Source of the DNA: an uncultured Clostridia bacterium
GTDB taxonomy: Bacteria > Bacillota > Clostridia > Oscillospirales > Acutalibacteraceae
NCBI GenBank assembly: GCA_905235625.1
Contig: CAJOLX010000002.1
Location: 1-64,000, forward strand
Length of the DNA stretch: 64,000 nt
Reading direction: 5' to 3'
Part shown: in pieces, positions 1-64,000 of the stretch
Layout of the letters: every line of letters begins with the position of its first letter
How positions within the stretch are numbered: position 1 is the stretch's first letter
Position numbers and translations under genes: made by a program
The notes under the pieces: model-generated
What the model saw: the letters and a program-made list of their open reading frames with translations, nothing else
Databases searched by the model: none
Told to the model about the DNA's origin: nothing

Positions 1-13
1 AAACCGGAATTTG

Positions 14-511
14 TTATTCGGAATATCGTTCAAGCAGTTTTTTATACTCGCCTTTGAAATAATATGACCTGCCGTTTTTGTTTTCGCCCACGGCGGTCAA
101 GCCGAGATGCTTTAATATTTCCTGCGATTTTATATTGTTCTTTCCCGAGTAGGCGTCAACATATTCGGTATCCTCGGGAATAATTGTAATTAGATATCGG
201 TATAAGGCGGCAAACAGACCGCTTCCCTGAAATTCCCTTTTGAACTGTATTTCTTCCATACGGAAGGTTTTATCTTTGACTGAATACTGAAAATAGCCGC
301 AGAGATTATCTTCACAAAATATCAGAATCACTATGTTCTTTCCTTCGCACATAACGGGCACCGCACAGTCCAGCCATATTTTGTAATCTTCCTCATAAGT
401 ATTCCCTGTCGGCTGAATCTCACGCATATTTCCTGCAAGTATCGCAAACAGTTCATCAACATAGACGGGGATATCTTCGGCTTTCGCCTGTCTGAATTCA
501 AAGCGGTTCAC
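14..511 (-). CDS. GNAT-like acetyltransferase
   Basis: Predicted 165-residue GNAT-fold protein that would transfer an acetyl group from acetyl-CoA to an unknown small molecule or protein in the cytoplasm. The middle shows the GNAT pattern: strands rich in hydrophobics (VILIFCEDNLCGYFQYSV), then an R/Q-x-x-G-x-G/A-like acetyl-CoA loop in FQGSGLFAALY near residues 95-105, and a late KSQEILKHLGL helix that matches the usual N-x-x-A-x-x-x-Y-x-K-x-G-F region. The start is GTG, with AGGAG at 518-522, six bases upstream. It is last in a leftward accessory operon, about 100 bases after the kinase gene. The substrate cannot be predicted. Confidence 0.7.
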   Translation of the reverse strand: MNRFEFRQAKAEDIPVYVDELFAILAGNMREIQPTGNTYEEDYKIWLDCAVPVMCEGKNIVILIFCEDNLCGYFQYSVKDKTFRMEEIQFKREFQGSGLFAALYRYLITIIPEDTEYVDAYSGKNNIKSQEILKHLGLTAVGENKNGRSYYFKGEYKKLLERYSE

Positions 512-613
512 ACTGTTCTCCTCACAAATTTTGTATTGTTTATTTTCTTTCAGCAGAGAAAATATGTCCGAATTCCGTTTCTGTTATTTCAACATTTTCA
601 AATCCGGATAATT

Positions 614-1192
614 TCAGATATAATCTTTTAACGGCTTAGGATCGGTAACAGGGTCGTTGCCTTCGTCAATGAGCGCATCATAGTGAGCGATTACATTCTC
701 ACTTCTCAGCTTTGCGAGAAAGCCATCCGCTTCCTGCCTGCTTTTGAAAATAAGAGATTTTTTGCCGGAAAATTTCTTTATGCGTTCCAGGACTGTCGGG
801 CGGTTTTGTGAATAATAGTTTTTAACAGAATCAACAAACTCTGCCTCCAAATCATCGGCGTCCTGCCATGGCATATCCGGGCGCTGCATTCCGCGCCTTG
901 CCATAATTCCTTCAAGGCAGACGTTTGTTGGAAAGTCAAGAAATATGATTGCGTCACACAGGGACATTCTCAACTCCATCGTGCCGCCGTAGTTGCCGTC
1001 CATTATCCATTCATCCGTTGCACCGATTTCGTTGATTTTTTCAATCAGTTCCTCGCGTGACAAAGTGGTCTTGTCTTCATGCCAGTTAATCATATCAAGG
1101 TGATAAAGGGGCAACCCCGTGATGTCGTGCAAGGTTCTTGAAAATACACTTTTGCCACTGCCCGGGCAGCCGATTACAATTACTTTTTTCAT
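614..1192 (-). CDS. P-loop kinase-like protein (adenylate-kinase / FlaR-like)
   Basis: Small cytoplasmic P-loop NTPase of 192 residues. A Walker A motif GCPGSGKS lies at residues 8-15, and the region YHLDMINWH...MDGNYGGTMELRMSLCDAIIFLDFP is typical of the small adenylate-kinase-like proteins often annotated 'DNA topology modulation protein FlaR-related' or 'AAA family ATPase'. The family is thought to phosphorylate a small substrate, but the substrate is unproven and the FlaR name is historical. It follows the methyltransferase by about 11 bases, so it is co-transcribed. The last ~25 residues (after LAKLRSENV) look like a poorly structured tail. Confidence 0.7.
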   Translation of the reverse strand: MKKVIVIGCPGSGKSVFSRTLHDITGLPLYHLDMINWHEDKTTLSREELIEKINEIGATDEWIMDGNYGGTMELRMSLCDAIIFLDFPTNVCLEGIMARRGMQRPDMPWQDADDLEAEFVDSVKNYYSQNRPTVLERIKKFSGKKSLIFKSRQEADGFLAKLRSENVIAHYDALIDEGNDPVTDPKPLKDYI

Positions 1193-1203
1193 ATTTTATT
1201 TTA

Positions 1204-1995
1204 TCAATTCTTCCTCAAAACATCCAATGTATGATGCGAGGCACCGATTAAATCCTGCCGCTCGCAGATTGACAGGTGATAATCCACCCATTTTTCAAAA
1301 GTGAAATCATCCATTTCGTCGATGCATTCCGTCATATAATTCGTCGCGCCGTCGGTTGCTATAAACTTTTCGCGGGTGACATTTACTGTTGCGTCCAGTT
1401 CAGCAATATCCTCCGTGCGATACAGTTCAAATATTTCTTTCGGATCACTTTTACAGTGCCATTCATCAAGCAACATATTATTATCAAGAATATATTGCAA
1501 ATTGCCCTGACGAAAACCGAAATTGATGATTGTCGGCTCGTTCATACAGTATGCAACCAGAATGAATCCGCCCAGTTTCGTCACGCGTACGGCTTCCGAG
1601 AGTGCCTTTTTCTTATCTTCAAAAGTGAAAAGGTGATACATCGGACCGAGCAGAAGCGTCATATCAAAGCTGTTATCGGCAAAACGGGATAAATCAAGCG
1701 CGTTTCCCTGAATCGCGGTAAGCATTTCACTTCCGTCAAGCTTTTGCCTTAGAATATCAAGGTTATGTTCAACCAATTCGACGGCAGTTACATCAAAGCC
1801 CTCTTTTGCCAGCGAGACGCTGTAACGGCCTGTGCCGGCACCGACTTCAATAATACATTTAGCGTTTACAGCTTCTGCACATTCATGAATATATTTTTGT
1901 GTAGTGATATATTCAACACTCCCGTGCTTTGAAAGCAGTCGGCCTTCTTCATCGTGAGATTCATAGTGTTTTGTTAAAATATCATATTCATTCAT
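1204..1995 (-). CDS. Class I SAM-dependent methyltransferase
   Basis: Protein of 263 residues with the Rossmann-type SAM-binding signature: motif I IIEVGAGTGRYSVSLA near residues 48-63, an acidic end of strand 2 (VTAVELVEHN), motif II-like region AIQGNALDLSRFADNSFDMTLLLGPMYHL, and a C-terminal lid. It belongs to the UbiE/Methyltransf_11 group; the acceptor is unknown. Its ATG overlaps the stop of the upstream acetyltransferase by one base (TAATG), implying translational coupling. Acetyltransferase plus methyltransferase plus kinase-like gene resembles small antibiotic- or metabolite-modification islands, but nothing here fixes a resistance role. Confidence 0.8.
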   Translation of the reverse strand: MNEYDILTKHYESHDEEGRLLSKHGSVEYITTQKYIHECAEAVNAKCIIEVGAGTGRYSVSLAKEGFDVTAVELVEHNLDILRQKLDGSEMLTAIQGNALDLSRFADNSFDMTLLLGPMYHLFTFEDKKKALSEAVRVTKLGGFILVAYCMNEPTIINFGFRQGNLQYILDNNMLLDEWHCKSDPKEIFELYRTEDIAELDATVNVTREKFIATDGATNYMTECIDEMDDFTFEKWVDYHLSICERQDLIGASHHTLDVLRKN

Positions 1996-2444
1996 TACAG
2001 GTTTTTCTCCATTCTGTAAAACTTTCCGTCTTTGTCTTCTGCCTCTTCATAAACGGTAAAGCCGAGCTTTTTATAGAGATTCACGGCGGCAGTGTTATCA
2101 CAATCAACGCCCAGAGCAATAGATTTATATCCTTTTTCTTTTGCCCTGTCGAGCAGATACAGTGATATCGCTTCGCCGTAACCTTTTTCGCGCTCAGACC
2201 GTTTTACAATAAGCCGTGAAAAATACAGTCTCTCGCCGAAAATTGTGCCGTATTCGGGATTATCGTAAACAAGATCGCATTCAGCAGTATATTCATTGTC
2301 AACAGTGAGTATAAACACATCACGATTGCCCGCCTTTATCTGCTCAATGAACATATCTGTATAAGGACAGGCCTGCATATTCCAGATTGCATTGCAATTC
2401 GGATATTCATCAAGATTTATCTGTTTTATTATATAGTTATTCAC
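1995..2444 (-). CDS. GNAT family N-acetyltransferase
   Basis: GNAT acetyltransferase of 149 residues with a clear motif A: LYFSRLIVKRSEREKGYGEAISLYLLDRAKEKGYKSIALGVDCDNTAAVNLYKKLGF. The R-x-x-G-x-G/A element is SEREKGYGEA and the N-x-x-A-x-x-L-Y-x-K-x-G-F element is at the end. The frame is open further upstream to 2546, but I chose the GTG at 2444: AGAGAGG sits nine bases before it (2454-2460), and a good promoter (-35 at 2508-2513, -10 at 2485-2490) lies inside the longer frame, so the longer start would not be transcribed. It is the first gene of the accessory operon. Confidence 0.8.
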   Translation of the reverse strand: MNNYIIKQINLDEYPNCNAIWNMQACPYTDMFIEQIKAGNRDVFILTVDNEYTAECDLVYDNPEYGTIFGERLYFSRLIVKRSEREKGYGEAISLYLLDRAKEKGYKSIALGVDCDNTAAVNLYKKLGFTVYEEAEDKDGKFYRMEKNL

Positions 2445-2484
2445 AACTGTCGGCCTCTCTGAACATGGATTAAATATTGCTGAA

Positions 2485-2513
2485 ATCATAGCATATTTCA
2501 GCTTATCATTCAA
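2485..2513 (-). promoter_or_regulatory. Sigma-A promoter of the accessory operon
   Basis: On the minus strand TTGAAT (2508-2513) and TATGAT (2485-2490) are separated by 17 bases, with TG one base before the -10 (extended -10). Predicted start is near 2478, about 34 bases before the GTG at 2444. The -10 lies inside an inverted repeat with arms 2479-2486 and 2495-2502, a candidate repressor site. Confidence 0.65.
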
Positions 2514-2640
2514 GGCAAAATGCAAAAGTGTTAAACCTAATTTCAAAAATGCTTTTTATGTTTCCAGTAAGATATTATGTTTTCTTTCGCAGTATTGGCG
2601 GTATGAACGGAAGAGTATTTCTTTTCCAATAGTGGAGTCA

Positions 2641-2681
2641 AACAAAAAGCCGCAATCCCTTGTAAATCAAAAGATTGCGGC
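2641..2681 (-). terminator. Orphan intrinsic terminator
   Basis: Nine-bp perfect arms 2649-2657 and 2673-2681 (GCCGCAATC / GATTGCGGC), followed on the minus strand by TTTTTG. It faces a region whose next gene to the right is on the plus strand, so no present gene uses it. It may be a leftover of a gene displaced when the recombinase unit arrived. Confidence 0.6.
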
Positions 2682-2740
2682 AATTATGTGATGAGATGAC
2701 ACCACGATTTACTCCGAAAACGACAAGCTTCTTGTCAATT

Positions 2741-2794
2741 TTGTAAATTATGTACTCTCAAATCTGTAAATCGTATTACAACAAATTTGTAAAG
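2741..2794. repeat. Three 8-bp repeats at 23-bp intervals
   Basis: TTGTAAAT at 2741-2748, CTGTAAAT at 2764-2771 and TTGTAAAG at 2787-2794 are spaced exactly 23 bp apart, just upstream of the -35 at 2801. The third copy overlaps the perfect palindrome ACAAATTTGT (2781-2790). They could be operator half-sites or recombinase binding sites. Confidence 0.5.
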
Positions 2795-2800
2795 TTGATA

Positions 2801-2829
2801 TTGATTTGAATGCAGAAATGTGTTATACT
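2801..2829 (+). promoter_or_regulatory. Promoter of the ATPase-recombinase unit
   Basis: TTGATT (2801-2806), a 17-base spacer and TATACT (2824-2829), with TG one base upstream of the -10 (extended -10). Transcription would begin near 2836, about 25 bases before the ATG at 2861. Confidence 0.7.
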
Positions 2830-2860
2830 ATCATCGAAAACAATGTAGGATGTGATTGTA

Positions 2861-4141
2861 ATGATATATAAAAAGAGAATAGCCGACAGTCTTCTTGAAC
2901 TGAAGCTTGAGGCTTTCGGCGCAACTTTGATTGTTGGCCCTAAAGGTTGTGGCAAAACAACTACCGCAAAGCAAAAGGCAAAAAGTGTAATTGAATTTCA
3001 GGATGAAAACGAAAGAGAAAACTATCTTCTTATTGCAAACACGCATCCGTCCGATCTCCTGAAAGGTCCCAAACCTATATTATTTGACGAATGGCAGGAT
3101 GCGCCCAAAATATGGGGAACTGTCAGAAAAGCGTGCGATGACAGCGGCGAAGTGGGCCAATACATTCTGACCGGGTCAAGCTCCAATACCGTTAAAACAC
3201 CTCATACAGGAACATTGAGGATTTCAAGACTGAAAATGTTTCCTATGAGCCTCTATGAAAGCGAGGAATCTAACGGAGAGGTGTCATTATCTGAATTATT
3301 CGATCATCCGGATTCTTTTGACGGATGTCATTCAGATATGTCTATTGATGACATAAAATATGCTATTTGCAGAGGCGGCTGGCCGGGTAGTTTGAAAGGT
3401 TCTTCACGAAAAGCTCAACTTGCAATAGCAAAGGATTTATTTACACAAACATGTGAAGTGGATATATCAAATATTGATGATACTAAACGAAATCCATTAT
3501 TGGCACGCACAATTTTGAAATCTTATGCAAGAAATATATGCACTCTTGCCGAAACAAAAACTATTATCGGCGATGTGGTTTCAAACATCGAACTGACAAA
3601 ACCCACCTATTATGACTATATTGCTGCTCTTGAAAAACTAATGATAATTGAAGATGTTGACGCATGGTGCCCGGCAATCAGATCAAAAACAGTCATCAGA
3701 GCGTCCAAAAAACGTAATCTTATAGACCCCTCCATTGCCGTGGCCGCTATGGGATTATCTCCGGAGTATTTTGACAGGGATTATAAAACTCTCGGCTTTT
3801 TGTTTGAATCTTTATGTATACGTGATTTCAAAATCTACTCTTCCGCACAGGACGGATATATGTCTTATTATCGCGACAGATATGGACTGGAAGCTGACGG
3901 AGTTTTACATCTTGATGACGGCAGATATGCCCTTATTGAATTCAAACTCGGGCAAAGCGAGGTTGAAGAAGGCGCAAAGCATCTTTGCAAAATCGAATCT
4001 CTTGTTAAGGAATTCAACAAAAAAGAAAAACAGTGTCCGCTCCGCTTGCCCGATCTGAAATTGGTTATAACCGGAACACAGTATGGTTACAGGCGCGATG
4101 ACGGAGTATTTGTAATTCCGATTGGATGTTTGAAAGATTAA
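2861..4141 (+). CDS. AAA ATPase with DUF4143-type C-terminal domain
   Basis: Cytoplasmic ATPase of 426 residues. Walker A GPKGCGKTT is at residues 26-34; a Walker B-like LFDEWQDAP is near 74-82; a sensor-like YILTGSSS follows. The C-terminal third carries the nuclease-like DUF4143 core, EADGVLHLDDGRYALIEFKLG, where E/D...E-x-K resembles a PD-(D/E)xK site. The central part ends in a winged-helix-like region (TYYDYIAALEKLMII). This family is widespread in gut bacteria, often in many copies, and its role is unproven; toxin-antitoxin or defence roles have been suggested. I chose ATG 2861 because AGGA at 2847-2850 gives a ten-base spacer, while GTG 2852 would touch it. It is transcribed with the recombinase 15 bases downstream. 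Confidence 0.8.
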   Translation: MIYKKRIADSLLELKLEAFGATLIVGPKGCGKTTTAKQKAKSVIEFQDENERENYLLIANTHPSDLLKGPKPILFDEWQDAPKIWGTVRKACDDSGEVGQYILTGSSSNTVKTPHTGTLRISRLKMFPMSLYESEESNGEVSLSELFDHPDSFDGCHSDMSIDDIKYAICRGGWPGSLKGSSRKAQLAIAKDLFTQTCEVDISNIDDTKRNPLLARTILKSYARNICTLAETKTIIGDVVSNIELTKPTYYDYIAALEKLMIIEDVDAWCPAIRSKTVIRASKKRNLIDPSIAVAAMGLSPEYFDRDYKTLGFLFESLCIRDFKIYSSAQDGYMSYYRDRYGLEADGVLHLDDGRYALIEFKLGQSEVEEGAKHLCKIESLVKEFNKKEKQCPLRLPDLKLVITGTQYGYRRDDGVFVIPIGCLKD

Positions 4142-4156
4142 AAAGCAGGTGAATAA

Positions 4157-5642
4157 ATGAACGCAGTAATCTATGCCCGGTATTCATCCGACAGTCAGCG
4201 TGAAGAATCTATTGAAGGTCAGATAAGGGAATGCACCGAATTCGCAGAAAAGAATGATATGGTTGTTATCGAGCACTATATCGACCGTGCTTTTTCGGCA
4301 AAAACCGATGATAGGCCCGATTTTCAGCGGATGATAAAGGACAGTGAAAAGCATAAATTTGAAGTAGTAATTGTATGGAAACTTGACCGTTTTGCCCGCA
4401 ACAGATATGACAGCGCAAAAAATAAAAGGATTCTCAAGAAAAACGGTGTTAAAGTAGTTTCGGCAACCGAGCAGATTGCAGATGGCTCTGTCGGAATACT
4501 CATGGAATCAATCCTTGAAGGTTATGCCGAATTCTATTCTGCAGAGCTTTCGGAAAAGATACGCAGAGGTCAGACCGAAAACGCACTCAAAGGCAAAACC
4601 AACGGCGGCGGTGTTCCTTTCGGATATGTGCTCAATTCAGAGCAGCGTCTTGCCATTAATCCCACAACGGCACCTATTGTTCTCGAAATATTTCAGAGAT
4701 ACGCAAACGGTGAAACCAAAAAGGAAATTGCAGCCGATTTAACGGGCAGAGGAATAAAGACAAAAGCCGGCAACGATTTTGTTCCGAACAGTTTCAATAA
4801 AATACTTTCCAACAGGAAATATATCGGCGAATTCAAATATAAAGAAATCGTTTTACCGGACATAGTTCCGGCAATTATTCCCGTGGAATTATTTGAAGCA
4901 GTGCAAAAGCGCCTTGAGAAAAATCATCGTGCACCGGGAAGATTCAAAGCAAAAGAAGAATACCTGCTGACTACAAAATTGTTCTGCGGTAAATGCGAAA
5001 GCATGATGGTAGGCGAAAGCGGAACAGGAAAGTCCGGGGCGAAGCATTATTACTACAAATGCGCAAGCGCAAAGCGTAAACGCGGCTGTGATAAAAAAGC
5101 AATCAAAAAAGATTATATAGAAAACCTCGTTGTAGAGGAAACAACCGAAAAAATTCTGCGCGATGATGTGATTGGAGCGCATTGCCGACGAGATAATAGC
5201 CATACAAGGTCAACCTAATCCAACACTGCTTGTTTTGCAAAAGCAGCTTGATGAGACAGAAAAGGGAATTGAAAACTTTCTTAAAGCAATCCAGCAAGGA
5301 ATAATAACCGAGTCAACAAAGCAGCGCCTTGCCGAACTTGAAAAAGAAAAGGCGGAATTACAGATTTCAATACAAAAAGAGGAACTGTCAAAGTCCCTCT
5401 TAACCAAAGACGGTATTATTCAATACATCAACAAATTTAAATACGGTGACAAGGATTCAATAGAGTATAAACGGAATATAATTGACAATTTTGTAAATGC
5501 CGTTTATGTATTTGACGATCATTTGATTATCGTATTTAATTGCAAAGCCGGCACTAAGCGAGTCCGCCTTTCAAAAGCAAGTGAATTAACCGGTTCGGAT
5601 GTGAACGCCCAAAGTCCACCAGGAAAAATCCGTCCTATTTAG
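4157..5642 (+). pseudogene. Large serine recombinase, frameshifted
   Basis: A site-specific serine recombinase that would read about 494 residues if intact. The N-terminal resolvase domain is present (VIYARYSSDSQREESIEGQ with the nucleophilic Ser, and VVIVWKLDRFARNRYD), followed by the Recombinase domain (GGGVPFGYVLN...ILSNRKYIGEFKY) and the zinc ribbon (CGKCESMMVGESGTG...YYYKCASAKRKRGCDKKAI). Near 5174 one extra G shifts the frame: the first frame runs out at 5218 as a nonsense tail, while the second continues ERIADEIIAIQ with the coiled-coil LAELEKEKAELQISIQ and the usual IIDNFVNAVYVFDD ending. Removing one G from the GG at 5174-5175 restores one reading frame. Either the gene is dead or there is a sequencing or assembly error. 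The coiled coil is lost in the truncated form, so normal integration control would fail. Confidence 0.85.
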
Positions 5643-5653
5643 GACGGATTTTT
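5624..5653 (+). terminator. Intrinsic terminator of the recombinase gene
   Basis: Perfect 13-bp arms 5624-5636 and 5641-5653 with a four-base loop, ending in TTTTT. The recombinase stop codon lies in the loop and the start of the right arm. Confidence 0.85.
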
Positions 5654-5655
5654 CA

Positions 5656-5740
5656 GTTATATTCGCCATCGGCGAGTTATATTGCTATGCAGTTATATTC
5701 GGCTTATGCCGAGTGATATTGCGCTGCGCGCAGTTAAATT
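5656..5740. repeat. Array of mini-hairpins separated by an 8-bp direct repeat
   Basis: Five copies of GTTATATT or one-base variants begin at 5656, 5676, 5692, 5713 (GTGATATT) and 5733 (GTTAAATT). Each interval contains a small perfect inverted repeat of different sequence: TCGCC/GGCGA (5663-5675), TGC/GCA (5683-5691), TCGGC/GCCGA (5699-5712) and TGCGC/GCGCA (5720-5732). The spacer sequence differs each time but its self-complementarity is kept, so structure rather than sequence seems to be selected. Confidence 0.75.
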
Positions 5741-5811
5741 ACTAATATATAATATCACATCAATTAATTAAGCTCATAATTTATATTTTTTATGTTAATA
5801 TTCGCTCAAGC

Positions 5812-5846
5812 AAAAAATCCTGCCGCTTTCGTGACAGGATTTTTTT
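5812..5846 (-). terminator. Intrinsic terminator of the GH43 operon
   Basis: Arms 5812-5822 and 5835-5846 (AAAAAATCCTG / CAGGATTTTTTT) with a short loop. U-runs are possible on both strands, so it can also stop rightward transcription from the recombinase unit. Confidence 0.8.
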
Positions 5847-5868
5847 GCTTTTTAGTAAATTGTTATGA

Positions 5869-7134
5869 TTACTCCACTATCGGATCTTTGATAAAGTGAA
5901 AAAAGTCAACGCAAAGCTCCGTTCCTTTTTCCGGCTTTAATACGAGGTACAAATCGGCGGTATCCTCAAGCTTATCATCAAAGCGGAAAAAGTCGTTGCG
6001 GCGGCAATACCATTCATAATAATCCGCAGGGTTTTCGATGTTAATTACGCCGAGAAGGCGCCCGTTTTCTGAGCCTATTCTCACCTCGATAACGGCTTTG
6101 CCTCCTTTGCAGAAGTAATCGAGAGAAAAGCCCGTTTTATCCGAAAGATTATGGAATTTAGGATATGACAGCACAGCTTTTTCGGTGCAGGTGACAAGAA
6201 ATCCGAAGAGGCGCTTGCTTTCCTTTTTCTTAACGTTTTCGCCCTTCATATACCACTCGGCTTCTATTCTGTTCCAGTCAGAATTATACTGACCCACTCC
6301 GTATTCAACAATAAGCTGGTCGGTAACGATTTCTCCGTTATCCTTTAAATGGACGTAACAAAGGCCGCTTGAGCGATACATCTCGGTTTGCTCTTTAACG
6401 GTAATCGCCTGAAAAATCTGACCGTTCCACTCACAGAAGCTGCTGTGGTCGATAGTTGATGAAGTGTGGCCGATAAACCGATAAGGGCCGTAAACGCAGT
6501 CCGAAACAGCATAAAATCCGCCGTAGCTGAGATAATACTTTCCGTTAAATTTATTAAGAGAAGCTTTGTCGTCGCCGCAGTGGTCGAGCTCGATTTTTCT
6601 CGGCGTTTCGGCAAAAGAAATCATATCTTCGTTGAGACGCGCGATATAATATCCGCATCCCTCGCCGTAGCAAAATTCGGGGCCGCCGAAAACAAGATAA
6701 AACTCTCCGTCATCATCTTCAAACACAGCCGGATCATATTCTCTCGTTTTTGTCAGAGTGCCGTCAAGCAGAGGCTTGCCGAGCGCGTCTTTAAACGGGC
6801 CGCACGGATTATCCGAAACAGCCACGCCGGTCCTATTGCTGCCGTCGGAAAAATAAAAGTAATATTTGCCGTTTCTTTTCGCAGCATCGACCGCCCAGCA
6901 GGAGTCAGAAGCGCCCATAAAGAAATCTTCGGGATGAACGACGGACTCGAGAGTCCATTTAACCGCATCCGGAGAAGACCATATCTGCCAGTCGTGCATG
7001 ATGAAGCCCCTTGCGTCGGGATTAGCGTCATGGGAGGTGTACAGATATATTTTTCCGTCAAAAATATGAATATGCGGGTCACAGACTCCCCTGCCCGGTA
7101 TTATCGGATTTTTTTGCGAGATAATTTCTTCCAT
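5869..7134 (-). CDS. GH43-family glycosidase-like protein with C-terminal beta-sandwich
   Basis: Protein of 421 residues without a signal peptide, so probably cytoplasmic. It has the five-bladed propeller pattern of glycoside hydrolase family 43: the catalytic-base motif CDPHIHIFDGKIYLYTSHD (Asp19) and the pKa-modulating Asp in REYDPAVFEDDDGEFYLVFGGPEF (Asp134). Where the general acid Glu is expected, in the blade ending NKFNGKYYLSYG, the sequence reads GDDKASLNK, with no Glu directly before Ala-Ser. The last ~110 residues resemble a CBM6-type domain (WYCRRNDFF...LYLVLKP...CVDFFHF). With the GPH symporter 18 bases upstream, it likely acts on imported arabinose- or xylose-containing oligosaccharides, but specificity is unknown. 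Confidence 0.8.
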   Translation of the reverse strand: MEEIISQKNPIIPGRGVCDPHIHIFDGKIYLYTSHDANPDARGFIMHDWQIWSSPDAVKWTLESVVHPEDFFMGASDSCWAVDAAKRNGKYYFYFSDGSNRTGVAVSDNPCGPFKDALGKPLLDGTLTKTREYDPAVFEDDDGEFYLVFGGPEFCYGEGCGYYIARLNEDMISFAETPRKIELDHCGDDKASLNKFNGKYYLSYGGFYAVSDCVYGPYRFIGHTSSTIDHSSFCEWNGQIFQAITVKEQTEMYRSSGLCYVHLKDNGEIVTDQLIVEYGVGQYNSDWNRIEAEWYMKGENVKKKESKRLFGFLVTCTEKAVLSYPKFHNLSDKTGFSLDYFCKGGKAVIEVRIGSENGRLLGVINIENPADYYEWYCRRNDFFRFDDKLEDTADLYLVLKPEKGTELCVDFFHFIKDPIVE

Positions 7135-7152
7135 TAGATTACTCCGACCAAA

Positions 7153-8700
7153 TCAGCCTTCGGTGATTTCTTCGTTTTCCTTATGCCTCTGAGCGCGCAT
7201 TTCCTCAAGCTCTGCATACATCTTCTGCTTTTCCTCACCCTCAATCGAATAAAGAGTTTTGAGGATGATGGCTTTGATAACGTTTGCGAGAGAATAGCCG
7301 AATACAAGGAACGCAAGCAGCCACAGGCAGGTTCTCATATAAGTGGGCTGAGCCTGCATGGTCTTTACAAGGTCGCCCTCAGTGGAGGACATGTAACCGA
7401 CCCAGGAGATAAGGAAGGGAATTGAGAGCTCCTTTAAATAGTTGATGCCGGTGTTGATCCAGCCGGGCACGATGCCCTGAATAGCTTCCATGCGGTCGCC
7501 GGTCTGCCACTCAAGGTAGTCGTAGTATTCGACGTTGAAGTGGGAGTTTGAAAGCTCCTGAATGCCGATGCCTACGCCGAAAAGGAAATAGAAAATATAG
7601 AAGAAAATGCTGTTCCAGCCGCTGAAGAACATAAGCCCGAATTTAGCTTCCACAAAACAAATCATAAAGAGCACTGTTGCGGATATAAACGAATAAGGGC
7701 CGCAGAATTTAAGGAGTTTAGTGGGTTCATGCTTCTGCGAGAGCTTTGCGGTAAGCACGTTGCCGACTGCCGTGCCTATAGCTGTGGGAAGCGTGAGCAA
7801 AAGGTTTTTGGATGAGCCTACGGTTATTGCGGCAAGGTAGGTGCTGAATTTTCCGAGCGCAGCAAGATTGTTGGCCCAGGTCATATACTGATAAGCTCTG
7901 TAGTTTCTGTATTTAAACAGCTGGAAAAGCGCTTTTGAAATTTTGACCTTTTCTTTCTTGGGCAGCTCAATACGTTCTTTGCAAAACAGGCCGCACATAA
8001 GGTTGCCGAACGCGGTAACTACAGCCGCTACAACGGCAAGGGTCATGTACATCTTATTTTTATCGTCGCTGAACAAGCCGTAAACAAAGGTGCCGAGATA
8101 TGCTGCGCCGTAACCGACGTAATATGAAAGCTGCCATACGGTGGCAACGATTTTCTTCTCTTTCGGGTTGGGAGAAATAACCTGCGCCACATTCTGGCCG
8201 ACGTTATTAAAAGCGTTAAAAATCGTTTGGCAAAGGGCAATGCCGTAGCGGAAAAGCGTCAGATTCCGCAGCGCGTCGGCTGCGGCGACGGGGTCGGGGC
8301 CGACAGCTGCTGCCGTCCAGCTCTTCGGCACGTAGAAATAAAGGACTGTTAAAACGAAAATGGGAATAAGGCATATAATATACCACTGGCGGTATCTGCC
8401 CCAGCGGGTCTTCCATTTCTGCACCACAACGCCGACAACAAGGCCGATAAGAATGCCGACTACGGTCGTGAGAGTGGTCTGAACAGCCAAAATGCGGGCA
8501 ATCTGGTCGGAACCGACACCTGCCGGCCCGAAATAAAGCTCATGCAAAAAGGCCGCGGCAAGAGTGCCGGTAAGGGTTGTGCCGAACATTCCGCCGATTC
8601 TGGCAAGAGAAAGGCAAACGTATTCAAAAGTCGTAACGTTTTTGCCGGTATCGGAAGGCAACGTGTTTTTCGGTTTGTTTATTGCTTCGATATTACTCAT
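7153..8700 (-). CDS. GPH-family (MelB-like) sugar:cation symporter
   Basis: Polytopic membrane protein of 515 residues with about twelve hydrophobic segments and the layout of glycoside-pentoside-hexuronide:cation symporters of the major facilitator superfamily. Long N- and C-terminal tails are hydrophilic; the C-terminus is a charged helix (YSIEGEEKQKMYAELEEMRAQRHKENEEI). An unusually long extracellular loop (WTAAAVGPDPVAAADALRNLT) sits near residue 130. It probably imports the oligosaccharide or glycoside that the downstream GH43 enzyme cleaves. It is the middle gene of a three-gene operon, 14 bases after the phosphoesterase. Confidence 0.85.
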   Translation of the reverse strand: MSNIEAINKPKNTLPSDTGKNVTTFEYVCLSLARIGGMFGTTLTGTLAAAFLHELYFGPAGVGSDQIARILAVQTTLTTVVGILIGLVVGVVVQKWKTRWGRYRQWYIICLIPIFVLTVLYFYVPKSWTAAAVGPDPVAAADALRNLTLFRYGIALCQTIFNAFNNVGQNVAQVISPNPKEKKIVATVWQLSYYVGYGAAYLGTFVYGLFSDDKNKMYMTLAVVAAVVTAFGNLMCGLFCKERIELPKKEKVKISKALFQLFKYRNYRAYQYMTWANNLAALGKFSTYLAAITVGSSKNLLLTLPTAIGTAVGNVLTAKLSQKHEPTKLLKFCGPYSFISATVLFMICFVEAKFGLMFFSGWNSIFFYIFYFLFGVGIGIQELSNSHFNVEYYDYLEWQTGDRMEAIQGIVPGWINTGINYLKELSIPFLISWVGYMSSTEGDLVKTMQAQPTYMRTCLWLLAFLVFGYSLANVIKAIILKTLYSIEGEEKQKMYAELEEMRAQRHKENEEITEG

Positions 8701-8714
8701 TTTTAACGCTCCTT

Positions 8715-10067
8715 TTATTTCAGTTTCAATACGGCGTTGTAATCGTCAATGCCGTAATTACCTGCTGTGTGCTTCATTGTTTCATAAAAATCAAGCGGTT
8801 CGCCCTGTGCGCCCTTGAAATTCTTAAATAACGGCGCAAGACGGCGGAAAATTTTGAGCAGAGTGTCTCCGCCGGGCGTTCCCTCCACATAGGGCTGATT
8901 GCCCTCGAATATGCTGCGAACAAGGGAAACGGCAAGTTCCACAAACGAATCTTTTTTGATTTGCGGGTCGGCCTTGACAAGCAGAATGCGCGAAAAACCG
9001 CCAACAGTCATTTTGGAAAGCTTTTTGCCGATAATCGGAAACACCTTATTCAAAGCAGGAGTCGGCTTAATTGAAACTTTGCGCATGAATTTTTCGGGAT
9101 CGTTTTGCATACGGTCTATCAGCGTGCGAATCATTCTGTCAAACTGCGCTATAAGGTATTCCTTTGAGCTGAGGCCATGTTTATCCCAATCAAATTCGGG
9201 CGTTTGAATGCTTTTGATTTCAACCGTGCTTTCATCCTGCACGGTGACAAGGCGAATAAATGACGGCCAGCCGATAACCGAACCGGTGCAAACGTCATAA
9301 AATTTATTTCCCTTGGCTGTTTCCGTAACATTGATGCTTTGATTGTGCATATGCCCGGTAAAAATCAGATGGACGCCGTTATCGGCAAGGGTGTCAACGA
9401 GCTTCTGAGCTTCCGCCTGCCGCGCATCCCCTATCAAGGAAAGAATAGGCTGACCGGGCAAAACGGGATAATGCTCCATGGCTATCATAACTTTTCCGTC
9501 CGATTGCGCCTGCTTTGCCTGCTCCTCTATCCAGCCGAGAAATTCGTCATCATAAGCAATGTGCTTCTTGCCGTCAATGTCGTTGCAGATAACGAGCAGA
9601 CGAACGTCTTCGGAGAGATCGGCAACGTAAGAGAGATGCTCCTTATTGAAAGCTATGGCGTCATCAAAGCCGAATTCTCTGTAATAGTCGTAAAGCTCCG
9701 AGAACGAGGCGCTTTCGATTGAATATCGTCCGTTTTCATTAAAGCCGAAGGAATTGTTGTCAAAATCATGACCCGCGGTAACAACGTAGATTTTTTTACC
9801 GCTTTTTTCTTTAAATTCCCGCAGGAGCTTCACGAAATCATCGTGACAGGGTTTCTCTCCCCAAAAAGTCAGGTCGCCGGCAATCAGCAGAATATCCGCT
9901 TCTTTCGCGTCGGTGAGATAATCAAAAACAGCTTCGTTTATGCTTTGCGTTTCGGCAAAGCATTTTTGCTCACCATCCATAAACTCCTCATATTCTTTGC
10001 CGTAAGCGCCGAGCGAGTTTTTAAAATAATGAGTGTCTGTAATCAGATAAAATTTCAGCGGCCGCAA
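8715..10067 (-). CDS. Calcineurin-like metallophosphoesterase
   Basis: Protein of 450 residues with the two-metal phosphoesterase motifs in order: LITDTHY (D-x-H), LLIAGDLTFWGEKPCHDD (GD), a third block VVTAGHDFDNN where GNHD is usual (Asn replaced by Gly), MIAMEHYP and LIFTGHMHNQS (GHxH). It lacks a signal peptide. The start is the TTG at 10067: CCCCTT at 10075-10080 reads AAGGGG on the minus strand with a seven-base spacer, while the longer frame to 10127 has no such site. The substrate is unknown. It leads the symporter-GH43 operon, so a phosphosugar or nucleotide linked to carbohydrate use is possible but unproven. Confidence 0.8.
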   Translation of the reverse strand: MRPLKFYLITDTHYFKNSLGAYGKEYEEFMDGEQKCFAETQSINEAVFDYLTDAKEADILLIAGDLTFWGEKPCHDDFVKLLREFKEKSGKKIYVVTAGHDFDNNSFGFNENGRYSIESASFSELYDYYREFGFDDAIAFNKEHLSYVADLSEDVRLLVICNDIDGKKHIAYDDEFLGWIEEQAKQAQSDGKVMIAMEHYPVLPGQPILSLIGDARQAEAQKLVDTLADNGVHLIFTGHMHNQSINVTETAKGNKFYDVCTGSVIGWPSFIRLVTVQDESTVEIKSIQTPEFDWDKHGLSSKEYLIAQFDRMIRTLIDRMQNDPEKFMRKVSIKPTPALNKVFPIIGKKLSKMTVGGFSRILLVKADPQIKKDSFVELAVSLVRSIFEGNQPYVEGTPGGDTLLKIFRRLAPLFKNFKGAQGEPLDFYETMKHTAGNYGIDDYNAVLKLK

Positions 10068-10093
10068 CGTATTACCCCTTTCTTTTAAGCCGG

Positions 10094-10109
10094 TGTGTTT
10101 TATAACACA
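10094..10109. promoter_or_regulatory. Candidate operator in the sugar-operon leader
   Basis: The palindrome TGTGTTTTATAACACA has six-bp arms about a four-base centre. It lies between the predicted transcription start (~10130) and the ribosome site of the phosphoesterase, a typical place for a sugar-responsive repressor roadblock. No regulator gene is nearby. Confidence 0.45.
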
Positions 10110-10136
10110 ATCGGCATATTTAAACAATTTGTTGTT

Positions 10137-10165
10137 ATTATATAGTATTTTTACGCTTAATTCAA
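10137..10165 (-). promoter_or_regulatory. Promoter of the phosphoesterase-symporter-GH43 operon
   Basis: Minus strand TTGAAT (10160-10165), 17-base spacer, TATAAT (10137-10142). The long AT-rich leader runs to the TTG at 10067. Confidence 0.75.
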
Positions 10166-10221
10166 TAATTTTATGTATTTTTAATGGTAATTAATGGATT
10201 TTTACTCATTCTATATTAAGG

Positions 10222-10260
10222 AAAATCCCGGCTCACCTTATCGGTAAACCGGGATTTTTT
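10222..10260 (-). terminator. Intrinsic terminator of the repeat-protein gene
   Basis: Ten-bp arms 10222-10231 and 10249-10258 (AAAATCCCGG / CCGGGATTTT) lie downstream of the stop at 10322 on the minus strand. It is A/T-flanked on both sides and may act in both directions. Confidence 0.75.
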
Positions 10261-10321
10261 CATTTTAGCTTAAAGTAACTGGTAAATCAAATCAATAATC
10301 GACTTGTAAACCGCTCGTTTA

Positions 10322-13300
10322 TCAGGATATTTCAATAGGTTTGAGCAAGCCGAAAAGACGCTTGAAGAACGATATGATGACGTTGAAGAATCCTGTCTTT
10401 ACGTCAACCTTTATCGTTGAGGTCAATGATTCAACTTCTTCTCCGTCGGCGTTAACGTAAATCACCTTATAGCTTGTGTCTGATTTAAGCCTGTCGGAAG
10501 TCCAATCAATTGAAGCGGTGCCGTCAACCACATCGGCAGATTTTACAACGTTTCCTTTTTCGTCAACAATGCAAAGTCTTCCGCCTGCCCCGTTTTCAAG
10601 CTTAACTCTTATGCGAACGGAGCCGTTATAATCTATCGTATAATTGGATGAACCTTTTCTGATAGACGTGTTTGCGTCTCCGGCAATAACCGTTCCGTCC
10701 TTTTCATTTATTACTTCATAATAAGGTATTCCGTCACTGTCAAATTTTATGGTGACGCTTCTGCATCGCCAGCCTAAAGGAGCGGGATTTTCAACAATCG
10801 TATACGGGCCGCGCCTGATTATTTGAGTGATAAAGCCTGTGCTTGTGCCGGTTGACGGATCATAAGTTAACGTAACTGTTTCCATTAAAGCGCCTTCGGC
10901 ATCGAATATATCGACGTTTACATTTTCGGGAGGCAGCTCGCCGTCTTTAAGACCATCCCAGACCTTCACAATTTTATCAACAACGAACCTATTGACGATT
11001 TCCCAATGGCCGCCTTGACCGTCATCAACAAACCTTGCGTCTTCAAACTTCCAGCCTGCGGGAATATTATCCTCTATCACGTTCGCTGCGTGAATAATCG
11101 TGCCGCCGACGCTCGTGCCGGTAGCGGGATCATAATACAGCGTTATTCTGCCGATTTCGCTTCCGGCGTTATCAAGAAGAATTACGTCAATATCGGGCGG
11201 AGTATAGCCGTCCGGCATATCTTCCCAAATCTTGACATACCGGCATTCGGTTACCTCCGGCTCATATTTATTGATGATTTCCCAATAACCGCCGTCTTCG
11301 TTTTCAACGAATCTTGCGCTGATGAAAACCCAGCCCGTGGGAACGGGATTTTCAACAATACTGCCGATAGGTCCCGTGTAGAAGCCCGTGCTTACGCCGG
11401 TATACTGATCATAGTAAAGAGGAACGCTGCCTACTACGTTTCCGCTTCCGTCAAGAATATCAACAAAAATCGGGCTCGGAGGCGTTACGCCGTCGGGCAG
11501 ATCCTGCCAGATTTTAACAATCTTGGTTTCGGTTTCGGGAGGAATCCACCTGTTAATAATTTCCCAGTGACCGCCTTCATCATCCTCAACAAACGTTGCG
11601 CTTACAAACGTCCAGCCTGCGGGAACGTTATCTTCTTCTTCTCTTACGTCTGCAGCGGATATATTGGAAATGCCGATGCTCGTGCCTGTTGCCGGGTCAT
11701 AATGCATCGTTACGGTTCCGATAGGATTACCATTGAGATCAAGAAGGGTTATGTCAAAGTCGGGAGGAGTTACACCGTCGGGCAGATCTTCCCAAATCTT
11801 GATATATCTGTACTCTTTCTCTTCGGGTTCATATCTATTGATAATTTCCCAGTGACCGCCTTCATCATCTTCAACGTACGTTGCGCTTACAAACGTCCAG
11901 CCCGTGGGAACGTTATCTTCTCTTACGTCTGCAGCAGGAATAGTTGAATAGCCGATGCTCGTGCCTGTTGCCGGGTCATAATGCATCGTTACGGTTCCGA
12001 TGGGATTACCATTGAGATCAAGAAGGGTTATGTCAAAGTCGGGAGGAGTTACACCGTCGGGCAGATCTTCCCAAATCTTGATATATCTGTATTCTTTCTC
12101 TTCCGGCTCATATTTATTGATGATTTCCCAATAACCGCCTTCATCATTCTCAACGAATCTTGCGCTCACAAACGTCCAGCCTGCGGGAACGTTATTTTCT
12201 CTTACGTCTGCAGCAGGAATAGTTGAATAGCCGACGCTCGTGCCTGTTGCCGGGTCATAATGCATCGTTACGGTTCCGATGGGATTACCATTGAGATCAA
12301 GAAGGGTGATGTCAAAGTCCGGAGGAATTACGCCGTCGGGCAGATCTTCCCAAATCTTGATATATCTGTACTCTTTCTCTTCGGGTTCATATTTATTGAT
12401 AATCTCCCAGTGACCGCCTTCATCATCCTCAACGAATCTTGCGTTCACAAACGTCCAGCCTGCGGGAACGTTATCTTCTCTTACGTCTGCAGCAGAAATA
12501 GTTGAATAGCCGACGCTCGTGCCTGTTGCCGAGTCATAATGCATCGTTACGGTTCCGATAGGATTACCGTCGACGTCAAGCTGGGTTATGTCAAAGTCGG
12601 GAGGAGTTACACCGTCGGGTAAATCTTCCCAAATCTTTACGTATCTGTAATTCTGCTCATCATCGGGATCGCCTTTTTCACTGTTTACAACATCATAAAC
12701 ATAGTAAGAAAATCCATTTTCATCCTGCATTAATATAGGACCGTTAATGGTAGTAGACCATCTTGAGGATGGAGACTCAACAATATTCCAATTGCCCGCC
12801 GGATCGACACCTGTAAAGAAAGGCAAAGTCCAGCCGGTTGAAGAATCCATTGTCATTGTTGTGGAGCCGCCTTCACCGTTAATTTCGGGAGTAGCGGCGT
12901 GACCCTCGTTGCCGAAGTCATCCGTTGCCGTAAAAGTAACAGAAAGTCCGGCCGGATCTATTCCATCCCATTCTTTATGAATTATAAAAAAGTGATCGGC
13001 GTTTGAATTGAATATCCTGAGGGAATTAGTATCCTTATCCCAGATAAAAACAGAAGTGTTATAACCTTGTATTGATATTTCATCAAAGAATGTGCCGCGA
13101 AGCTCCCAATTTGATAATGAATGATTATTGGATACTACACCGTATTGATCTGTGGCATTGTTTAGCAGGGCTAAAAAGCTGTTTGAAAAAAATACCGTTG
13201 CGCTGTAATTATTGGAGCTGTCTAATGTTACTGATTGTGTATTGCCTGCGTCGTGCCATTCAAAAGAAAATGAATGAGGAACAGCGCCGGGTTGACCTAT

Positions 13301-13447
13301 TCCGGAAAAGCTGAGATCTTCCCAGTATTTGGTAACGGTAACAGGCACCCCATCATCTGCGAATGCAGATAAAGTGCCGATAAAAGTGGATGAAATCATC
13401 AGAAATGCCAAAAGCAAAGCCAGATTTTTTCTTAAACTTTTTTTCAT
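10322..13447 (-). CDS. Secreted protein with seven Cna_B-like repeats
   Basis: Large exported protein of 1041 residues. MKKSLRKNLALLLAFLMIS... is a classic signal peptide cleaved after about ALSAFA (residues ~25-30). An N-terminal region of ~240 residues follows, with a first KYWEDL unit. Then come seven repeats of 88-98 residues, each beginning K-I/V-W-x-D/G and ending W-E-I-I/V-N-K/R, the pattern of Cna_B/collagen-adhesin stalk domains. Repeats 1-4 are nearly identical. The C-terminus has a beta-rich domain and ends in a basic, amphipathic FFNVIISFFKRLFGLLKP helix; no LPxTG motif is visible. ATG 13447 was chosen because AAAGGAG lies eight bases upstream (13456-13462). It likely forms a surface stalk or adhesin. 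It stands alone between terminators. Confidence 0.85.
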   Translation of the reverse strand: MKKSLRKNLALLLAFLMISSTFIGTLSAFADDGVPVTVTKYWEDLSFSGIGQPGAVPHSFSFEWHDAGNTQSVTLDSSNNYSATVFFSNSFLALLNNATDQYGVVSNNHSLSNWELRGTFFDEISIQGYNTSVFIWDKDTNSLRIFNSNADHFFIIHKEWDGIDPAGLSVTFTATDDFGNEGHAATPEINGEGGSTTMTMDSSTGWTLPFFTGVDPAGNWNIVESPSSRWSTTINGPILMQDENGFSYYVYDVVNSEKGDPDDEQNYRYVKIWEDLPDGVTPPDFDITQLDVDGNPIGTVTMHYDSATGTSVGYSTISAADVREDNVPAGWTFVNARFVEDDEGGHWEIINKYEPEEKEYRYIKIWEDLPDGVIPPDFDITLLDLNGNPIGTVTMHYDPATGTSVGYSTIPAADVRENNVPAGWTFVSARFVENDEGGYWEIINKYEPEEKEYRYIKIWEDLPDGVTPPDFDITLLDLNGNPIGTVTMHYDPATGTSIGYSTIPAADVREDNVPTGWTFVSATYVEDDEGGHWEIINRYEPEEKEYRYIKIWEDLPDGVTPPDFDITLLDLNGNPIGTVTMHYDPATGTSIGISNISAADVREEEDNVPAGWTFVSATFVEDDEGGHWEIINRWIPPETETKIVKIWQDLPDGVTPPSPIFVDILDGSGNVVGSVPLYYDQYTGVSTGFYTGPIGSIVENPVPTGWVFISARFVENEDGGYWEIINKYEPEVTECRYVKIWEDMPDGYTPPDIDVILLDNAGSEIGRITLYYDPATGTSVGGTIIHAANVIEDNIPAGWKFEDARFVDDGQGGHWEIVNRFVVDKIVKVWDGLKDGELPPENVNVDIFDAEGALMETVTLTYDPSTGTSTGFITQIIRRGPYTIVENPAPLGWRCRSVTIKFDSDGIPYYEVINEKDGTVIAGDANTSIRKGSSNYTIDYNGSVRIRVKLENGAGGRLCIVDEKGNVVKSADVVDGTASIDWTSDRLKSDTSYKVIYVNADGEEVESLTSTIKVDVKTGFFNVIISFFKRLFGLLKPIEIS
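10688..12649 (-). repeat. Seven tandem ~279-bp coding repeats
   Basis: Repeat boundaries from the protein: R1 12649-12371, R2 12370-12092, R3 12091-11813, R4 11812-11528 (two extra codons), R5 11527-11246, R6 11245-10982, R7 10981-10688. R1-R3 are exactly 93 codons and near-identical at DNA level; R5-R7 are strongly diverged. This gradient suggests recent unequal exchange at the N-terminal side. Confidence 0.85.
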
Positions 13448-13515
13448 CAAGAAATCTCCTTTCATCTTGAAATAGACTCTGAGTAATGCTTTTGCGATGG
13501 ATAACGGTGATTAAC

Positions 13516-13540
13516 AAAAAGCCTGAACTTAAAGGCTTTA
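13516..13540 (-). terminator. Second terminator ahead of the repeat protein
   Basis: Seven-bp arms 13518-13524 and 13533-13539 (AAAGCCT / AGGCTTT), followed on the minus strand by a T-run. It lies between the first terminator and the start codon at 13447, so it may act as an attenuator for the repeat-protein gene. Confidence 0.55.
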
Positions 13541-13564
13541 ATAAATCATGACGAATCATCTCCT

Positions 13565-13605
13565 AAAAAAATAAAAAAGGCAGCATTGTATAACACAATG
13601 ATGCC
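13565..13605 (-). terminator. Strong terminator of the small structured unit
   Basis: Eleven-bp arms 13579-13589 and 13595-13605 with one mismatch; on the minus strand it is followed by TTTTTTATTTTTTT. Confidence 0.8.
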
Positions 13606-13619
13606 GCAATTTAATGATT

Positions 13620-13718
13620 TTAAAATTTGAAGCTTATCGGGGCGCGCCAAAACAAGGGTGAGAGCTTTTCGGAGCTCAAACCCTTTGGTGAAAAATAATC
13701 GTAAAACGATCTTTCCAT
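13620..13718 (-). CDS. Possible 32-residue peptide inside a structured RNA
   Basis: An ATG at 13718 is preceded by AAGGGCGG with a seven-base spacer and opens 32 codons ending in TAA, immediately before a strong terminator. The peptide would start MERSFYDYFSPKGL and end WRAPISFKF: basic, aromatic-rich, and with no membrane segment. The same DNA folds well as RNA: an ATCGT/ACGAT hairpin (13698-13710) and a long two-part hairpin at 13654-13685 (AAGGGT + GAGCT pairing with AGCTC + ACCCTT). It may therefore be a small RNA or leader rather than a gene. I do not recognise the family. Confidence 0.35.
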   Translation of the reverse strand: MERSFYDYFSPKGLSSEKLSPLFWRAPISFKF

Positions 13719-13929
13719 AGAGAAACCGCCCTTAAATCCTATTTTGCTGATATGAAATTTCATTATGATATATAAATTTTAATTGAAAAAGGAAATAATA
13801 TCAAGAGTTATTATCGCTCAATTTACTTTTGAGATTTAGTGCAATACTTACAAAAAATCATTGTGTAAAACAACAAAAGAATGATAATTTGACTTTAAAT
13901 TTAGCGGATATATATAATAATGGTAAAAT

Positions 13930-13962
13930 ACCGGGGCGCTGGCTTCAAGCCCGCACCCCGGT
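13930..13962 (-). terminator. Terminator of the protease-serS operon
   Basis: Long GC-rich hairpin, ACCGGGG... pairing with ...CCCCGGT, with inner GC and GGCTT/AAGCC pairs, followed on the minus strand by ATTTTA. It lies 30 bases after the protease stop. Confidence 0.8.
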
Positions 13963-13992
13963 GTATTTGCTTATATACGGTTGTTATGTTTA

Positions 13993-16377
13993 TCAATCCG
14001 GCACAACGGGCGTAAAGCACTCGTTGTTGTATATGTCGGTAAGAAGATAAAGCGCGGAGCAGTTGTCTTCATCAATCTCAACGTTTGAAATTACATGCTC
14101 GCCCGTATAGATAAGCTCGTCGCCTATTAAATAACTGTCAATATATTCGCCGTCGTATGAATAATAGTCGCAGACAAATTCAATTTTATCCCCGGCGGTA
14201 AGCGACTGAACGCCCTTCGCGACTGTATCGGTTTCGCCCTCTGTATAGTCGTATCTTGCGCCTGCGATATATCCGTAAGGATTATCGTTATCAAACACAA
14301 GAATGAGGTTTGCTCTTTCGCCGTTTAGCAAAACGGGCACTCTGCCGGTTATTGAATAATTCTCTCCGTCATCAAACGTGTCGATATAATAATAAGGAAC
14401 CGGCTGATTATCTATCGCGAGCCATGTTCCGTCAAAATCGCTTATCAGCTCGCCGCTGTCGCCGATTTTATAAACGTTGTCAAGCCCGAGGTCAATATAA
14501 CCTTCGCCGTCGTCATAAAACACGTTAAGCTGAACGGAGTGAACCTGAGACCATTGCTCTTCGCTTATGGGTATCGCGTATCCGTCACGGGTCTTTCTCC
14601 ACGAAAAGCCGGACGTTTCAAGCTGATTTAAAGCGATATAATCGGATGCGGATTCAACGTCAAAGCTTCTGCCCATAAATATAGATGCAAGTTGAGCGGC
14701 GCCGCTTAAAGACGAAGAGCCGGACGATGAATTGCCGAGAATTCCGCTGAGCAGCGAAGAGATATCAACGCTCGACTGAGCGCTTTGGCCCGTGAATGAG
14801 CCGAAGAGCGAAGGCATGGGCGATTGCTCGCAGCTGTCGCTCGCAACTATCTGACCCGCAGATTCAAGGCCCGCGAAAGAGCGGATGCACTCTGTGTAAT
14901 TGCTGTCAATACCTATTGATTCATATGCTTTGAGAGCGTTCGGCACTCTCGAAGTCTTTTTATACGGGAAATAGATTGACAAGCCGTAAGCGTTTGTAAC
15001 GGCGGAAGAGGTTCTGTTATATTTGACTGCGCCGAGCACTGCGGAAGCGAGGTCTTTGGCGCTGTCCGTGCCGATATTATATGCTAAATGAACGAGGTCA
15101 ATCTGATCGTATTTGCTTGAAACGGCAAATTCTCTCGTTTTTGCTCTCGCGTCGGAAACAGATTTATAATCGTCGCTGTTAATCGTTTCGGCAGTTTCGG
15201 AAGCGAATTCGCTGAATTCTTCGGGAACTGTAGCCGAAAGCTCCGCAAGGTCAGTAAGCGAAAGTGTAGTTTTTTGACCCGGGCAGTTTTTATTGCAATA
15301 AGAAACAAAATCATCAACGATAATTTTGCCGAGCTCCGGTGTTGAAATTGCGGTGTTTTGCGACAGAGAAGTCAGCCAGCCGGTGTGATACCAGCCGACG
15401 CCGGGCTCTGTTTCTTCAGAGCCGATGAGATAATCGGCGTAGGGCTCCAAAGTTAACGCAGTTTCGAGAGTGCCCATAAGGCAGGCGTCAAAGCCGATAA
15501 AGTCAAATTGAACTCCTGCCGATGAAAGCGCGTCGTTAATACCTTTAAGAGTCATAGAACCCGATGTTGGATTTTTTTCATCATATCCGAAGCCCGATAT
15601 CGAGCCGCCGCCGTGATCCCACAAAACGAGAATATTGCGGTTCGCGGGGTAATTTGACTTGCAGTAATTTATAAATCTTGTCAAAGTCGCAGGCTTTGTC
15701 ATCGGGTCGGAGCCGTCGTTTCTGACCAGCGTTTTAAGCGAGCCGTTTTCGATTTTATAAATCTGATTAACGGAATTGCTGATGCCGCTCGTTTTCCAGT
15801 TTTTGCAGCCGCCGGTATAAACCAAAACGTTAACGTTTGAAGAAAGAGAGGCCTTGGCCATCTCTTTGAGGTCTGAGCTTGCCATGCCGTTTTTGGATTC
15901 AAGGTCGGTGCCGCACATATAAACCATAACGGTGACTTTATCTCTGCCGCCGCCGTAAAGCACTGTTCTCTTGTCTCTTGCGCCGTCTGCGACAGTCGTG
16001 TCAAGCTTTGCGGTATTCGCGGAGGTAATCCAGCCTGACGAAACGGAGCTGTTTGTAAAGCCGGAAAATGACGAACCGTTATTTGTGCCGGGTTTATTTG
16101 AGGGTGTGTCGGAGCCAATCAGGTTATTAAGCCCAAAACCTCCGCCGAAAAGCACGGCGATTATAACTAATATAATGCCGAATTTAAATCCGCCGGAGCG
16201 GGTGGTATTCGGCGAGCTTCCCCCGTTTCTTTGACCGGAAGGGCCCTGCTGAGTTTGCCTTGAAGAATAGCCTTCTCCCCTGCCTACGGGGCCTGTTCCG
16301 AGCCCTTCTCCTCTTTTTTCAATAGGTTTTCCTTTTCCCGTTACGTTCTTTTCGCGGCCGCGCGGCTGCTCGCTCAT
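13993..16377 (-). CDS. Membrane-anchored clostripain-like (C11) cysteine peptidase
   Basis: Protein of 794 residues. Residues 1-63 are polar, Gly/Arg-rich and probably disordered and cytoplasmic; one membrane helix (GIILVIIAVLFGGGFGL) spans ~67-84; the rest is extracellular. The peptidase domain has VTVMVYMCGTDLES and the catalytic dyad: His255 in LVLWDHGGGSISGFG and Cys299 in FIGFDACLMG, as in clostripain. A ~270-residue C-terminal beta-rich extension follows a Ser-rich linker. Clostripains cleave after Arg or Lys; whether this one is self-activating cannot be seen. It is the last gene of an operon with serS, 13 bases downstream of it. Confidence 0.85.
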   Translation of the reverse strand: MSEQPRGREKNVTGKGKPIEKRGEGLGTGPVGRGEGYSSRQTQQGPSGQRNGGSSPNTTRSGGFKFGIILVIIAVLFGGGFGLNNLIGSDTPSNKPGTNNGSSFSGFTNSSVSSGWITSANTAKLDTTVADGARDKRTVLYGGGRDKVTVMVYMCGTDLESKNGMASSDLKEMAKASLSSNVNVLVYTGGCKNWKTSGISNSVNQIYKIENGSLKTLVRNDGSDPMTKPATLTRFINYCKSNYPANRNILVLWDHGGGSISGFGYDEKNPTSGSMTLKGINDALSSAGVQFDFIGFDACLMGTLETALTLEPYADYLIGSEETEPGVGWYHTGWLTSLSQNTAISTPELGKIIVDDFVSYCNKNCPGQKTTLSLTDLAELSATVPEEFSEFASETAETINSDDYKSVSDARAKTREFAVSSKYDQIDLVHLAYNIGTDSAKDLASAVLGAVKYNRTSSAVTNAYGLSIYFPYKKTSRVPNALKAYESIGIDSNYTECIRSFAGLESAGQIVASDSCEQSPMPSLFGSFTGQSAQSSVDISSLLSGILGNSSSGSSSLSGAAQLASIFMGRSFDVESASDYIALNQLETSGFSWRKTRDGYAIPISEEQWSQVHSVQLNVFYDDGEGYIDLGLDNVYKIGDSGELISDFDGTWLAIDNQPVPYYYIDTFDDGENYSITGRVPVLLNGERANLILVFDNDNPYGYIAGARYDYTEGETDTVAKGVQSLTAGDKIEFVCDYYSYDGEYIDSYLIGDELIYTGEHVISNVEIDEDNCSALYLLTDIYNNECFTPVVPD

Positions 16378-16390
16378 CTGACGCTCCTCC

Positions 16391-17677
16391 TTATTTATTG
16401 GGTATCAGTTTTTCTTTACCGCCCATGTAGGGCCTGAGCACTTCGGGAATGCTTACGCTGCCGTCTGCGTTGAGATTATTTTCAAGCAGGGCAATGAGCA
16501 TTCTGGGAGGCGCAACAACGGTGTTATTGAGAGTGTGAGCGTAATATTTGCCGTCTTTGCCGTTAACTCTGATTTTGAGCCTTCTTGCCTGGGCGTCGCC
16601 GAGATTTGAGCAGGAGCCTACTTCAAAATATTTCTTCTGCCTGGGTGACCATGCTTCAACGTCGAAGGATTTAACCTTCAAATCGGCAAGGTCGCCGGAG
16701 CAGCATTCAAGAGTTCTTACGGGAACGTCGAGCGAGCGGAAGAGGTCAACTGTGTTTTGCCAGAGCTTGTCAAACCACATCTTGCTGTCTTCCGGCTTGC
16801 AGACAACTATCATTTCCTGCTTTTCAAACTGATGAATTCTGTAAACTCCCCTCTCCTCAAGGCCGTGAGCTCCCTTTTCTTTTCTGAAACAGGGAGAATA
16901 GCTCGTGAGAGTGTGGGGCAAAGTGTCTTCGTCAATAATCGTGTCAATGTATTTGCCTATCATCGAATGCTCGCTCGTGCCGATAAGATAAAGGTCTTCC
17001 CCTTCAATCTTATACATCATGGCGTCCATTTCGGAAAAGCTCATAACGCCCGTTACAACGCCGGATCTAATCATAAACGGAGGCACGCAGTAGGTGAAGC
17101 CTCTGTCAATCATAAAATCTCTCGCATATGAAAGGCAGGCTGAATGAAGCCTTGCTATATCTCCGCAAAGGTAGTAAAAACCGTTGCCGGCAACGCGTCT
17201 TGCGGCGTCAAGGTCAATGCCGTTAAAGCTTTCCATAATATCGGTATGATAAGGAATTTCAAAATCGGGCACAACGGGTTCGCCGTATTTTGTTACCTCA
17301 ACGTTTTCGCTGTCGTCTTTGCCGATGGGCACGGACGGGTCGATGATGTTGGGAATCTGCATCATAATGGCGGTAACTTTTTCGCCGTATTCCTCTTCGA
17401 GCTTTTCGCACTCGGCGAGTCTTTCGGAAAATTCGGTTACCTTTGATTTTGCAGCCATGGCTTCGTCCTTTTTGCCCTGAGCCATGAGAGCGCCTATCTC
17501 TTTTGAAACCTTGTTTCTGTTAGCTCTCAGAGAGTCCGCCTCGGTCTTAACGGTTCTGAGCTTTGCGTCAAGCTCGATAACCTCGTCAACGAGAGGAAGC
17601 TTGCTGTCTTGAAATTTGTTTTTGATATTCTGTTTTACAATTTCGGGGTTCTCACGCAAAAATTTTAAATCAATCAT
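16391..17677 (-). CDS. serS: Seryl-tRNA synthetase
   Basis: Class II synthetase of 428 residues charging tRNA-Ser and tRNA-Sec. The N-terminal coiled-coil arm that grips the tRNA variable arm is residues ~30-100 (LDAKLRTVKTEADSLRANRNKVSKEI). Class II motif 2 is CFRKEKGAHGLEERGVYRIHQFEKQE, with the TSEH serine-site loop (LIGTSEHSMIGKY) before it, and motif 3 is near the C-terminus (NNTVVAPPRMLIALLENN). Length and motifs match the family. Only six bases separate it from the Mrp gene upstream, so there is no room for a T-box leader; expression depends on the operon promoter. Confidence 0.97.
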   Translation of the reverse strand: MIDLKFLRENPEIVKQNIKNKFQDSKLPLVDEVIELDAKLRTVKTEADSLRANRNKVSKEIGALMAQGKKDEAMAAKSKVTEFSERLAECEKLEEEYGEKVTAIMMQIPNIIDPSVPIGKDDSENVEVTKYGEPVVPDFEIPYHTDIMESFNGIDLDAARRVAGNGFYYLCGDIARLHSACLSYARDFMIDRGFTYCVPPFMIRSGVVTGVMSFSEMDAMMYKIEGEDLYLIGTSEHSMIGKYIDTIIDEDTLPHTLTSYSPCFRKEKGAHGLEERGVYRIHQFEKQEMIVVCKPEDSKMWFDKLWQNTVDLFRSLDVPVRTLECCSGDLADLKVKSFDVEAWSPRQKKYFEVGSCSNLGDAQARRLKIRVNGKDGKYYAHTLNNTVVAPPRMLIALLENNLNADGSVSIPEVLRPYMGGKEKLIPNK

Positions 17678-17683
17678 GCCGCA

Positions 17684-18508
17684 TTATATCCTTTCAATAA
17701 TTTCTATTGCTTTTTCAAGATTTTCGTCTCCGACAAGCTCAACTGCGCCTTTGTCGATAAGGGAGGCGATGTTGGGGTTTATCGGAAGCTGAGCGAGCAA
17801 AGGAACTCCGAGCTCGGAAGCAACCTGCTCCGCTTTGCTTTCGCCGAATATGCTGATTTTTTTGCCGCAGTCCGGGCAGGAAACGTAGCTCATATTTTCG
17901 ATTATGCCGAGCACGGGGATATCCATGAGCTTTGCCATATTGTAAGCTTTTTTAACTATCATCGTAACAAGGTCCTGCGGAGTAGTGACGATGATAATGC
18001 CGTCTATCGGCAGGCTTTGAAATACAGTCAGCGGAGCGTCGCCTGTGCCGGGAGGCATATCGACAAACATATAGTCAACCTCTCCCCACGCAACGTCTTT
18101 CCAAAACTGCTGTATAACGCCCGAAACGACGGGGCCTCTCCACACAACGGGAGATTCTTCTGAATCGAGCAGCAGATTAACGCTCATTATTTTTATGCCT
18201 GTTTTTGATTCTGCGGGCAAAAGGCCCGATGCGTCTGCCTGAGCCTTCGAATGAATTCCGAAAGAAGCGGGCACCGAAGGGCCGGTAATATCGGCGTCAA
18301 GCACGGCGCAGGATTTGCCCCTCGCCTGCATGGCGCTCGCGAGAAGAGATGTGACAAGCGATTTGCCCACTCCTCCTTTACCGCTGACTACTGCGATTAC
18401 TTTTTTAACACTGCTGAATTCTCCCTGCGGAATATGAAGGTCCGCCTGCTCACTTTCCGAGCATGCCGCGGAGCATTCGGAACACTTGCCGTTACAATTT
18501 TCACTCAT
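17684..18508 (-). CDS. mrp: Mrp/NBP35-type P-loop ATPase (Fe-S cluster carrier)
   Basis: Cytoplasmic ATPase of 274 residues of the Mrp/ApbC family, which holds and transfers [4Fe-4S] clusters to target proteins. The deviant Walker A is SGKGGVGKS near residue 42, with FVDMPPGTGDAPLTVFQ and TPQDLVT typical of the family. The shared cluster site is the C-x-x-C of SCPDCGKK near residue 213. An additional N-terminal Cys-rich stretch (CNGKCSECSAAC, Cys 5, 9, 12, 16) is common in clostridial forms. It sits between a DUF1624 membrane protein and serS. Confidence 0.92.
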   Translation of the reverse strand: MSENCNGKCSECSAACSESEQADLHIPQGEFSSVKKVIAVVSGKGGVGKSLVTSLLASAMQARGKSCAVLDADITGPSVPASFGIHSKAQADASGLLPAESKTGIKIMSVNLLLDSEESPVVWRGPVVSGVIQQFWKDVAWGEVDYMFVDMPPGTGDAPLTVFQSLPIDGIIIVTTPQDLVTMIVKKAYNMAKLMDIPVLGIIENMSYVSCPDCGKKISIFGESKAEQVASELGVPLLAQLPINPNIASLIDKGAVELVGDENLEKAIEIIERI

Positions 18509-18519
18509 GGCAGTTTCTC

Positions 18520-19305
18520 CTAACTGAATATTTTAAGCGCCGACAAAACGCCGTAAACGATTAAAGCAATTACGGGAATGTGCGCAAGATAAACGATGAA
18601 GGCGTGCCTTCCGAGGTAATCGAAAAAAGGCACTCTCTTTTTGTAAGCAAAATCGGGGTAACCGTTTTTTTGAAACCATACGCCGAGAAAAACTCCGGCG
18701 AAAAAGATAAATATAAAAGGTAAGAGCGGAAAATAATCCGCTGTTGTAAACCCTTGCGGATACATGCCGAAAGGCACGAGATAATAATGCGTATAAAGCC
18801 AATCCGGCAAATTAAACGTGAGAGGCGGCGAAAATCCGAGCGAGCCTTTTTCGATATTGCGAAAGAAGAAAAAGAGCACGGCGCAGGCGACAACGCCTAT
18901 TCGCGGGTCAATTTTATAAAAGAGCTTTTTAAGCGGAATAAAGATTAAAATTGAAACCGCAAGAAAATGAAGAATGCCGAAATAAACCTCTGCGCCGTAA
19001 ACGTCAAAATGAGGCAATATAACGCAGGTAACGAGCGAAAAAGCGGCGGCAGCGGCAAGGACTTTAAGCCCTCTTTTTAAGTTATTGTGCGACAGCGTGC
19101 ATGAAAGCCCGCAAATCGAAATAAACACGCCGGCGAAAATCGGCTCAAGCGGAGTGAAAAAATCATAAAGCCAGCCTGCCGCGCCGATTGAATAAAAATC
19201 ATTCATCACGAAATATGCGTGATAAATAATCATCACAAATACGCAGAAACCTCTTATTTCGTCAAGCAGGAATATTCGCTTTTTTTCACCGTTCTCATTA
19301 TTCAT
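18520..19305 (-). CDS. DUF1624 (heparan-alpha-glucosaminide acetyltransferase-like) membrane protein
   Basis: Integral membrane protein of 261 residues with about seven hydrophobic helices. The start IFLLDEIRGFCVFVMIIYHAYFVM matches the DUF1624/HGSNAT family opening (LD-x-x-RG), and the C-terminus FDYLGRHAFIVYLAHIPVI matches its closing helix. Relatives are thought to move acyl groups across membranes; the substrate here is unknown. The predicted -10 box ends only seven bases before the ATG, and no Shine-Dalgarno is present, so the mRNA may be leaderless. It leads the operon with mrp, serS and the C11 peptidase. Confidence 0.75.
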   Translation of the reverse strand: MNNENGEKKRIFLLDEIRGFCVFVMIIYHAYFVMNDFYSIGAAGWLYDFFTPLEPIFAGVFISICGLSCTLSHNNLKRGLKVLAAAAAFSLVTCVILPHFDVYGAEVYFGILHFLAVSILIFIPLKKLFYKIDPRIGVVACAVLFFFFRNIEKGSLGFSPPLTFNLPDWLYTHYYLVPFGMYPQGFTTADYFPLLPFIFIFFAGVFLGVWFQKNGYPDFAYKKRVPFFDYLGRHAFIVYLAHIPVIALIVYGVLSALKIFS

Positions 19306-19312
19306 GGTATTA

Positions 19313-19340
19313 ATTTTATCATAACTTTATAAAAAAGCAA
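19313..19340 (-). promoter_or_regulatory. Promoter of the DUF1624-mrp-serS-protease operon
   Basis: Minus strand TTGCTT (19335-19340), 16-base spacer, TAAAAT (19313-19318) with an extended TG. The ATG at 19305 falls at about the expected transcription start. Confidence 0.6.
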
Positions 19341-19370
19341 GTATTTATTGATAACTCTTAACACTATGCC

Positions 19371-19399
19371 TTGACTTTACTTTTTCATTATTATAAAAT
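19371..19399 (+). promoter_or_regulatory. Promoter of the gtrA-symporter-fucosidase-nnr operon
   Basis: TTGACT (19371-19376), 17-base spacer, TAAAAT (19394-19399). It is divergent from the promoter at 19313-19340. Confidence 0.75.
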
Positions 19400-19430
19400 G
19401 ATATCAGTTTTTCATTCGGAGTAAAATAAT

Positions 19431-19955
19431 ATGATAGAAAAAATGCGCGAATTGCTGTTTCGCATTTTCAAAAAAGACAGCTTCTTCGGAAAAATTATTG
19501 ATAAAGTTTTTACGAGAGAAATCATTACTTATCTGATTTTCGGCGTGCTTACAACTTTGGTTAACTGGACCGTTTACGCCGTATTGATAAGATTGATGCC
19601 CGGCAAAATCACCCTGTGCAACGCTCTGGCGTGGGTTCCGGCTATTCTTTTTGCTTTCTTTACAAACAAGTTCTTTGTTTTTCAGAGCAAGGATAAAAAA
19701 TTATCAACGCTTTTCAGAGAGTTTTTTATTTTCGTTTCATCGAGAATTTTAACCGGACTTATGGAAATGTTTCTGCCCGCTTTGCTTGTGAGAGCAGGCT
19801 TTGACACAAGGCTCTTCGGCACGGAGGGCATGGCGGCAAAAATAACGGTGGGCATAGCCGTTGTGATACTTAATTACGTTTTTTCAAAGCTGCTGGCTTT
19901 CAGAAAGAAAGATAAGCAACAAGGCAAAGAAAACGGCACCGACAGCGAACAATAA
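19431..19955 (+). CDS. GtrA-like membrane protein
   Basis: Protein of 174 residues with four hydrophobic helices in the GtrA arrangement: EIITYLIFGVLTTLVNWTVYAVLI, LAWVPAILFAFFTNKFFVFQS, an interrupted third helix (FREFFIFVSSRILTGLMEMFLPALLV), and VGIAVVILNYVFSKLLAFRKK. GtrA proteins are thought to help flip polyprenyl-linked sugars for cell-envelope glycosylation. The tail is charged. It is first in an operon with a sugar symporter and a fucosidase-like enzyme, 21 bases before the symporter; the functional link is not obvious. Confidence 0.85.
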   Translation: MIEKMRELLFRIFKKDSFFGKIIDKVFTREIITYLIFGVLTTLVNWTVYAVLIRLMPGKITLCNALAWVPAILFAFFTNKFFVFQSKDKKLSTLFREFFIFVSSRILTGLMEMFLPALLVRAGFDTRLFGTEGMAAKITVGIAVVILNYVFSKLLAFRKKDKQQGKENGTDSEQ

Positions 19956-19976
19956 TTTTCCCTTAGGAGGAAGACT

Positions 19977-21413
19977 ATGCAAAAATATATGAAATTCAAA
20001 GAAATTGCGGCTTATTCACTGGGCCTTTTCGGCTTTCAGGCGATAGTCGGCCTGCTCAACTCTTATCAGGCTGAGTTTTACGGCTCAATTATGGGCGCTA
20101 ATCTCGCCGTGGTGGGAATGATTATCCTGGTTGCAAAAGCGGCTTCCGCCGTATTTGACCCGATAGTCGGCAACAAGATTGAGAAAACGAACGGCAAGCT
20201 CGGCAAATTCAAACCGTTTATTCTCATTTCTATCCCCATTTTGCTCATTTTTACCGCAATTATTTTCCTCGACATTGAAAAGCTTCATTTTTCAAACGCA
20301 GGCAACGGGCTTTACGTTTATATTTTCATAACGTTCCTCATCTGGTGCCTCGGCATGACTCTTGCCGACGTGCCCACTCAGGGAATAGCCGCCGTGCTTA
20401 CCCCCAACCCCGACGAAAGAACGAACGTTGTTTCAATAGCTAACACCGCCAAGCAGATAGGCTTTTCCGCCTGCGCCGTAATAGTGCCGGTTATCTGCCT
20501 TATCATTAAGGGCGGCTCGAAGGTTATAGTTAAGAGCGGCGAAACCGACACTCCGATGATAGCGAGCGAATACTTCTGGTCCGCTCTCGCAACAGCCGCC
20601 GCAGGCTGTGCGCTCATGCTCCTCATAGTGCTGTGGAACAAAGAGAGAGTGCCTTACACGACGGGAGAACAAACTTCGTTTAAAGATATGTTTGACGCCA
20701 TAAAAGGCAACAAGCCTCTTATTCTCGTTATCGTTTCTTACTTTTTGGGATTCGGCAGGCAGATGGCAATGGGCATACAGGTTCAAGCGGCAAACGCTCT
20801 TATCGGCAGCCAGAACCTCGTTATAATTCTCGGCATTACCACAGCCATAGGCTCCATGATTTCAATGGCGATTACTCCCCTCCTTATTAAGAAATTCAAT
20901 GAAAAGGTTACCTACATTATCCTTTCGCTTTACGGCTTTGTGATTTCCGTTGCCGCTTACCTCGTTTACGCTTTCACCGAAGCTCCGGCAATCGTAATGT
21001 ACGTTTTCCTCTTCCTCATCGGTCTTCAGTTCAGCGCCGTAACGCTTATGCCCATGATTATGACGGCGGACTGCGTTGATTATTACGAATACAAAACAGG
21101 CAAGAGAAAAGAGGGCCCCGTTTACGCTCTGCTTTCTCTCACAATCAAAGTTTGCCTTGCTCTCGGCACGGCTCTCGGCCTTTACTTCGTGAGTAAATCC
21201 GGATATTCTCAGGCGCTCGAAACGGGAGCGGAGTTTACAAGGTCAACGAAGAATACCATTTATTTCGCTTACACCGCAATGCCCGGCATACTCGCCCTGC
21301 TTTCGGCGATACCCATTTTCAAATATGATATTTACGGCGACAAAAAAGCCGAAATTTCAAAAGCATTACAAGAAAGAAGAGAAAAAGCAAACATAGAAAG
21401 TGAGGAAAACTGA
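19977..21413 (+). CDS. GPH-family sugar:cation symporter
   Basis: Membrane protein of 478 residues with about twelve helices, of the same MelB/GPH class as the protein at 7153-8700 but clearly a different paralogue. Family features include the N-terminal AKAASAVFDPIVGNKIEKTNGKLGKFKPFILI (cytoplasmic loop 2-3 with D-P-x-x-G-x-x-x-D/E-like) and the later MTADCVDYYEYKTGKRKEGPVYALLSLTIKV, which resembles D-x-x-x-Y-x-E-x-x-T-G-x-R-x-E/D. A good AGGAGG lies upstream at 19965. Its stop nearly touches the start of the GH29 gene, suggesting that it imports the fucosylated substrate. Confidence 0.88.
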   Translation: MQKYMKFKEIAAYSLGLFGFQAIVGLLNSYQAEFYGSIMGANLAVVGMIILVAKAASAVFDPIVGNKIEKTNGKLGKFKPFILISIPILLIFTAIIFLDIEKLHFSNAGNGLYVYIFITFLIWCLGMTLADVPTQGIAAVLTPNPDERTNVVSIANTAKQIGFSACAVIVPVICLIIKGGSKVIVKSGETDTPMIASEYFWSALATAAAGCALMLLIVLWNKERVPYTTGEQTSFKDMFDAIKGNKPLILVIVSYFLGFGRQMAMGIQVQAANALIGSQNLVIILGITTAIGSMISMAITPLLIKKFNEKVTYIILSLYGFVISVAAYLVYAFTEAPAIVMYVFLFLIGLQFSAVTLMPMIMTADCVDYYEYKTGKRKEGPVYALLSLTIKVCLALGTALGLYFVSKSGYSQALETGAEFTRSTKNTIYFAYTAMPGILALLSAIPIFKYDIYGDKKAEISKALQERREKANIESEEN

Positions 21414-21414
21414 T

Positions 21415-22701
21415 ATGCTTTCAAAACCCGAATATGAGCAGGAAATAGCTCGCACAAGAGACGAAAGAATGGAATGGTGGAGAGAAGCGAGATTCGGAAT
21501 GTTCATTCATTACGGTCTTTATTCTCAGCTCGGCAGGAACGAGTGGGTAATGGCTTGCGAAAATATCCCCGTTAAGGAATATGAAAAGCTTGCCGATACC
21601 TTTGCGCCGAAAGAAGGCTGCTGCCGCGAATGGGCGGCGCTTGCGAAAAAAGCCGGATGCAAATATATGGTGCTCACTACCCGCCATCACGAGGGCTTCA
21701 GCCTTTGGGATTCTAAAGTAAATCCTTATAATTCCGTTAATTACGGTCCTCATCGCGATATAGTTAAAGAATTCGTTGAAGCCTGCCGCGAATATGACCT
21801 TAAGATTGGTTTTTACACCTCTCTTATGGATTGGCATCATCCGGACGGCGGCATCTGCGCTTTTGACACTCAGGCGAGAGCCCGCTTCACTAAATATATC
21901 CGCGACCTTAATGAGGAGCTTCTCACTAAATACGGCAAAATCGACATCCTCTGGTATGACGTTTCAAGGCCTATGGAAAACTGGGAGGGCTGGGATTCTC
22001 TCGAAAGAAACCAGTATCTCCGCTCCATTCAGCCCCACATTATAATCAATGACAGAAGCAAGCTCGCTGAGGACTTCGGCACACCCGAAGAAAGAATTGA
22101 CGCGGAAGACAGAGATTGGGAAGCCTGCATGACCTTTAACGGCATAAGCTGGGGCTATCTTGACGAAACACAGACCGTTCCTTATTGCTACAGCGCTCAG
22201 AGAATTGCCACAATGCTCCAGACCTGCTGCGAAAACGGCGGCAATCTGCTTCTTAACGTCGGCCCGAGACCCGACGGCACCATACCTACCGACGTTATAG
22301 AGCCCATGGAAAAAATAGGCAAATGGCTTGAGGTTAACGGAGAAGCCGTTTACGGCAAGGTTACAAAGACCAACGGCAAATACCACGCAAACGGCGTTTC
22401 AAGACCTTCCGCAAAAGGCAACACGATTTATATATGGAATAAAATCTGGCACCCCGTTAACGGTGAAATGGGTTTAGGCGGATTTTTGACCGAGCCCGTT
22501 AAGATTTCGTTTATTGACGGCACTCCCATTGAGTTTGAGAAAAAGGGCGACAGAATTATTCTCAAAAACCTGCCCGAGAAAAATCCCGACCCGATTCTCG
22601 GCATTCCTCTCATAAAGCTTGAGTTTGACAAAACTCCCGAATACAGGTTTGCTTCTTATCTCCCCCAGCTTAACGGCGGAATGATGAGAGAAATAATTTA
22701 A
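21415..22701 (+). CDS. GH29 alpha-L-fucosidase-like enzyme
   Basis: Enzyme of 428 residues without a signal peptide, therefore intracellular. Family 29 marks: WWREARFGMFIHYGLYSQLGRNEWVM at the N-terminus, LTTRHHEGFSLWDS, the nucleophile region KIDILWYDVSRP (Asp182), and the NGGNLLLNVGPRPDGTIP block that closes the barrel, then a C-terminal beta-sandwich. GH29 enzymes hydrolyse terminal alpha-L-fucose with retention. I chose ATG 21415 because GAGGA (21402-21406) gives an eight-base spacer and it begins just after the symporter TGA (21411-21413). The transporter-hydrolase pair suggests uptake of small fucosides followed by internal cleavage. Confidence 0.88.
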   Translation: MLSKPEYEQEIARTRDERMEWWREARFGMFIHYGLYSQLGRNEWVMACENIPVKEYEKLADTFAPKEGCCREWAALAKKAGCKYMVLTTRHHEGFSLWDSKVNPYNSVNYGPHRDIVKEFVEACREYDLKIGFYTSLMDWHHPDGGICAFDTQARARFTKYIRDLNEELLTKYGKIDILWYDVSRPMENWEGWDSLERNQYLRSIQPHIIINDRSKLAEDFGTPEERIDAEDRDWEACMTFNGISWGYLDETQTVPYCYSAQRIATMLQTCCENGGNLLLNVGPRPDGTIPTDVIEPMEKIGKWLEVNGEAVYGKVTKTNGKYHANGVSRPSAKGNTIYIWNKIWHPVNGEMGLGGFLTEPVKISFIDGTPIEFEKKGDRIILKNLPEKNPDPILGIPLIKLEFDKTPEYRFASYLPQLNGGMMREII

Positions 22702-22704
22702 ATT

Positions 22705-24249
22705 ATGAAACACATCGTTACGAGCGGAGAAATGTATAAAGCCGAAAAAAACGCAGTAGAGAGAGGGCTTGATTTTTCTTCGCTTATGGAGTCCGCAGGC
22801 AGAGCTTGCGCCAAAATAATTTATGACGCCTATCTTACAGACGGCGAAAAAGCGCTCATAGTTTGCGGCAAAGGCAAAAACGGCGGCGACGGATTCGTTA
22901 TAGCGCGAGCCCTCAGAGAAAAGGGCGTTGACTGCGCCGTTGCCCTCGTTTGCTCGGAGCCGAGCTCGGGCGACCAGCAAAGCAATTATTTGCTGCTTGA
23001 GCCGATAGGCGTTGACGTTTACGACTGCACCGACAATTCCGACAGGCTGAAAGATTTGCTCAAAGAGAGAAAAATCGTTGTTGACGCGGTATTCGGCACC
23101 GGATTTAAAGGCGCTCCCGACGAAAGACTCGCCGAGATTTTTCAAACGGTAAACGTTTACGGCAAAACGGTTATAAGCGTTGACCTGCCTTCGGGAATTG
23201 ACTCCGATAATCCGGCGGAACACGGCGAATATATAAAGCCCGACATGACGATTGCCATATCCGCTCTGAAACCCGCTCACGTCATAAAGCCTTATAACGT
23301 GCTTTGCGGCAAAATCAAGATTGCCGATATCGGAATACTTGACGGCGATTATGAAAACATATCCGAAACGGAATGCTTTACCTATGAAGACGAAGATATC
23401 CGTTCGCTTTTGCCCAAAAGAAAATCCTTTTCCAATAAAGGCGATTACGGCAAAGCGCTCTGCGTTTGCTCAAGCTATAAAATGCCGGGAGCGGGCTGTA
23501 TGAGCGTAAACGGAGCTTTAAGAACCGGCTGCGGACTTGTTACCGCCGCTTTCCCTCAAAGCGCTTACGGCTCGGTTGCTCCGAAATTAAGCCCCGAAGC
23601 TGTTCTTTTGCCCGTCAGTGACTCTTCCGAAGGCACTTACAGCCTCACGTCAACGTATGATTTGCAGGGCGAAATCAAAAAATGCTCCGCGGCTCTTATC
23701 GGCTGCGGCATCGGCCTTAACAGCGACACGAAAGCGTTTACGGATTTGTTCTTAAAAGAAATCAACTCCCCTGTCGTAATTGACGCCGACGCATTAAACG
23801 CCGTTTCGGATAATCCAGATAAGCTTAAGGATATTTTGCCGCCTGTTATCATAACCCCTCATCCGGGAGAAATGAGCAGGCTGTGTAAAAAAACCATTGA
23901 CGAGATACTGAAAGATCCCGTTAAAATCGCTTGCGAATTTGCCGACAAATACGGCTGCACGGTCGTTTTAAAGGGCGCGAATACGGTAATTGCTTCTCAA
24001 GGCGGAAAAAGAGCTTGCGTTAACGTCAAAGGCAATTCCGGGCTTTCAAAGGGCGGCAGCGGTGACCTGCTTGCAGGCATCATAGTTTCTCTGCTCGCTC
24101 AGGGTATGGAGCCGTTTGACGCCGCATGCGCGGGAGTTTATATTCACTCGGACTGCGCGGACGAGGTTGCGGCTGAGTCTTCTCAAAGAGGAATGCTTGC
24201 GACTGATATTATAGCTCACCTGCCTAAATATTTAGGGAAATACGAATAA
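22705..24249 (+). CDS. nnr: Bifunctional NAD(P)HX epimerase / ADP-dependent dehydratase
   Basis: Metabolite-repair enzyme of 514 residues that returns hydrated NADH and NADPH to use. The N-terminal YjeF epimerase domain (1-~215) shows CGKGKNGGDGFVIARAL and VVDAVFGTGFKG...VSVDLPSGIDSDN. The C-terminal ribokinase-like dehydratase (~235-510) shows the ITPHPGEMSRL region, TVVLKGANTVIAS and NSGLSKGGSGDLLAGIIVSLLAQG, with its ADP/ATP site. The fused layout and length are typical. It is last in the operon, three bases after the fucosidase gene, and followed by a terminator. Confidence 0.95.
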   Translation: MKHIVTSGEMYKAEKNAVERGLDFSSLMESAGRACAKIIYDAYLTDGEKALIVCGKGKNGGDGFVIARALREKGVDCAVALVCSEPSSGDQQSNYLLLEPIGVDVYDCTDNSDRLKDLLKERKIVVDAVFGTGFKGAPDERLAEIFQTVNVYGKTVISVDLPSGIDSDNPAEHGEYIKPDMTIAISALKPAHVIKPYNVLCGKIKIADIGILDGDYENISETECFTYEDEDIRSLLPKRKSFSNKGDYGKALCVCSSYKMPGAGCMSVNGALRTGCGLVTAAFPQSAYGSVAPKLSPEAVLLPVSDSSEGTYSLTSTYDLQGEIKKCSAALIGCGIGLNSDTKAFTDLFLKEINSPVVIDADALNAVSDNPDKLKDILPPVIITPHPGEMSRLCKKTIDEILKDPVKIACEFADKYGCTVVLKGANTVIASQGGKRACVNVKGNSGLSKGGSGDLLAGIIVSLLAQGMEPFDAACAGVYIHSDCADEVAAESSQRGMLATDIIAHLPKYLGKYE

Positions 24250-24254
24250 AAACC

Positions 24255-24290
24255 GAGACCGGCGTTTTAAATACGTCGGTCTCTTTCTTT
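24255..24290. terminator. Bidirectional terminator between convergent operons
   Basis: Eleven-bp arms 24255-24265 and 24273-24283 with one G-T pair, followed by TTTCTTTT on the plus strand and preceded by an A-rich stretch that gives a U-run on the minus strand. Confidence 0.85.
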
Positions 24291-24301
24291 TAAAGTTTAA
24301 T

Positions 24302-25444
24302 TTACTTTTTGAGCTTTTTATAAGTTTTTATGCCTGCGGCTGTAAGAGCGACTGCCGCAAGAGCGCCGAGAGTGGTGAATTTTTTAACGGCGTATTCGTC
24401 GGCATCAAAAACGTAGCGGAATTTATTAACAGGAGTTTTGCCGACAATGTCGTAATAAGTCAAAAACTTTGTTTGGGCATTACCGCTCTCGTCAATGTCA
24501 ATAAGCCTTACGCCCTTCGTATCTGAGCTGCCGTAACATCTGAATGAAGCGGCGCCTGTCTGCCAGAATTTAATCCCGTCAACTTCGCCTTCAAAGCAGT
24601 TTGTGTGGTCGTGGCCGAAAACTATCGCTTTAACGCCTGAATCGGCTTTGATTTTTTCAAAAAGACCGTTTTCGTTATCGGACACGGAAGGATTTTCCTT
24701 CAAAAAGCCCTTCGCTTTAACGCTGTTAAGCCTTTTGAATACTCCGGGAGTGACCTCGACAGAGCCGATATCGTCTTTGCCGCATTCCTCAAGCAGCTCG
24801 TTTATTTCGGGCAGAGGAATATGCATGAGCATAACTGCGGGCACGGGCTTTCCGCCGTTTTCTTCCCTCAGAGCAGCCGACGTTTTTTCAAACCAATCGA
24901 CCGTTTCTTTTTTAATCTCGGTGACAGTATGACGCTCTCCGATTTTATCCTGCCAGGCGCTGTCAAGCATATAAACGGCGAAAGCAAGTTTACCGTTCGG
25001 CGAATAAATTTTTATAACGAAAGTGTCGCAGTCAACGGAATCGTCCGATACGTTCATCTGCATGCAGTTTTTGTATGAGCGATAGATTTCTATCTGCTCT
25101 TCTTTTGTAAGCAGATTCATATCGTCATGGTTGCCGTAAACCATGGCGAAAGGTATTCCCCTGTCGTCAACAGGCTTTAAGAGCTTGTAGAGCGCTTCTG
25201 TCATGGCGTCAAGGGTAGCTTCTTTGCCTTCCGCTACCTTTCTGCTGCCGATTCTCGCGTCAAGCAAATGGTTGCCTAAAATATTGTCGCCGTTAAAAAG
25301 CACGACGTCAGGCTTGTAATTATCATAAGCGGTATTCAGCATGTAGACCATTGAAGGACGAATGAATTTAAGGTCCTGCGGGTCGCTTACCACCATTATT
25401 CTGAGCTTGCCGTCCGATGAAAATTTTAAAGAATTGTCTAACAT
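24302..25444 (-). CDS. Calcineurin-like metallophosphoesterase with C-terminal membrane helix
   Basis: Protein of 380 residues with the two-metal motifs in order: MVVSDPQD (D-x-H replaced by D-x-Q), LFNGDN, MVYGNHDD, VMLMHIPLPEI and VFGHDHTNCFEG. In this subfamily the first His is often Gln. The last ~30 residues form a hydrophobic segment (LGALAAVALTAAGI) with a Lys-rich tail, so the enzyme may be attached to the membrane from the inside. The substrate is unknown. It follows the lipid kinase gene by seven bases and ends the operon. Confidence 0.82.
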   Translation of the reverse strand: MLDNSLKFSSDGKLRIMVVSDPQDLKFIRPSMVYMLNTAYDNYKPDVVLFNGDNILGNHLLDARIGSRKVAEGKEATLDAMTEALYKLLKPVDDRGIPFAMVYGNHDDMNLLTKEEQIEIYRSYKNCMQMNVSDDSVDCDTFVIKIYSPNGKLAFAVYMLDSAWQDKIGERHTVTEIKKETVDWFEKTSAALREENGGKPVPAVMLMHIPLPEINELLEECGKDDIGSVEVTPGVFKRLNSVKAKGFLKENPSVSDNENGLFEKIKADSGVKAIVFGHDHTNCFEGEVDGIKFWQTGAASFRCYGSSDTKGVRLIDIDESGNAQTKFLTYYDIVGKTPVNKFRYVFDADEYAVKKFTTLGALAAVALTAAGIKTYKKLKK

Positions 25445-25451
25445 AAATCAA

Positions 25452-26372
25452 TCACTTCTTTATAAACTTAGATGTTGCGGGAACAAGGAATTTTATGCCT
25501 TTTTCAATAATTTCAAAGGTTGCGTCGTTAACGTATTGGCATTCGCCGTCAACGTTTATCGCCGCAAGGTCTTCCGTGTGAACCTTTAGCTTTTTGCCTC
25601 TGTTGAAATGAGTAATATCCCAGTCAAGGTGCTGACCGTTTTTGTAAGGCTTCAAAAGCTTTAAGAGCTTTAATCTGCTGCCTACGCTTTCAACGACAAC
25701 AAAGTCAAGAAGACCGTCGTCGGGCAGAGCGAGAGGAGCGGCTTTATAGCCTCCGCCGTAATAGCTCGCGTTGCCGATAAAGCAAAACAGAGCGTCAAGA
25801 GTTATCGGCTCATTATCGTCAATGGTAATGGTGAAGCGGTTTTTGGTTTTGGTCGCGATAGCGTAAATGCAGCCTATGCCGTAAGCGCCCTCGCCTGTTA
25901 CCAAAGGCAGCTTTTTGATTTCGCCCTGTTTCGCGCAAACCTCTGCGTCCATGCCCATTGAACACTGATTTATGGCAATCTCGTCGCCGCATTTTATAAG
26001 GTCAAGAGAGCAAACGGTGCCGTTAATCTGATTATCCAAATCAAGGAACATATCTTTGTCGCCGAAATAACGGATAAAATCGTTGCCGGAGCCGAGAGGA
26101 ACGGCAGCTACTTCAACGTTATCAAAGCCGTATGCTCCGTTAACAACCTCATAAAGGGTTCCGTCGCCGCCGCAGGCGTAAAATCTGAGCTCTTCGCCGC
26201 TTGAGGCTCTCTCTTTAACAAAATTTATGCCGTCGCCTTTCTTTGCGGTGGGATATATTTCGTAATCAAGCGAATATTTTGCGCTTAAATCTTTGATTTT
26301 AGGCTCAATATAGTCCATCGCTTTGTTTTTCCCCTGCCCCGATTGCGGATTAACAACAAAAATATGTTTCAT
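25452..26372 (-). CDS. Diacylglycerol kinase-like lipid kinase
   Basis: Protein of 306 residues of the DagK/YegS/BmrU group. The catalytic domain shows IFVVNPQSGQGK at the start, YACGGDGTLYEVVNG (glycine-rich nucleotide loop) and VPLGSGNDFIRYFG, followed by the conserved DLDNQINGTVCSLDLIKCGD and the C-terminal domain with INVDGEC. It likely phosphorylates diacylglycerol or a related lipid at the inner membrane face, recycling lipids from lipoteichoic acid synthesis in Gram-positives. It lies between rlmL-like and phosphoesterase genes in one operon. Confidence 0.9.
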   Translation of the reverse strand: MKHIFVVNPQSGQGKNKAMDYIEPKIKDLSAKYSLDYEIYPTAKKGDGINFVKERASSGEELRFYACGGDGTLYEVVNGAYGFDNVEVAAVPLGSGNDFIRYFGDKDMFLDLDNQINGTVCSLDLIKCGDEIAINQCSMGMDAEVCAKQGEIKKLPLVTGEGAYGIGCIYAIATKTKNRFTITIDDNEPITLDALFCFIGNASYYGGGYKAAPLALPDDGLLDFVVVESVGSRLKLLKLLKPYKNGQHLDWDITHFNRGKKLKVHTEDLAAINVDGECQYVNDATFEIIEKGIKFLVPATSKFIKK

Positions 26373-26389
26373 TTTGTTTTACCTCACTG

Positions 26390-27505
26390 TTATTTAAAAT
26401 AAAAGTACACGCAGCACTTAATCATACCGTTATAAAGTTTTCTTCTTTTATCGGCTTTTCTGCCGAACGCGGTTTCAAATTCTTCATCCGGGCTGATAAC
26501 CGTATATGACCAGCCGTGTTTTTTCTCAAACACTTTTCCCATTGCGGAATAGAGCTTTTCACATTCCGTAAGGTCCATCATCCTTTCGCCGTAGGGCGGA
26601 TTGCAAATCAGCGTGCCTCTGTCGGTGGAAGGAGCAAAGTCTTTAACGTCGGCAACTGTGAATTTAATAAGGTCGTCAACGCCTGCTCTGTGAGCGTTCA
26701 TTTTGGCGATTTCGATGCTTTCGGGGTCTATATCCGAGCCGAAGGCTTCAAAATCATTGCAAACTCTTTCGAGGCTCTTTGCTCTTTCTCTTTCTTCGCT
26801 CCAGACTTTTCTCGGTATAACGTCAAATCTTTCGGCGGAGAAGTTTCTGTTAACTCCGGGCGCGATATTTCTCGCCATAAGAGCGCCTTCAATGAGAATT
26901 GTGCCCGAGCCGCAAAACGGATCGTAAAGCTTGTGATAAGGGCGAAGCTTGCTTAAATCGCACATTGCGGCGGCAAGCGTTTCTTTGATGGGAGCGCTGT
27001 TTGCGTCAAGGCGGTAGCCTCTTTTGTGAAGACCCTTTCCGGAGGTGTCAATCAGAAGAGAAACAATATCTTTGTTTATTGCAAACTGAATCTGATGAAC
27101 GGGACCGGTTTCTTCAAACCATTCAATATGATATTTGCTTTTAAGCCTTTCCACAACGGCTTTTTTGATTATCGACTGACAGTCTCTTGTGGAAAAAAGA
27201 GCGGAATTTATTGAATAGCCTTTCACGGGGAAAGCGTCTTCGGAGCCTATCCAGTTTTCCCATTCGAGAGCTTTTGCGCCTTCAAAAAGCTCTTCAAAGC
27301 TCGTGGCTTTAAATGAGCCCACAAGTATCTGCACTCTTTCGGCAAATCTCGAGCAAATATTTACTCTCGCCAGCATATTTTCGTCGCCCGAAAAAAGCAC
27401 TCTGCCGTTTTCGGCGTTTATATTTTCGGCTCCGAAAGTTTTTAATTCGTTAGTTATCAAAGATTCCATGCCCAAAAGGCAGGGAATTACAAAATCAATT
27501 TTCAT
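26390..27505 (-). CDS. rlmL: THUMP-domain 23S rRNA (guanine-N2) methyltransferase
   Basis: RNA methyltransferase of 371 residues, YpsC/RlmL-like. The N-terminal ferredoxin-like and THUMP domains cover residues ~1-155 (MKIDFVIPCLLGMESLITNELKTFG ... VSLLIDTSGKGLHKRGYR), followed by the Rossmann domain with LYDPFCGSGTILIEGALMARNIAPG and the N-P-P-Y catalytic motif TLICNPPYGERM. It probably makes m2G in 23S rRNA, though the exact position is not decided here. I prefer ATG 27505, which aligns with family starts; an in-frame ATG at 27529 would lie inside the terminator of hpf. No Shine-Dalgarno is visible before either. Confidence 0.88.
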   Translation of the reverse strand: MKIDFVIPCLLGMESLITNELKTFGAENINAENGRVLFSGDENMLARVNICSRFAERVQILVGSFKATSFEELFEGAKALEWENWIGSEDAFPVKGYSINSALFSTRDCQSIIKKAVVERLKSKYHIEWFEETGPVHQIQFAINKDIVSLLIDTSGKGLHKRGYRLDANSAPIKETLAAAMCDLSKLRPYHKLYDPFCGSGTILIEGALMARNIAPGVNRNFSAERFDVIPRKVWSEERERAKSLERVCNDFEAFGSDIDPESIEIAKMNAHRAGVDDLIKFTVADVKDFAPSTDRGTLICNPPYGERMMDLTECEKLYSAMGKVFEKKHGWSYTVISPDEEFETAFGRKADKRRKLYNGMIKCCVYFYFK

Positions 27506-27506
27506 A

Positions 27507-27544
27507 CTAAAAAAACAGAAAGCCGCCATTTTTCAATGACGGCT
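27507..27544 (-). terminator. Terminator of hpf
   Basis: Arms 27521-27530 and 27535-27544 with one mismatch, followed on the minus strand by TTCTGTTTTTTT. The T-run ends three bases before the rlmL start codon. Confidence 0.75.
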
Positions 27545-27557
27545 AAAAATAAACTGA

Positions 27558-28085
27558 TTACTCAACTTCGGGTGTGATAAGGCCGTAGCCGCCGTCGCTG
27601 CGCCTGTAAACAACATTTACTCCGTTGTTCTTCTCGTTGAGGAAGAGATAGAACTGATGGCCTACAAGGTTCATCTGCAAAATGGCTTCCTCAACTGACT
27701 GAGGCTTTAAGAGAATAGTCTTTTCTCTGACAACCTCATATTCGGTTTCTTCTTTAACGGCTTCTTCGGTCTCGATAGCTTCAAATTTGCTGTTTTTGAT
27801 TTTCTTCTCAACTCTGGTCTTATTCTTGCGAATCTGTCTGATTAGGGTGTCAACACATTTGTCGAGAGCTTCGTTCATATTCTCCGCTCTCTCCTGAGCT
27901 CTGAAGATTATTCCGTTATTATTAACGGTGATTTCAACTGCCTGTGATGACTTTTCGACGGTTACAGTCACCTTTGCCTCAACGTCATCGCCGAAAAATT
28001 TTTCAATTTTAGCGAGCTTTTTTTCGACGTGCTCCTTGAAAGAATCGCGAGGAGTGCACTTGCGACCGACAATTGTTATTTTCAT
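27558..28085 (-). CDS. hpf: Long-form ribosome hibernation promoting factor
   Basis: Protein of 175 residues that binds 30S subunits and, in the long form, dimerises 70S ribosomes into 100S in stationary phase. The N-terminal YfiA domain (MKITIVGRKCTPRDSFKEHVEKKLAKIEKFF) is joined by a charged linker (KNSKFEAIETEEAVKEETEYEVVREK) to the C-terminal dimerisation domain (LLKPQSVEEAILQMNLVGHQFYLFLNEKNNGVNVVYRRSDGGYGLITPE). ATG 28085 is the start, with AGGGG (28094-28098) eight bases upstream; the frame is open further but that part would precede the transcription start. It has its own promoter. Confidence 0.95.
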   Translation of the reverse strand: MKITIVGRKCTPRDSFKEHVEKKLAKIEKFFGDDVEAKVTVTVEKSSQAVEITVNNNGIIFRAQERAENMNEALDKCVDTLIRQIRKNKTRVEKKIKNSKFEAIETEEAVKEETEYEVVREKTILLKPQSVEEAILQMNLVGHQFYLFLNEKNNGVNVVYRRSDGGYGLITPEVE

Positions 28086-28130
28086 ACAGTCATCCCCTAT
28101 TAAAGATTGGAGGCTTCTAACCTCGTCATC

Positions 28131-28159
28131 ATTATAACATAGGAATGACAAAAAATAAA
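28131..28159 (-). promoter_or_regulatory. Promoter of hpf
   Basis: Minus strand TATAAT (28131-28136) with an extended TG; the -35 (TTTATT, 28154-28159) is weak. It lies about 45 bases before the hpf start. Confidence 0.5.
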
Positions 28160-28189
28160 GGTTTAAATAAAAATTTACAATCCGGATTT

Positions 28190-29032
28190 TTAAATTACAA
28201 ATTCAGAATGTCTTGTAACGTGGCAGCCGATGTTAACGGCAACGGGAAGCCCCGCGATGTGAGTGGGATAGCTCTCTATCGCAACGGAAAGAGCGGTGGT
28301 TTTGCCGCCGAAGCCTTGGGGGCCGATGCCGAGAGCATTTACTGATGCGAGCATTTTGTCTTCAAGCCCGGCGTAGTATTCGTCGCTGTTTTTAACGCTT
28401 ACCGGTCTGCAAAGCGCTTTTTTGGCAAGATAAGCGCTCATTTCAAAGTCGCCGCCTATGCCGACGCCTACAACTACGGGCGGGCAAGGGTTGCTGCCGG
28501 CTTTTTTAACGGTATCGGTTACAAAATCGATTATATCTTTTTCTGAGGCGGAAGGAGTGAACATTTTAAGAGCGCTCATATTTTCGCTGCCGAAGCCTTT
28601 CGGAGCAACGGTAACTTTCACTTTATCGCCCGGCACGATTCTCGTATGAAGCACGCACGGAGTGTTGTCGCCGGTGTTTTCGCGCCTTAAAGGGTCTTTG
28701 ACAATGCTCTTTCTTAAAAGCCCTTCGGAATAACCCTGCCTTACGCCTTCATTAACGGCTGCTTCAAAATCTCCGCCTGCAAAATGAACCTCCTGCCCTA
28801 TTTCGGCAAAAATTACAGCCATGCCGGTGTCCTGGCAAACGGGCAGAGAAAGCTCTTTTGCAACGTCGATGTTTTCTTTAATGCTGTGCATAACGTTTGA
28901 CGGCAACTCCGCGCTTTCGCACGAAGCGCAAAAGCCTATTCTGTCAACGAGGTCGTCGGGCAAAATACGGTTTGCCTCAATGCAGGCGTTTTTGATTTTT
29001 TCGGTTAATAAAGACAAGTTAATTTCTCTCAT
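28190..29032 (-). CDS. Class I fumarate hydratase alpha subunit (FumA/TtdA N-terminal type)
   Basis: Protein of 280 residues forming the [4Fe-4S]-binding half of a two-subunit fumarase or tartrate dehydratase. Three cluster cysteines are visible: Cys66 in LPVCQDTGMAVIF, Cys183 in GSNPCPPVVVGVGIGG, and Cys270 in VNIGCHVTRHSE. The PKGFGSENMSALKM and GIGPQGFGGKTTALSV blocks are typical. The beta subunit, normally the next gene, is missing here: the following gene is hpf and the preceding one an S1 protein. It must be encoded elsewhere if the enzyme works. The ATG is ten bases from a GC-rich hairpin with no clear Shine-Dalgarno. Confidence 0.92.
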   Translation of the reverse strand: MREINLSLLTEKIKNACIEANRILPDDLVDRIGFCASCESAELPSNVMHSIKENIDVAKELSLPVCQDTGMAVIFAEIGQEVHFAGGDFEAAVNEGVRQGYSEGLLRKSIVKDPLRRENTGDNTPCVLHTRIVPGDKVKVTVAPKGFGSENMSALKMFTPSASEKDIIDFVTDTVKKAGSNPCPPVVVGVGIGGDFEMSAYLAKKALCRPVSVKNSDEYYAGLEDKMLASVNALGIGPQGFGGKTTALSVAIESYPTHIAGLPVAVNIGCHVTRHSEFVI

Positions 29033-29041
29033 AACAAATAC

Positions 29042-29059
29042 AGGGGGCAGGAGCCCCCT
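29042..29059 (-). terminator. Hairpin between the S1-protein gene and fumarase alpha
   Basis: Perfect seven-bp GC arms 29042-29048 and 29053-29059 with a four-base loop. The following T-run on the minus strand is poor (GTATTTGTT), so termination is probably partial. Confidence 0.5.
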
Positions 29060-29071
29060 CTTTCTTTCATA

Positions 29072-29551
29072 TTATTTTTGACCTCTGCGGGAATAGCCCA
29101 CGCTGCCCCTTTTGGAATCGGAGCGTTTAAGGTCACTCATTTTTTCGTCGCTCATCTTTTTAAAGCTTGCCATCATATCTTCAAAAGACTGCTTTTCGCC
29201 CGAGGGCTTCTCGGTCTTTTGACCCTGCCATACTCTCGGAGCCGATGAACGGCTGTCTCCGGACTTCTGAGAAGACTTGCCCCGACCGTTTTGCTGCTTT
29301 GAGCCTTCCCCTTTGTCGGAACCGAGCTTCTTGATAGACAGGCTTATCTTTCCCGTGTCCGAAACGGAAATAACCTTTGCTTTAACTTCCTGGTTTAACT
29401 GCAGATGTTCGCTTATATCCTTAACGTAGCCCGACGCTACCTCGGATATGTGAACCATACCGGTTTTACCGTCTTCAAGCTCAACGAATGCACCGAAATC
29501 GGTTATACCGGTTACTTTACCGCTGACAATTGCGCCTTCCTCAATTTGCAT
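29072..29551 (-). CDS. yabR: S1 RNA-binding domain protein (YabR-like)
   Basis: Protein of 159 residues. Residues ~1-75 are a single S1 domain (EGAIVSGKVTGITDFGAFVELEDGKTGMVHISEVASGYVKDISEHLQLNQEVKAKVISVSDTGKISLSIKK). The remainder is polar, Lys/Ser/Gly-rich and probably disordered, ending in RRGQK, a nucleic-acid-binding type of tail. Relatives YabR/GSP13 are linked to ribosomes and stress. It follows divIC, as in the Bacillus yab block. Confidence 0.88.
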   Translation of the reverse strand: MQIEEGAIVSGKVTGITDFGAFVELEDGKTGMVHISEVASGYVKDISEHLQLNQEVKAKVISVSDTGKISLSIKKLGSDKGEGSKQQNGRGKSSQKSGDSRSSAPRVWQGQKTEKPSGEKQSFEDMMASFKKMSDEKMSDLKRSDSKRGSVGYSRRGQK

Positions 29552-29592
29552 AGACTGAATTGAACCTTTCGTGTAGAATAATATCTTTACGC

Positions 29593-29889
29593 TTAAGAAG
29601 CGTCGTTATCGTAATAAATTCGCTCCTCAGGGTTTACGTAGCTGTATTCATCGCGGGCAATCTGCTCGAGATATGATTCTTCGTCGCCGTTCTCAATGGA
29701 CTCTTTTATCTTGCTGTTATCCTCAAGAATGGACGTAACGGAAGACTCCATGTCGCTCTTTTGCCTGTCAAGCTCATTTCTTGTTTTAAGCTTACCGATA
29801 ATTATCACGAGATAAATTATGATAAGCACCGCTATCAATGCTATAAGGGCAATTTTTCTTGCCTTTTTATCAATGGAAAAACGGCTCAT
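29593..29889 (-). CDS. divIC: Septum formation initiator (DivIC/FtsB family)
   Basis: Bitopic membrane protein of 98 residues needed for division-septum assembly with FtsL and DivIB. It has a basic cytoplasmic start (MSRFSIDKKARK), one membrane helix (IALIALIAVLIIIYLVIIIG), a coiled coil (KTRNELDRQKSDMESSVTSILEDNSKIKESIENGD), and the family ending ARDEYSYVNPEERIYY. ATG 29889 has GGAG five bases upstream (29895-29900 reads GGAGAG); the frame is open to 29940, but a promoter -10 lies there. Gene order matches B. subtilis yabO...divIC-yabR. Confidence 0.92.
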   Translation of the reverse strand: MSRFSIDKKARKIALIALIAVLIIIYLVIIIGKLKTRNELDRQKSDMESSVTSILEDNSKIKESIENGDEESYLEQIARDEYSYVNPEERIYYDNDAS

Positions 29890-29931
29890 AATAACTCTCC
29901 GCAAAACTGATATTTGCCGACCCGATTTGGT

Positions 29932-29960
29932 ATTATACACGAATAAATTTTAATTTTCAA
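29932..29960 (-). promoter_or_regulatory. Promoter of divIC
   Basis: Minus strand TTGAAA (29955-29960), 17-base spacer, TATAAT (29932-29937). It fills the short gap between rqcP and divIC, where yabP and yabQ lie in spore formers. Confidence 0.75.
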
Positions 29961-29988
29961 GTATCTGAATAAATATTTTAAAGAAAAA

Positions 29989-30228
29989 TCAGAGCTGTTT
30001 AAACATGAGCGAAGCGTTCTCTTTGGTTGTGTATTCATTAAGAGAAAGCACCTCGAATTTTGACGTTTTTTCGCCGAACGTTATTTCGATTATATCGCCT
30101 ACTTTAATTTCATAAGAAGCTCTCTGCACTTTGCCGTTAACGCTAACGTGCTTTGCGTCGCAAGCTTCGTTGGCGACCGTTCTTCTCTTTATAATTCTGG
30201 AAACCTTCAGAAATTTATCAAGTCTCAT
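29989..30228 (-). CDS. rqcP: S4-domain RNA-binding protein RqcP (YabO)
   Basis: Protein of 79 residues that is almost entirely one S4 domain: MRLDKFLKVSRIIKRRTVANEACDAKHVSVNGKVQRASYEIKVGDIIEITFGEKTSKFEVL. RqcP works with RqcH on stalled large ribosomal subunits to add C-terminal alanine tails in ribosome rescue. Length and location downstream of mazG and hup agree with the family. A terminator separates it from hup, though rqcP may still receive readthrough. Confidence 0.92.
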   Translation of the reverse strand: MRLDKFLKVSRIIKRRTVANEACDAKHVSVNGKVQRASYEIKVGDIIEITFGEKTSKFEVLSLNEYTTKENASLMFKQL

Positions 30229-30252
30229 TTTTTAACCCTCAACGAGATATTT

Positions 30253-30290
30253 TAAAAAAATCGGCTGCCTTAAAAAGGCAGCCTTAAAAA
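30253..30290 (-). terminator. Terminator of hup
   Basis: Seven-bp arms 30263-30269 and 30277-30283 (GGCTGCC / GGCAGCC), followed on the minus strand by GATTTTTTT. It lies ten bases after the hup stop. Confidence 0.75.
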
Positions 30291-30293
30291 AAC

Positions 30294-30584
30294 TTATTTT
30301 ACAGCCTTGCACTTAGCAGCTTTTTCTTTAAGAGCTGAGCCTGCTTTGAAGGTGGGAACCTTAGTTGCCTTAACCTTAACTTTCTCGCCGGTCTGAGGAT
30401 TGCGAGCGGTTCTTGCGCTGCGCTTATGAACCTCAAAAGTACCGAAACCAATGAGCTGAACCTTACCGTCTTTTACAAGACCTTCGGTGATGGAATCGAT
30501 AACAGCATTAACTGATTTCTCAGCTGCTTTCTTGTCGATATCCGCTTTAGCCGCAACGGCTGCTACGAGTTCTGTCTTATTCAT
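30294..30584 (-). CDS. hup: HU-type DNA-binding protein
   Basis: Protein of 96 residues. It has the HU dimerisation core MNKTELVAAVAAKADIDKKAAEKSVNAVIDSITEGLVKDGKVQLIGFGTFEVHKRSARTARNPQTGEKVKVKATKVPTFKAGSALKE, with the arginine-rich arm and the intercalating Pro of NPQTGE that bend DNA. It is 45 bases after mazG; the downstream terminator should give hup a high mRNA share. Its place between mazG and yabO is usual in Clostridia. Confidence 0.95.
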   Translation of the reverse strand: MNKTELVAAVAAKADIDKKAAEKSVNAVIDSITEGLVKDGKVQLIGFGTFEVHKRSARTARNPQTGEKVKVKATKVPTFKAGSALKEKAAKCKAVK

Positions 30585-30629
30585 CGTGTTTTCTCCAATC
30601 TAAAATTTTTTATGTGAAACTCTTTCGAG

Positions 30630-31433
30630 TTATCGCATCTCTGCTTTTTTAACTTCATCCCAAAGAGAATCAAGTTCTTCGAGAGAAGCGGTTTTCATGT
30701 CGATGTTTCTTTCGCCCGCAAGCTTTTCAACAAGAGTAAATCTGTTTAAAAACTTGTTTGAAGCTTTGGTGAGTGACTCTTCGGGGTCGGCGTGAATAAA
30801 TCTCGAAACGTTAACCGCCGAAAACAGCAAATCTCCGAGCTCTTCCTCTGCATTTTCGCCGTCGCCGTTTTGAATTGCCGCCTTTAGTTCGTCCGCTTCT
30901 TCATAAAGCTTATCAACGGCTCCCGAGCAATCGTCCCAGTCAAAGCCGACGTCCGCCGCTTTCTTTTGAATTTTTGAGGCTCTCATGAGCGCGGGCAGCT
31001 CAACGGGAACGCTGAGCATTGACTCCGAAACGGATTTTTGATTTTTGGTGCGTTTCTTTATAGCGTCCCAATTGGCGAGCACCTCGTCAACCGTGTCCGC
31101 GTTAACGTCGCCGAAAACGTGAGGGTGACGAATAATGAGCTTCTTTGAAACCTCATCCACAACGTCGTCAAAATCAAAAGCGCCTTTTTCCTCTTCCATA
31201 ACGGTGTGGAAAACAACCTGCATAAGCAAATCGCCGAGCTCTTCTCTGAGCAGATCGGTATCCTGCTTGTTTATCGCTTCGATCACTTCGTAAGTTTCTT
31301 CGATGAGATTTTTCTTAATGCTCTCGTGAGTTTGCTCAATATCCCACGGGCAGCCGCCGGGCCTGCGCAAAATCTTCATTATTTCAATGAAGTCGTCAAT
31401 GTTGTATTTTTCTTTAAATTCAAAATCAACCAT
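30630..31433 (-). CDS. mazG: Nucleoside triphosphate pyrophosphohydrolase MazG
   Basis: Protein of 267 residues that hydrolyses NTPs or dNTPs to monophosphates, clearing damaged nucleotides. Two all-alpha MazG domains are seen: first CPWDIEQTHESIKKNLIEETYEVIEAINKQDTDLLREELGDLLMQVVFH, with the E-x-x-E/D...E-x-x-D metal site, and a second, GFDWDDCSGAVDKLYEEADELKAAIQNGDGENAEEELGDLLFSAVNVSRF. It is the yabN equivalent, though without the N-terminal methylase domain that B. subtilis YabN has. Confidence 0.95.
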   Translation of the reverse strand: MVDFEFKEKYNIDDFIEIMKILRRPGGCPWDIEQTHESIKKNLIEETYEVIEAINKQDTDLLREELGDLLMQVVFHTVMEEEKGAFDFDDVVDEVSKKLIIRHPHVFGDVNADTVDEVLANWDAIKKRTKNQKSVSESMLSVPVELPALMRASKIQKKAADVGFDWDDCSGAVDKLYEEADELKAAIQNGDGENAEEELGDLLFSAVNVSRFIHADPEESLTKASNKFLNRFTLVEKLAGERNIDMKTASLEELDSLWDEVKKAEMR

Positions 31434-31472
31434 CGGAATTGCAGCCCTTTTCTTTGAACACTATATCATAGT

Positions 31473-33308
31473 TTAACCCAAAAGTCCATATTTTTCAAGT
31501 GTTTTTGCAAATTTTTCGCCTTTTGGCAGCACTTCAACGTCTTCTTTGGCAATTCCCTTTAATAAGAGAACAGCCGCGAAATAGACGATAACGGCAAGGA
31601 AAATTCCCGCTAAAGTGCCGAAAGTGTCGGAATTAACTATTGAAGCGGTGGTATCCGCGGGGAAAATTCTCACTATAATTCCGTGAGTAATAAAAGCTGT
31701 TACGGATGAAAATACAGCGGCAATAAAAGGCTTTAAAAATACGCTCTTCCAGTTAACTTTGACCTTTGATATGCGAAGAAGAGATATCATATTGACGCTC
31801 ACGATAATAACGTAAAACAGCACGGTGCCGAAAACGGCTCCGTAAATATTTATGCCCGGAATACCGACTAAAATGAAATTTGAAACTATTTTGATAACTG
31901 CGGCTGCCGCTACGGATTTCATGGGAATATCCGCTCTGCCGACTGCCTGCAGCATATTTGTTATGGGCGTTGATATGGCGATAATCGGAGTAAACGCGCC
32001 GTAAATACAGAGGATTGGAGCGATGATGGGTATAGCTTCAAAGCTGTTGCCTCTGCCGTAAATAAAGGTAAGTATAGGGGTTGCGAGAGCCGCCATGCCG
32101 AAGCCTGCTGGCAGAGCGATGAGCATGCCTGCTCTGAGCACCGTTTCTATGGTTTGACGCATTGAATTTTTGTTTTTTACAGCCCACGCGGCGGCAAGTG
32201 CGGGTATAGCGGAAACGCCGAGCTGAATTGTGATAGTGGGAACGAGAGTTCTGAAATCAAGCCCCGTGCCGTAAGCTCCCCAGATGTATTTAACGACCTC
32301 GCCGGCGTCGGAAATATTAAGCCTTCCGAGCTCAACGGCTTTGTTAAACGACTTTGAATACATATCCACAACGGTAGTGAAATCTTTATCGAGAGCCGTT
32401 GCAAGACGAGCCTGAATTGTAGCCGTGTCAATAAGATTTGTAACGTTAAGAATAAGAGCGCTGATAACCATTGGAATGGCTATTGTTATCATCTGCTTTG
32501 CGATAGCCGAGCCTTCGTCCGGAGCGGGAGAAGCGGCGACAAGCCTCGGAGAGAAACTGTCACCCTTTGCCTTATGATAAAACATAAGGAAAAGCAGCGA
32601 AAGCAGCGAGCCGATGGTAACGCCCAAAACCGCTCCCGCGGCGGCGTAAGGCACGATAACGCTGTTAGCCTGCGCGGCATCTGTGACCGTCGAGCCGAAA
32701 ACTTCCGCGGAAACCCCGCCCGAAGCGGTCATTCCTTTTTCAAACTGAGAAGCGCCTGCGCTCATGATTATTTTAACGAACGCAAGGCCCAAAACTAGCT
32801 TTCCGAGCGCTTCTATGACCTGAGATACGGCGGTTGGCACCATATTGCGAAGACCCTCGTAATATCCCCTGTAAGCGGACATATAGCAGCAAAGGAAGAT
32901 CGATGGAGCAACGCACAAAATAGCTCTCAGGCTCTTGATATTTGCTATGTACTTTGCGTAAGGATACGCAAAAATAAGAAGAATTAAAGTGCCTGCGATG
33001 CCGACAACGAGAAAGACCTTTTTGGAAACGTTGAAAATGGCCCTCGCCTGCCTGTATTTTTCGAGAGCAACGCTTTCAGCGACCATTCTTGACACCGCTA
33101 CGGGCAAGCCTGCCATGGCTATTGCGAAAATAGGAGTATAAATTTCGTAAGCGGAGTTAAAATAGCCTCTGCCGGTCATACCGATAAGGCTGGTCATAGG
33201 CATCTTAAACAGAGCGCCTATAATCTTAACGAGTATAACGGCAAACATTAGTATCATTGCGCCGTTTAATACAGATTGTTTTTTATTTTCTTCCAATTTA
33301 TCCATCAT
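31473..33308 (-). CDS. MOP-superfamily polysaccharide flippase (YabM/SpoVB-like)
   Basis: Integral membrane protein of 611 residues with about fourteen helices, of the MATE/MurJ-like polysaccharide transporter family. It starts with KQSVLNGAMILMFAVILVKIIGALFKMPMTSLIGMTGRGYFNSAYEIY, the characteristic YabM/SpoVB opening. These proteins flip lipid-linked sugars, including peptidoglycan precursors, across the membrane. It is longer than SpoVB (~520) because of an expanded Ala/Gly-rich loop (ASQFEKGMTASGGVSAEVFGSTVTDAAQANS) near residue 190. It sits where yabM is expected, before mazG. Confidence 0.88.
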   Translation of the reverse strand: MMDKLEENKKQSVLNGAMILMFAVILVKIIGALFKMPMTSLIGMTGRGYFNSAYEIYTPIFAIAMAGLPVAVSRMVAESVALEKYRQARAIFNVSKKVFLVVGIAGTLILLIFAYPYAKYIANIKSLRAILCVAPSIFLCCYMSAYRGYYEGLRNMVPTAVSQVIEALGKLVLGLAFVKIIMSAGASQFEKGMTASGGVSAEVFGSTVTDAAQANSVIVPYAAAGAVLGVTIGSLLSLLFLMFYHKAKGDSFSPRLVAASPAPDEGSAIAKQMITIAIPMVISALILNVTNLIDTATIQARLATALDKDFTTVVDMYSKSFNKAVELGRLNISDAGEVVKYIWGAYGTGLDFRTLVPTITIQLGVSAIPALAAAWAVKNKNSMRQTIETVLRAGMLIALPAGFGMAALATPILTFIYGRGNSFEAIPIIAPILCIYGAFTPIIAISTPITNMLQAVGRADIPMKSVAAAAVIKIVSNFILVGIPGINIYGAVFGTVLFYVIIVSVNMISLLRISKVKVNWKSVFLKPFIAAVFSSVTAFITHGIIVRIFPADTTASIVNSDTFGTLAGIFLAVIVYFAAVLLLKGIAKEDVEVLPKGEKFAKTLEKYGLLG

Positions 33309-33338
33309 CCTTTCAGGGTGACCGTCATATCAAAGCGA

Positions 33339-34778
33339 TTAAGCTTGAGCGTAAAAATCTTCTATTCCCTTTTTTCTTTCAAGCATCTCTTCGAAGCCGG
33401 AAATATATTCGTAAGGGTATTTATAATTGAATATTCTTTGAATGTTGTTGCAGGAAGGGTCGCAAAGCTTTGTTACAGCGCCGGCGCCGACGCCGATAAC
33501 GGTTTGGCACTCTTCCATCATTATCACGTTATAAAAGCTTTTCTTATTTTCAAGGCACCAGCCCACGTTTTCGAGGTTGCCGACGCACTTGCTCTGGCGA
33601 TACATATAATATGGCGAATAACCGGAATTTGTCAAGGCTTTTGAGGCGTAAGAAAGCATTTTTTCGGCTTTCTCTCCCCTTTTTACCGTTTCGCCTTCGT
33701 AGTTCATCGTCGATGAGCGCTTGAGCGCGAGAGAATGAACGGTTACGTTTTCGGGAGCTAAAGAAATCGTTTTGTCGAGCGAATATTCAAAGTCTTCGGG
33801 TTCTTCGCCGGGAAGACCCGCGATTAAATCCATATTTATGCTTTCAAACGGATATTTGCGCGCGTTTTCGTAAGCCTCAAAAACCGCTTGAACGCTGTGC
33901 GCTCTGCCTATGGCGTCGAGCGTTTTCTGATTGAAAGACTGCGGATTTATGCTGATTCTGCCCGTATGATGTTTAATCAGCGTTTGGAGCTTATCGTCTG
34001 AAACGGTGTCCGGTCTGCCGAGCTCAACGGTATATTCAGCGAGCGCAGTCATATCAAAGCTCTCTTCAATGGCGCTTTGCAGAGTGTCGAGATATTCCGC
34101 CGATAATATGCCGGGCGTGCCGCCGCCGAAATAAACGCTCTGAAGCTTTAAGCCGAGGTTGGAAGCGTGAACGCCCGCGGCTTTTATTTCTTCTTTGAGC
34201 TTATCGACGTAGGACGGCAGCAGCTTTGCCGCCGACGGTGTCGCTATGGAATGGCTTACAAACGAGCAATAGCTGCATCTTGAAGGGCAAAAAGGAATTG
34301 AAACGTAAAGACTTACGGAGTCTTTTGAAACGCTGTTTATAATTTCACGCTCAGCTTTAGCGACGGTTTGCGCAAGGCGGGCTTTTTCGCTTTTTACAAG
34401 AAGCGAATCCGTAAAATAGTTAAAAGCCCTTTCTTCGCCTTCGGAGCTCATCAGCTTCATCATTAGCTTTGAGGGTCTGACTCCCGTGAGCACTCCCCAG
34501 GAAGGAGTGTAGCCGGTAATCCCGGATAAAACGGAATAAATCAGCGTTGCTATTTCGAGCTCGGCGCTCTCGTAATCGGCTTTGGCTTCCATTGATAAAA
34601 AGGAGCCGTAAATATTCGCCGATACCGTGCAAACGCCGTTTTCATATTGAGTTGTTACTTCTTTTGAATCCTCACCCGACATATCGCGAACGACCGCGAT
34701 TTTTTCATTCGGGTAAAAGACTCTGCACAGGTTTTCGCATTCATAGTGAAAGCCGTGCCCCAAAACGCGAAGTATCAA
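33339..34778 (-). CDS. hemZ: Radical SAM coproporphyrinogen oxidase-like HemZ
   Basis: Protein of 479 residues. A ~160-residue HemZ-specific N-terminal part precedes the radical SAM domain, whose [4Fe-4S] motif is CPSRCSYCSF (C-x3-C-x2-C) near residue 170. YFGGGTPGILSAEYLDTL and VELGRPDTVSDDKLQTLIKH are typical of the HemN/HemZ family. It is assigned to oxygen-independent decarboxylation of coproporphyrinogen III; in anaerobic Clostridia without other heme genes it may have another role. The gene starts one base after the MBL-hydrolase stop. Confidence 0.9.
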   Translation of the reverse strand: MILRVLGHGFHYECENLCRVFYPNEKIAVVRDMSGEDSKEVTTQYENGVCTVSANIYGSFLSMEAKADYESAELEIATLIYSVLSGITGYTPSWGVLTGVRPSKLMMKLMSSEGEERAFNYFTDSLLVKSEKARLAQTVAKAEREIINSVSKDSVSLYVSIPFCPSRCSYCSFVSHSIATPSAAKLLPSYVDKLKEEIKAAGVHASNLGLKLQSVYFGGGTPGILSAEYLDTLQSAIEESFDMTALAEYTVELGRPDTVSDDKLQTLIKHHTGRISINPQSFNQKTLDAIGRAHSVQAVFEAYENARKYPFESINMDLIAGLPGEEPEDFEYSLDKTISLAPENVTVHSLALKRSSTMNYEGETVKRGEKAEKMLSYASKALTNSGYSPYYMYRQSKCVGNLENVGWCLENKKSFYNVIMMEECQTVIGVGAGAVTKLCDPSCNNIQRIFNYKYPYEYISGFEEMLERKKGIEDFYAQA

Positions 34779-34779
34779 T

Positions 34780-35424
34780 TTATTTGTTCATCCTTCTTAT
34801 GTAAATGTTTCTCACTCTTTCGTGCGAAAGCTCGGATTTCGGGCCGTGACCCGGGTAAATATCGTAGTCGCCGTCAAGAGAAATAAGCTTAACGAGGGAT
34901 TTTCTTAATTCTTCGTCGCTGCCGCCGATGCCGTCGGTTCTGCCGACGGTTGAGCGAAACAGAGTGTCGCCCGTAATAATATTTCTGCCGTCTTCATCAA
35001 CGAAAACAAAACCGCCTGCCGAATGACCGGGAACGGAAAGAGCGGTTATTTCGCTCTCGCCTATTTTAATTTTATCGCCGTCTTTAAGGATTATATCGGG
35101 CTCAGTTTCCGTAAACGGAGCGTCAACGTTAAATCTCTCCATGAGATTATAAACTCTGCTTTTAAGGCATATTGCGTCACCTTCGCCTATGGCGACAAGC
35201 GCGTTTGTCTTTTCCTTAACAAAAGGCAGAGCGAGTATGTGGTCAAAATGGCCGTGAGTGAGAAGAATATATTTTATGTTATCTTTTTCTCGTTCGACCG
35301 CTTCAACAAGCCCTTCGGTGCATCCGCCGGGGTCCGCTATGGCGCAAGCGCCTGTTTTTTCATCTTTGAGAATGAAGCTGTTGGACAAAACGTCGCTGTC
35401 CATCGGAATTTGCTCAATTATCAT
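34780..35424 (-). CDS. Metallo-beta-lactamase-fold hydrolase (glyoxalase II-like)
   Basis: Cytoplasmic protein of 214 residues with the two-zinc MBL site: [16 protein letters not shown] (H-x-H-x-D-H), [12 protein letters not shown] (His), [15 protein letters not shown] (Asp) and [15 protein letters not shown] (final His). Small YcbL/hydroxyacylglutathione hydrolase-like enzymes hydrolyse thioesters such as lactoylglutathione or bacillithiol analogues; the actual substrate is unknown. Its start overlaps the dtd stop by eleven bases, so the two are translationally coupled. Confidence 0.88.
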
Positions 35425-35884
35425 TGCTTGCCTTCTTCCAGATATCCGTGTCCATAATTATAGTAACGGGGCCGTCGTTGCTGATTTCAACCTTCATATC
35501 CGCTCCGAAAACGCCTTTTTCAACGTTTTTAATGCCGAATTGCTTTAAGTAAACGCAAAATCTGTCATAGAGTTTTTCGGCTTCTTCGGGAGGAGCGGAC
35601 GGAAAGAAAGACGGCCTGTTGCCCTTTTTCAAATCGGCGCATAGCGTAAACTGCGATATCGCGAGCGCTTCGCCGCCGATAGTTTTTATGTCGAGGTTCA
35701 TTTTTCCGTTTTCGTCCTCAAAAACTCTGAGGTCGGAAATCTTTTTTGCCAAAAGCTCCGCTTCTTTTTCGGTGTCGCCCTGCATAACGCCGAGCAAAAC
35801 GTTAAAGCCTTTGCCTATTTTGCCTTTAATTTCGCCCGAAACGGAAACGGATGATGAAGTTACTCTTTGTATAACGGCTCTCAT
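35414..35884 (-). CDS. dtd: D-aminoacyl-tRNA deacylase
   Basis: Protein of 156 residues that removes D-amino acids and glycine mischarged on tRNA. Family signatures are present: [26 protein letters not shown], the active-site strand [34 protein letters not shown], and the cross-subunit GP motif in [13 protein letters not shown] near the C-terminus. The gene order recJ-rel-dtd is conserved in Firmicutes, and it follows rel by twelve bases. Confidence 0.97.
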
Positions 35885-35896
35885 AGACCGCTCTCC

Positions 35897-38173
35897 TTAA
35901 ATGCCGGAACGCTCTATGCCGAGAACTCCGGAAATTTTGCTCAGTTTGCCGATTATGGTATTGAGATGCTCAACGCCGTTAACGCAAACGGTGATAAAAA
36001 TGCTCACTCTGCCGTCTTTTGAATTTCTCGTGCTCAAATCCGTAATCGGAATATGAGCGTTTGCCAAAAGCCCGGATATATCGGCGAGCATACCGATTCT
36101 GTCAAGGCAATAAATCTGCAAAGTGCATTTAAACTCGTCTTTTTCCTTGATATTGGCGTCCCAATAAGCCGTTACCCAGCGGTCGGGTTCGCCGGACAGG
36201 GATATATCTTTCGGCACGTTTGTGCAGTTTCTCGTGTGAATGGAAACGCCGTGGCCTCTTGTGATGAAGCCGATGATTTCATCGCCGGGAAGCGGATTGC
36301 AGCATCTCGAGAATTTAATAAGGCAGTTATCAATGCCCTCAATAACGACGCCCTCGCCCGTCTTCGTCTTTTTCTTGGCGGTCGGTTTAACCTCCTGAGA
36401 AGGCTCGTTGAGCTTAGACATCTTGAGGTAATCCTCTTTGGCTCTCGGCATCATCTTTTGAAGAGAAATTCCGCCGTAGCCGATAGCGGCATAGAAATCG
36501 TCAAGATTTTTGCAATGCTGTCTTTCAGCCATTTTAGTGACGAAAGGCTCAAACTCTTCGGGAGTTAAGCGAATGAAATTGCGCTTAAACTCTCTTTCAA
36601 CCTCGGCTTTGCCCTCGGCAATATTTTCGTCTCGTCTTTCGCGCTTATACCATTGCCTGATTTTGCTTTTTGCCTGGCTCGTTTTAACAATTTTGAGCCA
36701 GTCTCTGCTCGGGCCTTTGCCGGGCTGAGAAGAGGTTATAACTTCGATTATTTCACCCGTATGAACAACGTAGTTGAGCGGCACAATTCTGCCGTCAACC
36801 TTTGCGCCCACCATTTTATTACCGACCTCGGAGTGAATGGCGTAGGCAAAATCGATAACGGTCGAGCCCATGGGCAAATCAAAAACGTCGCCCTTCGGGG
36901 TAAACACGAAAACTTCCTCCGGCACAAGGTCGCTCTTAATGGTCGAAACGATGTCTTCGGCGTCTTCGCTGTCATTCTGGCTGTCAAGCAGCTGCTGCAC
37001 CCAGGCAAGGCGCTTGTCGTCAATGGTGCTTTTCTCGTTCATGCCGAGCTTATATTTCCAGTGAGCGGCAACGCCGAATTCAGCCGTTCTGTGCATTTCC
37101 CAGGTTCTTATCTGCACCTCAAAGGGAATGCCTTCTTTGCCGATAACGGTCGTGTGCAAAGACTGATACATGTTTGCCTTGGGGTTAGAAATGTAATCTT
37201 TAAAACGCCCCGGAATGGGCTTAAACATATCGTGAATAATGCCGAGGCAGTTATAGCAGTCAATAACGGTATCAACGATTATTCTCACGGCGTAAATATC
37301 GTAAATTTCGTCGATGTTTTTATTTTGCATAAACATCTTTCTGTATATGCCGTGAACGGATTTAATTCTGCCGTTTACCTGCGCGTCGGGAACTATCTGC
37401 CTCGTTCTCTCTTCAATTCTCGTCTGAATATCGTCAAGAAATTCTTTTCTCTGAGAGCTTTGCTTTTCGAGAGAATCTTCAATGTCTTTATAAGCAACGG
37501 GGTCAAGGTAGTTAATTGATAAATCCTCAAGCTCTTCTTTTATGGGTCTGATACCGAGCCTGTGAGCTATCGGAGCGTAAATCTCGATAGTTTCAAGCGC
37601 TATTTCACGCCTTCTGTTTTCGGGCTTAAACATAAGAGTGCGCATATTGTGAAGCCTGTCGGCAAGCTTAACGATAATAACCCTTATATCCTTTGACATG
37701 GCGAGCAGCATTTTTCTGATGTTTTCCGCTTGCTGCTGCTGTTTGACCTGTGACGGGTCAAGGAAAATGCCGCCTTCCATTCTCGACTCGCTGTTTGTGT
37801 TGACGTGCTGAATTTTAGTCAATCCCTCAACGAGCTCCGCGACGGTTTTTCCGAATTTTTCTTCAACCTCTTCGGGGGTTACGCCCGTATCTTCAACGGT
37901 ATCGTGGAGCATTGCGGCAATTACGGAATAAGAATCCATACCGAGCCTTGCGGTGATTATGGAAACGCTCAGCGGGTGCACGATATAAGGCTCACCGGAC
38001 AGCCTAACCTGGTCCTTGTGGGCTTCGCTCGCGTATTCGTATGCTTTTTTAACTTCTTCAATCTCGTCGGGAGTGTAGGCGTTTTTGACGATACTCAAAA
38101 GAATATCCAAGCCTTCCTGAGGCGTTGAGAAGTTATCCATTTGCGCGTAATTGCTTTCTCTCATAATACTCAA
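35897..38173 (-). CDS. relA: Bifunctional (p)ppGpp synthetase/hydrolase Rel
   Basis: Long-form RSH protein of 758 residues controlling the stringent response. Domains in order: HD hydrolase (VAAMLHDTVEDTGVTPEEVEEKFG, intact HD), synthetase (NPKANMYQSLHTTVIGKEGIPFEVQIRTWEMHRTAEFGVAAHW), TGS (VFVFTPKGDVFDLPMGSTVIDFAYAIHSEVG), a zinc-finger/helical region (NCLIKFSRCCNPLPGDEIIGFITRGHGVSIHTRNC), and ACT at the end. Both catalytic halves look complete, as expected where there is one Rel. Only three bases separate it from recJ. Confidence 0.97.
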   Translation of the reverse strand: MSIMRESNYAQMDNFSTPQEGLDILLSIVKNAYTPDEIEEVKKAYEYASEAHKDQVRLSGEPYIVHPLSVSIITARLGMDSYSVIAAMLHDTVEDTGVTPEEVEEKFGKTVAELVEGLTKIQHVNTNSESRMEGGIFLDPSQVKQQQQAENIRKMLLAMSKDIRVIIVKLADRLHNMRTLMFKPENRRREIALETIEIYAPIAHRLGIRPIKEELEDLSINYLDPVAYKDIEDSLEKQSSQRKEFLDDIQTRIEERTRQIVPDAQVNGRIKSVHGIYRKMFMQNKNIDEIYDIYAVRIIVDTVIDCYNCLGIIHDMFKPIPGRFKDYISNPKANMYQSLHTTVIGKEGIPFEVQIRTWEMHRTAEFGVAAHWKYKLGMNEKSTIDDKRLAWVQQLLDSQNDSEDAEDIVSTIKSDLVPEEVFVFTPKGDVFDLPMGSTVIDFAYAIHSEVGNKMVGAKVDGRIVPLNYVVHTGEIIEVITSSQPGKGPSRDWLKIVKTSQAKSKIRQWYKRERRDENIAEGKAEVEREFKRNFIRLTPEEFEPFVTKMAERQHCKNLDDFYAAIGYGGISLQKMMPRAKEDYLKMSKLNEPSQEVKPTAKKKTKTGEGVVIEGIDNCLIKFSRCCNPLPGDEIIGFITRGHGVSIHTRNCTNVPKDISLSGEPDRWVTAYWDANIKEKDEFKCTLQIYCLDRIGMLADISGLLANAHIPITDLSTRNSKDGRVSIFITVCVNGVEHLNTIIGKLSKISGVLGIERSGI

Positions 38174-38176
38174 TTC

Positions 38177-40216
38177 TTATCGTTTTATATTTCTGAGTTT
38201 TCTCATTATTTCGGAATTTTCAAGATTTACCTTTTTGGGATTTTCCGGCACGTAAAGAGCGCCGTTGTCGTTTGATTTAATAAGCCCCATCTCGCGCATT
38301 ATATCAACGCAAACCATATATGAGGCAAGCTTTTCGCCGTCGTCGCCGAGCCTTACGCAAAGCTGCTCGCAGTAGCCGTCCTTAAGAGGATTTGCCTTAA
38401 TGCTTTTGAAAACTTCGACCTGCGTTTCCCTCTCGGGTATAAGCTTTGCAGCTTCGTCCGATGTTATTTTCGAGCCGAAGAGGAATTTATTGTAAAGGCC
38501 TATGGAATAAAGCACCTTTTCCTCATCCGTAACGCTCGGTCTGATTCCTCTGACTATAACGGACACTCTCGTTTCGCCGTTATAGTAATTCTCTTCAACA
38601 TTAACGGCAAGGTCAACCGTGTCTTTAACTTCAAACGGAAACCTCGAATCGGGCATATTGAAATAAACTGCGTTAAGCCTTGAGCCGTTTTTTGAAACTA
38701 TGAGCCTTGTGTGCTTGCCGTTTAAAACGCCGGATATTTCTTCAACGGTTACGTCAAACAGCCCGAAAAGAGGCTGAGGATTGCCGCTGCCGAAAGGTTC
38801 CAACGCTTCGAGAGCGCCGAGAAGGTCTTTGTCAACCGAGCTTAAACGAAGCTTGCAGTCAATATTTATCTCGGCAAACGGAATTTCTCTGCCTGCGGCG
38901 TATTCGTTGATGGCTTTGCGGAAAGCGGGAATATCGGCGGATTTTATGCCTATTCCGGCAGCTAAAGTGTGGCCGCCGTAATGAGTCAGAAGCGAAGACG
39001 TGCTTTCTATCGCGTCAAATATCGAAAAGCCTTCTATGCTTCTTGCGGAGCCTTTGGCGTTTTCTCCGTTTCTCGAAATAACGATACTCGGCTTTCCGTA
39101 TCTTTCGGTAAGTTTAGCGGCAACTATGCCGATAACGCCCTGATGCCAGTCTTCGTCGTCAACGACGAGAATTCTGCCCGACGATATTTCGGGGTTTGAT
39201 TCAACTATCGCAACGGCTTTGTTGAAAATATCGTTTTCGGTTTTTTGCCTCAAAATATTGAGCTCGTTGATTTCTTCGGCAAGGTAACCGCCCGTTTCCG
39301 CGTCGTCGCACAAAAGCAGGTCGAGAGCCTTGTCCGCAGTGCCCATTCTGCCCGCGGCGTTTATTCTCGGGCAAAGAGTGAAGGACGCGCTCGAGGATGA
39401 TATTTTTTTGCCGCCGTAACCGGAGGACTCAAGCAAAGACGCTACGCCGATGCCGGGGGACTGAGTCATATTGCGAACGCCGCGCCTTACCATTATTCTG
39501 TTTTCGCCGGTGAGCGAAACAACGTCGCCTATCGTGCCTATCGCTATAAGCTCCGCGAATTCATCGAGCAGCTCATCTTCGTCTGAGCCTTCTATGGCGC
39601 ATACGAGCTTAAACGCAACTCCGACGCCGCTCATTTCTTTGAATTTGCTCGGGCAGTCGGGCCTGTGAGGGTCAACTACCGCTTCGCATTCGGGCAGAAT
39701 ATCGCCCGTTTTATGGTGGTCGGTTATGATAACCTGCATGCCGAGCGAATACGCGTATTTTGTTTCTTCAACGCAGGACACGCCGTTATCAACGGTAACT
39801 ATCAGCTTCACTCCGCAATCGGCGAGCTTTTTTATCGCTTCTTTATTGAGACCGTAGCCTTCTTTTATTCTATCGGGCACGTATCTTATAACGTTCGCTC
39901 CCCTGCTTTCAAGATACGAATAAAGCAGGGCTGTAGCCGTCACTCCGTCGGCGTCGTAATCGCCGAACACACAAATCATTTCAAAAGAATCGAGAGCGGC
40001 GTTGACCCTTGCTGCGGCTTTGTCCATATCCTTAATGGACAAAGGGTCAAGCCCGAGAGCGCTGTTTTCATCAAAAAATTCGCCTATCGAATCAATGTCG
40101 TCAAAGCCCCTTGAGGTGGCTATCATGGCGGCAATAGGATCTATTCCGAATTTTTGAGCGGCGCTCGTTGCAAGCTCTTTGTTGCCTTTTGAAACGACCC
40201 ACTTCTTCCTTTTCAT
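38177..40216 (-). CDS. recJ: Single-stranded-DNA exonuclease RecJ
   Basis: Protein of 679 residues, a 5'-3' ssDNA exonuclease for recombination and mismatch repair. DHH-domain motifs are visible: ICVFGDYDADGVTATALLYSYL (motif I), VTVDNGVS, VIITDHHKTGDILPECEAVVDPHRPDCP (DHH), and the DHHA1 motif LTHYGGHTLAAGIGI. An OB-fold and RecJ C-terminal region follow. ATG 40216 has AAGGA-type site GAAAGGA (40223-40229) six bases upstream; an earlier in-frame ATG at 40243 is less well placed. It leads the long leftward operon from its own promoter. Confidence 0.95.
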   Translation of the reverse strand: MKRKKWVVSKGNKELATSAAQKFGIDPIAAMIATSRGFDDIDSIGEFFDENSALGLDPLSIKDMDKAAARVNAALDSFEMICVFGDYDADGVTATALLYSYLESRGANVIRYVPDRIKEGYGLNKEAIKKLADCGVKLIVTVDNGVSCVEETKYAYSLGMQVIITDHHKTGDILPECEAVVDPHRPDCPSKFKEMSGVGVAFKLVCAIEGSDEDELLDEFAELIAIGTIGDVVSLTGENRIMVRRGVRNMTQSPGIGVASLLESSGYGGKKISSSSASFTLCPRINAAGRMGTADKALDLLLCDDAETGGYLAEEINELNILRQKTENDIFNKAVAIVESNPEISSGRILVVDDEDWHQGVIGIVAAKLTERYGKPSIVISRNGENAKGSARSIEGFSIFDAIESTSSLLTHYGGHTLAAGIGIKSADIPAFRKAINEYAAGREIPFAEINIDCKLRLSSVDKDLLGALEALEPFGSGNPQPLFGLFDVTVEEISGVLNGKHTRLIVSKNGSRLNAVYFNMPDSRFPFEVKDTVDLAVNVEENYYNGETRVSVIVRGIRPSVTDEEKVLYSIGLYNKFLFGSKITSDEAAKLIPERETQVEVFKSIKANPLKDGYCEQLCVRLGDDGEKLASYMVCVDIMREMGLIKSNDNGALYVPENPKKVNLENSEIMRKLRNIKR

Positions 40217-40251
40217 AGCAAATCCTTTCAAATTACGTTTCAATCCGAATT

Positions 40252-40280
40252 ATTATAACACCGATTTCAGTTTAAATCAA
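40252..40280 (-). promoter_or_regulatory. Promoter of the recJ-rel operon
   Basis: Minus strand TTGATT (40275-40280), 17-base spacer, TATAAT (40252-40257) with extended TG one base upstream. Confidence 0.8.
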
Positions 40281-40360
40281 GAAATTTGAGCTTAAAGAAG
40301 TTTTTAAAAAAGCAATATTCGCGCTGACTCAACGTTATTGTTGATAATCGCAAAAATAGT

Positions 40361-40389
40361 TTGACAAAGCCCTATATAAAAGATATAAT
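40361..40389 (+). promoter_or_regulatory. Consensus promoter of the aryl-acid operon
   Basis: TTGACA (40361-40366), 17-base spacer, TATAAT (40384-40389): a perfect sigma-A consensus, implying high transcription. An inverted repeat TCAAC-N6-GTTGA (40329-40344) lies upstream of the -35. Confidence 0.85.
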
Positions 40390-40430
40390 ATTTTTTAAAG
40401 TTTTTAAATTACCTTAGGAGGTTAAATAAA

Positions 40431-42071
40431 TTGCTGATAACCGAACTGCTTGAAAGAAACGCAAAGCTTTACAGAGACGAAGTTGCGCTCGTAGAAATCA
40501 ATCCGTCGGATAAAAGAGACAGAGCGTCAACCTGGAGAGAGGCTTCTCTCGTTGAGATAGCGAGCCCCGACACCCCTTACCGCAGAGAAACTACCTGGGG
40601 AAAATTCAACGAAGATTCCAACAGAATAGCTAATTTGCTGCTCTCAAGAGGCGTTAAAAGAGAAACGAAGGTCGGCATATTGCTGATGAACTGCATAGAG
40701 TGGCTGCCCGTATATTTCGGAGTGCTCAAAGCAGGCTGCATCGCCGTTCCGTTTAATTACAGATATACTTCCGAAGAAATCAACTACTGCCTTGACCTTG
40801 CGGATTGCGAAATACTTATTTTCGGGCCCGATTTCATTACGAGAATTGACAAAATAATCAATGATTTGCCCGAGAAATGCAAAACGCTCTTTTTCGTAGG
40901 CCCCGACACTCCGGCTTACGCCGAAAACTGCTGGGCGCTCAAAAATTATTGCTCATCCGTAACTCCTCCCGTAGCTATAGACGAGCACGATTACGCCGCG
41001 ATTTATTTTTCATCCGGCACAACGGGCTTTCCGAAGGCTATTCTGCACGACCACAAGGCTCTGTATTGCTCCTGCCTTACCGAGCAAAATCATCACAAGC
41101 AGCAGCATGACGATATATTCCTGTGCATTCCTCCTCTTTATCACACCGGCGCGAAAATGCACTGGTTCGGTTCTCTTCTTTCCGGCAGCAAAGCCGTTTT
41201 ATTAAGAGGCGTTAAGCCCGAATGGATTTTGCGCACGGTAACGGAAGAAAAATGCACCATCGTCTGGCTGCTCGTCCCCTGGGCTCAGGATATACTCGAC
41301 TGCATTGAAAGCGGCAAAATAAATCTTGACGAGCATCTCGTTGAGCAGTGGAGGCTTATGCACATCGGCGCTCAGCCCGTTCCGCCTTCACTCGTTAACA
41401 GATGGCAAAAATACTTCCCCGGTCAGGAATATGACACCAACTACGGTCTGAGCGAATCTTTAGGGCCGGGCTGTGTTCATCTCGGAATCGGCAACACCGA
41501 TAAGGTCGGCGCAATCGGTATTCCCGGCTATCTGTGGAGCGCCAAAATAGTTAACGAAAACGACGAAGAAGTTAAAGTGGGCGAAGTCGGTGAGCTTTGC
41601 GTTAAAGGCCCGGGCGTTATGAAATGCTATTATAAAAACCCCGAAGCTACCGCGGAAGTGCTCAAGGGCGAATGGCTCTACACCGGCGATATGGCTGAAA
41701 TTGACGAAGACGGCTTCATCACTCTCGTTGACCGCAAGAAAGACGTTGTCATATCCGGCGGCGAAAACATTTATCCCGTTCAGATCGAAGCTTTTCTCAG
41801 AAAGCACGATAAAATCAAAGACGTTGCGGTTATAGGTCTGCCCGACGCAAGGCTCGGCGAAATTGCAGCCGCTATAATCGAAATAAAAGAAGGTTTTACC
41901 TGCACGGAAGAAGAAATAAACGAATTCTGCTCTGACCTTCCCAAATACAAGAGACCCCGCAAAATCATTTTCGCAGACGTTCCGAGAAACGCAACGGGAA
42001 AAATCGAAAAGCCAAAGCTTCGTGAGATTTACTGCAACGGCAGGCTCGTTGAAGCTCAGATAAAAAGCTGA
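40431..42071 (+). CDS. Acyl-CoA synthetase (AMP-forming)
   Basis: ANL-superfamily ligase of 546 residues. It has the P-loop IYFSSGTTGFPKAILHDHKAL (YxSGTTGxPK), the NYGLSESLGPG A5 region, LYTGDMAEIDEDGFITLVDRKKDVVISGGENIYPVQIE (A7-A8 hinge), and the adenylation Lys in GKIEKPKLRE. It begins at TTG 40431 with AGGAGG at 40416-40421, nine bases upstream. An unusual insertion near the start (NPSDKRDRASTWREASLVEIASPDTPYRRETTW) precedes the usual start of the fold. As first gene of the iorAB operon it probably activates or releases aryl or branched acids; the direction in vivo is unknown. Confidence 0.88.
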   Translation: MLITELLERNAKLYRDEVALVEINPSDKRDRASTWREASLVEIASPDTPYRRETTWGKFNEDSNRIANLLLSRGVKRETKVGILLMNCIEWLPVYFGVLKAGCIAVPFNYRYTSEEINYCLDLADCEILIFGPDFITRIDKIINDLPEKCKTLFFVGPDTPAYAENCWALKNYCSSVTPPVAIDEHDYAAIYFSSGTTGFPKAILHDHKALYCSCLTEQNHHKQQHDDIFLCIPPLYHTGAKMHWFGSLLSGSKAVLLRGVKPEWILRTVTEEKCTIVWLLVPWAQDILDCIESGKINLDEHLVEQWRLMHIGAQPVPPSLVNRWQKYFPGQEYDTNYGLSESLGPGCVHLGIGNTDKVGAIGIPGYLWSAKIVNENDEEVKVGEVGELCVKGPGVMKCYYKNPEATAEVLKGEWLYTGDMAEIDEDGFITLVDRKKDVVISGGENIYPVQIEAFLRKHDKIKDVAVIGLPDARLGEIAAAIIEIKEGFTCTEEEINEFCSDLPKYKRPRKIIFADVPRNATGKIEKPKLREIYCNGRLVEAQIKS

Positions 42072-42089
42072 TAAGGATAGTGAAGCCCT

Positions 42090-43817
42090 ATGAAAAAATT
42101 GATGTTAGGAAACGAAGCGTTCGCAAGAGGCTTGTATGAAGCCGGCTGCTCCTTCGTTTCGTCTTACCCCGGCACTCCTTCAACGGAAATTACAGAATAC
42201 GCCGCAAAATATCCCGAAATATATGCGGAATGGGCGCCTAATGAAAAGGTAGCCATGGAAAGCGCTTTCGGCGCATCTCTTTCGGGCAAAAGAAGCTTTT
42301 GCGGAATGAAGCACGTCGGCTTGAACGTTGCCGCAGACCCTCTTTTCACAATAGCTTACACAGGCGTTAACGCCGGCATGGTTATAGCCGTTGCGGACGA
42401 CGCCGGAATGCACTCCTCTCAGAATGAGCAGGACAGCAGAAACTACGCGAGAGCGGCAAAAATTCCCATGCTCGAGCCTTCGGATTCATCCGAAACCCTC
42501 AAATTCGTTAAAGCGGCTTATGACCTTTCCGAAAAATTCGACACTCCCGTTATAGTTAAAATGTGCACGAGAGTTGCTCATTCGCAGAGCGTTATCGAAA
42601 CCTCCGACAGAGAGGATATTCCCGATAAGCCTTACGAAAAAACTCCATCAAAATACATAATGATGCCCTCAAACGCCAAAGGCAGGCATCCCGTTGTTGA
42701 GCAGAGGCTCAAAGACCTGGCGGAGTTTGCCGAAACGAGCGATTTCAATAAGATTGAAGAAGGCTCCGACAAGAGCATCGGCATTATAACCGCTTCCACC
42801 TCTTATGAGTATGTTAAAGAGGTTTGCGGCGACACTTACCCCGTTTTGAAGCTCGGTATGACCTATCCCATGCCCGAAAAGCTCATTAAGGATTTTGCGG
42901 CTTCGGTTGACAAGGTCATAGTTATCGAAGAGCTTGACCCCTTCATTGAAACCTTCTGCAGAAATATCGGCATTGACGTTACCGGCAAAGATAAGTTCAC
43001 CGGTATAGGCGAATTCAGCCAGAGATATATCGCGGAGCAGCTCGGCAAAGAACTGCCGCAATATAAATCTATCGACGAAAATATACCCAACAGACCTCCC
43101 GTTATGTGCGCGGGCTGCCCACACAGAGGCCTTTTCTACACTCTCAAGAAGAATAAGGTAAACGTTTTGGGTGACATCGGCTGCTACACTCTCGGCGCCG
43201 TTCCTCCCCTTGCCGCGCTTGACACCACCATTTGCATGGGCGCTTCAATATCGGGCCTTCACGGATTTAACAAGCTTTCGGAAGAAAACAGCAAAAAGTC
43301 CGTTGCCGTTATCGGCGATTCGACCTTTATGCATTCCGGTATAACCGGCCTCGTTAACATCGCTTATAACGAATCAAATTCTACCGTAATTATTCTCGAT
43401 AACTCCATTACGGGCATGACGGGTCATCAGCAGAACCCCACGACCGGATATAACCTCAAGGGCGACCCCTGCACTAAAATTGACCTTGAAGCTCTTTGCA
43501 AATCCATAGGCATTAACAGAGTTGTCGTGGTTGACCCCTACGACTTAAAGGCTTGCGACAAAGCTCTCAAAGAGGAGCTTGCCGCAGATGAGCCCTCGGT
43601 CATAATTTCAAGGCGTCCCTGCGCCCTTCTCAAATACGTTAAGCATAACGGCCCGATTTCGTGCGACGAGGGCAAGTGCATCGGCTGCAAATCCTGCATG
43701 AGAGTTGGATGCCCCGCCATAAGCATTGCAAACGGCAAAGCCGTTATTGACAACACCCTGTGCACGGGCTGCGGAGTTTGCTCTCAGCTTTGCCCCGCAG
43801 GCGCATTAGGCGAATAA
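42090..43817 (+). CDS. iorA: Indolepyruvate:ferredoxin oxidoreductase, alpha subunit
   Basis: TPP- and Fe-S-dependent enzyme subunit of 575 residues that oxidatively decarboxylates aryl-2-oxo acids from Trp, Phe and Tyr to aryl-acyl-CoA and reduces ferredoxin. The N-terminal pyrimidine-binding part shows FVSSYPGTPSTEITEYAAKY; the TPP-pyrophosphate domain shows MCAGCPHRGLFYTL, GDIGCYTLGAVPPLAALDTTICMGASISG and GDSTFMHSGITGLVNIAYN. The C-terminal 2x[4Fe-4S] domain is CIGCKSCMRVGCP and CTGCGVCSQLCP. Length matches the family. The beta subunit follows 13 bases later. Confidence 0.96.
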   Translation: MKKLMLGNEAFARGLYEAGCSFVSSYPGTPSTEITEYAAKYPEIYAEWAPNEKVAMESAFGASLSGKRSFCGMKHVGLNVAADPLFTIAYTGVNAGMVIAVADDAGMHSSQNEQDSRNYARAAKIPMLEPSDSSETLKFVKAAYDLSEKFDTPVIVKMCTRVAHSQSVIETSDREDIPDKPYEKTPSKYIMMPSNAKGRHPVVEQRLKDLAEFAETSDFNKIEEGSDKSIGIITASTSYEYVKEVCGDTYPVLKLGMTYPMPEKLIKDFAASVDKVIVIEELDPFIETFCRNIGIDVTGKDKFTGIGEFSQRYIAEQLGKELPQYKSIDENIPNRPPVMCAGCPHRGLFYTLKKNKVNVLGDIGCYTLGAVPPLAALDTTICMGASISGLHGFNKLSEENSKKSVAVIGDSTFMHSGITGLVNIAYNESNSTVIILDNSITGMTGHQQNPTTGYNLKGDPCTKIDLEALCKSIGINRVVVVDPYDLKACDKALKEELAADEPSVIISRRPCALLKYVKHNGPISCDEGKCIGCKSCMRVGCPAISIANGKAVIDNTLCTGCGVCSQLCPAGALGE

Positions 43818-43830
43818 GGAGGGAATTAAG

Positions 43831-44415
43831 TTGAAAACCGTAAATATTATGATAGTCGGCGTCGGCGGCCAGGGCACTCTGCTTGCCAGCAAGCTGCTCG
43901 GCAAAATTCTGCTCACAAAAGGATATGACGTAAAGGTCAGCGAGGTTCACGGAATGAGCCAGAGAGGCGGCAGCGTTGTAACCTACGTTCGCTACGGCGA
44001 CAAGGTTTACTCCCCCATTATTGACAAGGGCGAGGCGGATATAATTCTTTCCTTCGAAATGCTCGAAGCGGCAAGATGGGTTGAATATCTCAAAGAAGAC
44101 GGCATAATAATCACCAACACTCAGCAGACAAACCCCATGCCCGTTATCACCGGAGCGGCGGTTTACCCCGAAAAGCTTGATGAAAAGATAAAGGCTGCGG
44201 GAGTTAAGGCGGATTGCTTTGACGCTCTTTCACTTGCGGAGCAGGCAGGCTCTTCAAAAGCGGTCAACATAGTGCTGCTCGGCAGGCTCTCAAATTATTT
44301 TGATTTCACGGAAGGAGAATGGATAGAGGCTATTGAATCCTCCGTTCCCGAAAAGTTCCTTGAAATAAACAAAAAAGCGTTTTATCTCGGCAGAAATTTT
44401 AAAGGCGAAGATTAA
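43831..44415 (+). CDS. iorB: Indolepyruvate:ferredoxin oxidoreductase, beta subunit
   Basis: Gamma-type (POR_gamma) subunit of 194 residues. The GVGGQGTLLASKLLGKIL motif and the VHGMSQRGGSVVTYVRYGDKVYSP block are diagnostic of IorB. It begins at TTG 43831 with GGAGGG upstream. It completes the IorAB heterodimer encoded by the preceding gene. Confidence 0.95.
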   Translation: MKTVNIMIVGVGGQGTLLASKLLGKILLTKGYDVKVSEVHGMSQRGGSVVTYVRYGDKVYSPIIDKGEADIILSFEMLEAARWVEYLKEDGIIITNTQQTNPMPVITGAAVYPEKLDEKIKAAGVKADCFDALSLAEQAGSSKAVNIVLLGRLSNYFDFTEGEWIEAIESSVPEKFLEINKKAFYLGRNFKGED

Positions 44416-44451
44416 TTTGACAAAATAAAGATGAAAAGGAGTAATGCAACT

Positions 44452-45750
44452 ATGGAAAATTATTTCCAGCCCGAATTCGAAACCATGCCTTTGGAAAAAA
44501 TCAAAGAGCTTCAGAATGAAAAGTTTATGAAGCAGATGCAGCACGTTTGGAACGATTGCCCCGATTACAGAAGAAAAATGGAGCAAAGCGGTGTTTCAAT
44601 CGACGACATAAAGAGCATTGACGATATTTCAAAGCTTCCGTTCCTGAGCAAGGATGACTTAAGAGAAGGCTATCCTTACGCAATGCTTGCAAAGCCTCTT
44701 TCCGAATGCGTGAGAATTCAGTCCACTTCGGGCACAACCGGCAAAAGAGTTATCGCTTATTACACCATGCACGACATCGACCTTTGGGAAGAATGCTGCG
44801 CGAGAGCTCTTGCAGCCGCAGGCGCAACTAATGAAGACGTTGTTCACGTTTCTTACGGCTACGGTCTTTTCACCGGAGGTCCCGGTCTTAACGGCGGCTC
44901 TCATAAGCTCGGCTCTCTCACTCTGCCCATGAGCTCGGGCAACACCGACAGACAGCTTCAGTTTATGACCGACCTCGGCTCAACCGTACTTTGCTGCACT
45001 CCTTCTTACGCCGCATATCTCGGCGAAACCATAGCCGAAAAAGGCATTAAAGACCAAATCAAGCTCAAAGCCGGACTTTTCGGCGCCGAAGCCTGGAGCG
45101 AAGAGATGAGAAGAGACATTGAAAAAGCTCTCGGCATCAAAGCTTACGATATTTACGGCCTTACCGAAATCAGCGGCCCCGGCGTTTCGTTTGAATGCTC
45201 GGAGCAGACCGGTATGCACATTAACGAAGACCACTTCTATGCCGAAATCATAGACCCCGACACCGGCGAAGTGCTTCCCGAAGGCGAGCAGGGCGAGCTC
45301 GTATTCACCTGCCTCGATAAAGAAGCTTTCCCCGTTATCAGATACAGAACCAAAGATATCTGCGTGCTTACCAGAAAGCAGTGCTCCTGCGGCAGAACCT
45401 TCATCAAGATGGTTAAGCCCAGAGGCAGAAGCGACGATATGCTCATTATCAAGGGCGTTAACGTATTCCCCTCTCAGATAGAAGCCGTTCTTCTTGAGCA
45501 GGGCTATCAGGCAAACTATCAGATCATAGTTGACAGAGTAAACAATTCCGACACTCTCGAAGTTCAGGTTGAAATGACCAACGAAAACTTCTCCGACGAC
45601 CTCGGCAAAGTTAACGAAATGGAAAAAGAACTTGTTGCGGCTCTCAAATCCATGCTCGGCATTTACGCAAAGGTTCGCCTTGTTGCTCCCAAGTCAATCA
45701 CGAGAAGCGAAGGCAAGGCCGTAAGAGTTATCGACAACAGAAAGATATAA
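44452..45750 (+). CDS. paaK: Phenylacetate-CoA ligase family protein
   Basis: ANL ligase of 432 residues, PaaK type. Motifs: LPFLSKDDLREGYPYAMLA, IQSTSGTTGKRVIAYYT (P-loop), SYGYGLFTGGPGLNGGSHKLGSLTLPMSSGNT, YGLTEISGPGVSFECSEQTGMHINEDHFYAEIIDP, and the C-terminal RGRSDDMLIIKGVNVFPSQIE. It joins phenylacetate, indoleacetate or a relative to CoA, or in reverse makes ATP and free acid from the IorAB product. I chose ATG 44452 with AAGGAG (44436-44441) ten bases upstream over the in-frame ATG at 44431, which precedes that site. Confidence 0.94.
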   Translation: MENYFQPEFETMPLEKIKELQNEKFMKQMQHVWNDCPDYRRKMEQSGVSIDDIKSIDDISKLPFLSKDDLREGYPYAMLAKPLSECVRIQSTSGTTGKRVIAYYTMHDIDLWEECCARALAAAGATNEDVVHVSYGYGLFTGGPGLNGGSHKLGSLTLPMSSGNTDRQLQFMTDLGSTVLCCTPSYAAYLGETIAEKGIKDQIKLKAGLFGAEAWSEEMRRDIEKALGIKAYDIYGLTEISGPGVSFECSEQTGMHINEDHFYAEIIDPDTGEVLPEGEQGELVFTCLDKEAFPVIRYRTKDICVLTRKQCSCGRTFIKMVKPRGRSDDMLIIKGVNVFPSQIEAVLLEQGYQANYQIIVDRVNNSDTLEVQVEMTNENFSDDLGKVNEMEKELVAALKSMLGIYAKVRLVAPKSITRSEGKAVRVIDNRKI

Positions 45751-45763
45751 GGAGGAAAGCAAA

Positions 45764-46150
45764 ATGACAGTAAAGCAAATCTCCGTTTTCCTTGAAAACA
45801 GATCCGGTCAGCTAAAAGAAATCACCGACCTTCTCGCTAAAAAGTCCGTTAACCTCAAGGCAATCAGCATTGCCGAGTCAAACGACTACGGCATTATCCG
45901 CTTAATCGCCGATGACGTTGATTTCGCGAAGGACGCTCTTATTGACGAGGGTTTCGTTATTTCAGTAAATCCCGTTCAGCAGATTTCCGTGCCCAACGTT
46001 GCGGGCGGACTTAACTCTCTTCTTTCAAAAATCGCCGAAGCCGGCATAAACATTAAATATATGTATTCCATAGTTGCGGGCAAAGACGAAGACGCGCAGA
46101 TGATTTTTAAAGTTGACGAGCCCGAAAAGCTCGAAGAGCTCAATCTTTAA
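45764..46150 (+). CDS. Tandem ACT-domain protein
   Basis: Protein of 128 residues with two ACT-like units: VKQISVFLENRSGQLKEITDLLAKKSVNLKAISIAESNDYGIIRLIADD and ISVPNVAGGLNSLLSKIAEAGINIKYMYSIVAGKDEDAQMIFKVDE. ACT domains bind amino acids. Such small tandem-ACT genes commonly lie downstream of paaK-type ligases in Clostridia and Desulfo-bacteria and may sense or control aromatic amino acid flux, but this is unproven. It is 13 bases after paaK and ends the operon. Confidence 0.88.
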   Translation: MTVKQISVFLENRSGQLKEITDLLAKKSVNLKAISIAESNDYGIIRLIADDVDFAKDALIDEGFVISVNPVQQISVPNVAGGLNSLLSKIAEAGINIKYMYSIVAGKDEDAQMIFKVDEPEKLEELNL

Positions 46151-46157
46151 TCTTTAA

Positions 46158-46195
46158 AATACGGGGGCGATAATTTTCGCTCCCGTATTGGCTTT
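46158..46195 (+). terminator. Terminator of the aryl-acid operon
   Basis: About 13-bp stem, AATACGGG-GGCGA pairing with TCGCT-CCCGTATT, six-base loop. The T-run after it is short (GGCTTTAT). Confidence 0.65.
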
Positions 46196-46228
46196 ATAAA
46201 ATAAAATAAAGAAAATTCAAAAAAACAC

Positions 46229-46257
46229 TTGCAAAATTCTCAGCTATGTGATAATAT
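46229..46257 (+). promoter_or_regulatory. Promoter of tRNA-Thr
   Basis: TTGCAA (46229-46234), 17-base spacer, TAATAT (46252-46257) with extended TG. The 20 bases 46222-46241 are identical to the promoter upstream half of the aminotransferase gene (minus strand 62787-62768). Confidence 0.75.
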
Positions 46258-46279
46258 AATCGAGCGTTCAGAAAAACGT

Positions 46280-46355
<76 letters not shown>

Positions 46356-46387
46356 AACCCCCGTGAGGTAATCTCTCGGGGGTTTTA
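46356..46387 (+). terminator. Terminator of tRNA-Thr
   Basis: Ten-bp arms 46358-46367 and 46373-46382 (CCCCCGTGAG / CTCTCGGGGG with one mismatch) followed by TTTT. Confidence 0.85.
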
Positions 46388-46428
46388 ATCATATTATGGC
46401 GAATTTATTTTGATTTGAGGAATAAGCC

Positions 46429-47106
46429 TTGAAAGTGATAGCAACCGTTAAAAACGATTACGGCTCAAAATTCGGCGTGCCGCGGCAGGCGTCGCTCTCG
46501 TCAAAAAACGAAAGCCTAATCGTATTTGAAAAAGAATATTCCGTAAACGAAGCCGTAAGAGGGCTCGAAGAATTCGGCAGGATATGGGTAATATGGGAGT
46601 TTTCCGAAAACAAAGATAAAGAATGGACTCCGACCGTTAGGCCCCCGAAGCTCGGCGGCAACAAAAGAATAGGCGTTTTCGCTACCCGCTCCCCTTTCAG
46701 GCCCAATCCCATAGGGCTCTCCTGCGTTGAGCTTGTCGGAATTGAAAAATCAGACGGCAAAATCGCTCTCAGAGTAAAAGGCGCCGATATGATTGACGGC
46801 ACGCCCGTTTATGATATAAAGCCTTATATTCCTTATGCCGACTCTTTCCCCGACTCCCCTTCGTCTTTTGCCGTTGACGGAGAAAACGAAAGCAAAAAGC
46901 TTGACATTATAATAGATTCCGCCGCCGATACAACTGCTTTAAGCAAAGATAAGCTTGAAGCGCTAATAGAAACGCTTTCTTTTGACCCGAGGCCCGGTTA
47001 TTCCGACGACGAAAATAAAATCTTCGCCATGACATACGCAGGCTGTAACGTTAAATTTAAAGTGAAAGACAAAACGCTTGTAATATTAAAAATTGAAAAA
47101 GAATAA
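46429..47106 (+). CDS. trmO: tRNA methyltransferase TrmO (TsaA/YaeB family)
   Basis: Protein of 225 residues that in characterised members N6-methylates t6A37 in tRNA-Thr using SAM. Signature: RIGVFATRSPFRPNPIGLSCVELVGIEKSDGKIALRVKGADMIDGTPVYDIKPYIPYADS. The C-terminal part (~150-225, RPGYSDDENKIFAMTYAGCNVKFKVKDKTLVILKIE) is the usual TrmO domain. It starts at TTG 46429 with GAGGA eight bases upstream. Lying directly behind a tRNA-Thr gene is notable because the known substrate of TrmO is tRNA-Thr(GGU). Confidence 0.9.
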   Translation: MKVIATVKNDYGSKFGVPRQASLSSKNESLIVFEKEYSVNEAVRGLEEFGRIWVIWEFSENKDKEWTPTVRPPKLGGNKRIGVFATRSPFRPNPIGLSCVELVGIEKSDGKIALRVKGADMIDGTPVYDIKPYIPYADSFPDSPSSFAVDGENESKKLDIIIDSAADTTALSKDKLEALIETLSFDPRPGYSDDENKIFAMTYAGCNVKFKVKDKTLVILKIEKE

Positions 47107-47110
47107 AATT

Positions 47111-47150
47111 CAGGGTGTGACATCAGCCGGATGCCGCACCCTGTTATTCT
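47111..47150. terminator. Bidirectional terminator between trmO and potD
   Basis: CAGGGTG (47111-47117) pairs with CACCCTG (47137-47143), with an inner CATC/GATG pairing. T-rich on the right and A-rich on the left. Confidence 0.75.
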
Positions 47151-48425
47151 TTATATATTCTCCCTGTATCTCTTCCTCGCAAATCTGAATATGATATATG
47201 CAAGGCAGATGAGAAGAAATACGCCTATGCAGATGCCGTATTTAGTGGCGTCGCCTGACAAATCCTCTTTAGTAGCTAAGGGGCTTGTATCGTCGCCGAA
47301 AAATACGTATCTGTAAGAGCCGTTTGACGGAATGTAATTTTTAACGTCGTCCCAGAGAGTGCTCATAAGAGCGAGAGTCTCGGGCGAAAGATTGCGGAAA
47401 ATCTGAGTTTTGAAAGCGCCCTCTTCGGGGTAAAGCAGCTCGTTCTGATAATATTCGTAATCTTCATTGGTATAAACCGCTTCGTTGGGGCTGCCGTAGC
47501 AGATATATTCCGCGTTAGCCTGCGCAACCTCGGGCTCGTTGAGGAAATTTAAGTAGAGCTCCGCGGCAAGCTTGTTTTTGGTCCCCTTTAAAATGCAGGC
47601 GCAGTCAAGGAAATAGTTAACGCCCTCTTTGGGGTAAACGAATTCGAGATCTTCGTTATTTTCCTTCATGGTGAGGAAATCGCCTACGTAGTAAGGGCCG
47701 AGAGCGGCTTCGCCAGACTCCATTTTAAGGAAGATTTCGTCGTTGACGTATCCCGGAGAAACGGTCTTTTGTTCCTTGAGCAAAGCGGCGGCGGTTCTCC
47801 ACGCCGTTTCGGACTCCATGTTGTAATCCATGCCGAGAAGGCTCTGAGCTATGGCGAAAGCGTCTCTCGGATTATCAAACATCAGAATGTCGTTGGTGTA
47901 GTTTTCGTCCCAAAGAGCCGCCCAGCTGTCCGGCTTTTCATAAACCATCTTTGAGTTATAGATAAGGCCCACGTAAGAAACCGTGTAAGGCACGGAATAT
48001 TCGTTTGTGGGGTCATAAGACAGGTTTCTGTATTTTTCGGGAATGTAAGAAAAATTCGGCACGTTTGAAAAATCTATTTTTTCAAGCAGACCTTCGCTTA
48101 TCATTCTTTCAATCATATAGTCCGACGGGAAAACAACGTCGTATGAAACTCCGCCGCTTTTTAGCTTTGAATACATCGTTTCGTTGTTATCAAAAGTGTC
48201 GTAAACAACCTGTATGCCGTATTTTTCGGTAAAAGCCGCGTTAACGTCAAGCGTATCGTCTTCGCCGTCCGAAATATATTCGCCCCAGTTGTAAACGTAA
48301 AGCTTCGTGCCTCTGAGAGCTTCTATATCGGATTTCTTTGCAAGCGCGGACGCCGAAACGGAAGAAAACGAAAACGTGAGCGCAGTTATCAAAAGAGCGA
48401 AAAACGCGGATAAAAATTTTTTCAT
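47151..48425 (-). CDS. potD: Polyamine ABC transporter substrate-binding protein, membrane-anchored
   Basis: Protein of 424 residues. An N-terminal signal peptide (MKKFLSAFFALLITALTFSFSSVSASA) lacks a lipobox cysteine. The type II periplasmic-binding fold follows: LYVYNWGEYIS, VVYDTFDNNETMYSKLKSGGVSYDVVFPSDYMIERM, typical of PotD/PotF binding spermidine or putrescine. The C-terminus carries a membrane helix (YGICIGVFLLICLAYIIFRFA) and a basic tail, so the protein is probably held by this anchor instead of a lipid. It is the last gene of potABCD, six bases after potC. Confidence 0.92.
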   Translation of the reverse strand: MKKFLSAFFALLITALTFSFSSVSASALAKKSDIEALRGTKLYVYNWGEYISDGEDDTLDVNAAFTEKYGIQVVYDTFDNNETMYSKLKSGGVSYDVVFPSDYMIERMISEGLLEKIDFSNVPNFSYIPEKYRNLSYDPTNEYSVPYTVSYVGLIYNSKMVYEKPDSWAALWDENYTNDILMFDNPRDAFAIAQSLLGMDYNMESETAWRTAAALLKEQKTVSPGYVNDEIFLKMESGEAALGPYYVGDFLTMKENNEDLEFVYPKEGVNYFLDCACILKGTKNKLAAELYLNFLNEPEVAQANAEYICYGSPNEAVYTNEDYEYYQNELLYPEEGAFKTQIFRNLSPETLALMSTLWDDVKNYIPSNGSYRYVFFGDDTSPLATKEDLSGDATKYGICIGVFLLICLAYIIFRFARKRYRENI

Positions 48426-48430
48426 TTATT

Positions 48431-49249
48431 TCACCTCCGTGCGGATTTGTCGGGGTTCGATTTTTCTTCGCTCTTTTCCTGAACGAGATTGTAAAGAATG
48501 AGCAAAATAAGAATACTGACGAATATGAGCGAAGCGAGAGCGTACATATCGGGCTTAACTCTCTTTTTGGTCATTGAATAAATCACTATCGGCAGGGTCT
48601 GGAAGCCGGGGCCGCCGGTAAAGTAGCTTATAATGAAATCGTCAAGTGAGAGCGTAAAAGCCATTATGAGCCCTGTGATAATCGCAGGCATAATGGAGGG
48701 CAAAACCACCTTGAAAAAGGCGTTTACGGGCTTGCAGCCGAGGTCCTGCGCGGCCTCTGATAAATTCTTATCGGTCTGCCTGAGCTTAGGCAAAACGGTG
48801 AGAATAACATAAGGCAGATTAAAGGTGATGTGAGCTATCAGCAGCGTGCCGAAGCCGAGAACGGAATCGGAATGAATAATTCTGCCGATAAATACGAAAA
48901 GCAGCATCATCGAAATACCGGTTACTATTTCGGGATTCATCATCGGGATATTGGTAACCGCCATTATTGACGACCTGAATGCGCTCTTTTTGTATTTTTC
49001 GAGCCCAACCGCAGCCGCCGTGCCGATAACAGTGGCAAGAACGGACGAAGTGACGGCAAGAATAATCGTGTTTCTGACCGACTTAAGCGTTGCGGAAGCG
49101 TGGATTAAGGATTTATACCACTGGAGCGAAAACCCCGAGAATACGACCGTGCTCGTTGAAGCGTTAAAGGAATAAACGATAAGCACGGCGATGGGCGCGT
49201 AAAGGAAAATAAAAACGAGAACGGTGTAAATCTTTGACAAAGCTTTCAT
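48431..49249 (-). CDS. potC: Polyamine ABC transporter permease PotC
   Basis: Permease of 272 residues with six hydrophobic helices. The EAA-type coupling loop is DLSEAAQDLGCKPVNAFFKVVLPSIMPAI. It pairs with PotB to form the channel. Its ATG overlaps the potB stop by four bases. The C-terminal tail is charged (VQEKSEEKSNPDKSARR). Confidence 0.95.
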   Translation of the reverse strand: MKALSKIYTVLVFIFLYAPIAVLIVYSFNASTSTVVFSGFSLQWYKSLIHASATLKSVRNTIILAVTSSVLATVIGTAAAVGLEKYKKSAFRSSIMAVTNIPMMNPEIVTGISMMLLFVFIGRIIHSDSVLGFGTLLIAHITFNLPYVILTVLPKLRQTDKNLSEAAQDLGCKPVNAFFKVVLPSIMPAIITGLIMAFTLSLDDFIISYFTGGPGFQTLPIVIYSMTKKRVKPDMYALASLIFVSILILLILYNLVQEKSEEKSNPDKSARR

Positions 49250-50067
49250 ATAACCATCTCCCCCTCTTCGGAAAAATGATTCATGACAGCCATGGAAGCG
49301 AGAATGAGCACCATGAGCACGAGTGAAATCGCCGCTCCGAGATTGTAATTATATGACTGCTGAAACTGCCTCTCGATAACGTCGCCGATAAGGTCAAACG
49401 AGCCGCCGCCGAGCTTTTGAGAAATATAAAAGGTCGAAACGGAAGGAACGAAAACCATTGTAATTCCGCTCACTATTCCCGGCATGCTCAGCGGAAGAAT
49501 GCAGCGGCGAACTACGGTGAGGCCGTTGCCACCGAGATCCTGGCACGCTTCAATCATGGATAAATCCATTTTTGCCATAACGGAATAGATAGGCATAATC
49601 ATATAGGGCAAAAAGTTATAAACCATGCCCAAAATAACGGCGCCGCCCGTGTTAATCATATGAACGGGAGGAAGGCCTATTTTCATAAGAAACGAGTTTA
49701 TAATGCCCGTATCCTGCAAAATAGCCATCCACGAATAGGTTCTGATAAGAAAGCTCATCCACATCGGCAGCATAACGAGAAGTATCATCGTGCGCTGCAC
49801 CTTGTCGGTCTTTTTGGATATGATATAAGCCAAAGGATAAGCGATTATAAGGCAAATGATCGTTGCCACAATGCCGAACCAGATAGAGCGAAGAAAAGTA
49901 GGAATATATTTCGGCAAAGCCTGAATGCTCAATAAGCTGAACGCGCCGGTGTTATCGGTGAAAGCGTAGTAAACGACGAAAATGAGGGGCGCGACTATGA
50001 ACAGCACAGACCAAACTATGTAAGGGGAAGAAATGAGCTTTGCTCTGAGATTAGTCCTTTTGTTCAT
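49246..50067 (-). CDS. potB: Polyamine ABC transporter permease PotB
   Basis: Permease of 273 residues with six helices and the coupling loop [32 protein letters not shown]. It contacts PotA through that loop. Its ATG overlaps the potA stop by four bases, indicating coupled translation and equal stoichiometry. Confidence 0.95.
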
Positions 50068-51188
50068 TCTTCCTCCTCCTCTTCGGGCTTTGAGAGCTCG
50101 TCAAACTCCTCGCTGAACGAGCTGTAATCGCCGTAAAGGCCGGAATAGCGGCTCTTCTTCATAATGTGAATGGCGTCGGGCTCAATATAAAGGCCGATTA
50201 CCGAATCAACGGGATGAAAATCTGTAGTTTGAATCATCCATTTGAAGCCGCCGATGTCAACGATAATCTCAAAATGAACGCCCTTAAAGGTAACGGAGGT
50301 GACAACGCCTTTAAGCATGCCGCTTTCGGGCGCAACAACGTCAACGTCTTCGGGTCTCACAACCACGTCAACCGCTTCGTTTTTGTCAAAGCCCTTGTCA
50401 AGGCAAACGAACTTGCTGCCGGAAAACTCAACGAGGCAGTCGTCAAGCATAACGCCGTCAACGATATTGCTTTCGCCGATAAAGTCCGCAACGAAAGCGT
50501 TTTGAGGCTCGTTATAAATTTCAATGGGAGTGCCTATCTGCTGAATTACGCCGCCGTCCATAACAACGATGGTGTCGCTCATAGAAAGAGCCTCTTCCTG
50601 GTCGTGAGTAACGTATATAAAGGTAATGCCGAGTCTTTGCTGAATAGCTTTAAGCTCAGCCTGCATATCCTTGCGCAGCTTTAAGTCAAGAGCGCCGAGA
50701 GGCTCGTCAAGAAGCAGCACTCTCGGGTGAACGGCAAGAGCTCTCGCAATAGCGACTCTCTGCTGCTGGCCGCCCGAAAGAGAATTGATGTTTCTCTTTT
50801 CAAAGCCCTTGAGATTAACGAGCTCGAGCATTTCCTCAACTTTAGCTTTTATTTCTCTCTCTTTAACCTTCTTTATTCTCAAGCCGAAAGCTACGTTTTC
50901 ATAAACGTTGAGATGAGGGAAGAGAGCGTATTTTTGAAAAATGGTGTTGACCTGCCTTTTATGGGGCGGAAGGTCGTTTACTTTTTTGCCATCAAAAATA
51001 ACCTCTCCTTCGTCGGGATCTATAAAGCCCGCTATAATCCTGAGGGTGGTGGTTTTGCCACAGCCCGAAGGACCGAGAAGCGTTATAAATTCCTTGTCAC
51101 GAATGGTGAGGTTAAGGTTATTAAGCACTGTTTCGTCCCCGTATGAAACGGAAACGTTTTTTAATTCAATAATCGCATTATCTTTCAA
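50064..51188 (-). CDS. potA: Polyamine ABC transporter ATPase PotA
   Basis: ATP-binding subunit of 374 residues driving spermidine/putrescine import. Motifs: Walker [10 protein letters not shown] (~residues 38-46), Q-loop [10 protein letters not shown], signature [15 protein letters not shown], Walker [14 protein letters not shown]-loop [10 protein letters not shown], and a C-terminal TOBE regulatory domain. It starts at TTG 51188 with AGGAGGGG (51196-51203) seven bases upstream. The tail is Glu-rich (SKPEEEEEE). First gene of potABCD. Confidence 0.97.
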
Positions 51189-51233
51189 TTATCTGCCCCT
51201 CCTTTTTCAGACCGAGTGAAAAATATTATATAT

Positions 51234-51262
51234 AATATAATGTAAAATTATTCACGTGTCAA
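51234..51262 (-). promoter_or_regulatory. Promoter of potABCD
   Basis: Minus strand TTGACA (51257-51262), 17-base spacer, TATATT (51234-51239). Strong near-consensus promoter. Confidence 0.8.
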
Positions 51263-51305
51263 TAAGAAAAAGCGGATAATTATAAATTTTTACACAGGCA
51301 GAAAA

Positions 51306-51749
51306 TTAAAATTCATATTTCATAATTTGAGGGAAGCAGGTAAAGCCTCTTTTGCCGCATTCCGCGCAATGAATGGCTATATCGGGCGCGTCTTCCCAAT
51401 CAATAACTTTCCAGCCGAGTTTTTTATAAAATTCGGGCTCTTTTGCGCACGCCCAAACTTCGCTCACTTTTAATTTCTTTGCCTGAACGAACACAACGTC
51501 CTGCATAATTCTGCCGTAACCTTTTCTTTGAAGGTCGGCTCTTACCGCAATATCGCCGAGGGTGTAAACGTTATCTCTTATTTCGAGCGTAACGGCAGCC
51601 ATAAGCTCGCCTGTTTCGGAGTCGTCCATTCTCCACATTTTGATTATTTGGTCGGGGGCTCTTTCGCTTATGGGAACACCCATTCCGTTTTCTTGAAACA
51701 ATACTGATAAGGGATAAAATTCATCGGTTTCTCTGATAATATATTCCAT
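51306..51749 (-). CDS. GNAT family N-acetyltransferase
   Basis: Protein of 147 residues with a canonical GNAT acetyl-CoA loop: YTLGDIAVRADLQRKGYGRIMQDVVFVQAKKLKVSEVWACAKEPEFYKKLGW (Q-R-K-G-Y-G). The C-terminus has Cys and His (IHCAECGKRGFTCFPQIM), which could bind metal. Substrate unknown. It is alone, with its own extended -10 promoter, AGGAGG-type site and the upstream terminator of the glycerophosphodiesterase operon. Confidence 0.85.
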   Translation of the reverse strand: MEYIIRETDEFYPLSVLFQENGMGVPISERAPDQIIKMWRMDDSETGELMAAVTLEIRDNVYTLGDIAVRADLQRKGYGRIMQDVVFVQAKKLKVSEVWACAKEPEFYKKLGWKVIDWEDAPDIAIHCAECGKRGFTCFPQIMKYEF

Positions 51750-51805
51750 TAAGTCCTCCTGTGTTATTCCCTGCCGATTAAAGCGGGAAAAATCACATTT
51801 TCGGT

Positions 51806-51834
51806 ATTATATCACAAACCGCCGAAAAAATAAA
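51806..51834 (-). promoter_or_regulatory. Promoter of the lone GNAT gene
   Basis: Minus strand TATAAT (51806-51811) with extended TG; the -35 TTTATT at 17 bases (51829-51834) is weak. Confidence 0.55.
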
Positions 51835-51855
51835 GCGCAGAAAAGAAAATTAACA

Positions 51856-51900
51856 ATCCCGGGCAAAATTCAGAAAAAAAAGTGAAAATTTGCCCGGGAT
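51856..51900 (-). terminator. Terminator of the parE...glycerophosphodiesterase operon
   Basis: Perfect 12-bp arms 51856-51867 and 51889-51900 (ATCCCGGGCAAA / TTTGCCCGGGAT) 16 bases after the last stop codon. The 21-base loop itself contains an A8 run. Confidence 0.7.
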
Positions 51901-51916
51901 ATATCAGACGGGAAAA

Positions 51917-52678
51917 TCAGCCTTCAAATTCGGCAACCTGAAGATTAACTTGGTCGGGAACGTTGGTAATAATTCCGTCAACGCCGTATTCAAGCATTCT
52001 TTTAACAACGTCCGGATTGTCAACTGTCCATGGATTTACGCCTATGCCGTTAGCGTGAAGCCTCTTAACGTAGTTTGCGAAAACGAGAGAATAGTGAGGA
52101 TGAAGATAATCCGCTCCTATTTCTTTCGCAAAATCAACGTAGCCGAAAAGCATTTTATAGTAAGTTACCGATCTGTCGGGGCTGTAAAGGAAGCCTGTTT
52201 TGCAATTCGGGTCAACCTTTTTGCACTGAACGAGAATTGCGGGGTCGAAAGACGAAATAAGCAGCTTGTCAAAAAGACCGTATTCTTTAACTGCCGTGAT
52301 AGTCTTATCGGCAATTTCTTTGCTGCCGTTTTTGGGCTCCTTTATCTCAATATTCATAACCTTTATTGAGCTGTCGGTGCAAATTTCAAGGAATTCCTCA
52401 AGAGTCGGGAGCTGTGTGCCTGCGAAATCGGCTGAATAATATGAGCCGAAATCAAGGTCGCGAAGCCTCTCGAGAGTCATATCCGAAACGTTGCCCGAGC
52501 CGTTTGAGGTTTCGTCAACGGTGTAATTGTGGCAAATTACGATGTGGTCGTCCGCCGTGAGGTGAACGTCGGTCTCGAAGCCGTCAACGCCTATCTCAAG
52601 AGCTTTTTTGAAAGCGGGAACGGTGTTTTGCGGAGCGTATTTATTAGCTCCTCTGTGGGAAATTACATTTACGTTCAT
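51917..52678 (-). CDS. Glycerophosphodiester phosphodiesterase
   Basis: Cytoplasmic enzyme of 253 residues that hydrolyses glycerophosphodiesters to glycerol-3-phosphate plus alcohol. GDPD motifs: ISHRGANKYAPQNTVPAFKKALEIGVDGFETDVHLTADDHIVICHN (catalytic His, Arg, Glu, Asp and second His), INIEIKEPK-type strand, and VNPWTVDNPDVVKRMLEYGVDGIITNVPD at the C-terminus. No signal peptide. It ends the operon that begins with parE. Confidence 0.94.
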   Translation of the reverse strand: MNVNVISHRGANKYAPQNTVPAFKKALEIGVDGFETDVHLTADDHIVICHNYTVDETSNGSGNVSDMTLERLRDLDFGSYYSADFAGTQLPTLEEFLEICTDSSIKVMNIEIKEPKNGSKEIADKTITAVKEYGLFDKLLISSFDPAILVQCKKVDPNCKTGFLYSPDRSVTYYKMLFGYVDFAKEIGADYLHPHYSLVFANYVKRLHANGIGVNPWTVDNPDVVKRMLEYGVDGIITNVPDQVNLQVAEFEG

Positions 52679-52714
52679 TTTAATATCTCCTCGTATAATC
52701 TTTTTATCTGAGGT

Positions 52715-52912
52715 TTAATTGAATAACTTGCAGCCCATCTGCCGAAAATGCTCAATCATTTCAAAAGCCTTTTCATGAGATAAACCGAAATACTCGCAAA
52801 GGCAGTCAATGCACATAAAGGTTTCGGCTCCCCTGTTGACCATTTTTTTGTGAAAGCCGATATCTTCGCTTGTAAGCTCTTTGCCGCATTTGAAGCAAAC
52901 CTGTGGGCTCAT
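52715..52912 (-). CDS. Small Zn-ribbon-like protein
   Basis: Protein of 65 residues with two cysteine pairs, CFKCGKEL (Cys 6 and 9) and [10 protein letters not shown] (Cys 34, 37, 39), suggesting one zinc ribbon, then a helix ([16 protein letters not shown]). I do not recognise a named family. The gene starts one base after the GH27 stop and lies 36 bases ahead of the glycerophosphodiesterase, so it is clearly an operon member. A role in protein or nucleic-acid binding is a guess. Confidence 0.7.
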
Positions 52913-52913
52913 T

Positions 52914-54035
52914 TTATTTGGAAAGAGTGCAGATAAAGCATTCGCAGTCGTGAGCGGGAACGTTTCTCGACATATATTCTTTCTTAACGCCGAGCTCTTC
53001 GCCGCTGAACACTTCTCTCATCTTAAGGCCGTAACCCGACGCTGCGGAAATGCCCATATCTTCCATATAGAGCTCAATCTTTCTGGTCTTGTCGTCATAG
53101 TTAACGAAGAGAACAGCTATTTCATTATTTGAAAGGTGCTTAACGAATACTTTCGAATGGCTTTGGTTTCTGATTTCAAAAGCGGGTCTTGCTTCTTCAT
53201 CCTGGTTAATTCTGAGAAGGTCTTTATTTGTGACGAGCTTGAGGATATTATCGCTGAAAGTTCTTATGTCGCCGCCGAGCATGAGCGGAGCGCTGTAAAT
53301 GCACCAAAGGGCAAACTGAGTTTTGTAATCGGTATCATCGCAGCCGGTTGAGCCGACATTGCCTTTGCCGTACATACCTATTGTGAGCATGTCAATATCG
53401 TTAAAGCAGCCGGGGGCGGAATAAACGAGCTTATCTTCCTGGCTGACAGCTATATCTCTCATTGAAACGAAAGAATCGTTAATGTCTCCCGTGGAGCGAT
53501 ACATGTGAGCGCCGGTTGAACGAATCCAGTTGTGAACGTCATCGCAGCCCCAGTTGCAGGCGGAAAAGAGAATTTCTCTGCCGCAGGCTTTAAGAGCCAT
53601 GCCCATTCTTCTGTAAAGAAGGTCGCCGTGATAATGCTGAGGCTTGTAGCAATAGTCGTATTTAAGGAAATCCGCGCCGTATTCGGCAAACGTTTCGGCG
53701 TCAAGAAATTCGTGGTCAAAAGAGCCGGGATAATCGGCGCAGGTTCTCGTGCCGGCGCAGGAATACATGCCGAATTTGAGGCCCTTTGAGTGAACGTAAT
53801 CGGAAACAGCCTTCATTCCGTTGGGGAATTTAACCTTATCGGGAACGATTTTGCCCGTTTCGGGGTCTCTTTCTCTCTCGCTCCAGCAGTCGTCAATAAC
53901 GAGATACTCATAGCCAGCGTCACGCAAGCCCTTCTCAACCATTGCGTCAGCCGTTTCTTTGATAACGTCTTCGTTGATGTTTTCGCCGAAGGTGTTCCAT
54001 GTGTTAAATCCCATGGGAGGTGTTCTTGAAAGCAT
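52914..54035 (-). CDS. GH27 alpha-galactosidase
   Basis: Enzyme of 373 residues without a signal peptide, removing terminal alpha-galactose inside the cell. GH27 marks: [35 protein letters not shown], the nucleophile in [13 protein letters not shown] (Asp127), and the acid/base in [12 protein letters not shown] (Asp184). A C-terminal beta domain ends the protein. I chose ATG 54035, with AAGGAG at 54044-54049 eight bases upstream; the frame is open to 54110, but that part runs into the trmH stop region. It is embedded in the topoisomerase operon, with no dedicated transporter nearby. Confidence 0.93.
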
Positions 54036-54072
54036 AGTCAGCACTCCTTGATATGTTTTATATTTTCGGGGC

Positions 54073-54888
54073 TTAACAGCCCTTATTATGACCGAGTTCC
54101 CAAAAAGCAAGCGCGCTTGCTACCGAAACATTCAGCGAATCAACGCCGTTTTGCATGGGTATTTTAACGACGTAATCGCATTTTTTAACGGTTTCTTCGC
54201 TGAGGCCGTTCCCTTCGTTGCCGAGGTAAACGGCAAGCTTATCGGATGAAGAAAGCTTATCGTCGCCTAAAAGAGTATTATCGTCTCTTAAAGCGAGAGC
54301 GGCGACGGTAAAGCCGAAATCTTTAATTAGAGAAACGTGATTTTCGGGCAAGAAGGTCCAGGGAATCTTAAAAACCGAGCCCATGCTCACTCTTATCGAC
54401 CGCCTGTAAAACGGGTCGCTGCAGCCGCCGGTAAGAAGCACGCAGTCCATTCCGAGAGCAGCCGCAGAGCGAAAAACGGCGCCGACGTTCGTCGGATTTT
54501 CAACGTCTTCGAGCACTGCCGCTCTCGTTGCTTTTGAGAGCAAATCACCGGGCGACGGGAGCGCCTTTCTCTTCATGCAGCAAAGCATTCCCCTTGTGAG
54601 CTTATAGCCCGTGATGCCCGTAAGAGTGTCAAAATCGGATGTGAAAACAGGTATATCGGGGCAGTTTGCGATGATTTCGGCGCCTTCGTTTTCAATCTGA
54701 CTGTCTTCAATGAGAATGCAGACAGGTTCATACCCTGCCGAAAGCGCTCTTTCAATAACCTTCGGGCTCTCTGCGATGAACAAACCGTTTTCGGGCTTAT
54801 CTCTGTTTAAAAGCTCTCTTTCGCTCAAAGTCGAAAACACTTTGAGGCGCTCGTCATCGAGATTGTCAATTCGGATTATATCAGCCAT
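54073..54888 (-). CDS. TrmH-family (SpoU) RNA 2'-O-methyltransferase
   Basis: Protein of 271 residues: an N-terminal L7Ae-like substrate-binding domain (1-~100), then the SPOUT knot domain with VLEDVENPTNVGAVFRSAAALGMDCVLL, YRRSIRVSMGSVFKIPW and VYLGNEGNGLSEETVKKCDYVVKIPMQNGVDSLNVSVASALAFWEL, the three SpoU motifs. It methylates 2'-OH of a tRNA or rRNA nucleotide; the target is unknown. Two bases separate it from parC. Confidence 0.93.
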   Translation of the reverse strand: MADIIRIDNLDDERLKVFSTLSERELLNRDKPENGLFIAESPKVIERALSAGYEPVCILIEDSQIENEGAEIIANCPDIPVFTSDFDTLTGITGYKLTRGMLCCMKRKALPSPGDLLSKATRAAVLEDVENPTNVGAVFRSAAALGMDCVLLTGGCSDPFYRRSIRVSMGSVFKIPWTFLPENHVSLIKDFGFTVAALALRDDNTLLGDDKLSSSDKLAVYLGNEGNGLSEETVKKCDYVVKIPMQNGVDSLNVSVASALAFWELGHNKGC

Positions 54889-54890
54889 TG

Positions 54891-57140
54891 TTAAAACGTT
54901 ACCTGCTCGGAAGTGTCATCGGCGGAAAGCAGAGCGCCGGCGGCAGGGAGATTCTTTGCTTTAAATCTGTAAGGCTTCGCGAATTCACCGTCTTTGTAAA
55001 GGCGGGCTTTGATGAGCCTTTGACCTTTTTTGGCGTTTAAAGTGATAACGTTAACGCCGGCGGTATTCTTAGTCGTTTTGGAATTTATAACGGCGGTATT
55101 AACGAGCAAATGCCTGCCTGCCGATGAAACGAGCACAACGTCGGTGTCTTCCGGAAGATATAGAATATCGACAACGGGAGATTTGTCGGAATAAGCGTTA
55201 ATGAGCTTTTTGCGGTTAGTGAGAGTTTTGTAAGACGCGAGCTCAACCTTGGCGCATTTGCCGTTTTCAAAGAAGAAGAGCATATTTCCTTTATATTCGC
55301 TGTCGGTAACGACCATATAAAGCGGATTTTCGCCTTCGTCCATTTCGAGCTTCGCGGCAAGATAATCGCCCATTGCGCTTATCTTCGTGTCGTCAAAGAA
55401 GTCAACCTTCGTCTTATAAACCTGGCACTTGTTGGTGAAGAACAAAAGCTCTTTTGAGTTGGTCGTTTCAACAGTCTGAGTAACGAAATCGCCCTCTTTG
55501 AATTTGTGAGCGTTGCTCATTCTCAAAGACTGCGGAGTGACCTTCTTAAAATAGCCCTCGTTAGTCATAAACAGCGTTACGGGGTAATCGGGCACTTCCT
55601 CTTCCGCAGCGGACGAGGAGTCTTCAAACGAATAGCATATTTCGGTTTTTCTCGGCTGAGAATACTTCTTGATGACCTCTTTAAGCTCAAAGGAAATAAT
55701 CTTTTTTATCCTGTTGGGATTTTCGAGAATTTCTTCAAGGTCTTTGATAGCGGCTTCAAGCTTATCAATATCCTGCAGTCTTTTGAGAATATACTCTTTG
55801 TTGAGGTGGCGCAGCTTTATTTCGGCAACATATTCCGCCTGGATTTTGTCAATGCGGAAGCCTATCATAAGATTTGGCACAACTTCGTTTTCTTCGTCCG
55901 TATTTCTTATTATTGCTATCGCCTTGTCGATATCGAGCAAAATCTTCTCGAGGCCGCGAAGAAGATGCAGCCTGTCTTTTGCTCTCTTTAAGTCAAACTC
56001 GGTGCGTCTGCGAATGCAACCGGTGCGGAAATTTATCCATTCGGAGAGAATTTCGCGAACGCCCATAACTTTGGTAGTGCCGTTAACGAGCACGTTGAAA
56101 TTGCATGAAAAAGCGTCTTCAAGCGGAGTTGAAGCGTAAAGGCGGCTCATAAGCTTATCAACGTCCGTGCCCCTTTTAACATCAATCGTAATTTTAAGAC
56201 CGTTTAAATCGGTTTCGTCGCGGATGTCGTTGATTTCTTTAAACTTGCCTTCTTTAGCCTTATCAATTATCCTGTCAATTATCGCTTCGCTCGTTGTGGT
56301 GGGCGGAATTTCGGTGATGTCAATGCAGCTGTTGGATTTATCAAAGCTGTATCTTGCTCTCACCTTGAAGCTGCCTCTGCCGGTAGCATAGATCTCATCC
56401 ATCTGAGCTTTATTGTAAAGCAGAATTCCGCCGCCCGAAAAATCGGGAGCCAAAAGGGTTTCGGATATGTCGGCTTTGGGATTTTTAAGAAGAGCTACGG
56501 TAGTTTCGCAAACTTCTTTAAGATTAAACGAGCAGATAGAGCTCGCCATGCCGACGGCAATGCCGGAATTCAAATTGACAAGCACGCTCGGAAAAGTGAC
56601 GGGAAGAAGCACGGGCTCTTTCATGGAGTTATCGAAGTTATCGACCATATCAACGGTGTCTTTATCAATATCTCCGAAAAGCTCGGCGCAGATTTTTTCG
56701 AGCTTTGCCTCGGTATATCTCGAAGCAGCCCACATCATATCCCTCGAAAAAGCTTTGCCGAAGTTGCCCTTTGAGTCAACGTAAGGATGAAGAAGAGCGT
56801 CGTAGCCTTTTGAGAGCCTTACCATCGTGTCATAAATGGCGGCGTCGCCGTGGGGATTAAGCTGCATTACCTGACCGACTATTTTTGCCGATTTCGCTCT
56901 CGGACCGGTCAAAAGGCCCATTTTATACATCATATAGAGCAGCTTGCGGTGCGAAGGCTTAAAGCCGTCAATTTCCGGAATTGCTCTGGACATAATGCAG
57001 CTCATAGCGTATGGCATATAGTTAAGCTCAAGCGTGTCGGTGATTTTTTGATTAACGACCTCGCCCGCGCCGATTATATGCGTTTTATCATCGAGAGGCC
57101 TTATTGCCTCCGAAGTGGTTTTACTGCTTTTTTTCGCCAT
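54891..57140 (-). CDS. parC: Type IIA topoisomerase subunit A (ParC-like)
   Basis: DNA-cleavage subunit of 749 residues. The start INDTLELNYMPYAMSCIMSRAIPEIDGFKPSHRKLLYMMY and the catalytic tyrosine region MMWAASRYTEAKLEKI (Tyr) are clear, as are the tower and coiled-coil regions. The C-terminal beta-pinwheel (residues ~510-749) is shorter than in GyrA and lacks an obvious GyrA box, favouring a ParC-like decatenase over gyrase. It is a divergent paralogue compared with standard GyrA/ParC (AASRYTE in place of AAMRYTE). It is paired with parE 13 bases upstream. Confidence 0.88.
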   Translation of the reverse strand: MAKKSSKTTSEAIRPLDDKTHIIGAGEVVNQKITDTLELNYMPYAMSCIMSRAIPEIDGFKPSHRKLLYMMYKMGLLTGPRAKSAKIVGQVMQLNPHGDAAIYDTMVRLSKGYDALLHPYVDSKGNFGKAFSRDMMWAASRYTEAKLEKICAELFGDIDKDTVDMVDNFDNSMKEPVLLPVTFPSVLVNLNSGIAVGMASSICSFNLKEVCETTVALLKNPKADISETLLAPDFSGGGILLYNKAQMDEIYATGRGSFKVRARYSFDKSNSCIDITEIPPTTTSEAIIDRIIDKAKEGKFKEINDIRDETDLNGLKITIDVKRGTDVDKLMSRLYASTPLEDAFSCNFNVLVNGTTKVMGVREILSEWINFRTGCIRRRTEFDLKRAKDRLHLLRGLEKILLDIDKAIAIIRNTDEENEVVPNLMIGFRIDKIQAEYVAEIKLRHLNKEYILKRLQDIDKLEAAIKDLEEILENPNRIKKIISFELKEVIKKYSQPRKTEICYSFEDSSSAAEEEVPDYPVTLFMTNEGYFKKVTPQSLRMSNAHKFKEGDFVTQTVETTNSKELLFFTNKCQVYKTKVDFFDDTKISAMGDYLAAKLEMDEGENPLYMVVTDSEYKGNMLFFFENGKCAKVELASYKTLTNRKKLINAYSDKSPVVDILYLPEDTDVVLVSSAGRHLLVNTAVINSKTTKNTAGVNVITLNAKKGQRLIKARLYKDGEFAKPYRFKAKNLPAAGALLSADDTSEQVTF

Positions 57141-57153
57141 AAATATTCTCCGA

Positions 57154-59142
57154 TTAAGAAACGTCGGTCATGTCAATATAAAGATGACCGTATTCCGCAA
57201 TGTGGTCTTTGCGCCCCTGCAAATCATCGCCGAGAAGCATATCAAAGGTTTTTGAAGTTTCTTCGGCGTAAGTGGGGTCGATTTTGATAAGCCTTCTCGT
57301 TAAGGGATTCATAGTTGTGAGCGACATCATGTCGGCGTCGTTTTCGCCGAGACCTTTTGAGCGCTGAATGGTGTATTTCTTGCCTTTAAGGCCTTCTTCA
57401 ATATCGGCTTTTTCCTTTTCAGTGTAAGCAAACCACACCTCGTCGCCGCTGTTTATCTCATAAAGCGGAGATTCGGCGATATAAACCTTGCCTTCGTTTA
57501 TGAGAGTGGGCATAAGGCGATAAATCATTGCGAGCACGAGAGTGCGAATCTGGAAGCCGTCAACGTCGGCATCGGTGCAGATAATAATCTTATTCCACTT
57601 GAGAAGCTCAAGGTTAAACGACACCATGTCCTTGCCGCTTTTGGGCTTTGATTTAATTTCAACGCCGCAGCCTATTACCTTGAGCAAATCGGTGATAACG
57701 TCGCTTTTGAATATTTTATCGTAATCGCACTTAAGGCAGTTGAGTATTTTGCCTCTCAGAGGCATAACAGCCTGGAATTCGGAATCTCTTGACTGCTTGC
57801 AGGCGCCGAGAGCCGAGTCGCCCTCCACTATGAAAAGCTCTCTCTTTTCGGGGTCTTTGCTTCTGCAGTCAACGAATTTCTGAATGCGGTTTGTGAGATT
57901 ATTGACGTTTGAGGTGAGAGAATCTTTAATGCCTATTCTCGTTTTTTCGGCTCTCACTCTCGAGCGCATATTGATGAGCACCTGATTTGCGATTTTATCG
58001 GCGTCTGCGGGGTTCTCAATGAAATAAACCATGAGCTGATTTTTAATGAACGCCGTCATCGCATCCTGTATACCCTTATTATTGATAGCTTTTTTAGTCT
58101 GATTTTCGTAAGAAGTAACGGTTGAAAAAGACGAAATAATGAGCACGAGGCAATCGTCAATATCCTGGAAGGTTATCTTGCCCTCATTCTTTTGATATTT
58201 GCCTTTTTCTTTTAAGTAAGCGTCTATCTGGCTGACAAAAGCGTTTCTTACCGCCTTGTCGGGCGAGCCGCCGTTAGCAAGAAAGCTCGAGTTGTGATAA
58301 TACTCTTTAAACTGGATTTTATTTGAGAAGGTAAGCACGATATTGGTCTTGAGCTTGTAGGTGTCAAGGTCTTCTCTGTCTCGGCATTCCGTTTCCTGCC
58401 GCCAGGACTGTATACCCGTAAGAGTGTTGTCGCCGACCATCTCTTTGAGATAATCTTCAATGCCGTTTTCGTAATAAAATTCGGTGGTTTCAAAGGTTTT
58501 GCCCGTTTGATTTTTGTAAATAAACCTTACTCCGGCGTTTACGACGGACTGATGCTTTAACATATCCTTAAAGTATTCGTCGGAAACGTTAATGTCGGTG
58601 AAAACATCAAGGTCGGGCTTCCATTTAATTCTCGTGCCGGTATCCTTTTTGGAATAAGGCTCCTTAATCATTTCGCCGTCGGGCTTGCCTTTTTTGAAGC
58701 TGAGATTGTATTTATAGCCGCCCGCGTGAACCTCCGCTTCCATATATTCGGAAGCGTATTGCGTGGCGCAAAGGCCGAGACCGTTTGTGCCGAGCGAAAA
58801 TTCATAGTTGCTCGCGGAATTGTTATCATATTTGCTGCCGGCGTAGAGCTCGCAGAAAAGAAGCTCCCAGTTATAACGGTTTTCTTTGGTGTTGAAATCA
58901 ACGGGAAGACCCCTGCCGAAATCCTGAACCTCGACTGAGCAATCCTCAAATCTCGTGACTATAATTCTGTCGCCGTAGCCTTCTCTCGCCTCGTCAACGG
59001 AGTTTGACACTATTTCAAAAACGGCGTGCTCACAGCCGTCGAGCCCGTCGGAGCCGAATATAACCGCGGGCTTTTCTCTTACCCTCTCTTCATCCTTGAG
59101 AAGACGTATGCTGTCATTATCGTATTTGGGCTTTTTGGGCAT
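57154..59142 (-). CDS. parE: Type IIA topoisomerase subunit B (ParE-like)
   Basis: ATPase and TOPRIM subunit of 662 residues. The GHKL ATP site reads HAVFEIVSNSVDEAREGYGDRIIV and VQDFGRGLPVDF...TNGLGLCATQYAS. The TOPRIM part is FIVEGDSALGACKQSRDSEFQAVMPLRGKILNCLKC, where standard ParE/GyrB has EGDSAGGSAKQGRDR, and the metal site continues IICTDADVDGFQIRTLVLAMIYRLMP, where standard is DADVDGAHIRTLLL. These changes mark a divergent clade, not loss of key Glu and Asp. First gene of the operon. Confidence 0.88.
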   Translation of the reverse strand: MPKKPKYDNDSIRLLKDEERVREKPAVIFGSDGLDGCEHAVFEIVSNSVDEAREGYGDRIIVTRFEDCSVEVQDFGRGLPVDFNTKENRYNWELLFCELYAGSKYDNNSASNYEFSLGTNGLGLCATQYASEYMEAEVHAGGYKYNLSFKKGKPDGEMIKEPYSKKDTGTRIKWKPDLDVFTDINVSDEYFKDMLKHQSVVNAGVRFIYKNQTGKTFETTEFYYENGIEDYLKEMVGDNTLTGIQSWRQETECRDREDLDTYKLKTNIVLTFSNKIQFKEYYHNSSFLANGGSPDKAVRNAFVSQIDAYLKEKGKYQKNEGKITFQDIDDCLVLIISSFSTVTSYENQTKKAINNKGIQDAMTAFIKNQLMVYFIENPADADKIANQVLINMRSRVRAEKTRIGIKDSLTSNVNNLTNRIQKFVDCRSKDPEKRELFIVEGDSALGACKQSRDSEFQAVMPLRGKILNCLKCDYDKIFKSDVITDLLKVIGCGVEIKSKPKSGKDMVSFNLELLKWNKIIICTDADVDGFQIRTLVLAMIYRLMPTLINEGKVYIAESPLYEINSGDEVWFAYTEKEKADIEEGLKGKKYTIQRSKGLGENDADMMSLTTMNPLTRRLIKIDPTYAEETSKTFDMLLGDDLQGRKDHIAEYGHLYIDMTDVS

Positions 59143-59184
59143 TTATATACCTCCGGGTAAAATTTCACATAATTCCGATTTTAT

Positions 59185-59212
59185 ATTGTACCATATATTG
59201 AAATTAAGTCAA
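59185..59212 (-). promoter_or_regulatory. Promoter of the parE operon
   Basis: Minus strand TTGACT (59207-59212), 16-base spacer, TACAAT (59185-59190) with extended TG. Confidence 0.75.
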
Positions 59213-59215
59213 GCG

Positions 59216-59237
59216 TTTACACAATAAGTTGTGTAAA
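59216..59237. promoter_or_regulatory. Palindrome between divergent parE and rnhA promoters
   Basis: Perfect nine-bp arms TTTACACAA (59216-59224) and TTGTGTAAA (59229-59237) around TAAG. It lies just upstream of both -35 boxes. The core ACACAA-N4-TTGTGT resembles an NrdR box, but only one copy is seen, where NrdR usually needs two. Confidence 0.5.
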
Positions 59238-59250
59238 AAATAATTTTAAC

Positions 59251-59279
59251 TTGATATTATAAAATCATTGTGATACTAT
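59251..59279 (+). promoter_or_regulatory. Promoter of rnhA and the alpha/beta-hydrolase
   Basis: TTGATA (59251-59256), 17-base spacer, TACTAT (59274-59279) with extended TG. Confidence 0.65.
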
Positions 59280-59310
59280 TATTTATCATAAATATTTGCG
59301 GAGCTTTGGT

Positions 59311-59751
59311 ATGAAGAAAAAAGTTGAAATATTTACCGACGGAGCCTGTTCGGGCAATCCCGGACCCGGCGGATGGGCTGCGATATTGAGATACGGCTCT
59401 AAAGAAAAAGAGATAAGCGGCAGCGAAGAAAGCACAACCAATAATCGCATGGAGCTTATGGCGGTAATAAGGGCCGTTCAAATGCTTAAAGAGCCTTGCG
59501 ACTTAACCATAACGAGCGATTCATCTTACGTTTGCAAAGCGTTTAACGAGGGCTGGCTTGACAGCTGGATAAAGCGCGGCTGGCGAAAAGCCGACAAATC
59601 CCCGGTGTTAAACGTTGAGCTCTGGCAGGAGCTGCTTAAAGCGCTCGAAATTCACGATTATAAATTCGAGTGGATAAAAGGCCACGACGGTCATCCCGAA
59701 AACGAAAGATGCGACGCTCTCGCCGTTTCGGAATATCAAAAATATCTTTAA
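59311..59751 (+). CDS. rnhA: Ribonuclease HI
   Basis: Enzyme of 146 residues degrading RNA in RNA-DNA hybrids. All four acidic catalytic residues can be placed: Asp in EIFTDGACSGNPGPGGWAAIL, Glu in TNNRMELMAVIRAVQML, Asp in TITSDSSYVCKAFNEG and Asp in ENERCDALA. The basic handle WIKRGWRKADKSPVLNVELW, as in E. coli RNase HI, is present. ATG 59311 has GGAG at 59300-59303 seven bases upstream. It is followed by the secreted hydrolase gene 17 bases later. Confidence 0.96.
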   Translation: MKKKVEIFTDGACSGNPGPGGWAAILRYGSKEKEISGSEESTTNNRMELMAVIRAVQMLKEPCDLTITSDSSYVCKAFNEGWLDSWIKRGWRKADKSPVLNVELWQELLKALEIHDYKFEWIKGHDGHPENERCDALAVSEYQKYL

Positions 59752-59768
59752 TCGGAGGAGATTATAAT

Positions 59769-61313
59769 ATGAAAAAGGCAGTTTCGCTTTTTCTCGCGCT
59801 TATTATCGCTTTGTCTGTTTCCGTAACCGCTCTCGCTTCATCGGGCGACTGCGAATGCGGCACTTTGCCGGTGGTTTTCGTTCACGGCTTCGGCTCATAC
59901 GCAATGTATATCGACCCCGAAAGCGACAGCCCCGAATCCGTATTTCCTCCCGCAACGGATAAAATTCTCAAGAGCGTGCCCGATATTCTTAAAGTGGTAA
60001 ACACGCTGTTTATTACAAAGAATTATGAAAAATGCGCCGACGCTCTCATTGACGTTGTGAAAGAGCTTCTCGGCGGAATTGCGTTTGACGGAAACGGCGA
60101 CCCGATAAACAACATCGGGCTTCTTCCAAACGAGCTGCCCACCGTTGACAAGCACAAGGGTCACAATTATGATTTTGACACTCACGCCGAAAATCATGCC
60201 GACTGCGACCAATATGATTTTTATTACAATTATCTTCTCGACCCCATGCTCAATGCGGAATATTTAAACGATTATATCACCTGCGTTAAAGAGCTTACAA
60301 ACCACAAGAAGGTTGATTTGGTCTGCCACAGCCAAGGCAACACAATCGTTGCCGCATATCTTCAAAAATACGGCGCGGGCAGCGTTAACAAAACCGTTTT
60401 CCTCTCCCCCGCTTATCTGGGCCTGAGTATGGTAGGAAACCTCTTTAATGAGAATATTCAGCTTGCCGGCAAGGGCGACGCGTTCACCCTTTATTTCTCG
60501 GGCCTTCTCGGCAAAGACCCTGCGGGTCAGCTCGCTTCCGCCATAATATCTTCTCTTAACGACGCCTGCGTTTTGCCTTATCTGCTTTACACCTTCCAGA
60601 AGCTCGTTGACGCTCAGTTTAACAGAGTGTTTGACGAGGCGCTGATAGAAGTGTTCGGCACAAGCCCTGCGGTGTGGTCATTCTGCCCCGACGAATACTA
60701 TGAAAGCGCTAAAGCGAATATGTTCCCCGACACGGAGAAATACGCGGGCTTAATAGCGAAAATCGACGATTATCACTACAACGTTCAGTGCAAACTCACC
60801 GATATTCTCGATTCGGCAGAGCGTCAGGGAATGTCATTCGCGATTTGCGCGGGATATAACATACCCACTATTCCCATCAGCGGCGAAGAAGAAGGTCAGA
60901 GCGATATGCTCATCGACACAAAGTATATGTCAATAGGCGCAACAGGAGCAAAGCCCGGCAAAATCTTCGGCGAAGATTACGAGCAGAAAAATTACGCCGG
61001 CGGAATAAACTATATCTCGCCCGACAGAATTATTGACGCTTCGACCTGCGCTTATCCCGACAGAACGTGGTTCTTTAAAGACCAGGGGCACGATAAATTC
61101 CCCGCAGGCTACATCGCCTTTATCACCGACCTGCTCGCTCATGAAGGTCAGCCCACCGTTTCCGATATGACCGATTACGTTCAGTTTATGACGACGGATT
61201 CCGACGAAAATATCGTTTTTATAAAAGGTCCGGAAGAAAAGGACACAAGATATAATATCGAAATAATCTTTGATTCGCTCGGTCAGATGATTGCAGGCGC
61301 ATTCACTAAATAA
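59769..61313 (+). CDS. Secreted alpha/beta-hydrolase (lipase-like)
   Basis: Exported protein of 514 residues. The signal peptide is MKKAVSLFLALIIALSVSVTALA, with cleavage near SSGDC. The hydrolase core begins PVVFVHGFGSYA (HG oxyanion motif) and the nucleophile elbow is VDLVCHSQGNTIVAAYL, C-H-S-Q-G in place of the usual G-x-S-x-G. A late His candidate lies in FKDQGHDKFPAGYIAF, and Asp in ASTCAYPDRTWFF. It may act on lipids or esters outside the cell; the substrate is unknown. ATG 59769 has GGAGGAG upstream at 59754. The protein is longer than simple lipases because of two inserts around the core. Confidence 0.8.
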   Translation: MKKAVSLFLALIIALSVSVTALASSGDCECGTLPVVFVHGFGSYAMYIDPESDSPESVFPPATDKILKSVPDILKVVNTLFITKNYEKCADALIDVVKELLGGIAFDGNGDPINNIGLLPNELPTVDKHKGHNYDFDTHAENHADCDQYDFYYNYLLDPMLNAEYLNDYITCVKELTNHKKVDLVCHSQGNTIVAAYLQKYGAGSVNKTVFLSPAYLGLSMVGNLFNENIQLAGKGDAFTLYFSGLLGKDPAGQLASAIISSLNDACVLPYLLYTFQKLVDAQFNRVFDEALIEVFGTSPAVWSFCPDEYYESAKANMFPDTEKYAGLIAKIDDYHYNVQCKLTDILDSAERQGMSFAICAGYNIPTIPISGEEEGQSDMLIDTKYMSIGATGAKPGKIFGEDYEQKNYAGGINYISPDRIIDASTCAYPDRTWFFKDQGHDKFPAGYIAFITDLLAHEGQPTVSDMTDYVQFMTTDSDENIVFIKGPEEKDTRYNIEIIFDSLGQMIAGAFTK

Positions 61314-61323
61314 TGCTGTAAAA

Positions 61324-61370
61324 TAAAATCAACGTGGCGCAAACGGTATGCTTGCGCCACGCTGATTTTA
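61324..61370. terminator. Bidirectional terminator between the hydrolase and the aminotransferase
   Basis: Long stem: AAAATCA-CGTGGCGCAA pairs with TTGCGCCACG-TGATTTT around a nine-base loop. A-rich left and T-rich right flanks serve both convergent genes. Confidence 0.85.
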
Positions 61371-61446
61371 TACATATTTTTCTTTGTTCTGTTCTTCTTG
61401 TCAGCACTTGCAAGGGCTGCATAGCTTAAGACGACAGCCCACAGAC

Positions 61447-62709
61447 TTATGCTGTTATTTTTTCTATTGCTGCTATTTCTACGCACAAGCAAAGAATGTC
61501 GACTGCTTTCTTTAGCTCGTCAAGCGACGGGAACGTGGGAGCAATTCTTATGTTGCTGTCGTCCGGGTCTTTTCCGTAAGGGAAGGTTGCGCCGGCTCCG
61601 GTAAGAGTAACGCCCGCTTCCCTGCAAAGCGACGCAACTCTTTTAGCGCAGCCGTTCATAACGTTTAAGCTGATGAAATATCCGCCGTTGGGGTCAGTCC
61701 ATTCTGCAATGCCTTTGCCGGCAAGATTTTTTTCAAACGCTTCAATAACGCATTCAAACTTGGGCTTAAGAATTTCGGCATGCTTCTTCATGTGAGCGTT
61801 AATGCCGTCAATATCCTTAAAGAAAGCGGCGTGACGGAGCTGATTTATCTTATCGTAGCCGATGGTCTGAGCATTCATTCTGCTCTTGATTGCCGCTATA
61901 TTTGCGCTTGAAGCCGCAAGGGCGCTCACGCCCGCGCCGGGATAAGAAATTTTTGAAGTTGAAGTAACCTCAATGAAAAAGTCTTCCGTGCCGTATTCTT
62001 CCGCAGCCTCAAAGATGTTTAGCAATGAATCGTGATTATCTTTTACGTGATGAACGCAGTAGGCGTTATCCCAGATAACTCTGAAATCCTTTGCAGCAGG
62101 CTTTAAAGATGCAAACCTGCGCACGGTTTCGTCTGAATAAGTTATGCCCGTGGGGTTTGAATACATGGGTACGCAGAAAACGCCCTTTACGCTTTCGTCT
62201 TTAACAAGCTCGTCAATAAGGTCCATATCTGGCCCGTTTTCATTCATCGGCACGTTTATCATTTCAATGCCGAAATGCTCAAGAATTGTGAAGTGCCTGT
62301 CATAACCGGGCACGGGGCAAAGGAATTTAATCTTTTTGCCTGCCCACGGACCGTCGCCCGCGCCGAAAACCATGCATTGAGAAACGTAATCGTACATAAT
62401 CGTAAGGCTTGCGTTGCCGAAAACGATTATATTTTCGGGCTTTACCGAAAGAATATCGGCAAAAATGGCTTTGCACTCGGGAATACCGTCAAGCACACCG
62501 TAATTTCTAACTTCGGTGCCGTCGGACGCCTTGAAATTGCCGAGCAGAGCGGGGTCAAGAATTCCGTCGGAAAGAGCAAGCTGATCCGAGCCGGGCTTGC
62601 CTCTTGCCATATTGAGCGAAAGCGACTGAGATTTGTATTCTTCATATTTTGAATTAAGCTCGTCATACCTGATTTTCAGTTCCGATTTTGAAAGCTCTTC
62701 CAATTTCAT
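61447..62709 (-). CDS. Class Ic aspartate aminotransferase-like PLP enzyme
   Basis: Enzyme of 420 residues of the Aminotran_MocR (PF12897) type, a subgroup of fold-type I aminotransferases shown in some members to be aspartate aminotransferases. Markers: LNMARGKPGSDQLALSDGILD, NYGVLDGIPECKAIFADIL, GNASLTIMYDYVSQCMVFG, VPMYSNPTGITYSDETVRRFA, VIWDNAYCVHH, and the PLP lysine in EVTSTSKISYPGAGVSALA. The full length is present. It has a GGAGG site and its own promoter. Its partner reactions are likely Asp/Glu or aromatic amino acid transamination. Confidence 0.92.
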   Translation of the reverse strand: MKLEELSKSELKIRYDELNSKYEEYKSQSLSLNMARGKPGSDQLALSDGILDPALLGNFKASDGTEVRNYGVLDGIPECKAIFADILSVKPENIIVFGNASLTIMYDYVSQCMVFGAGDGPWAGKKIKFLCPVPGYDRHFTILEHFGIEMINVPMNENGPDMDLIDELVKDESVKGVFCVPMYSNPTGITYSDETVRRFASLKPAAKDFRVIWDNAYCVHHVKDNHDSLLNIFEAAEEYGTEDFFIEVTSTSKISYPGAGVSALAASSANIAAIKSRMNAQTIGYDKINQLRHAAFFKDIDGINAHMKKHAEILKPKFECVIEAFEKNLAGKGIAEWTDPNGGYFISLNVMNGCAKRVASLCREAGVTLTGAGATFPYGKDPDDSNIRIAPTFPSLDELKKAVDILCLCVEIAAIEKITA

Positions 62710-62751
62710 TTTTGAATTTCCTCCGACTTATAATTTCACATACGATTGCAT

Positions 62752-62780
62752 ATATTACACTATTTTAGAGAATTTTGCAA
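62752..62780 (-). promoter_or_regulatory. Promoter of the aminotransferase
   Basis: Minus strand TTGCAA (62775-62780), 17-base spacer, TAATAT (62752-62757). The bases 62768-62787 are identical to the tRNA-Thr promoter region at 46222-46241. Confidence 0.75.
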
Positions 62781-62811
62781 GTGTTTTATTTCTTCCCTGC
62801 ATTTTTGCCGT

Positions 62812-64000
62812 TTAAGACTCATCAATCAAATTATAGATTTTGCTCCTTACGGAGAGAAATTCTTCATCGCTGTGAGTGTATGATTTGAACGTGATATTGC
62901 CCAAAAGCTTAAGCGTTTCATCCCTGCCGATTTTGCTTTCAAGCGTTTTAAGAGCTCCGATATCCTGTATCGCTTCGTAAAATACTTTGAGTCTCAGCGA
63001 CGGATAAGCCGTTCCGTCGGGAGCGGGATAAACCACAAACGAATCGCCGGACGGGAATTTGCCGCCCGCGTCGGTGCTTTTAAACGGGTCAACGCTCTCG
63101 AGCGAATACTGAGTGTTGTAAAAATTATATCCCCACTGCAAAAAGCCCTTAAGGTCGTATTTGTATGCCAAAGAGCCGAGAATTCTGTTTCTGAGAGAAG
63201 GCATAGCGATAAATCTGTTAGGCACGTAATCCGAATGCTGACCGCAGCAGTAATATGTCCAGAGCCCGGGCACTTTGCCGTTAAACTGCTCAATATTATT
63301 TTCGCACGGAACAGGAATATCAACGCTGCCGAGCTTGTAAAATTCATAGTTTGAAAGAGCGTCCAAAACCGGATAACCTTCAAAAGCTTTTCTTATGAGC
63401 TCTGCTCTTTTGCCGTAAACTGCAAGATGCTTTTCCTCGGGCTCATCCGAAATATGAATAAACGTTTTATCTGCAATACCTTTGCCGAGAAGATACTTAT
63501 TAAGCTCCGATGCAAAGGACAAAAGAAAGCTGTCATATTCTTCGCTGTCCGTAGGAGTGTCCCAGCCGAAAATTCTTTTTTCTTCTCCGCTCTCATTTAA
63601 GGCGATTATTTTCGGCGCGTGCTCGGCTCCCCACTGAGTGAAGAAATGGCTCATTTCAAAATATTTTACGCCCTCTTCAAGGCACATATCGACCCACTTA
63701 TCAAGATTTGAAAAATCAAATTCGTATGCGTTTTCGCCGATGATTTTGACCTTGACAAGTTGAACGGTCGTTCTTTCGTGACCTACGGCAGTGTCAAGAG
63801 GAGGAGTGAATAGCGGCGTTAAAATGCAGTTTGCTCCGTGATGAACGGCAGCGGAAATAAAATTGCGGCAGATGCGCCAAAATTCGTCGCTCAAAGCCTC
63901 GACGCCGTAATAATCGCAAAGGCAATCGGCGTGAAACCAATTTGTGTGAATGAGCTCGTTTTCGGGCAAAAACGCGTCAATGATTTTAATTCGGAAGTTT
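62812..64000 (-). CDS. DUF4091 / GH123-like protein, 5' end cut by the window
   Basis: The reading frame is open through the right edge of the window, so the N-terminus is missing; the visible part is about 395 residues. The text IIDAFLPENELIHTNWFHADCLCDYYGVEALSDEFW, ILTPLFTPPLDTAVGHERTTVQLV, KYFEMSHFFTQWGAEHAPKIIA and FIHISDEPEEKH is characteristic of DUF4091 proteins, which relate to GH123 N-acetylgalactosaminidases. The Asp-Glu pair in HISDEP is the likely catalytic pair. A TTG at 63969 could be taken as a start, but the frame continues upstream with typical domain sequence (FRIKIID). Confidence 0.88.
   Translation of the reverse strand, partial: NFRIKIIDAFLPENELIHTNWFHADCLCDYYGVEALSDEFWRICRNFISAAVHHGANCILTPLFTPPLDTAVGHERTTVQLVKVKIIGENAYEFDFSNLDKWVDMCLEEGVKYFEMSHFFTQWGAEHAPKIIALNESGEEKRIFGWDTPTDSEEYDSFLLSFASELNKYLLGKGIADKTFIHISDEPEEKHLAVYGKRAELIRKAFEGYPVLDALSNYEFYKLGSVDIPVPCENNIEQFNGKVPGLWTYYCCGQHSDYVPNRFIAMPSLRNRILGSLAYKYDLKGFLQWGYNFYNTQYSLESVDPFKSTDAGGKFPSGDSFVVYPAPDGTAYPSLRLKVFYEAIQDIGALKTLESKIGRDETLKLLGNITFKSYTHSDEEFLSVRSKIYNLIDES

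Follow-up and report, generated by a model that had tools for sequence, protein, structure and literature searches.

The window, a stretch of 64,000 nucleotides from an uncultured Clostridia bacterium, contains a short hairpin array next to a large serine recombinase gene that is broken by a frame change. The N-terminal part of the recombinase (Resolvase PF00239, Recombinase PF07508 and Zn_ribbon_recom PF13408) is encoded on the plus strand at positions 4157-5218, and the C-terminal part follows on the same strand in another frame at 5172-5642. Taken alone the C-terminal part has no Pfam match, and it aligns with recombinase homologues at two other loci, L022 and L146. The last codons of the gene run through a tRNA-like 3' end, GTCCACCA (5614-5621, plus strand), and half of a terminator hairpin at 5623-5654, which has a perfect 15-bp stem (5623-5637/5640-5654) and is of the kind usually found to the left of the element described here. 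The same GTCCACCA occurs in the tRNA-Ala of locus L009 and at the end of the L146 homologue, and CTCCACCA takes its place in L022. A tRNA body belonging to GTCCACCA was not found in the window, where ARAGORN predicts only a tRNA-Thr at 46280. Directly upstream of the recombinase gene lies a gene for an AAA_14/DUF4143 ATPase (2852-4141), perhaps cargo of the same element as the recombinase. A second hairpin with a T-run (5812-5845) separates the remnant of the array from a convergent gene (5869-7134), and farther along the minus strand a 1047-aa open frame (10322-13465) contains several near-identical repeats (YRYIKIWEDLPDG..) and by eye resembles a secreted or surface protein.

The array consists of 8-bp units on the plus strand, GTTATATT at 5656-5663, 5676-5683 and 5692-5699 and GTGATATT at 5713-5720, with perfect palindromes between and after them: TCGCC-ATC-GGCGA (5663-5675), TGC-TAT-GCA (5683-5691), TCGGC-TTAT-GCCGA (5699-5712) and TGCGC-TGC-GCGCA (5720-5732). 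Their stems are 3 to 5 bp long when the outer T-A pair is counted. A sequence-only reading had described five repeats separated by four palindromes at 5656-5740, and its coordinates and sequences are borne out. Four of its five repeats are real units; the fifth, GTTAAATT at 5733-5740, occupies the place of a degenerate centre (5733-5750) which in other copies has the form AGTTTnnGGCG..ATATA, and is therefore not counted as a unit. Nor does the feature stop at 5740, since a remnant of an inverted right array, AATATCAC, is found on the minus strand at 5751-5758. AATATCAC is the reverse complement of GTGATATT, and the remaining units of the right half are missing. Judged against other copies, the window copy still has its left half, with a degenerate centre and a single right unit, most of the right half being lost. 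The pattern GTTATATT-N5..16-GTTATATT occurs twice in the window versus 0.00 times expected from 100 shuffles, and 33 times genome-wide versus once for a reversed-pattern control, which argues that the window array is not due to chance. RNA folding of 5620-5780 gives z = -5.5, with the terminator inside the folded stretch.

The sequence-only reading knew of no named feature with this design, yet the motif is in part a named one, the Gut-1 RNA (Rfam RF01706). The window copy matches the whole model (1-77) with 48.8 bits (E 3.6e-7) at a gathering cut-off of 50, and the same genome (G000) has 21 Gut-1 matches, three of which exceed the cut-off (53.7, 52.4 and 50.7 bits). The suggestion that the array could belong to a family of small repeats was well founded, as it has dispersed relatives in its own genome and in others. 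BLAST of 5600-5800 against its own genome gives 23 matches, and discounting four that consist of the terminator stem alone, read on the other strand, leaves 19 places with the window included. The Gut-1 model matches 44 of 60 genomes, the genome of the window among them, and none of 14 control genomes over the cut-off, the signal in E. coli staying below it. One pattern scan of GTDB genomes returned 102 stretches with an array; the 80 titles listed are all Clostridia, Clostridiales, Oscillospiraceae, Ruminococcaceae, Ruminococcus, Eubacterium or Christensenella assemblies. Many of the stretches come from ruminants, the listed titles naming goat, sheep, cattle, yak and deer as well as other samples. 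In its own genome there is also a second array type, with ATGATGTT between the hairpins (C46:13168, C51:3151 and C58:2740), and the C58 copy follows the plan of the GTTATATT element.

An origin of the array from phages or plasmids was rejected. The exact pattern has no match in viral contigs, a narrow test in that the pattern fixes the first hairpin; phage records give one partial match, the unannotated and unverified faecal contig MT835815, and the sole plasmid match covers 40 bases inside the tRNA part of the query. By eye MT835815 holds a complete tRNA-like gene, a terminator, a GTTATATT array and a gene resembling that of a four-helix-bundle (4HB) protein, and this contig, filed as phage, may be bacterial.

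The plan of the complete element emerges from 206 arrays of at least three units, parsed from the 102 GTDB stretches and the copies in the genome of the window with left and right halves counted apart. In its full form a terminator hairpin comes first, then four 8-bp units with palindromes between them, next a centre and finally a second array in inverted orientation; four units stand on each side in 116 of 184 array pairings with both orientations counted. The centre is the reverse complement of the first unit plus the first hairpin arm. Among 40 Gut-1 matches of relatives, hand-picked from the match list and mostly the best of their genome, 28 have a centre that agrees with its own first unit in 9 or more of 11 letters, versus 110 of 1,294 cross-comparisons with a different first unit. 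The repeats themselves vary in these loci (GTGAAAT, ATGATAT, GTGATAT and others). The right halves of both copies at L009 match RF01706 on the other strand (43.1 and 36.8 bits), and by this sequence comparison the Gut-1 motif is only one half of the element. Small genes that by eye are Nudix-like, XRE-like or GNAT-like lie 3' of the right array at L023, L024, L034, L047, L090, L094 and L099, and such accessory genes apparently have their own promoter.

The genomic location of the arrays is distinctive. Of 122 distinct left arrays, 37 are preceded at a distance of 31-55 nt by the end of a tRNA or tmRNA gene, and 16 tRNA isotypes plus tmRNA are represented. Six others have a T-loop remnant recognized by a regular expression, eight lie too near an end, and 71 show neither. 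Into this last class fall some right halves read in the wrong orientation, arrays that follow protein genes and some tRNA-like CCA remnants missed by the regular expression. Around the 40 picked Gut-1 matches, a tRNA or tmRNA gene is found within 60 nt in 15 and a T-run directly before the match in 28. With 37 of 122 left arrays directly behind a tRNA or tmRNA gene, the arrays do not as a rule follow serine recombinases, a point that the sequence-only reading had put forward for checking.

Occupied and empty sites can be compared at one pair of loci, L134 (genome G021) and L180 (genome G019), which is the single clean case. The flanks of these two are 89-90% identical on both sides, and L134 is about 550 bp longer. 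Its additional DNA starts directly behind the T-run of the host terminator and consists of an array, a 4HB gene and its own terminator, after which the sequence is the same as in L180. In L134 the array is related to Gut-1 but diverged, with GCTATATT, GTTAAATT and GCTAAATT units, and is not of the GTTATATT form. Beyond T-runs on both sides, the pair shows no clear target-site duplication. L180, without array and 4HB gene, would be the older state if L134 gained them, and a deletion in L180 would look alike. Behind tRNA-Gly(gcc), an array follows the tRNA directly in three of 30 loci of the genus as judged by eye (L155, L162 and L168), and the array at L162 as well as the array plus 4HB gene at L168 lie between the tRNA and the gene that directly follows it in L160, L163, L170, L173 and L178. 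Neither tRNA-Arg nor groEL loci yielded a clean empty site for a GTTATATT copy, the relatives there being too distant; 12 of the relatives' 30 groEL ends are readable, and none of these has an array in the 150 bases covered. Dispersed copies together with occupied and empty orthologous sites, the two marks of a MITE-like element, are thus seen in the dispersal within the genome of the window and in the pair L134/L180.

Several arrays are preceded by palindromes that copy the end of the host gene. In front of the arrays at L095 and L091, the tRNA 3' end and terminator are repeated in inverted orientation, forming a palindrome that ends at C56|G57 of the T-loop (35 bp and perfect in L095, 32 bp with 4 mismatches in L091). 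At L042, L077 and L103 the palindrome includes the stop codon of a protein gene and is perfect over 20 bp in L042 and L077; the host gene in L077 and L103 is groEL according to its C-terminal sequence. Inverted copies of the gene end were not seen at the 12 readable groEL ends among the 30 loci of relatives. Of 24 incomplete copies of tRNA 3' ends (22 direct, two inverted), 21 start within -6 to +5 of C56, the starts being approximate since the extension tolerates mismatches, and this clustering suggests a break or copy boundary at the T-loop. Partial tandem copies starting near the T-loop are present at L009, L010, L013, L016, L048, L158, L247 and other loci, several of them preceded by a module ending in GCGACGACG; their appearance suggests past integration or copying at the T-loop. 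Copies of the array are also spread by a second process, in which tRNA 3' ends are duplicated.

Perfect palindromes account for 178 of 239 distinct hairpins, so pairing is indeed kept where the sequence differs, as the sequence-only reading had stated; the compensatory selection at the RNA level that it thought likely is not needed to account for the stems. When the pattern-fixed hairpin and stems with more than 40% unpaired cells are left out, 1,420 cells of array stems comprise 1,338 Watson-Crick pairs, 12 G·T, 17 A·C and 53 others. Acceptor stems of tRNAs from the same loci, counted if they had at least 5 of 7 Watson-Crick pairs (n=144; 1,008 cells), comprise 959 Watson-Crick pairs, 44 G·T, 4 A·C and 1 other. 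The proportion of G·T to A·C differs between the two (Fisher p = 2.7e-6, from cell counts that are not independent because the hairpins share descent). Selection on an RNA tolerates G·U on the transcribed strand, and the lack of a G·U excess on either strand of the array stems points to hairpins formed by DNA. The stems are better accounted for by selection acting on hairpins of DNA, or by one arm being copied from the other, than by RNA selection; such copying would also yield perfect stems. The loops were counted in 252 distinct hairpins, with 19 rejected and up to 13 pattern-fixed hairpins included. On the strand running from the outside to the centre, the 160 triloops are 87 TNC, 2 GNA and 71 others, and the 92 tetraloops are 60 TNNC, 1 GNNA and 31 others. 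The opposite strand accordingly carries c(GNA)g and c(GNNA)g loops, which are very stable in DNA; 38 of the 60 TNNC tetraloops read GNRA there and 22 do not.

The protein most closely associated with the arrays belongs to PF05635, the 4HB family of 23S rRNA intervening-sequence proteins. It is encoded at 96 places in 40 of 60 relatives, with no match in G000 and none in the 14 control genomes. At least 9 of the 96 places have a Gut-1 match 136-174 bp upstream on the same strand as judged by eye, where about 0.08 would be expected, and nine is a lower bound because it was counted among the Gut-1 matches listed. The copy number of Gut-1 correlates with that of PF05635 (Spearman 0.66 in 60 genomes and 0.82 in 23 of other genera), the main exception being G000 with 21 Gut-1 matches and zero PF05635. 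The link of the 4HB protein to the arrays is a correlation, and the protein does not belong to the known transposases. A 4HB-like gene stands behind approximately 12 of 112 elements (by eye, one fragment and one frame-broken gene included), and other small genes stand behind some of the elements that lack one. One 4HB protein piece, from L044, was confirmed as PF05635, and a regular expression for 4HB proteins, an insensitive test, recognized 1 of the 40 picked Gut-1 loci. Many 4HB genes have no array upstream; chains of at least four hairpins occur upstream in 9 of 58 and downstream in 3 of 58 versus about 1% in shuffles, as scored with a crude and too insensitive detector after 12 of 70 loci had been dropped.

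In the genomes and loci of relatives that were examined, no recombinase, transposase or reverse transcriptase is tied to the array family. Snap-back synthesis primed by a reverse transcriptase at transcript ends is attractive because the copied palindromes start at terminators. This candidate was rejected, since among the four array-richest genomes RVT_1 is absent from G059, G039 and G047 and occurs once in G046; across the 60 genomes, the copy numbers of Gut-1 and RVT_1 show a Spearman coefficient of 0.12 (0.03 in the 23 of other genera). A Y1/RAYT transposase as the mover was likewise rejected. There is no link in copy number (Spearman 0.15 in 60 genomes and -0.03 in 23 of other genera), G039, G047 and G059 have no Y1_Tnp, and PF01797 is missing from G000, G039, G047 and G059, which have 21, 33, 27 and 48 Gut-1 matches, respectively.

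Taken together, the array in the window probably belongs to a small mobile DNA element, of which it would be a non-autonomous and decayed copy. In full form this element would be an inverted pair of hairpin arrays that enters behind terminators. The complete element would consist of the array pair, sometimes followed by a promoter and a PF05635 4HB gene. Its point of entry would be immediately 3' of intrinsic terminators, with tRNA and tmRNA genes as the most visible examples, and the host terminator hairpin would become the first hairpin of the array. The hairpins would be read as DNA, in the form of a cruciform or a single strand, by the machinery of the element, and the 4HB protein would be the likeliest trans-acting factor encoded by it. 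The plan of the element, its dispersal, its place behind terminators and tRNA genes, the coupling to 4HB genes, the single pair of occupied and empty sites and the lack of RNA-type covariation are observed; movement as a unit, the need for the 4HB protein, the DNA strand used and the enzyme are inferred. In the window, an element with a serine recombinase lies at the tRNA-like end beside this copy of the array, and its recombinase gene is now broken.

From the sequence alone, the array was suggested as the site at which the neighbouring serine recombinase attaches or recombines; the two directly adjoin each other in the window. Such a role is very improbable. The homologue at L022 (62%) is also beside an array, and weak resolvase matches (25-27%) lie somewhere in L034, L089 and L095; yet the remaining loci in the protein search have no recombinase match at E 1e-5. 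The L022 homologue ends in CTCCACCA, followed by a terminator and an array of the other, ATGATGTT type, and for the L146 homologue (55%) the end is GTCCACCA plus a terminator, behind which no array is seen. What the two share is the tRNA-like end and not the array, on which ground the recombinase was rejected as the cause of the array. A tRNA-like CCA closes both homologues, which suggests that the array was already present at a tRNA end when the recombinase arrived there. Its attachment site is most likely the shared tRNA-like end, and the array seems to be a passenger of this site to which the recombinase is incidental. It is also rather doubtful that the arrays are by-products, with palindromes arising by template switching during replication at terminators and multiplied by duplications of tRNA ends without any dedicated mobility. 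The inverted copies of host ends at L095, L091, L042, L077 and L103 and the start of 21 of 24 partial tRNA copies near C56 are what such a process would leave behind. The 12 readable groEL ends show no inverted copies. The process leaves unexplained the conserved units, a centre that repeats unit 1 and its arm (28 of 40), the coupling to 4HB genes and the difference between L134 and L180.

A third alternative, which seems unlikely though less so than these two, is that Gut-1 is a functional noncoding or 3'-end RNA whose structure is maintained by selection and which has been duplicated along with tRNA genes. The publication of RF01706 presents it as a likely noncoding RNA and, in the part of the source available, as one found in the human gut only and with no function stated (Weinberg et al. 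2010, PMC2864571). All four types of Watson-Crick pair occur at the tabulated stem positions, the predicted RNA fold is strong with the terminator included, and on the centre-to-outside strand 38 of the 60 TNNC tetraloops have the GNRA form. Against this, G-U pairs are not tolerated on either strand, and the element is symmetric, so neither strand holds all of the stable loops. Moreover, the array is located past the terminator at which transcription of the tRNA should stop, and the same tRNA is occupied in some species and not in others.

The mobile-element reading can be taken further, though tentatively. The arrays may represent a new kind of mobile element, a symmetric DNA-hairpin array that is moved with the help of the PF05635 4HB protein and inserts at the T-runs of terminators. 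At some sites the target hairpin would act as a primer for copying the sequence upstream of it, and an inverted copy of the 3' end of the host gene would remain. On this view Gut-1 RNA would be one half of the element, misread as an RNA, and the GTGAAAT, ATGATAT, GTGATGT and ATGATGTT types would be sister families built on one plan. If Gut-1 and PF05635/S23p do belong to one mobile DNA element, the puzzles that surround them could be tested jointly, and intergenic sequences of a kind common in Clostridia of the rumen and gut would be explained. The inverted copies of tRNA 3' ends are a concrete trace of how such palindromes arise.

Group IIC introns insert behind terminator hairpins, and the arrays share this insertion place with them. 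They differ in that the arrays have no link in copy number with reverse transcriptases, and canonical copies have no room for an intron ORF between the two arrays. REP and REPIN sequences with their RAYT (Y1) proteins are similar in being short, dispersed, intergenic palindromes in an inverted arrangement, whereas the hairpins here form arrays instead of single tagged palindromes and show no such link with Y1_Tnp. REP palindromes carry a GTAG or CGTC tag at their foot according to the portion of PMC3733652 available, and by that rule no tag is seen by eye at the feet of the hairpins, where the units read GTTATATT or GTGATATT. Intervening sequences of 23S rRNA resemble the element in joining a small PF05635 gene to hairpin-rich DNA at a gene for a stable RNA, with an S23p/PF05635 ORF, a scattered distribution and, as far as the accessible text goes, no known function (PMC4990558). 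Here a PF05635 ORF of this type lies downstream of a subset of copies and has no match in G000. In contrast to a position inside a 23S rRNA helix, the copies with a readable location follow a tRNA or tmRNA gene, a terminator or the end of a gene, and they take the form of a two-sided hairpin array. In the literature searched, Gut-1 was met only in PMC2864571 and this hairpin-array element was nowhere described. The left array corresponds to the Gut-1 motif over the whole model, the window copy scoring just below the cut-off and three other copies in the same genome above it (50.7 to 53.7 bits), and its sources include ruminants and other samples besides the human gut. In contrast to the published RNA, it lacks RNA-type covariation and forms half of a larger inverted element of Clostridia, often from ruminants, that lies behind tRNA terminators and is sometimes accompanied by 4HB genes.
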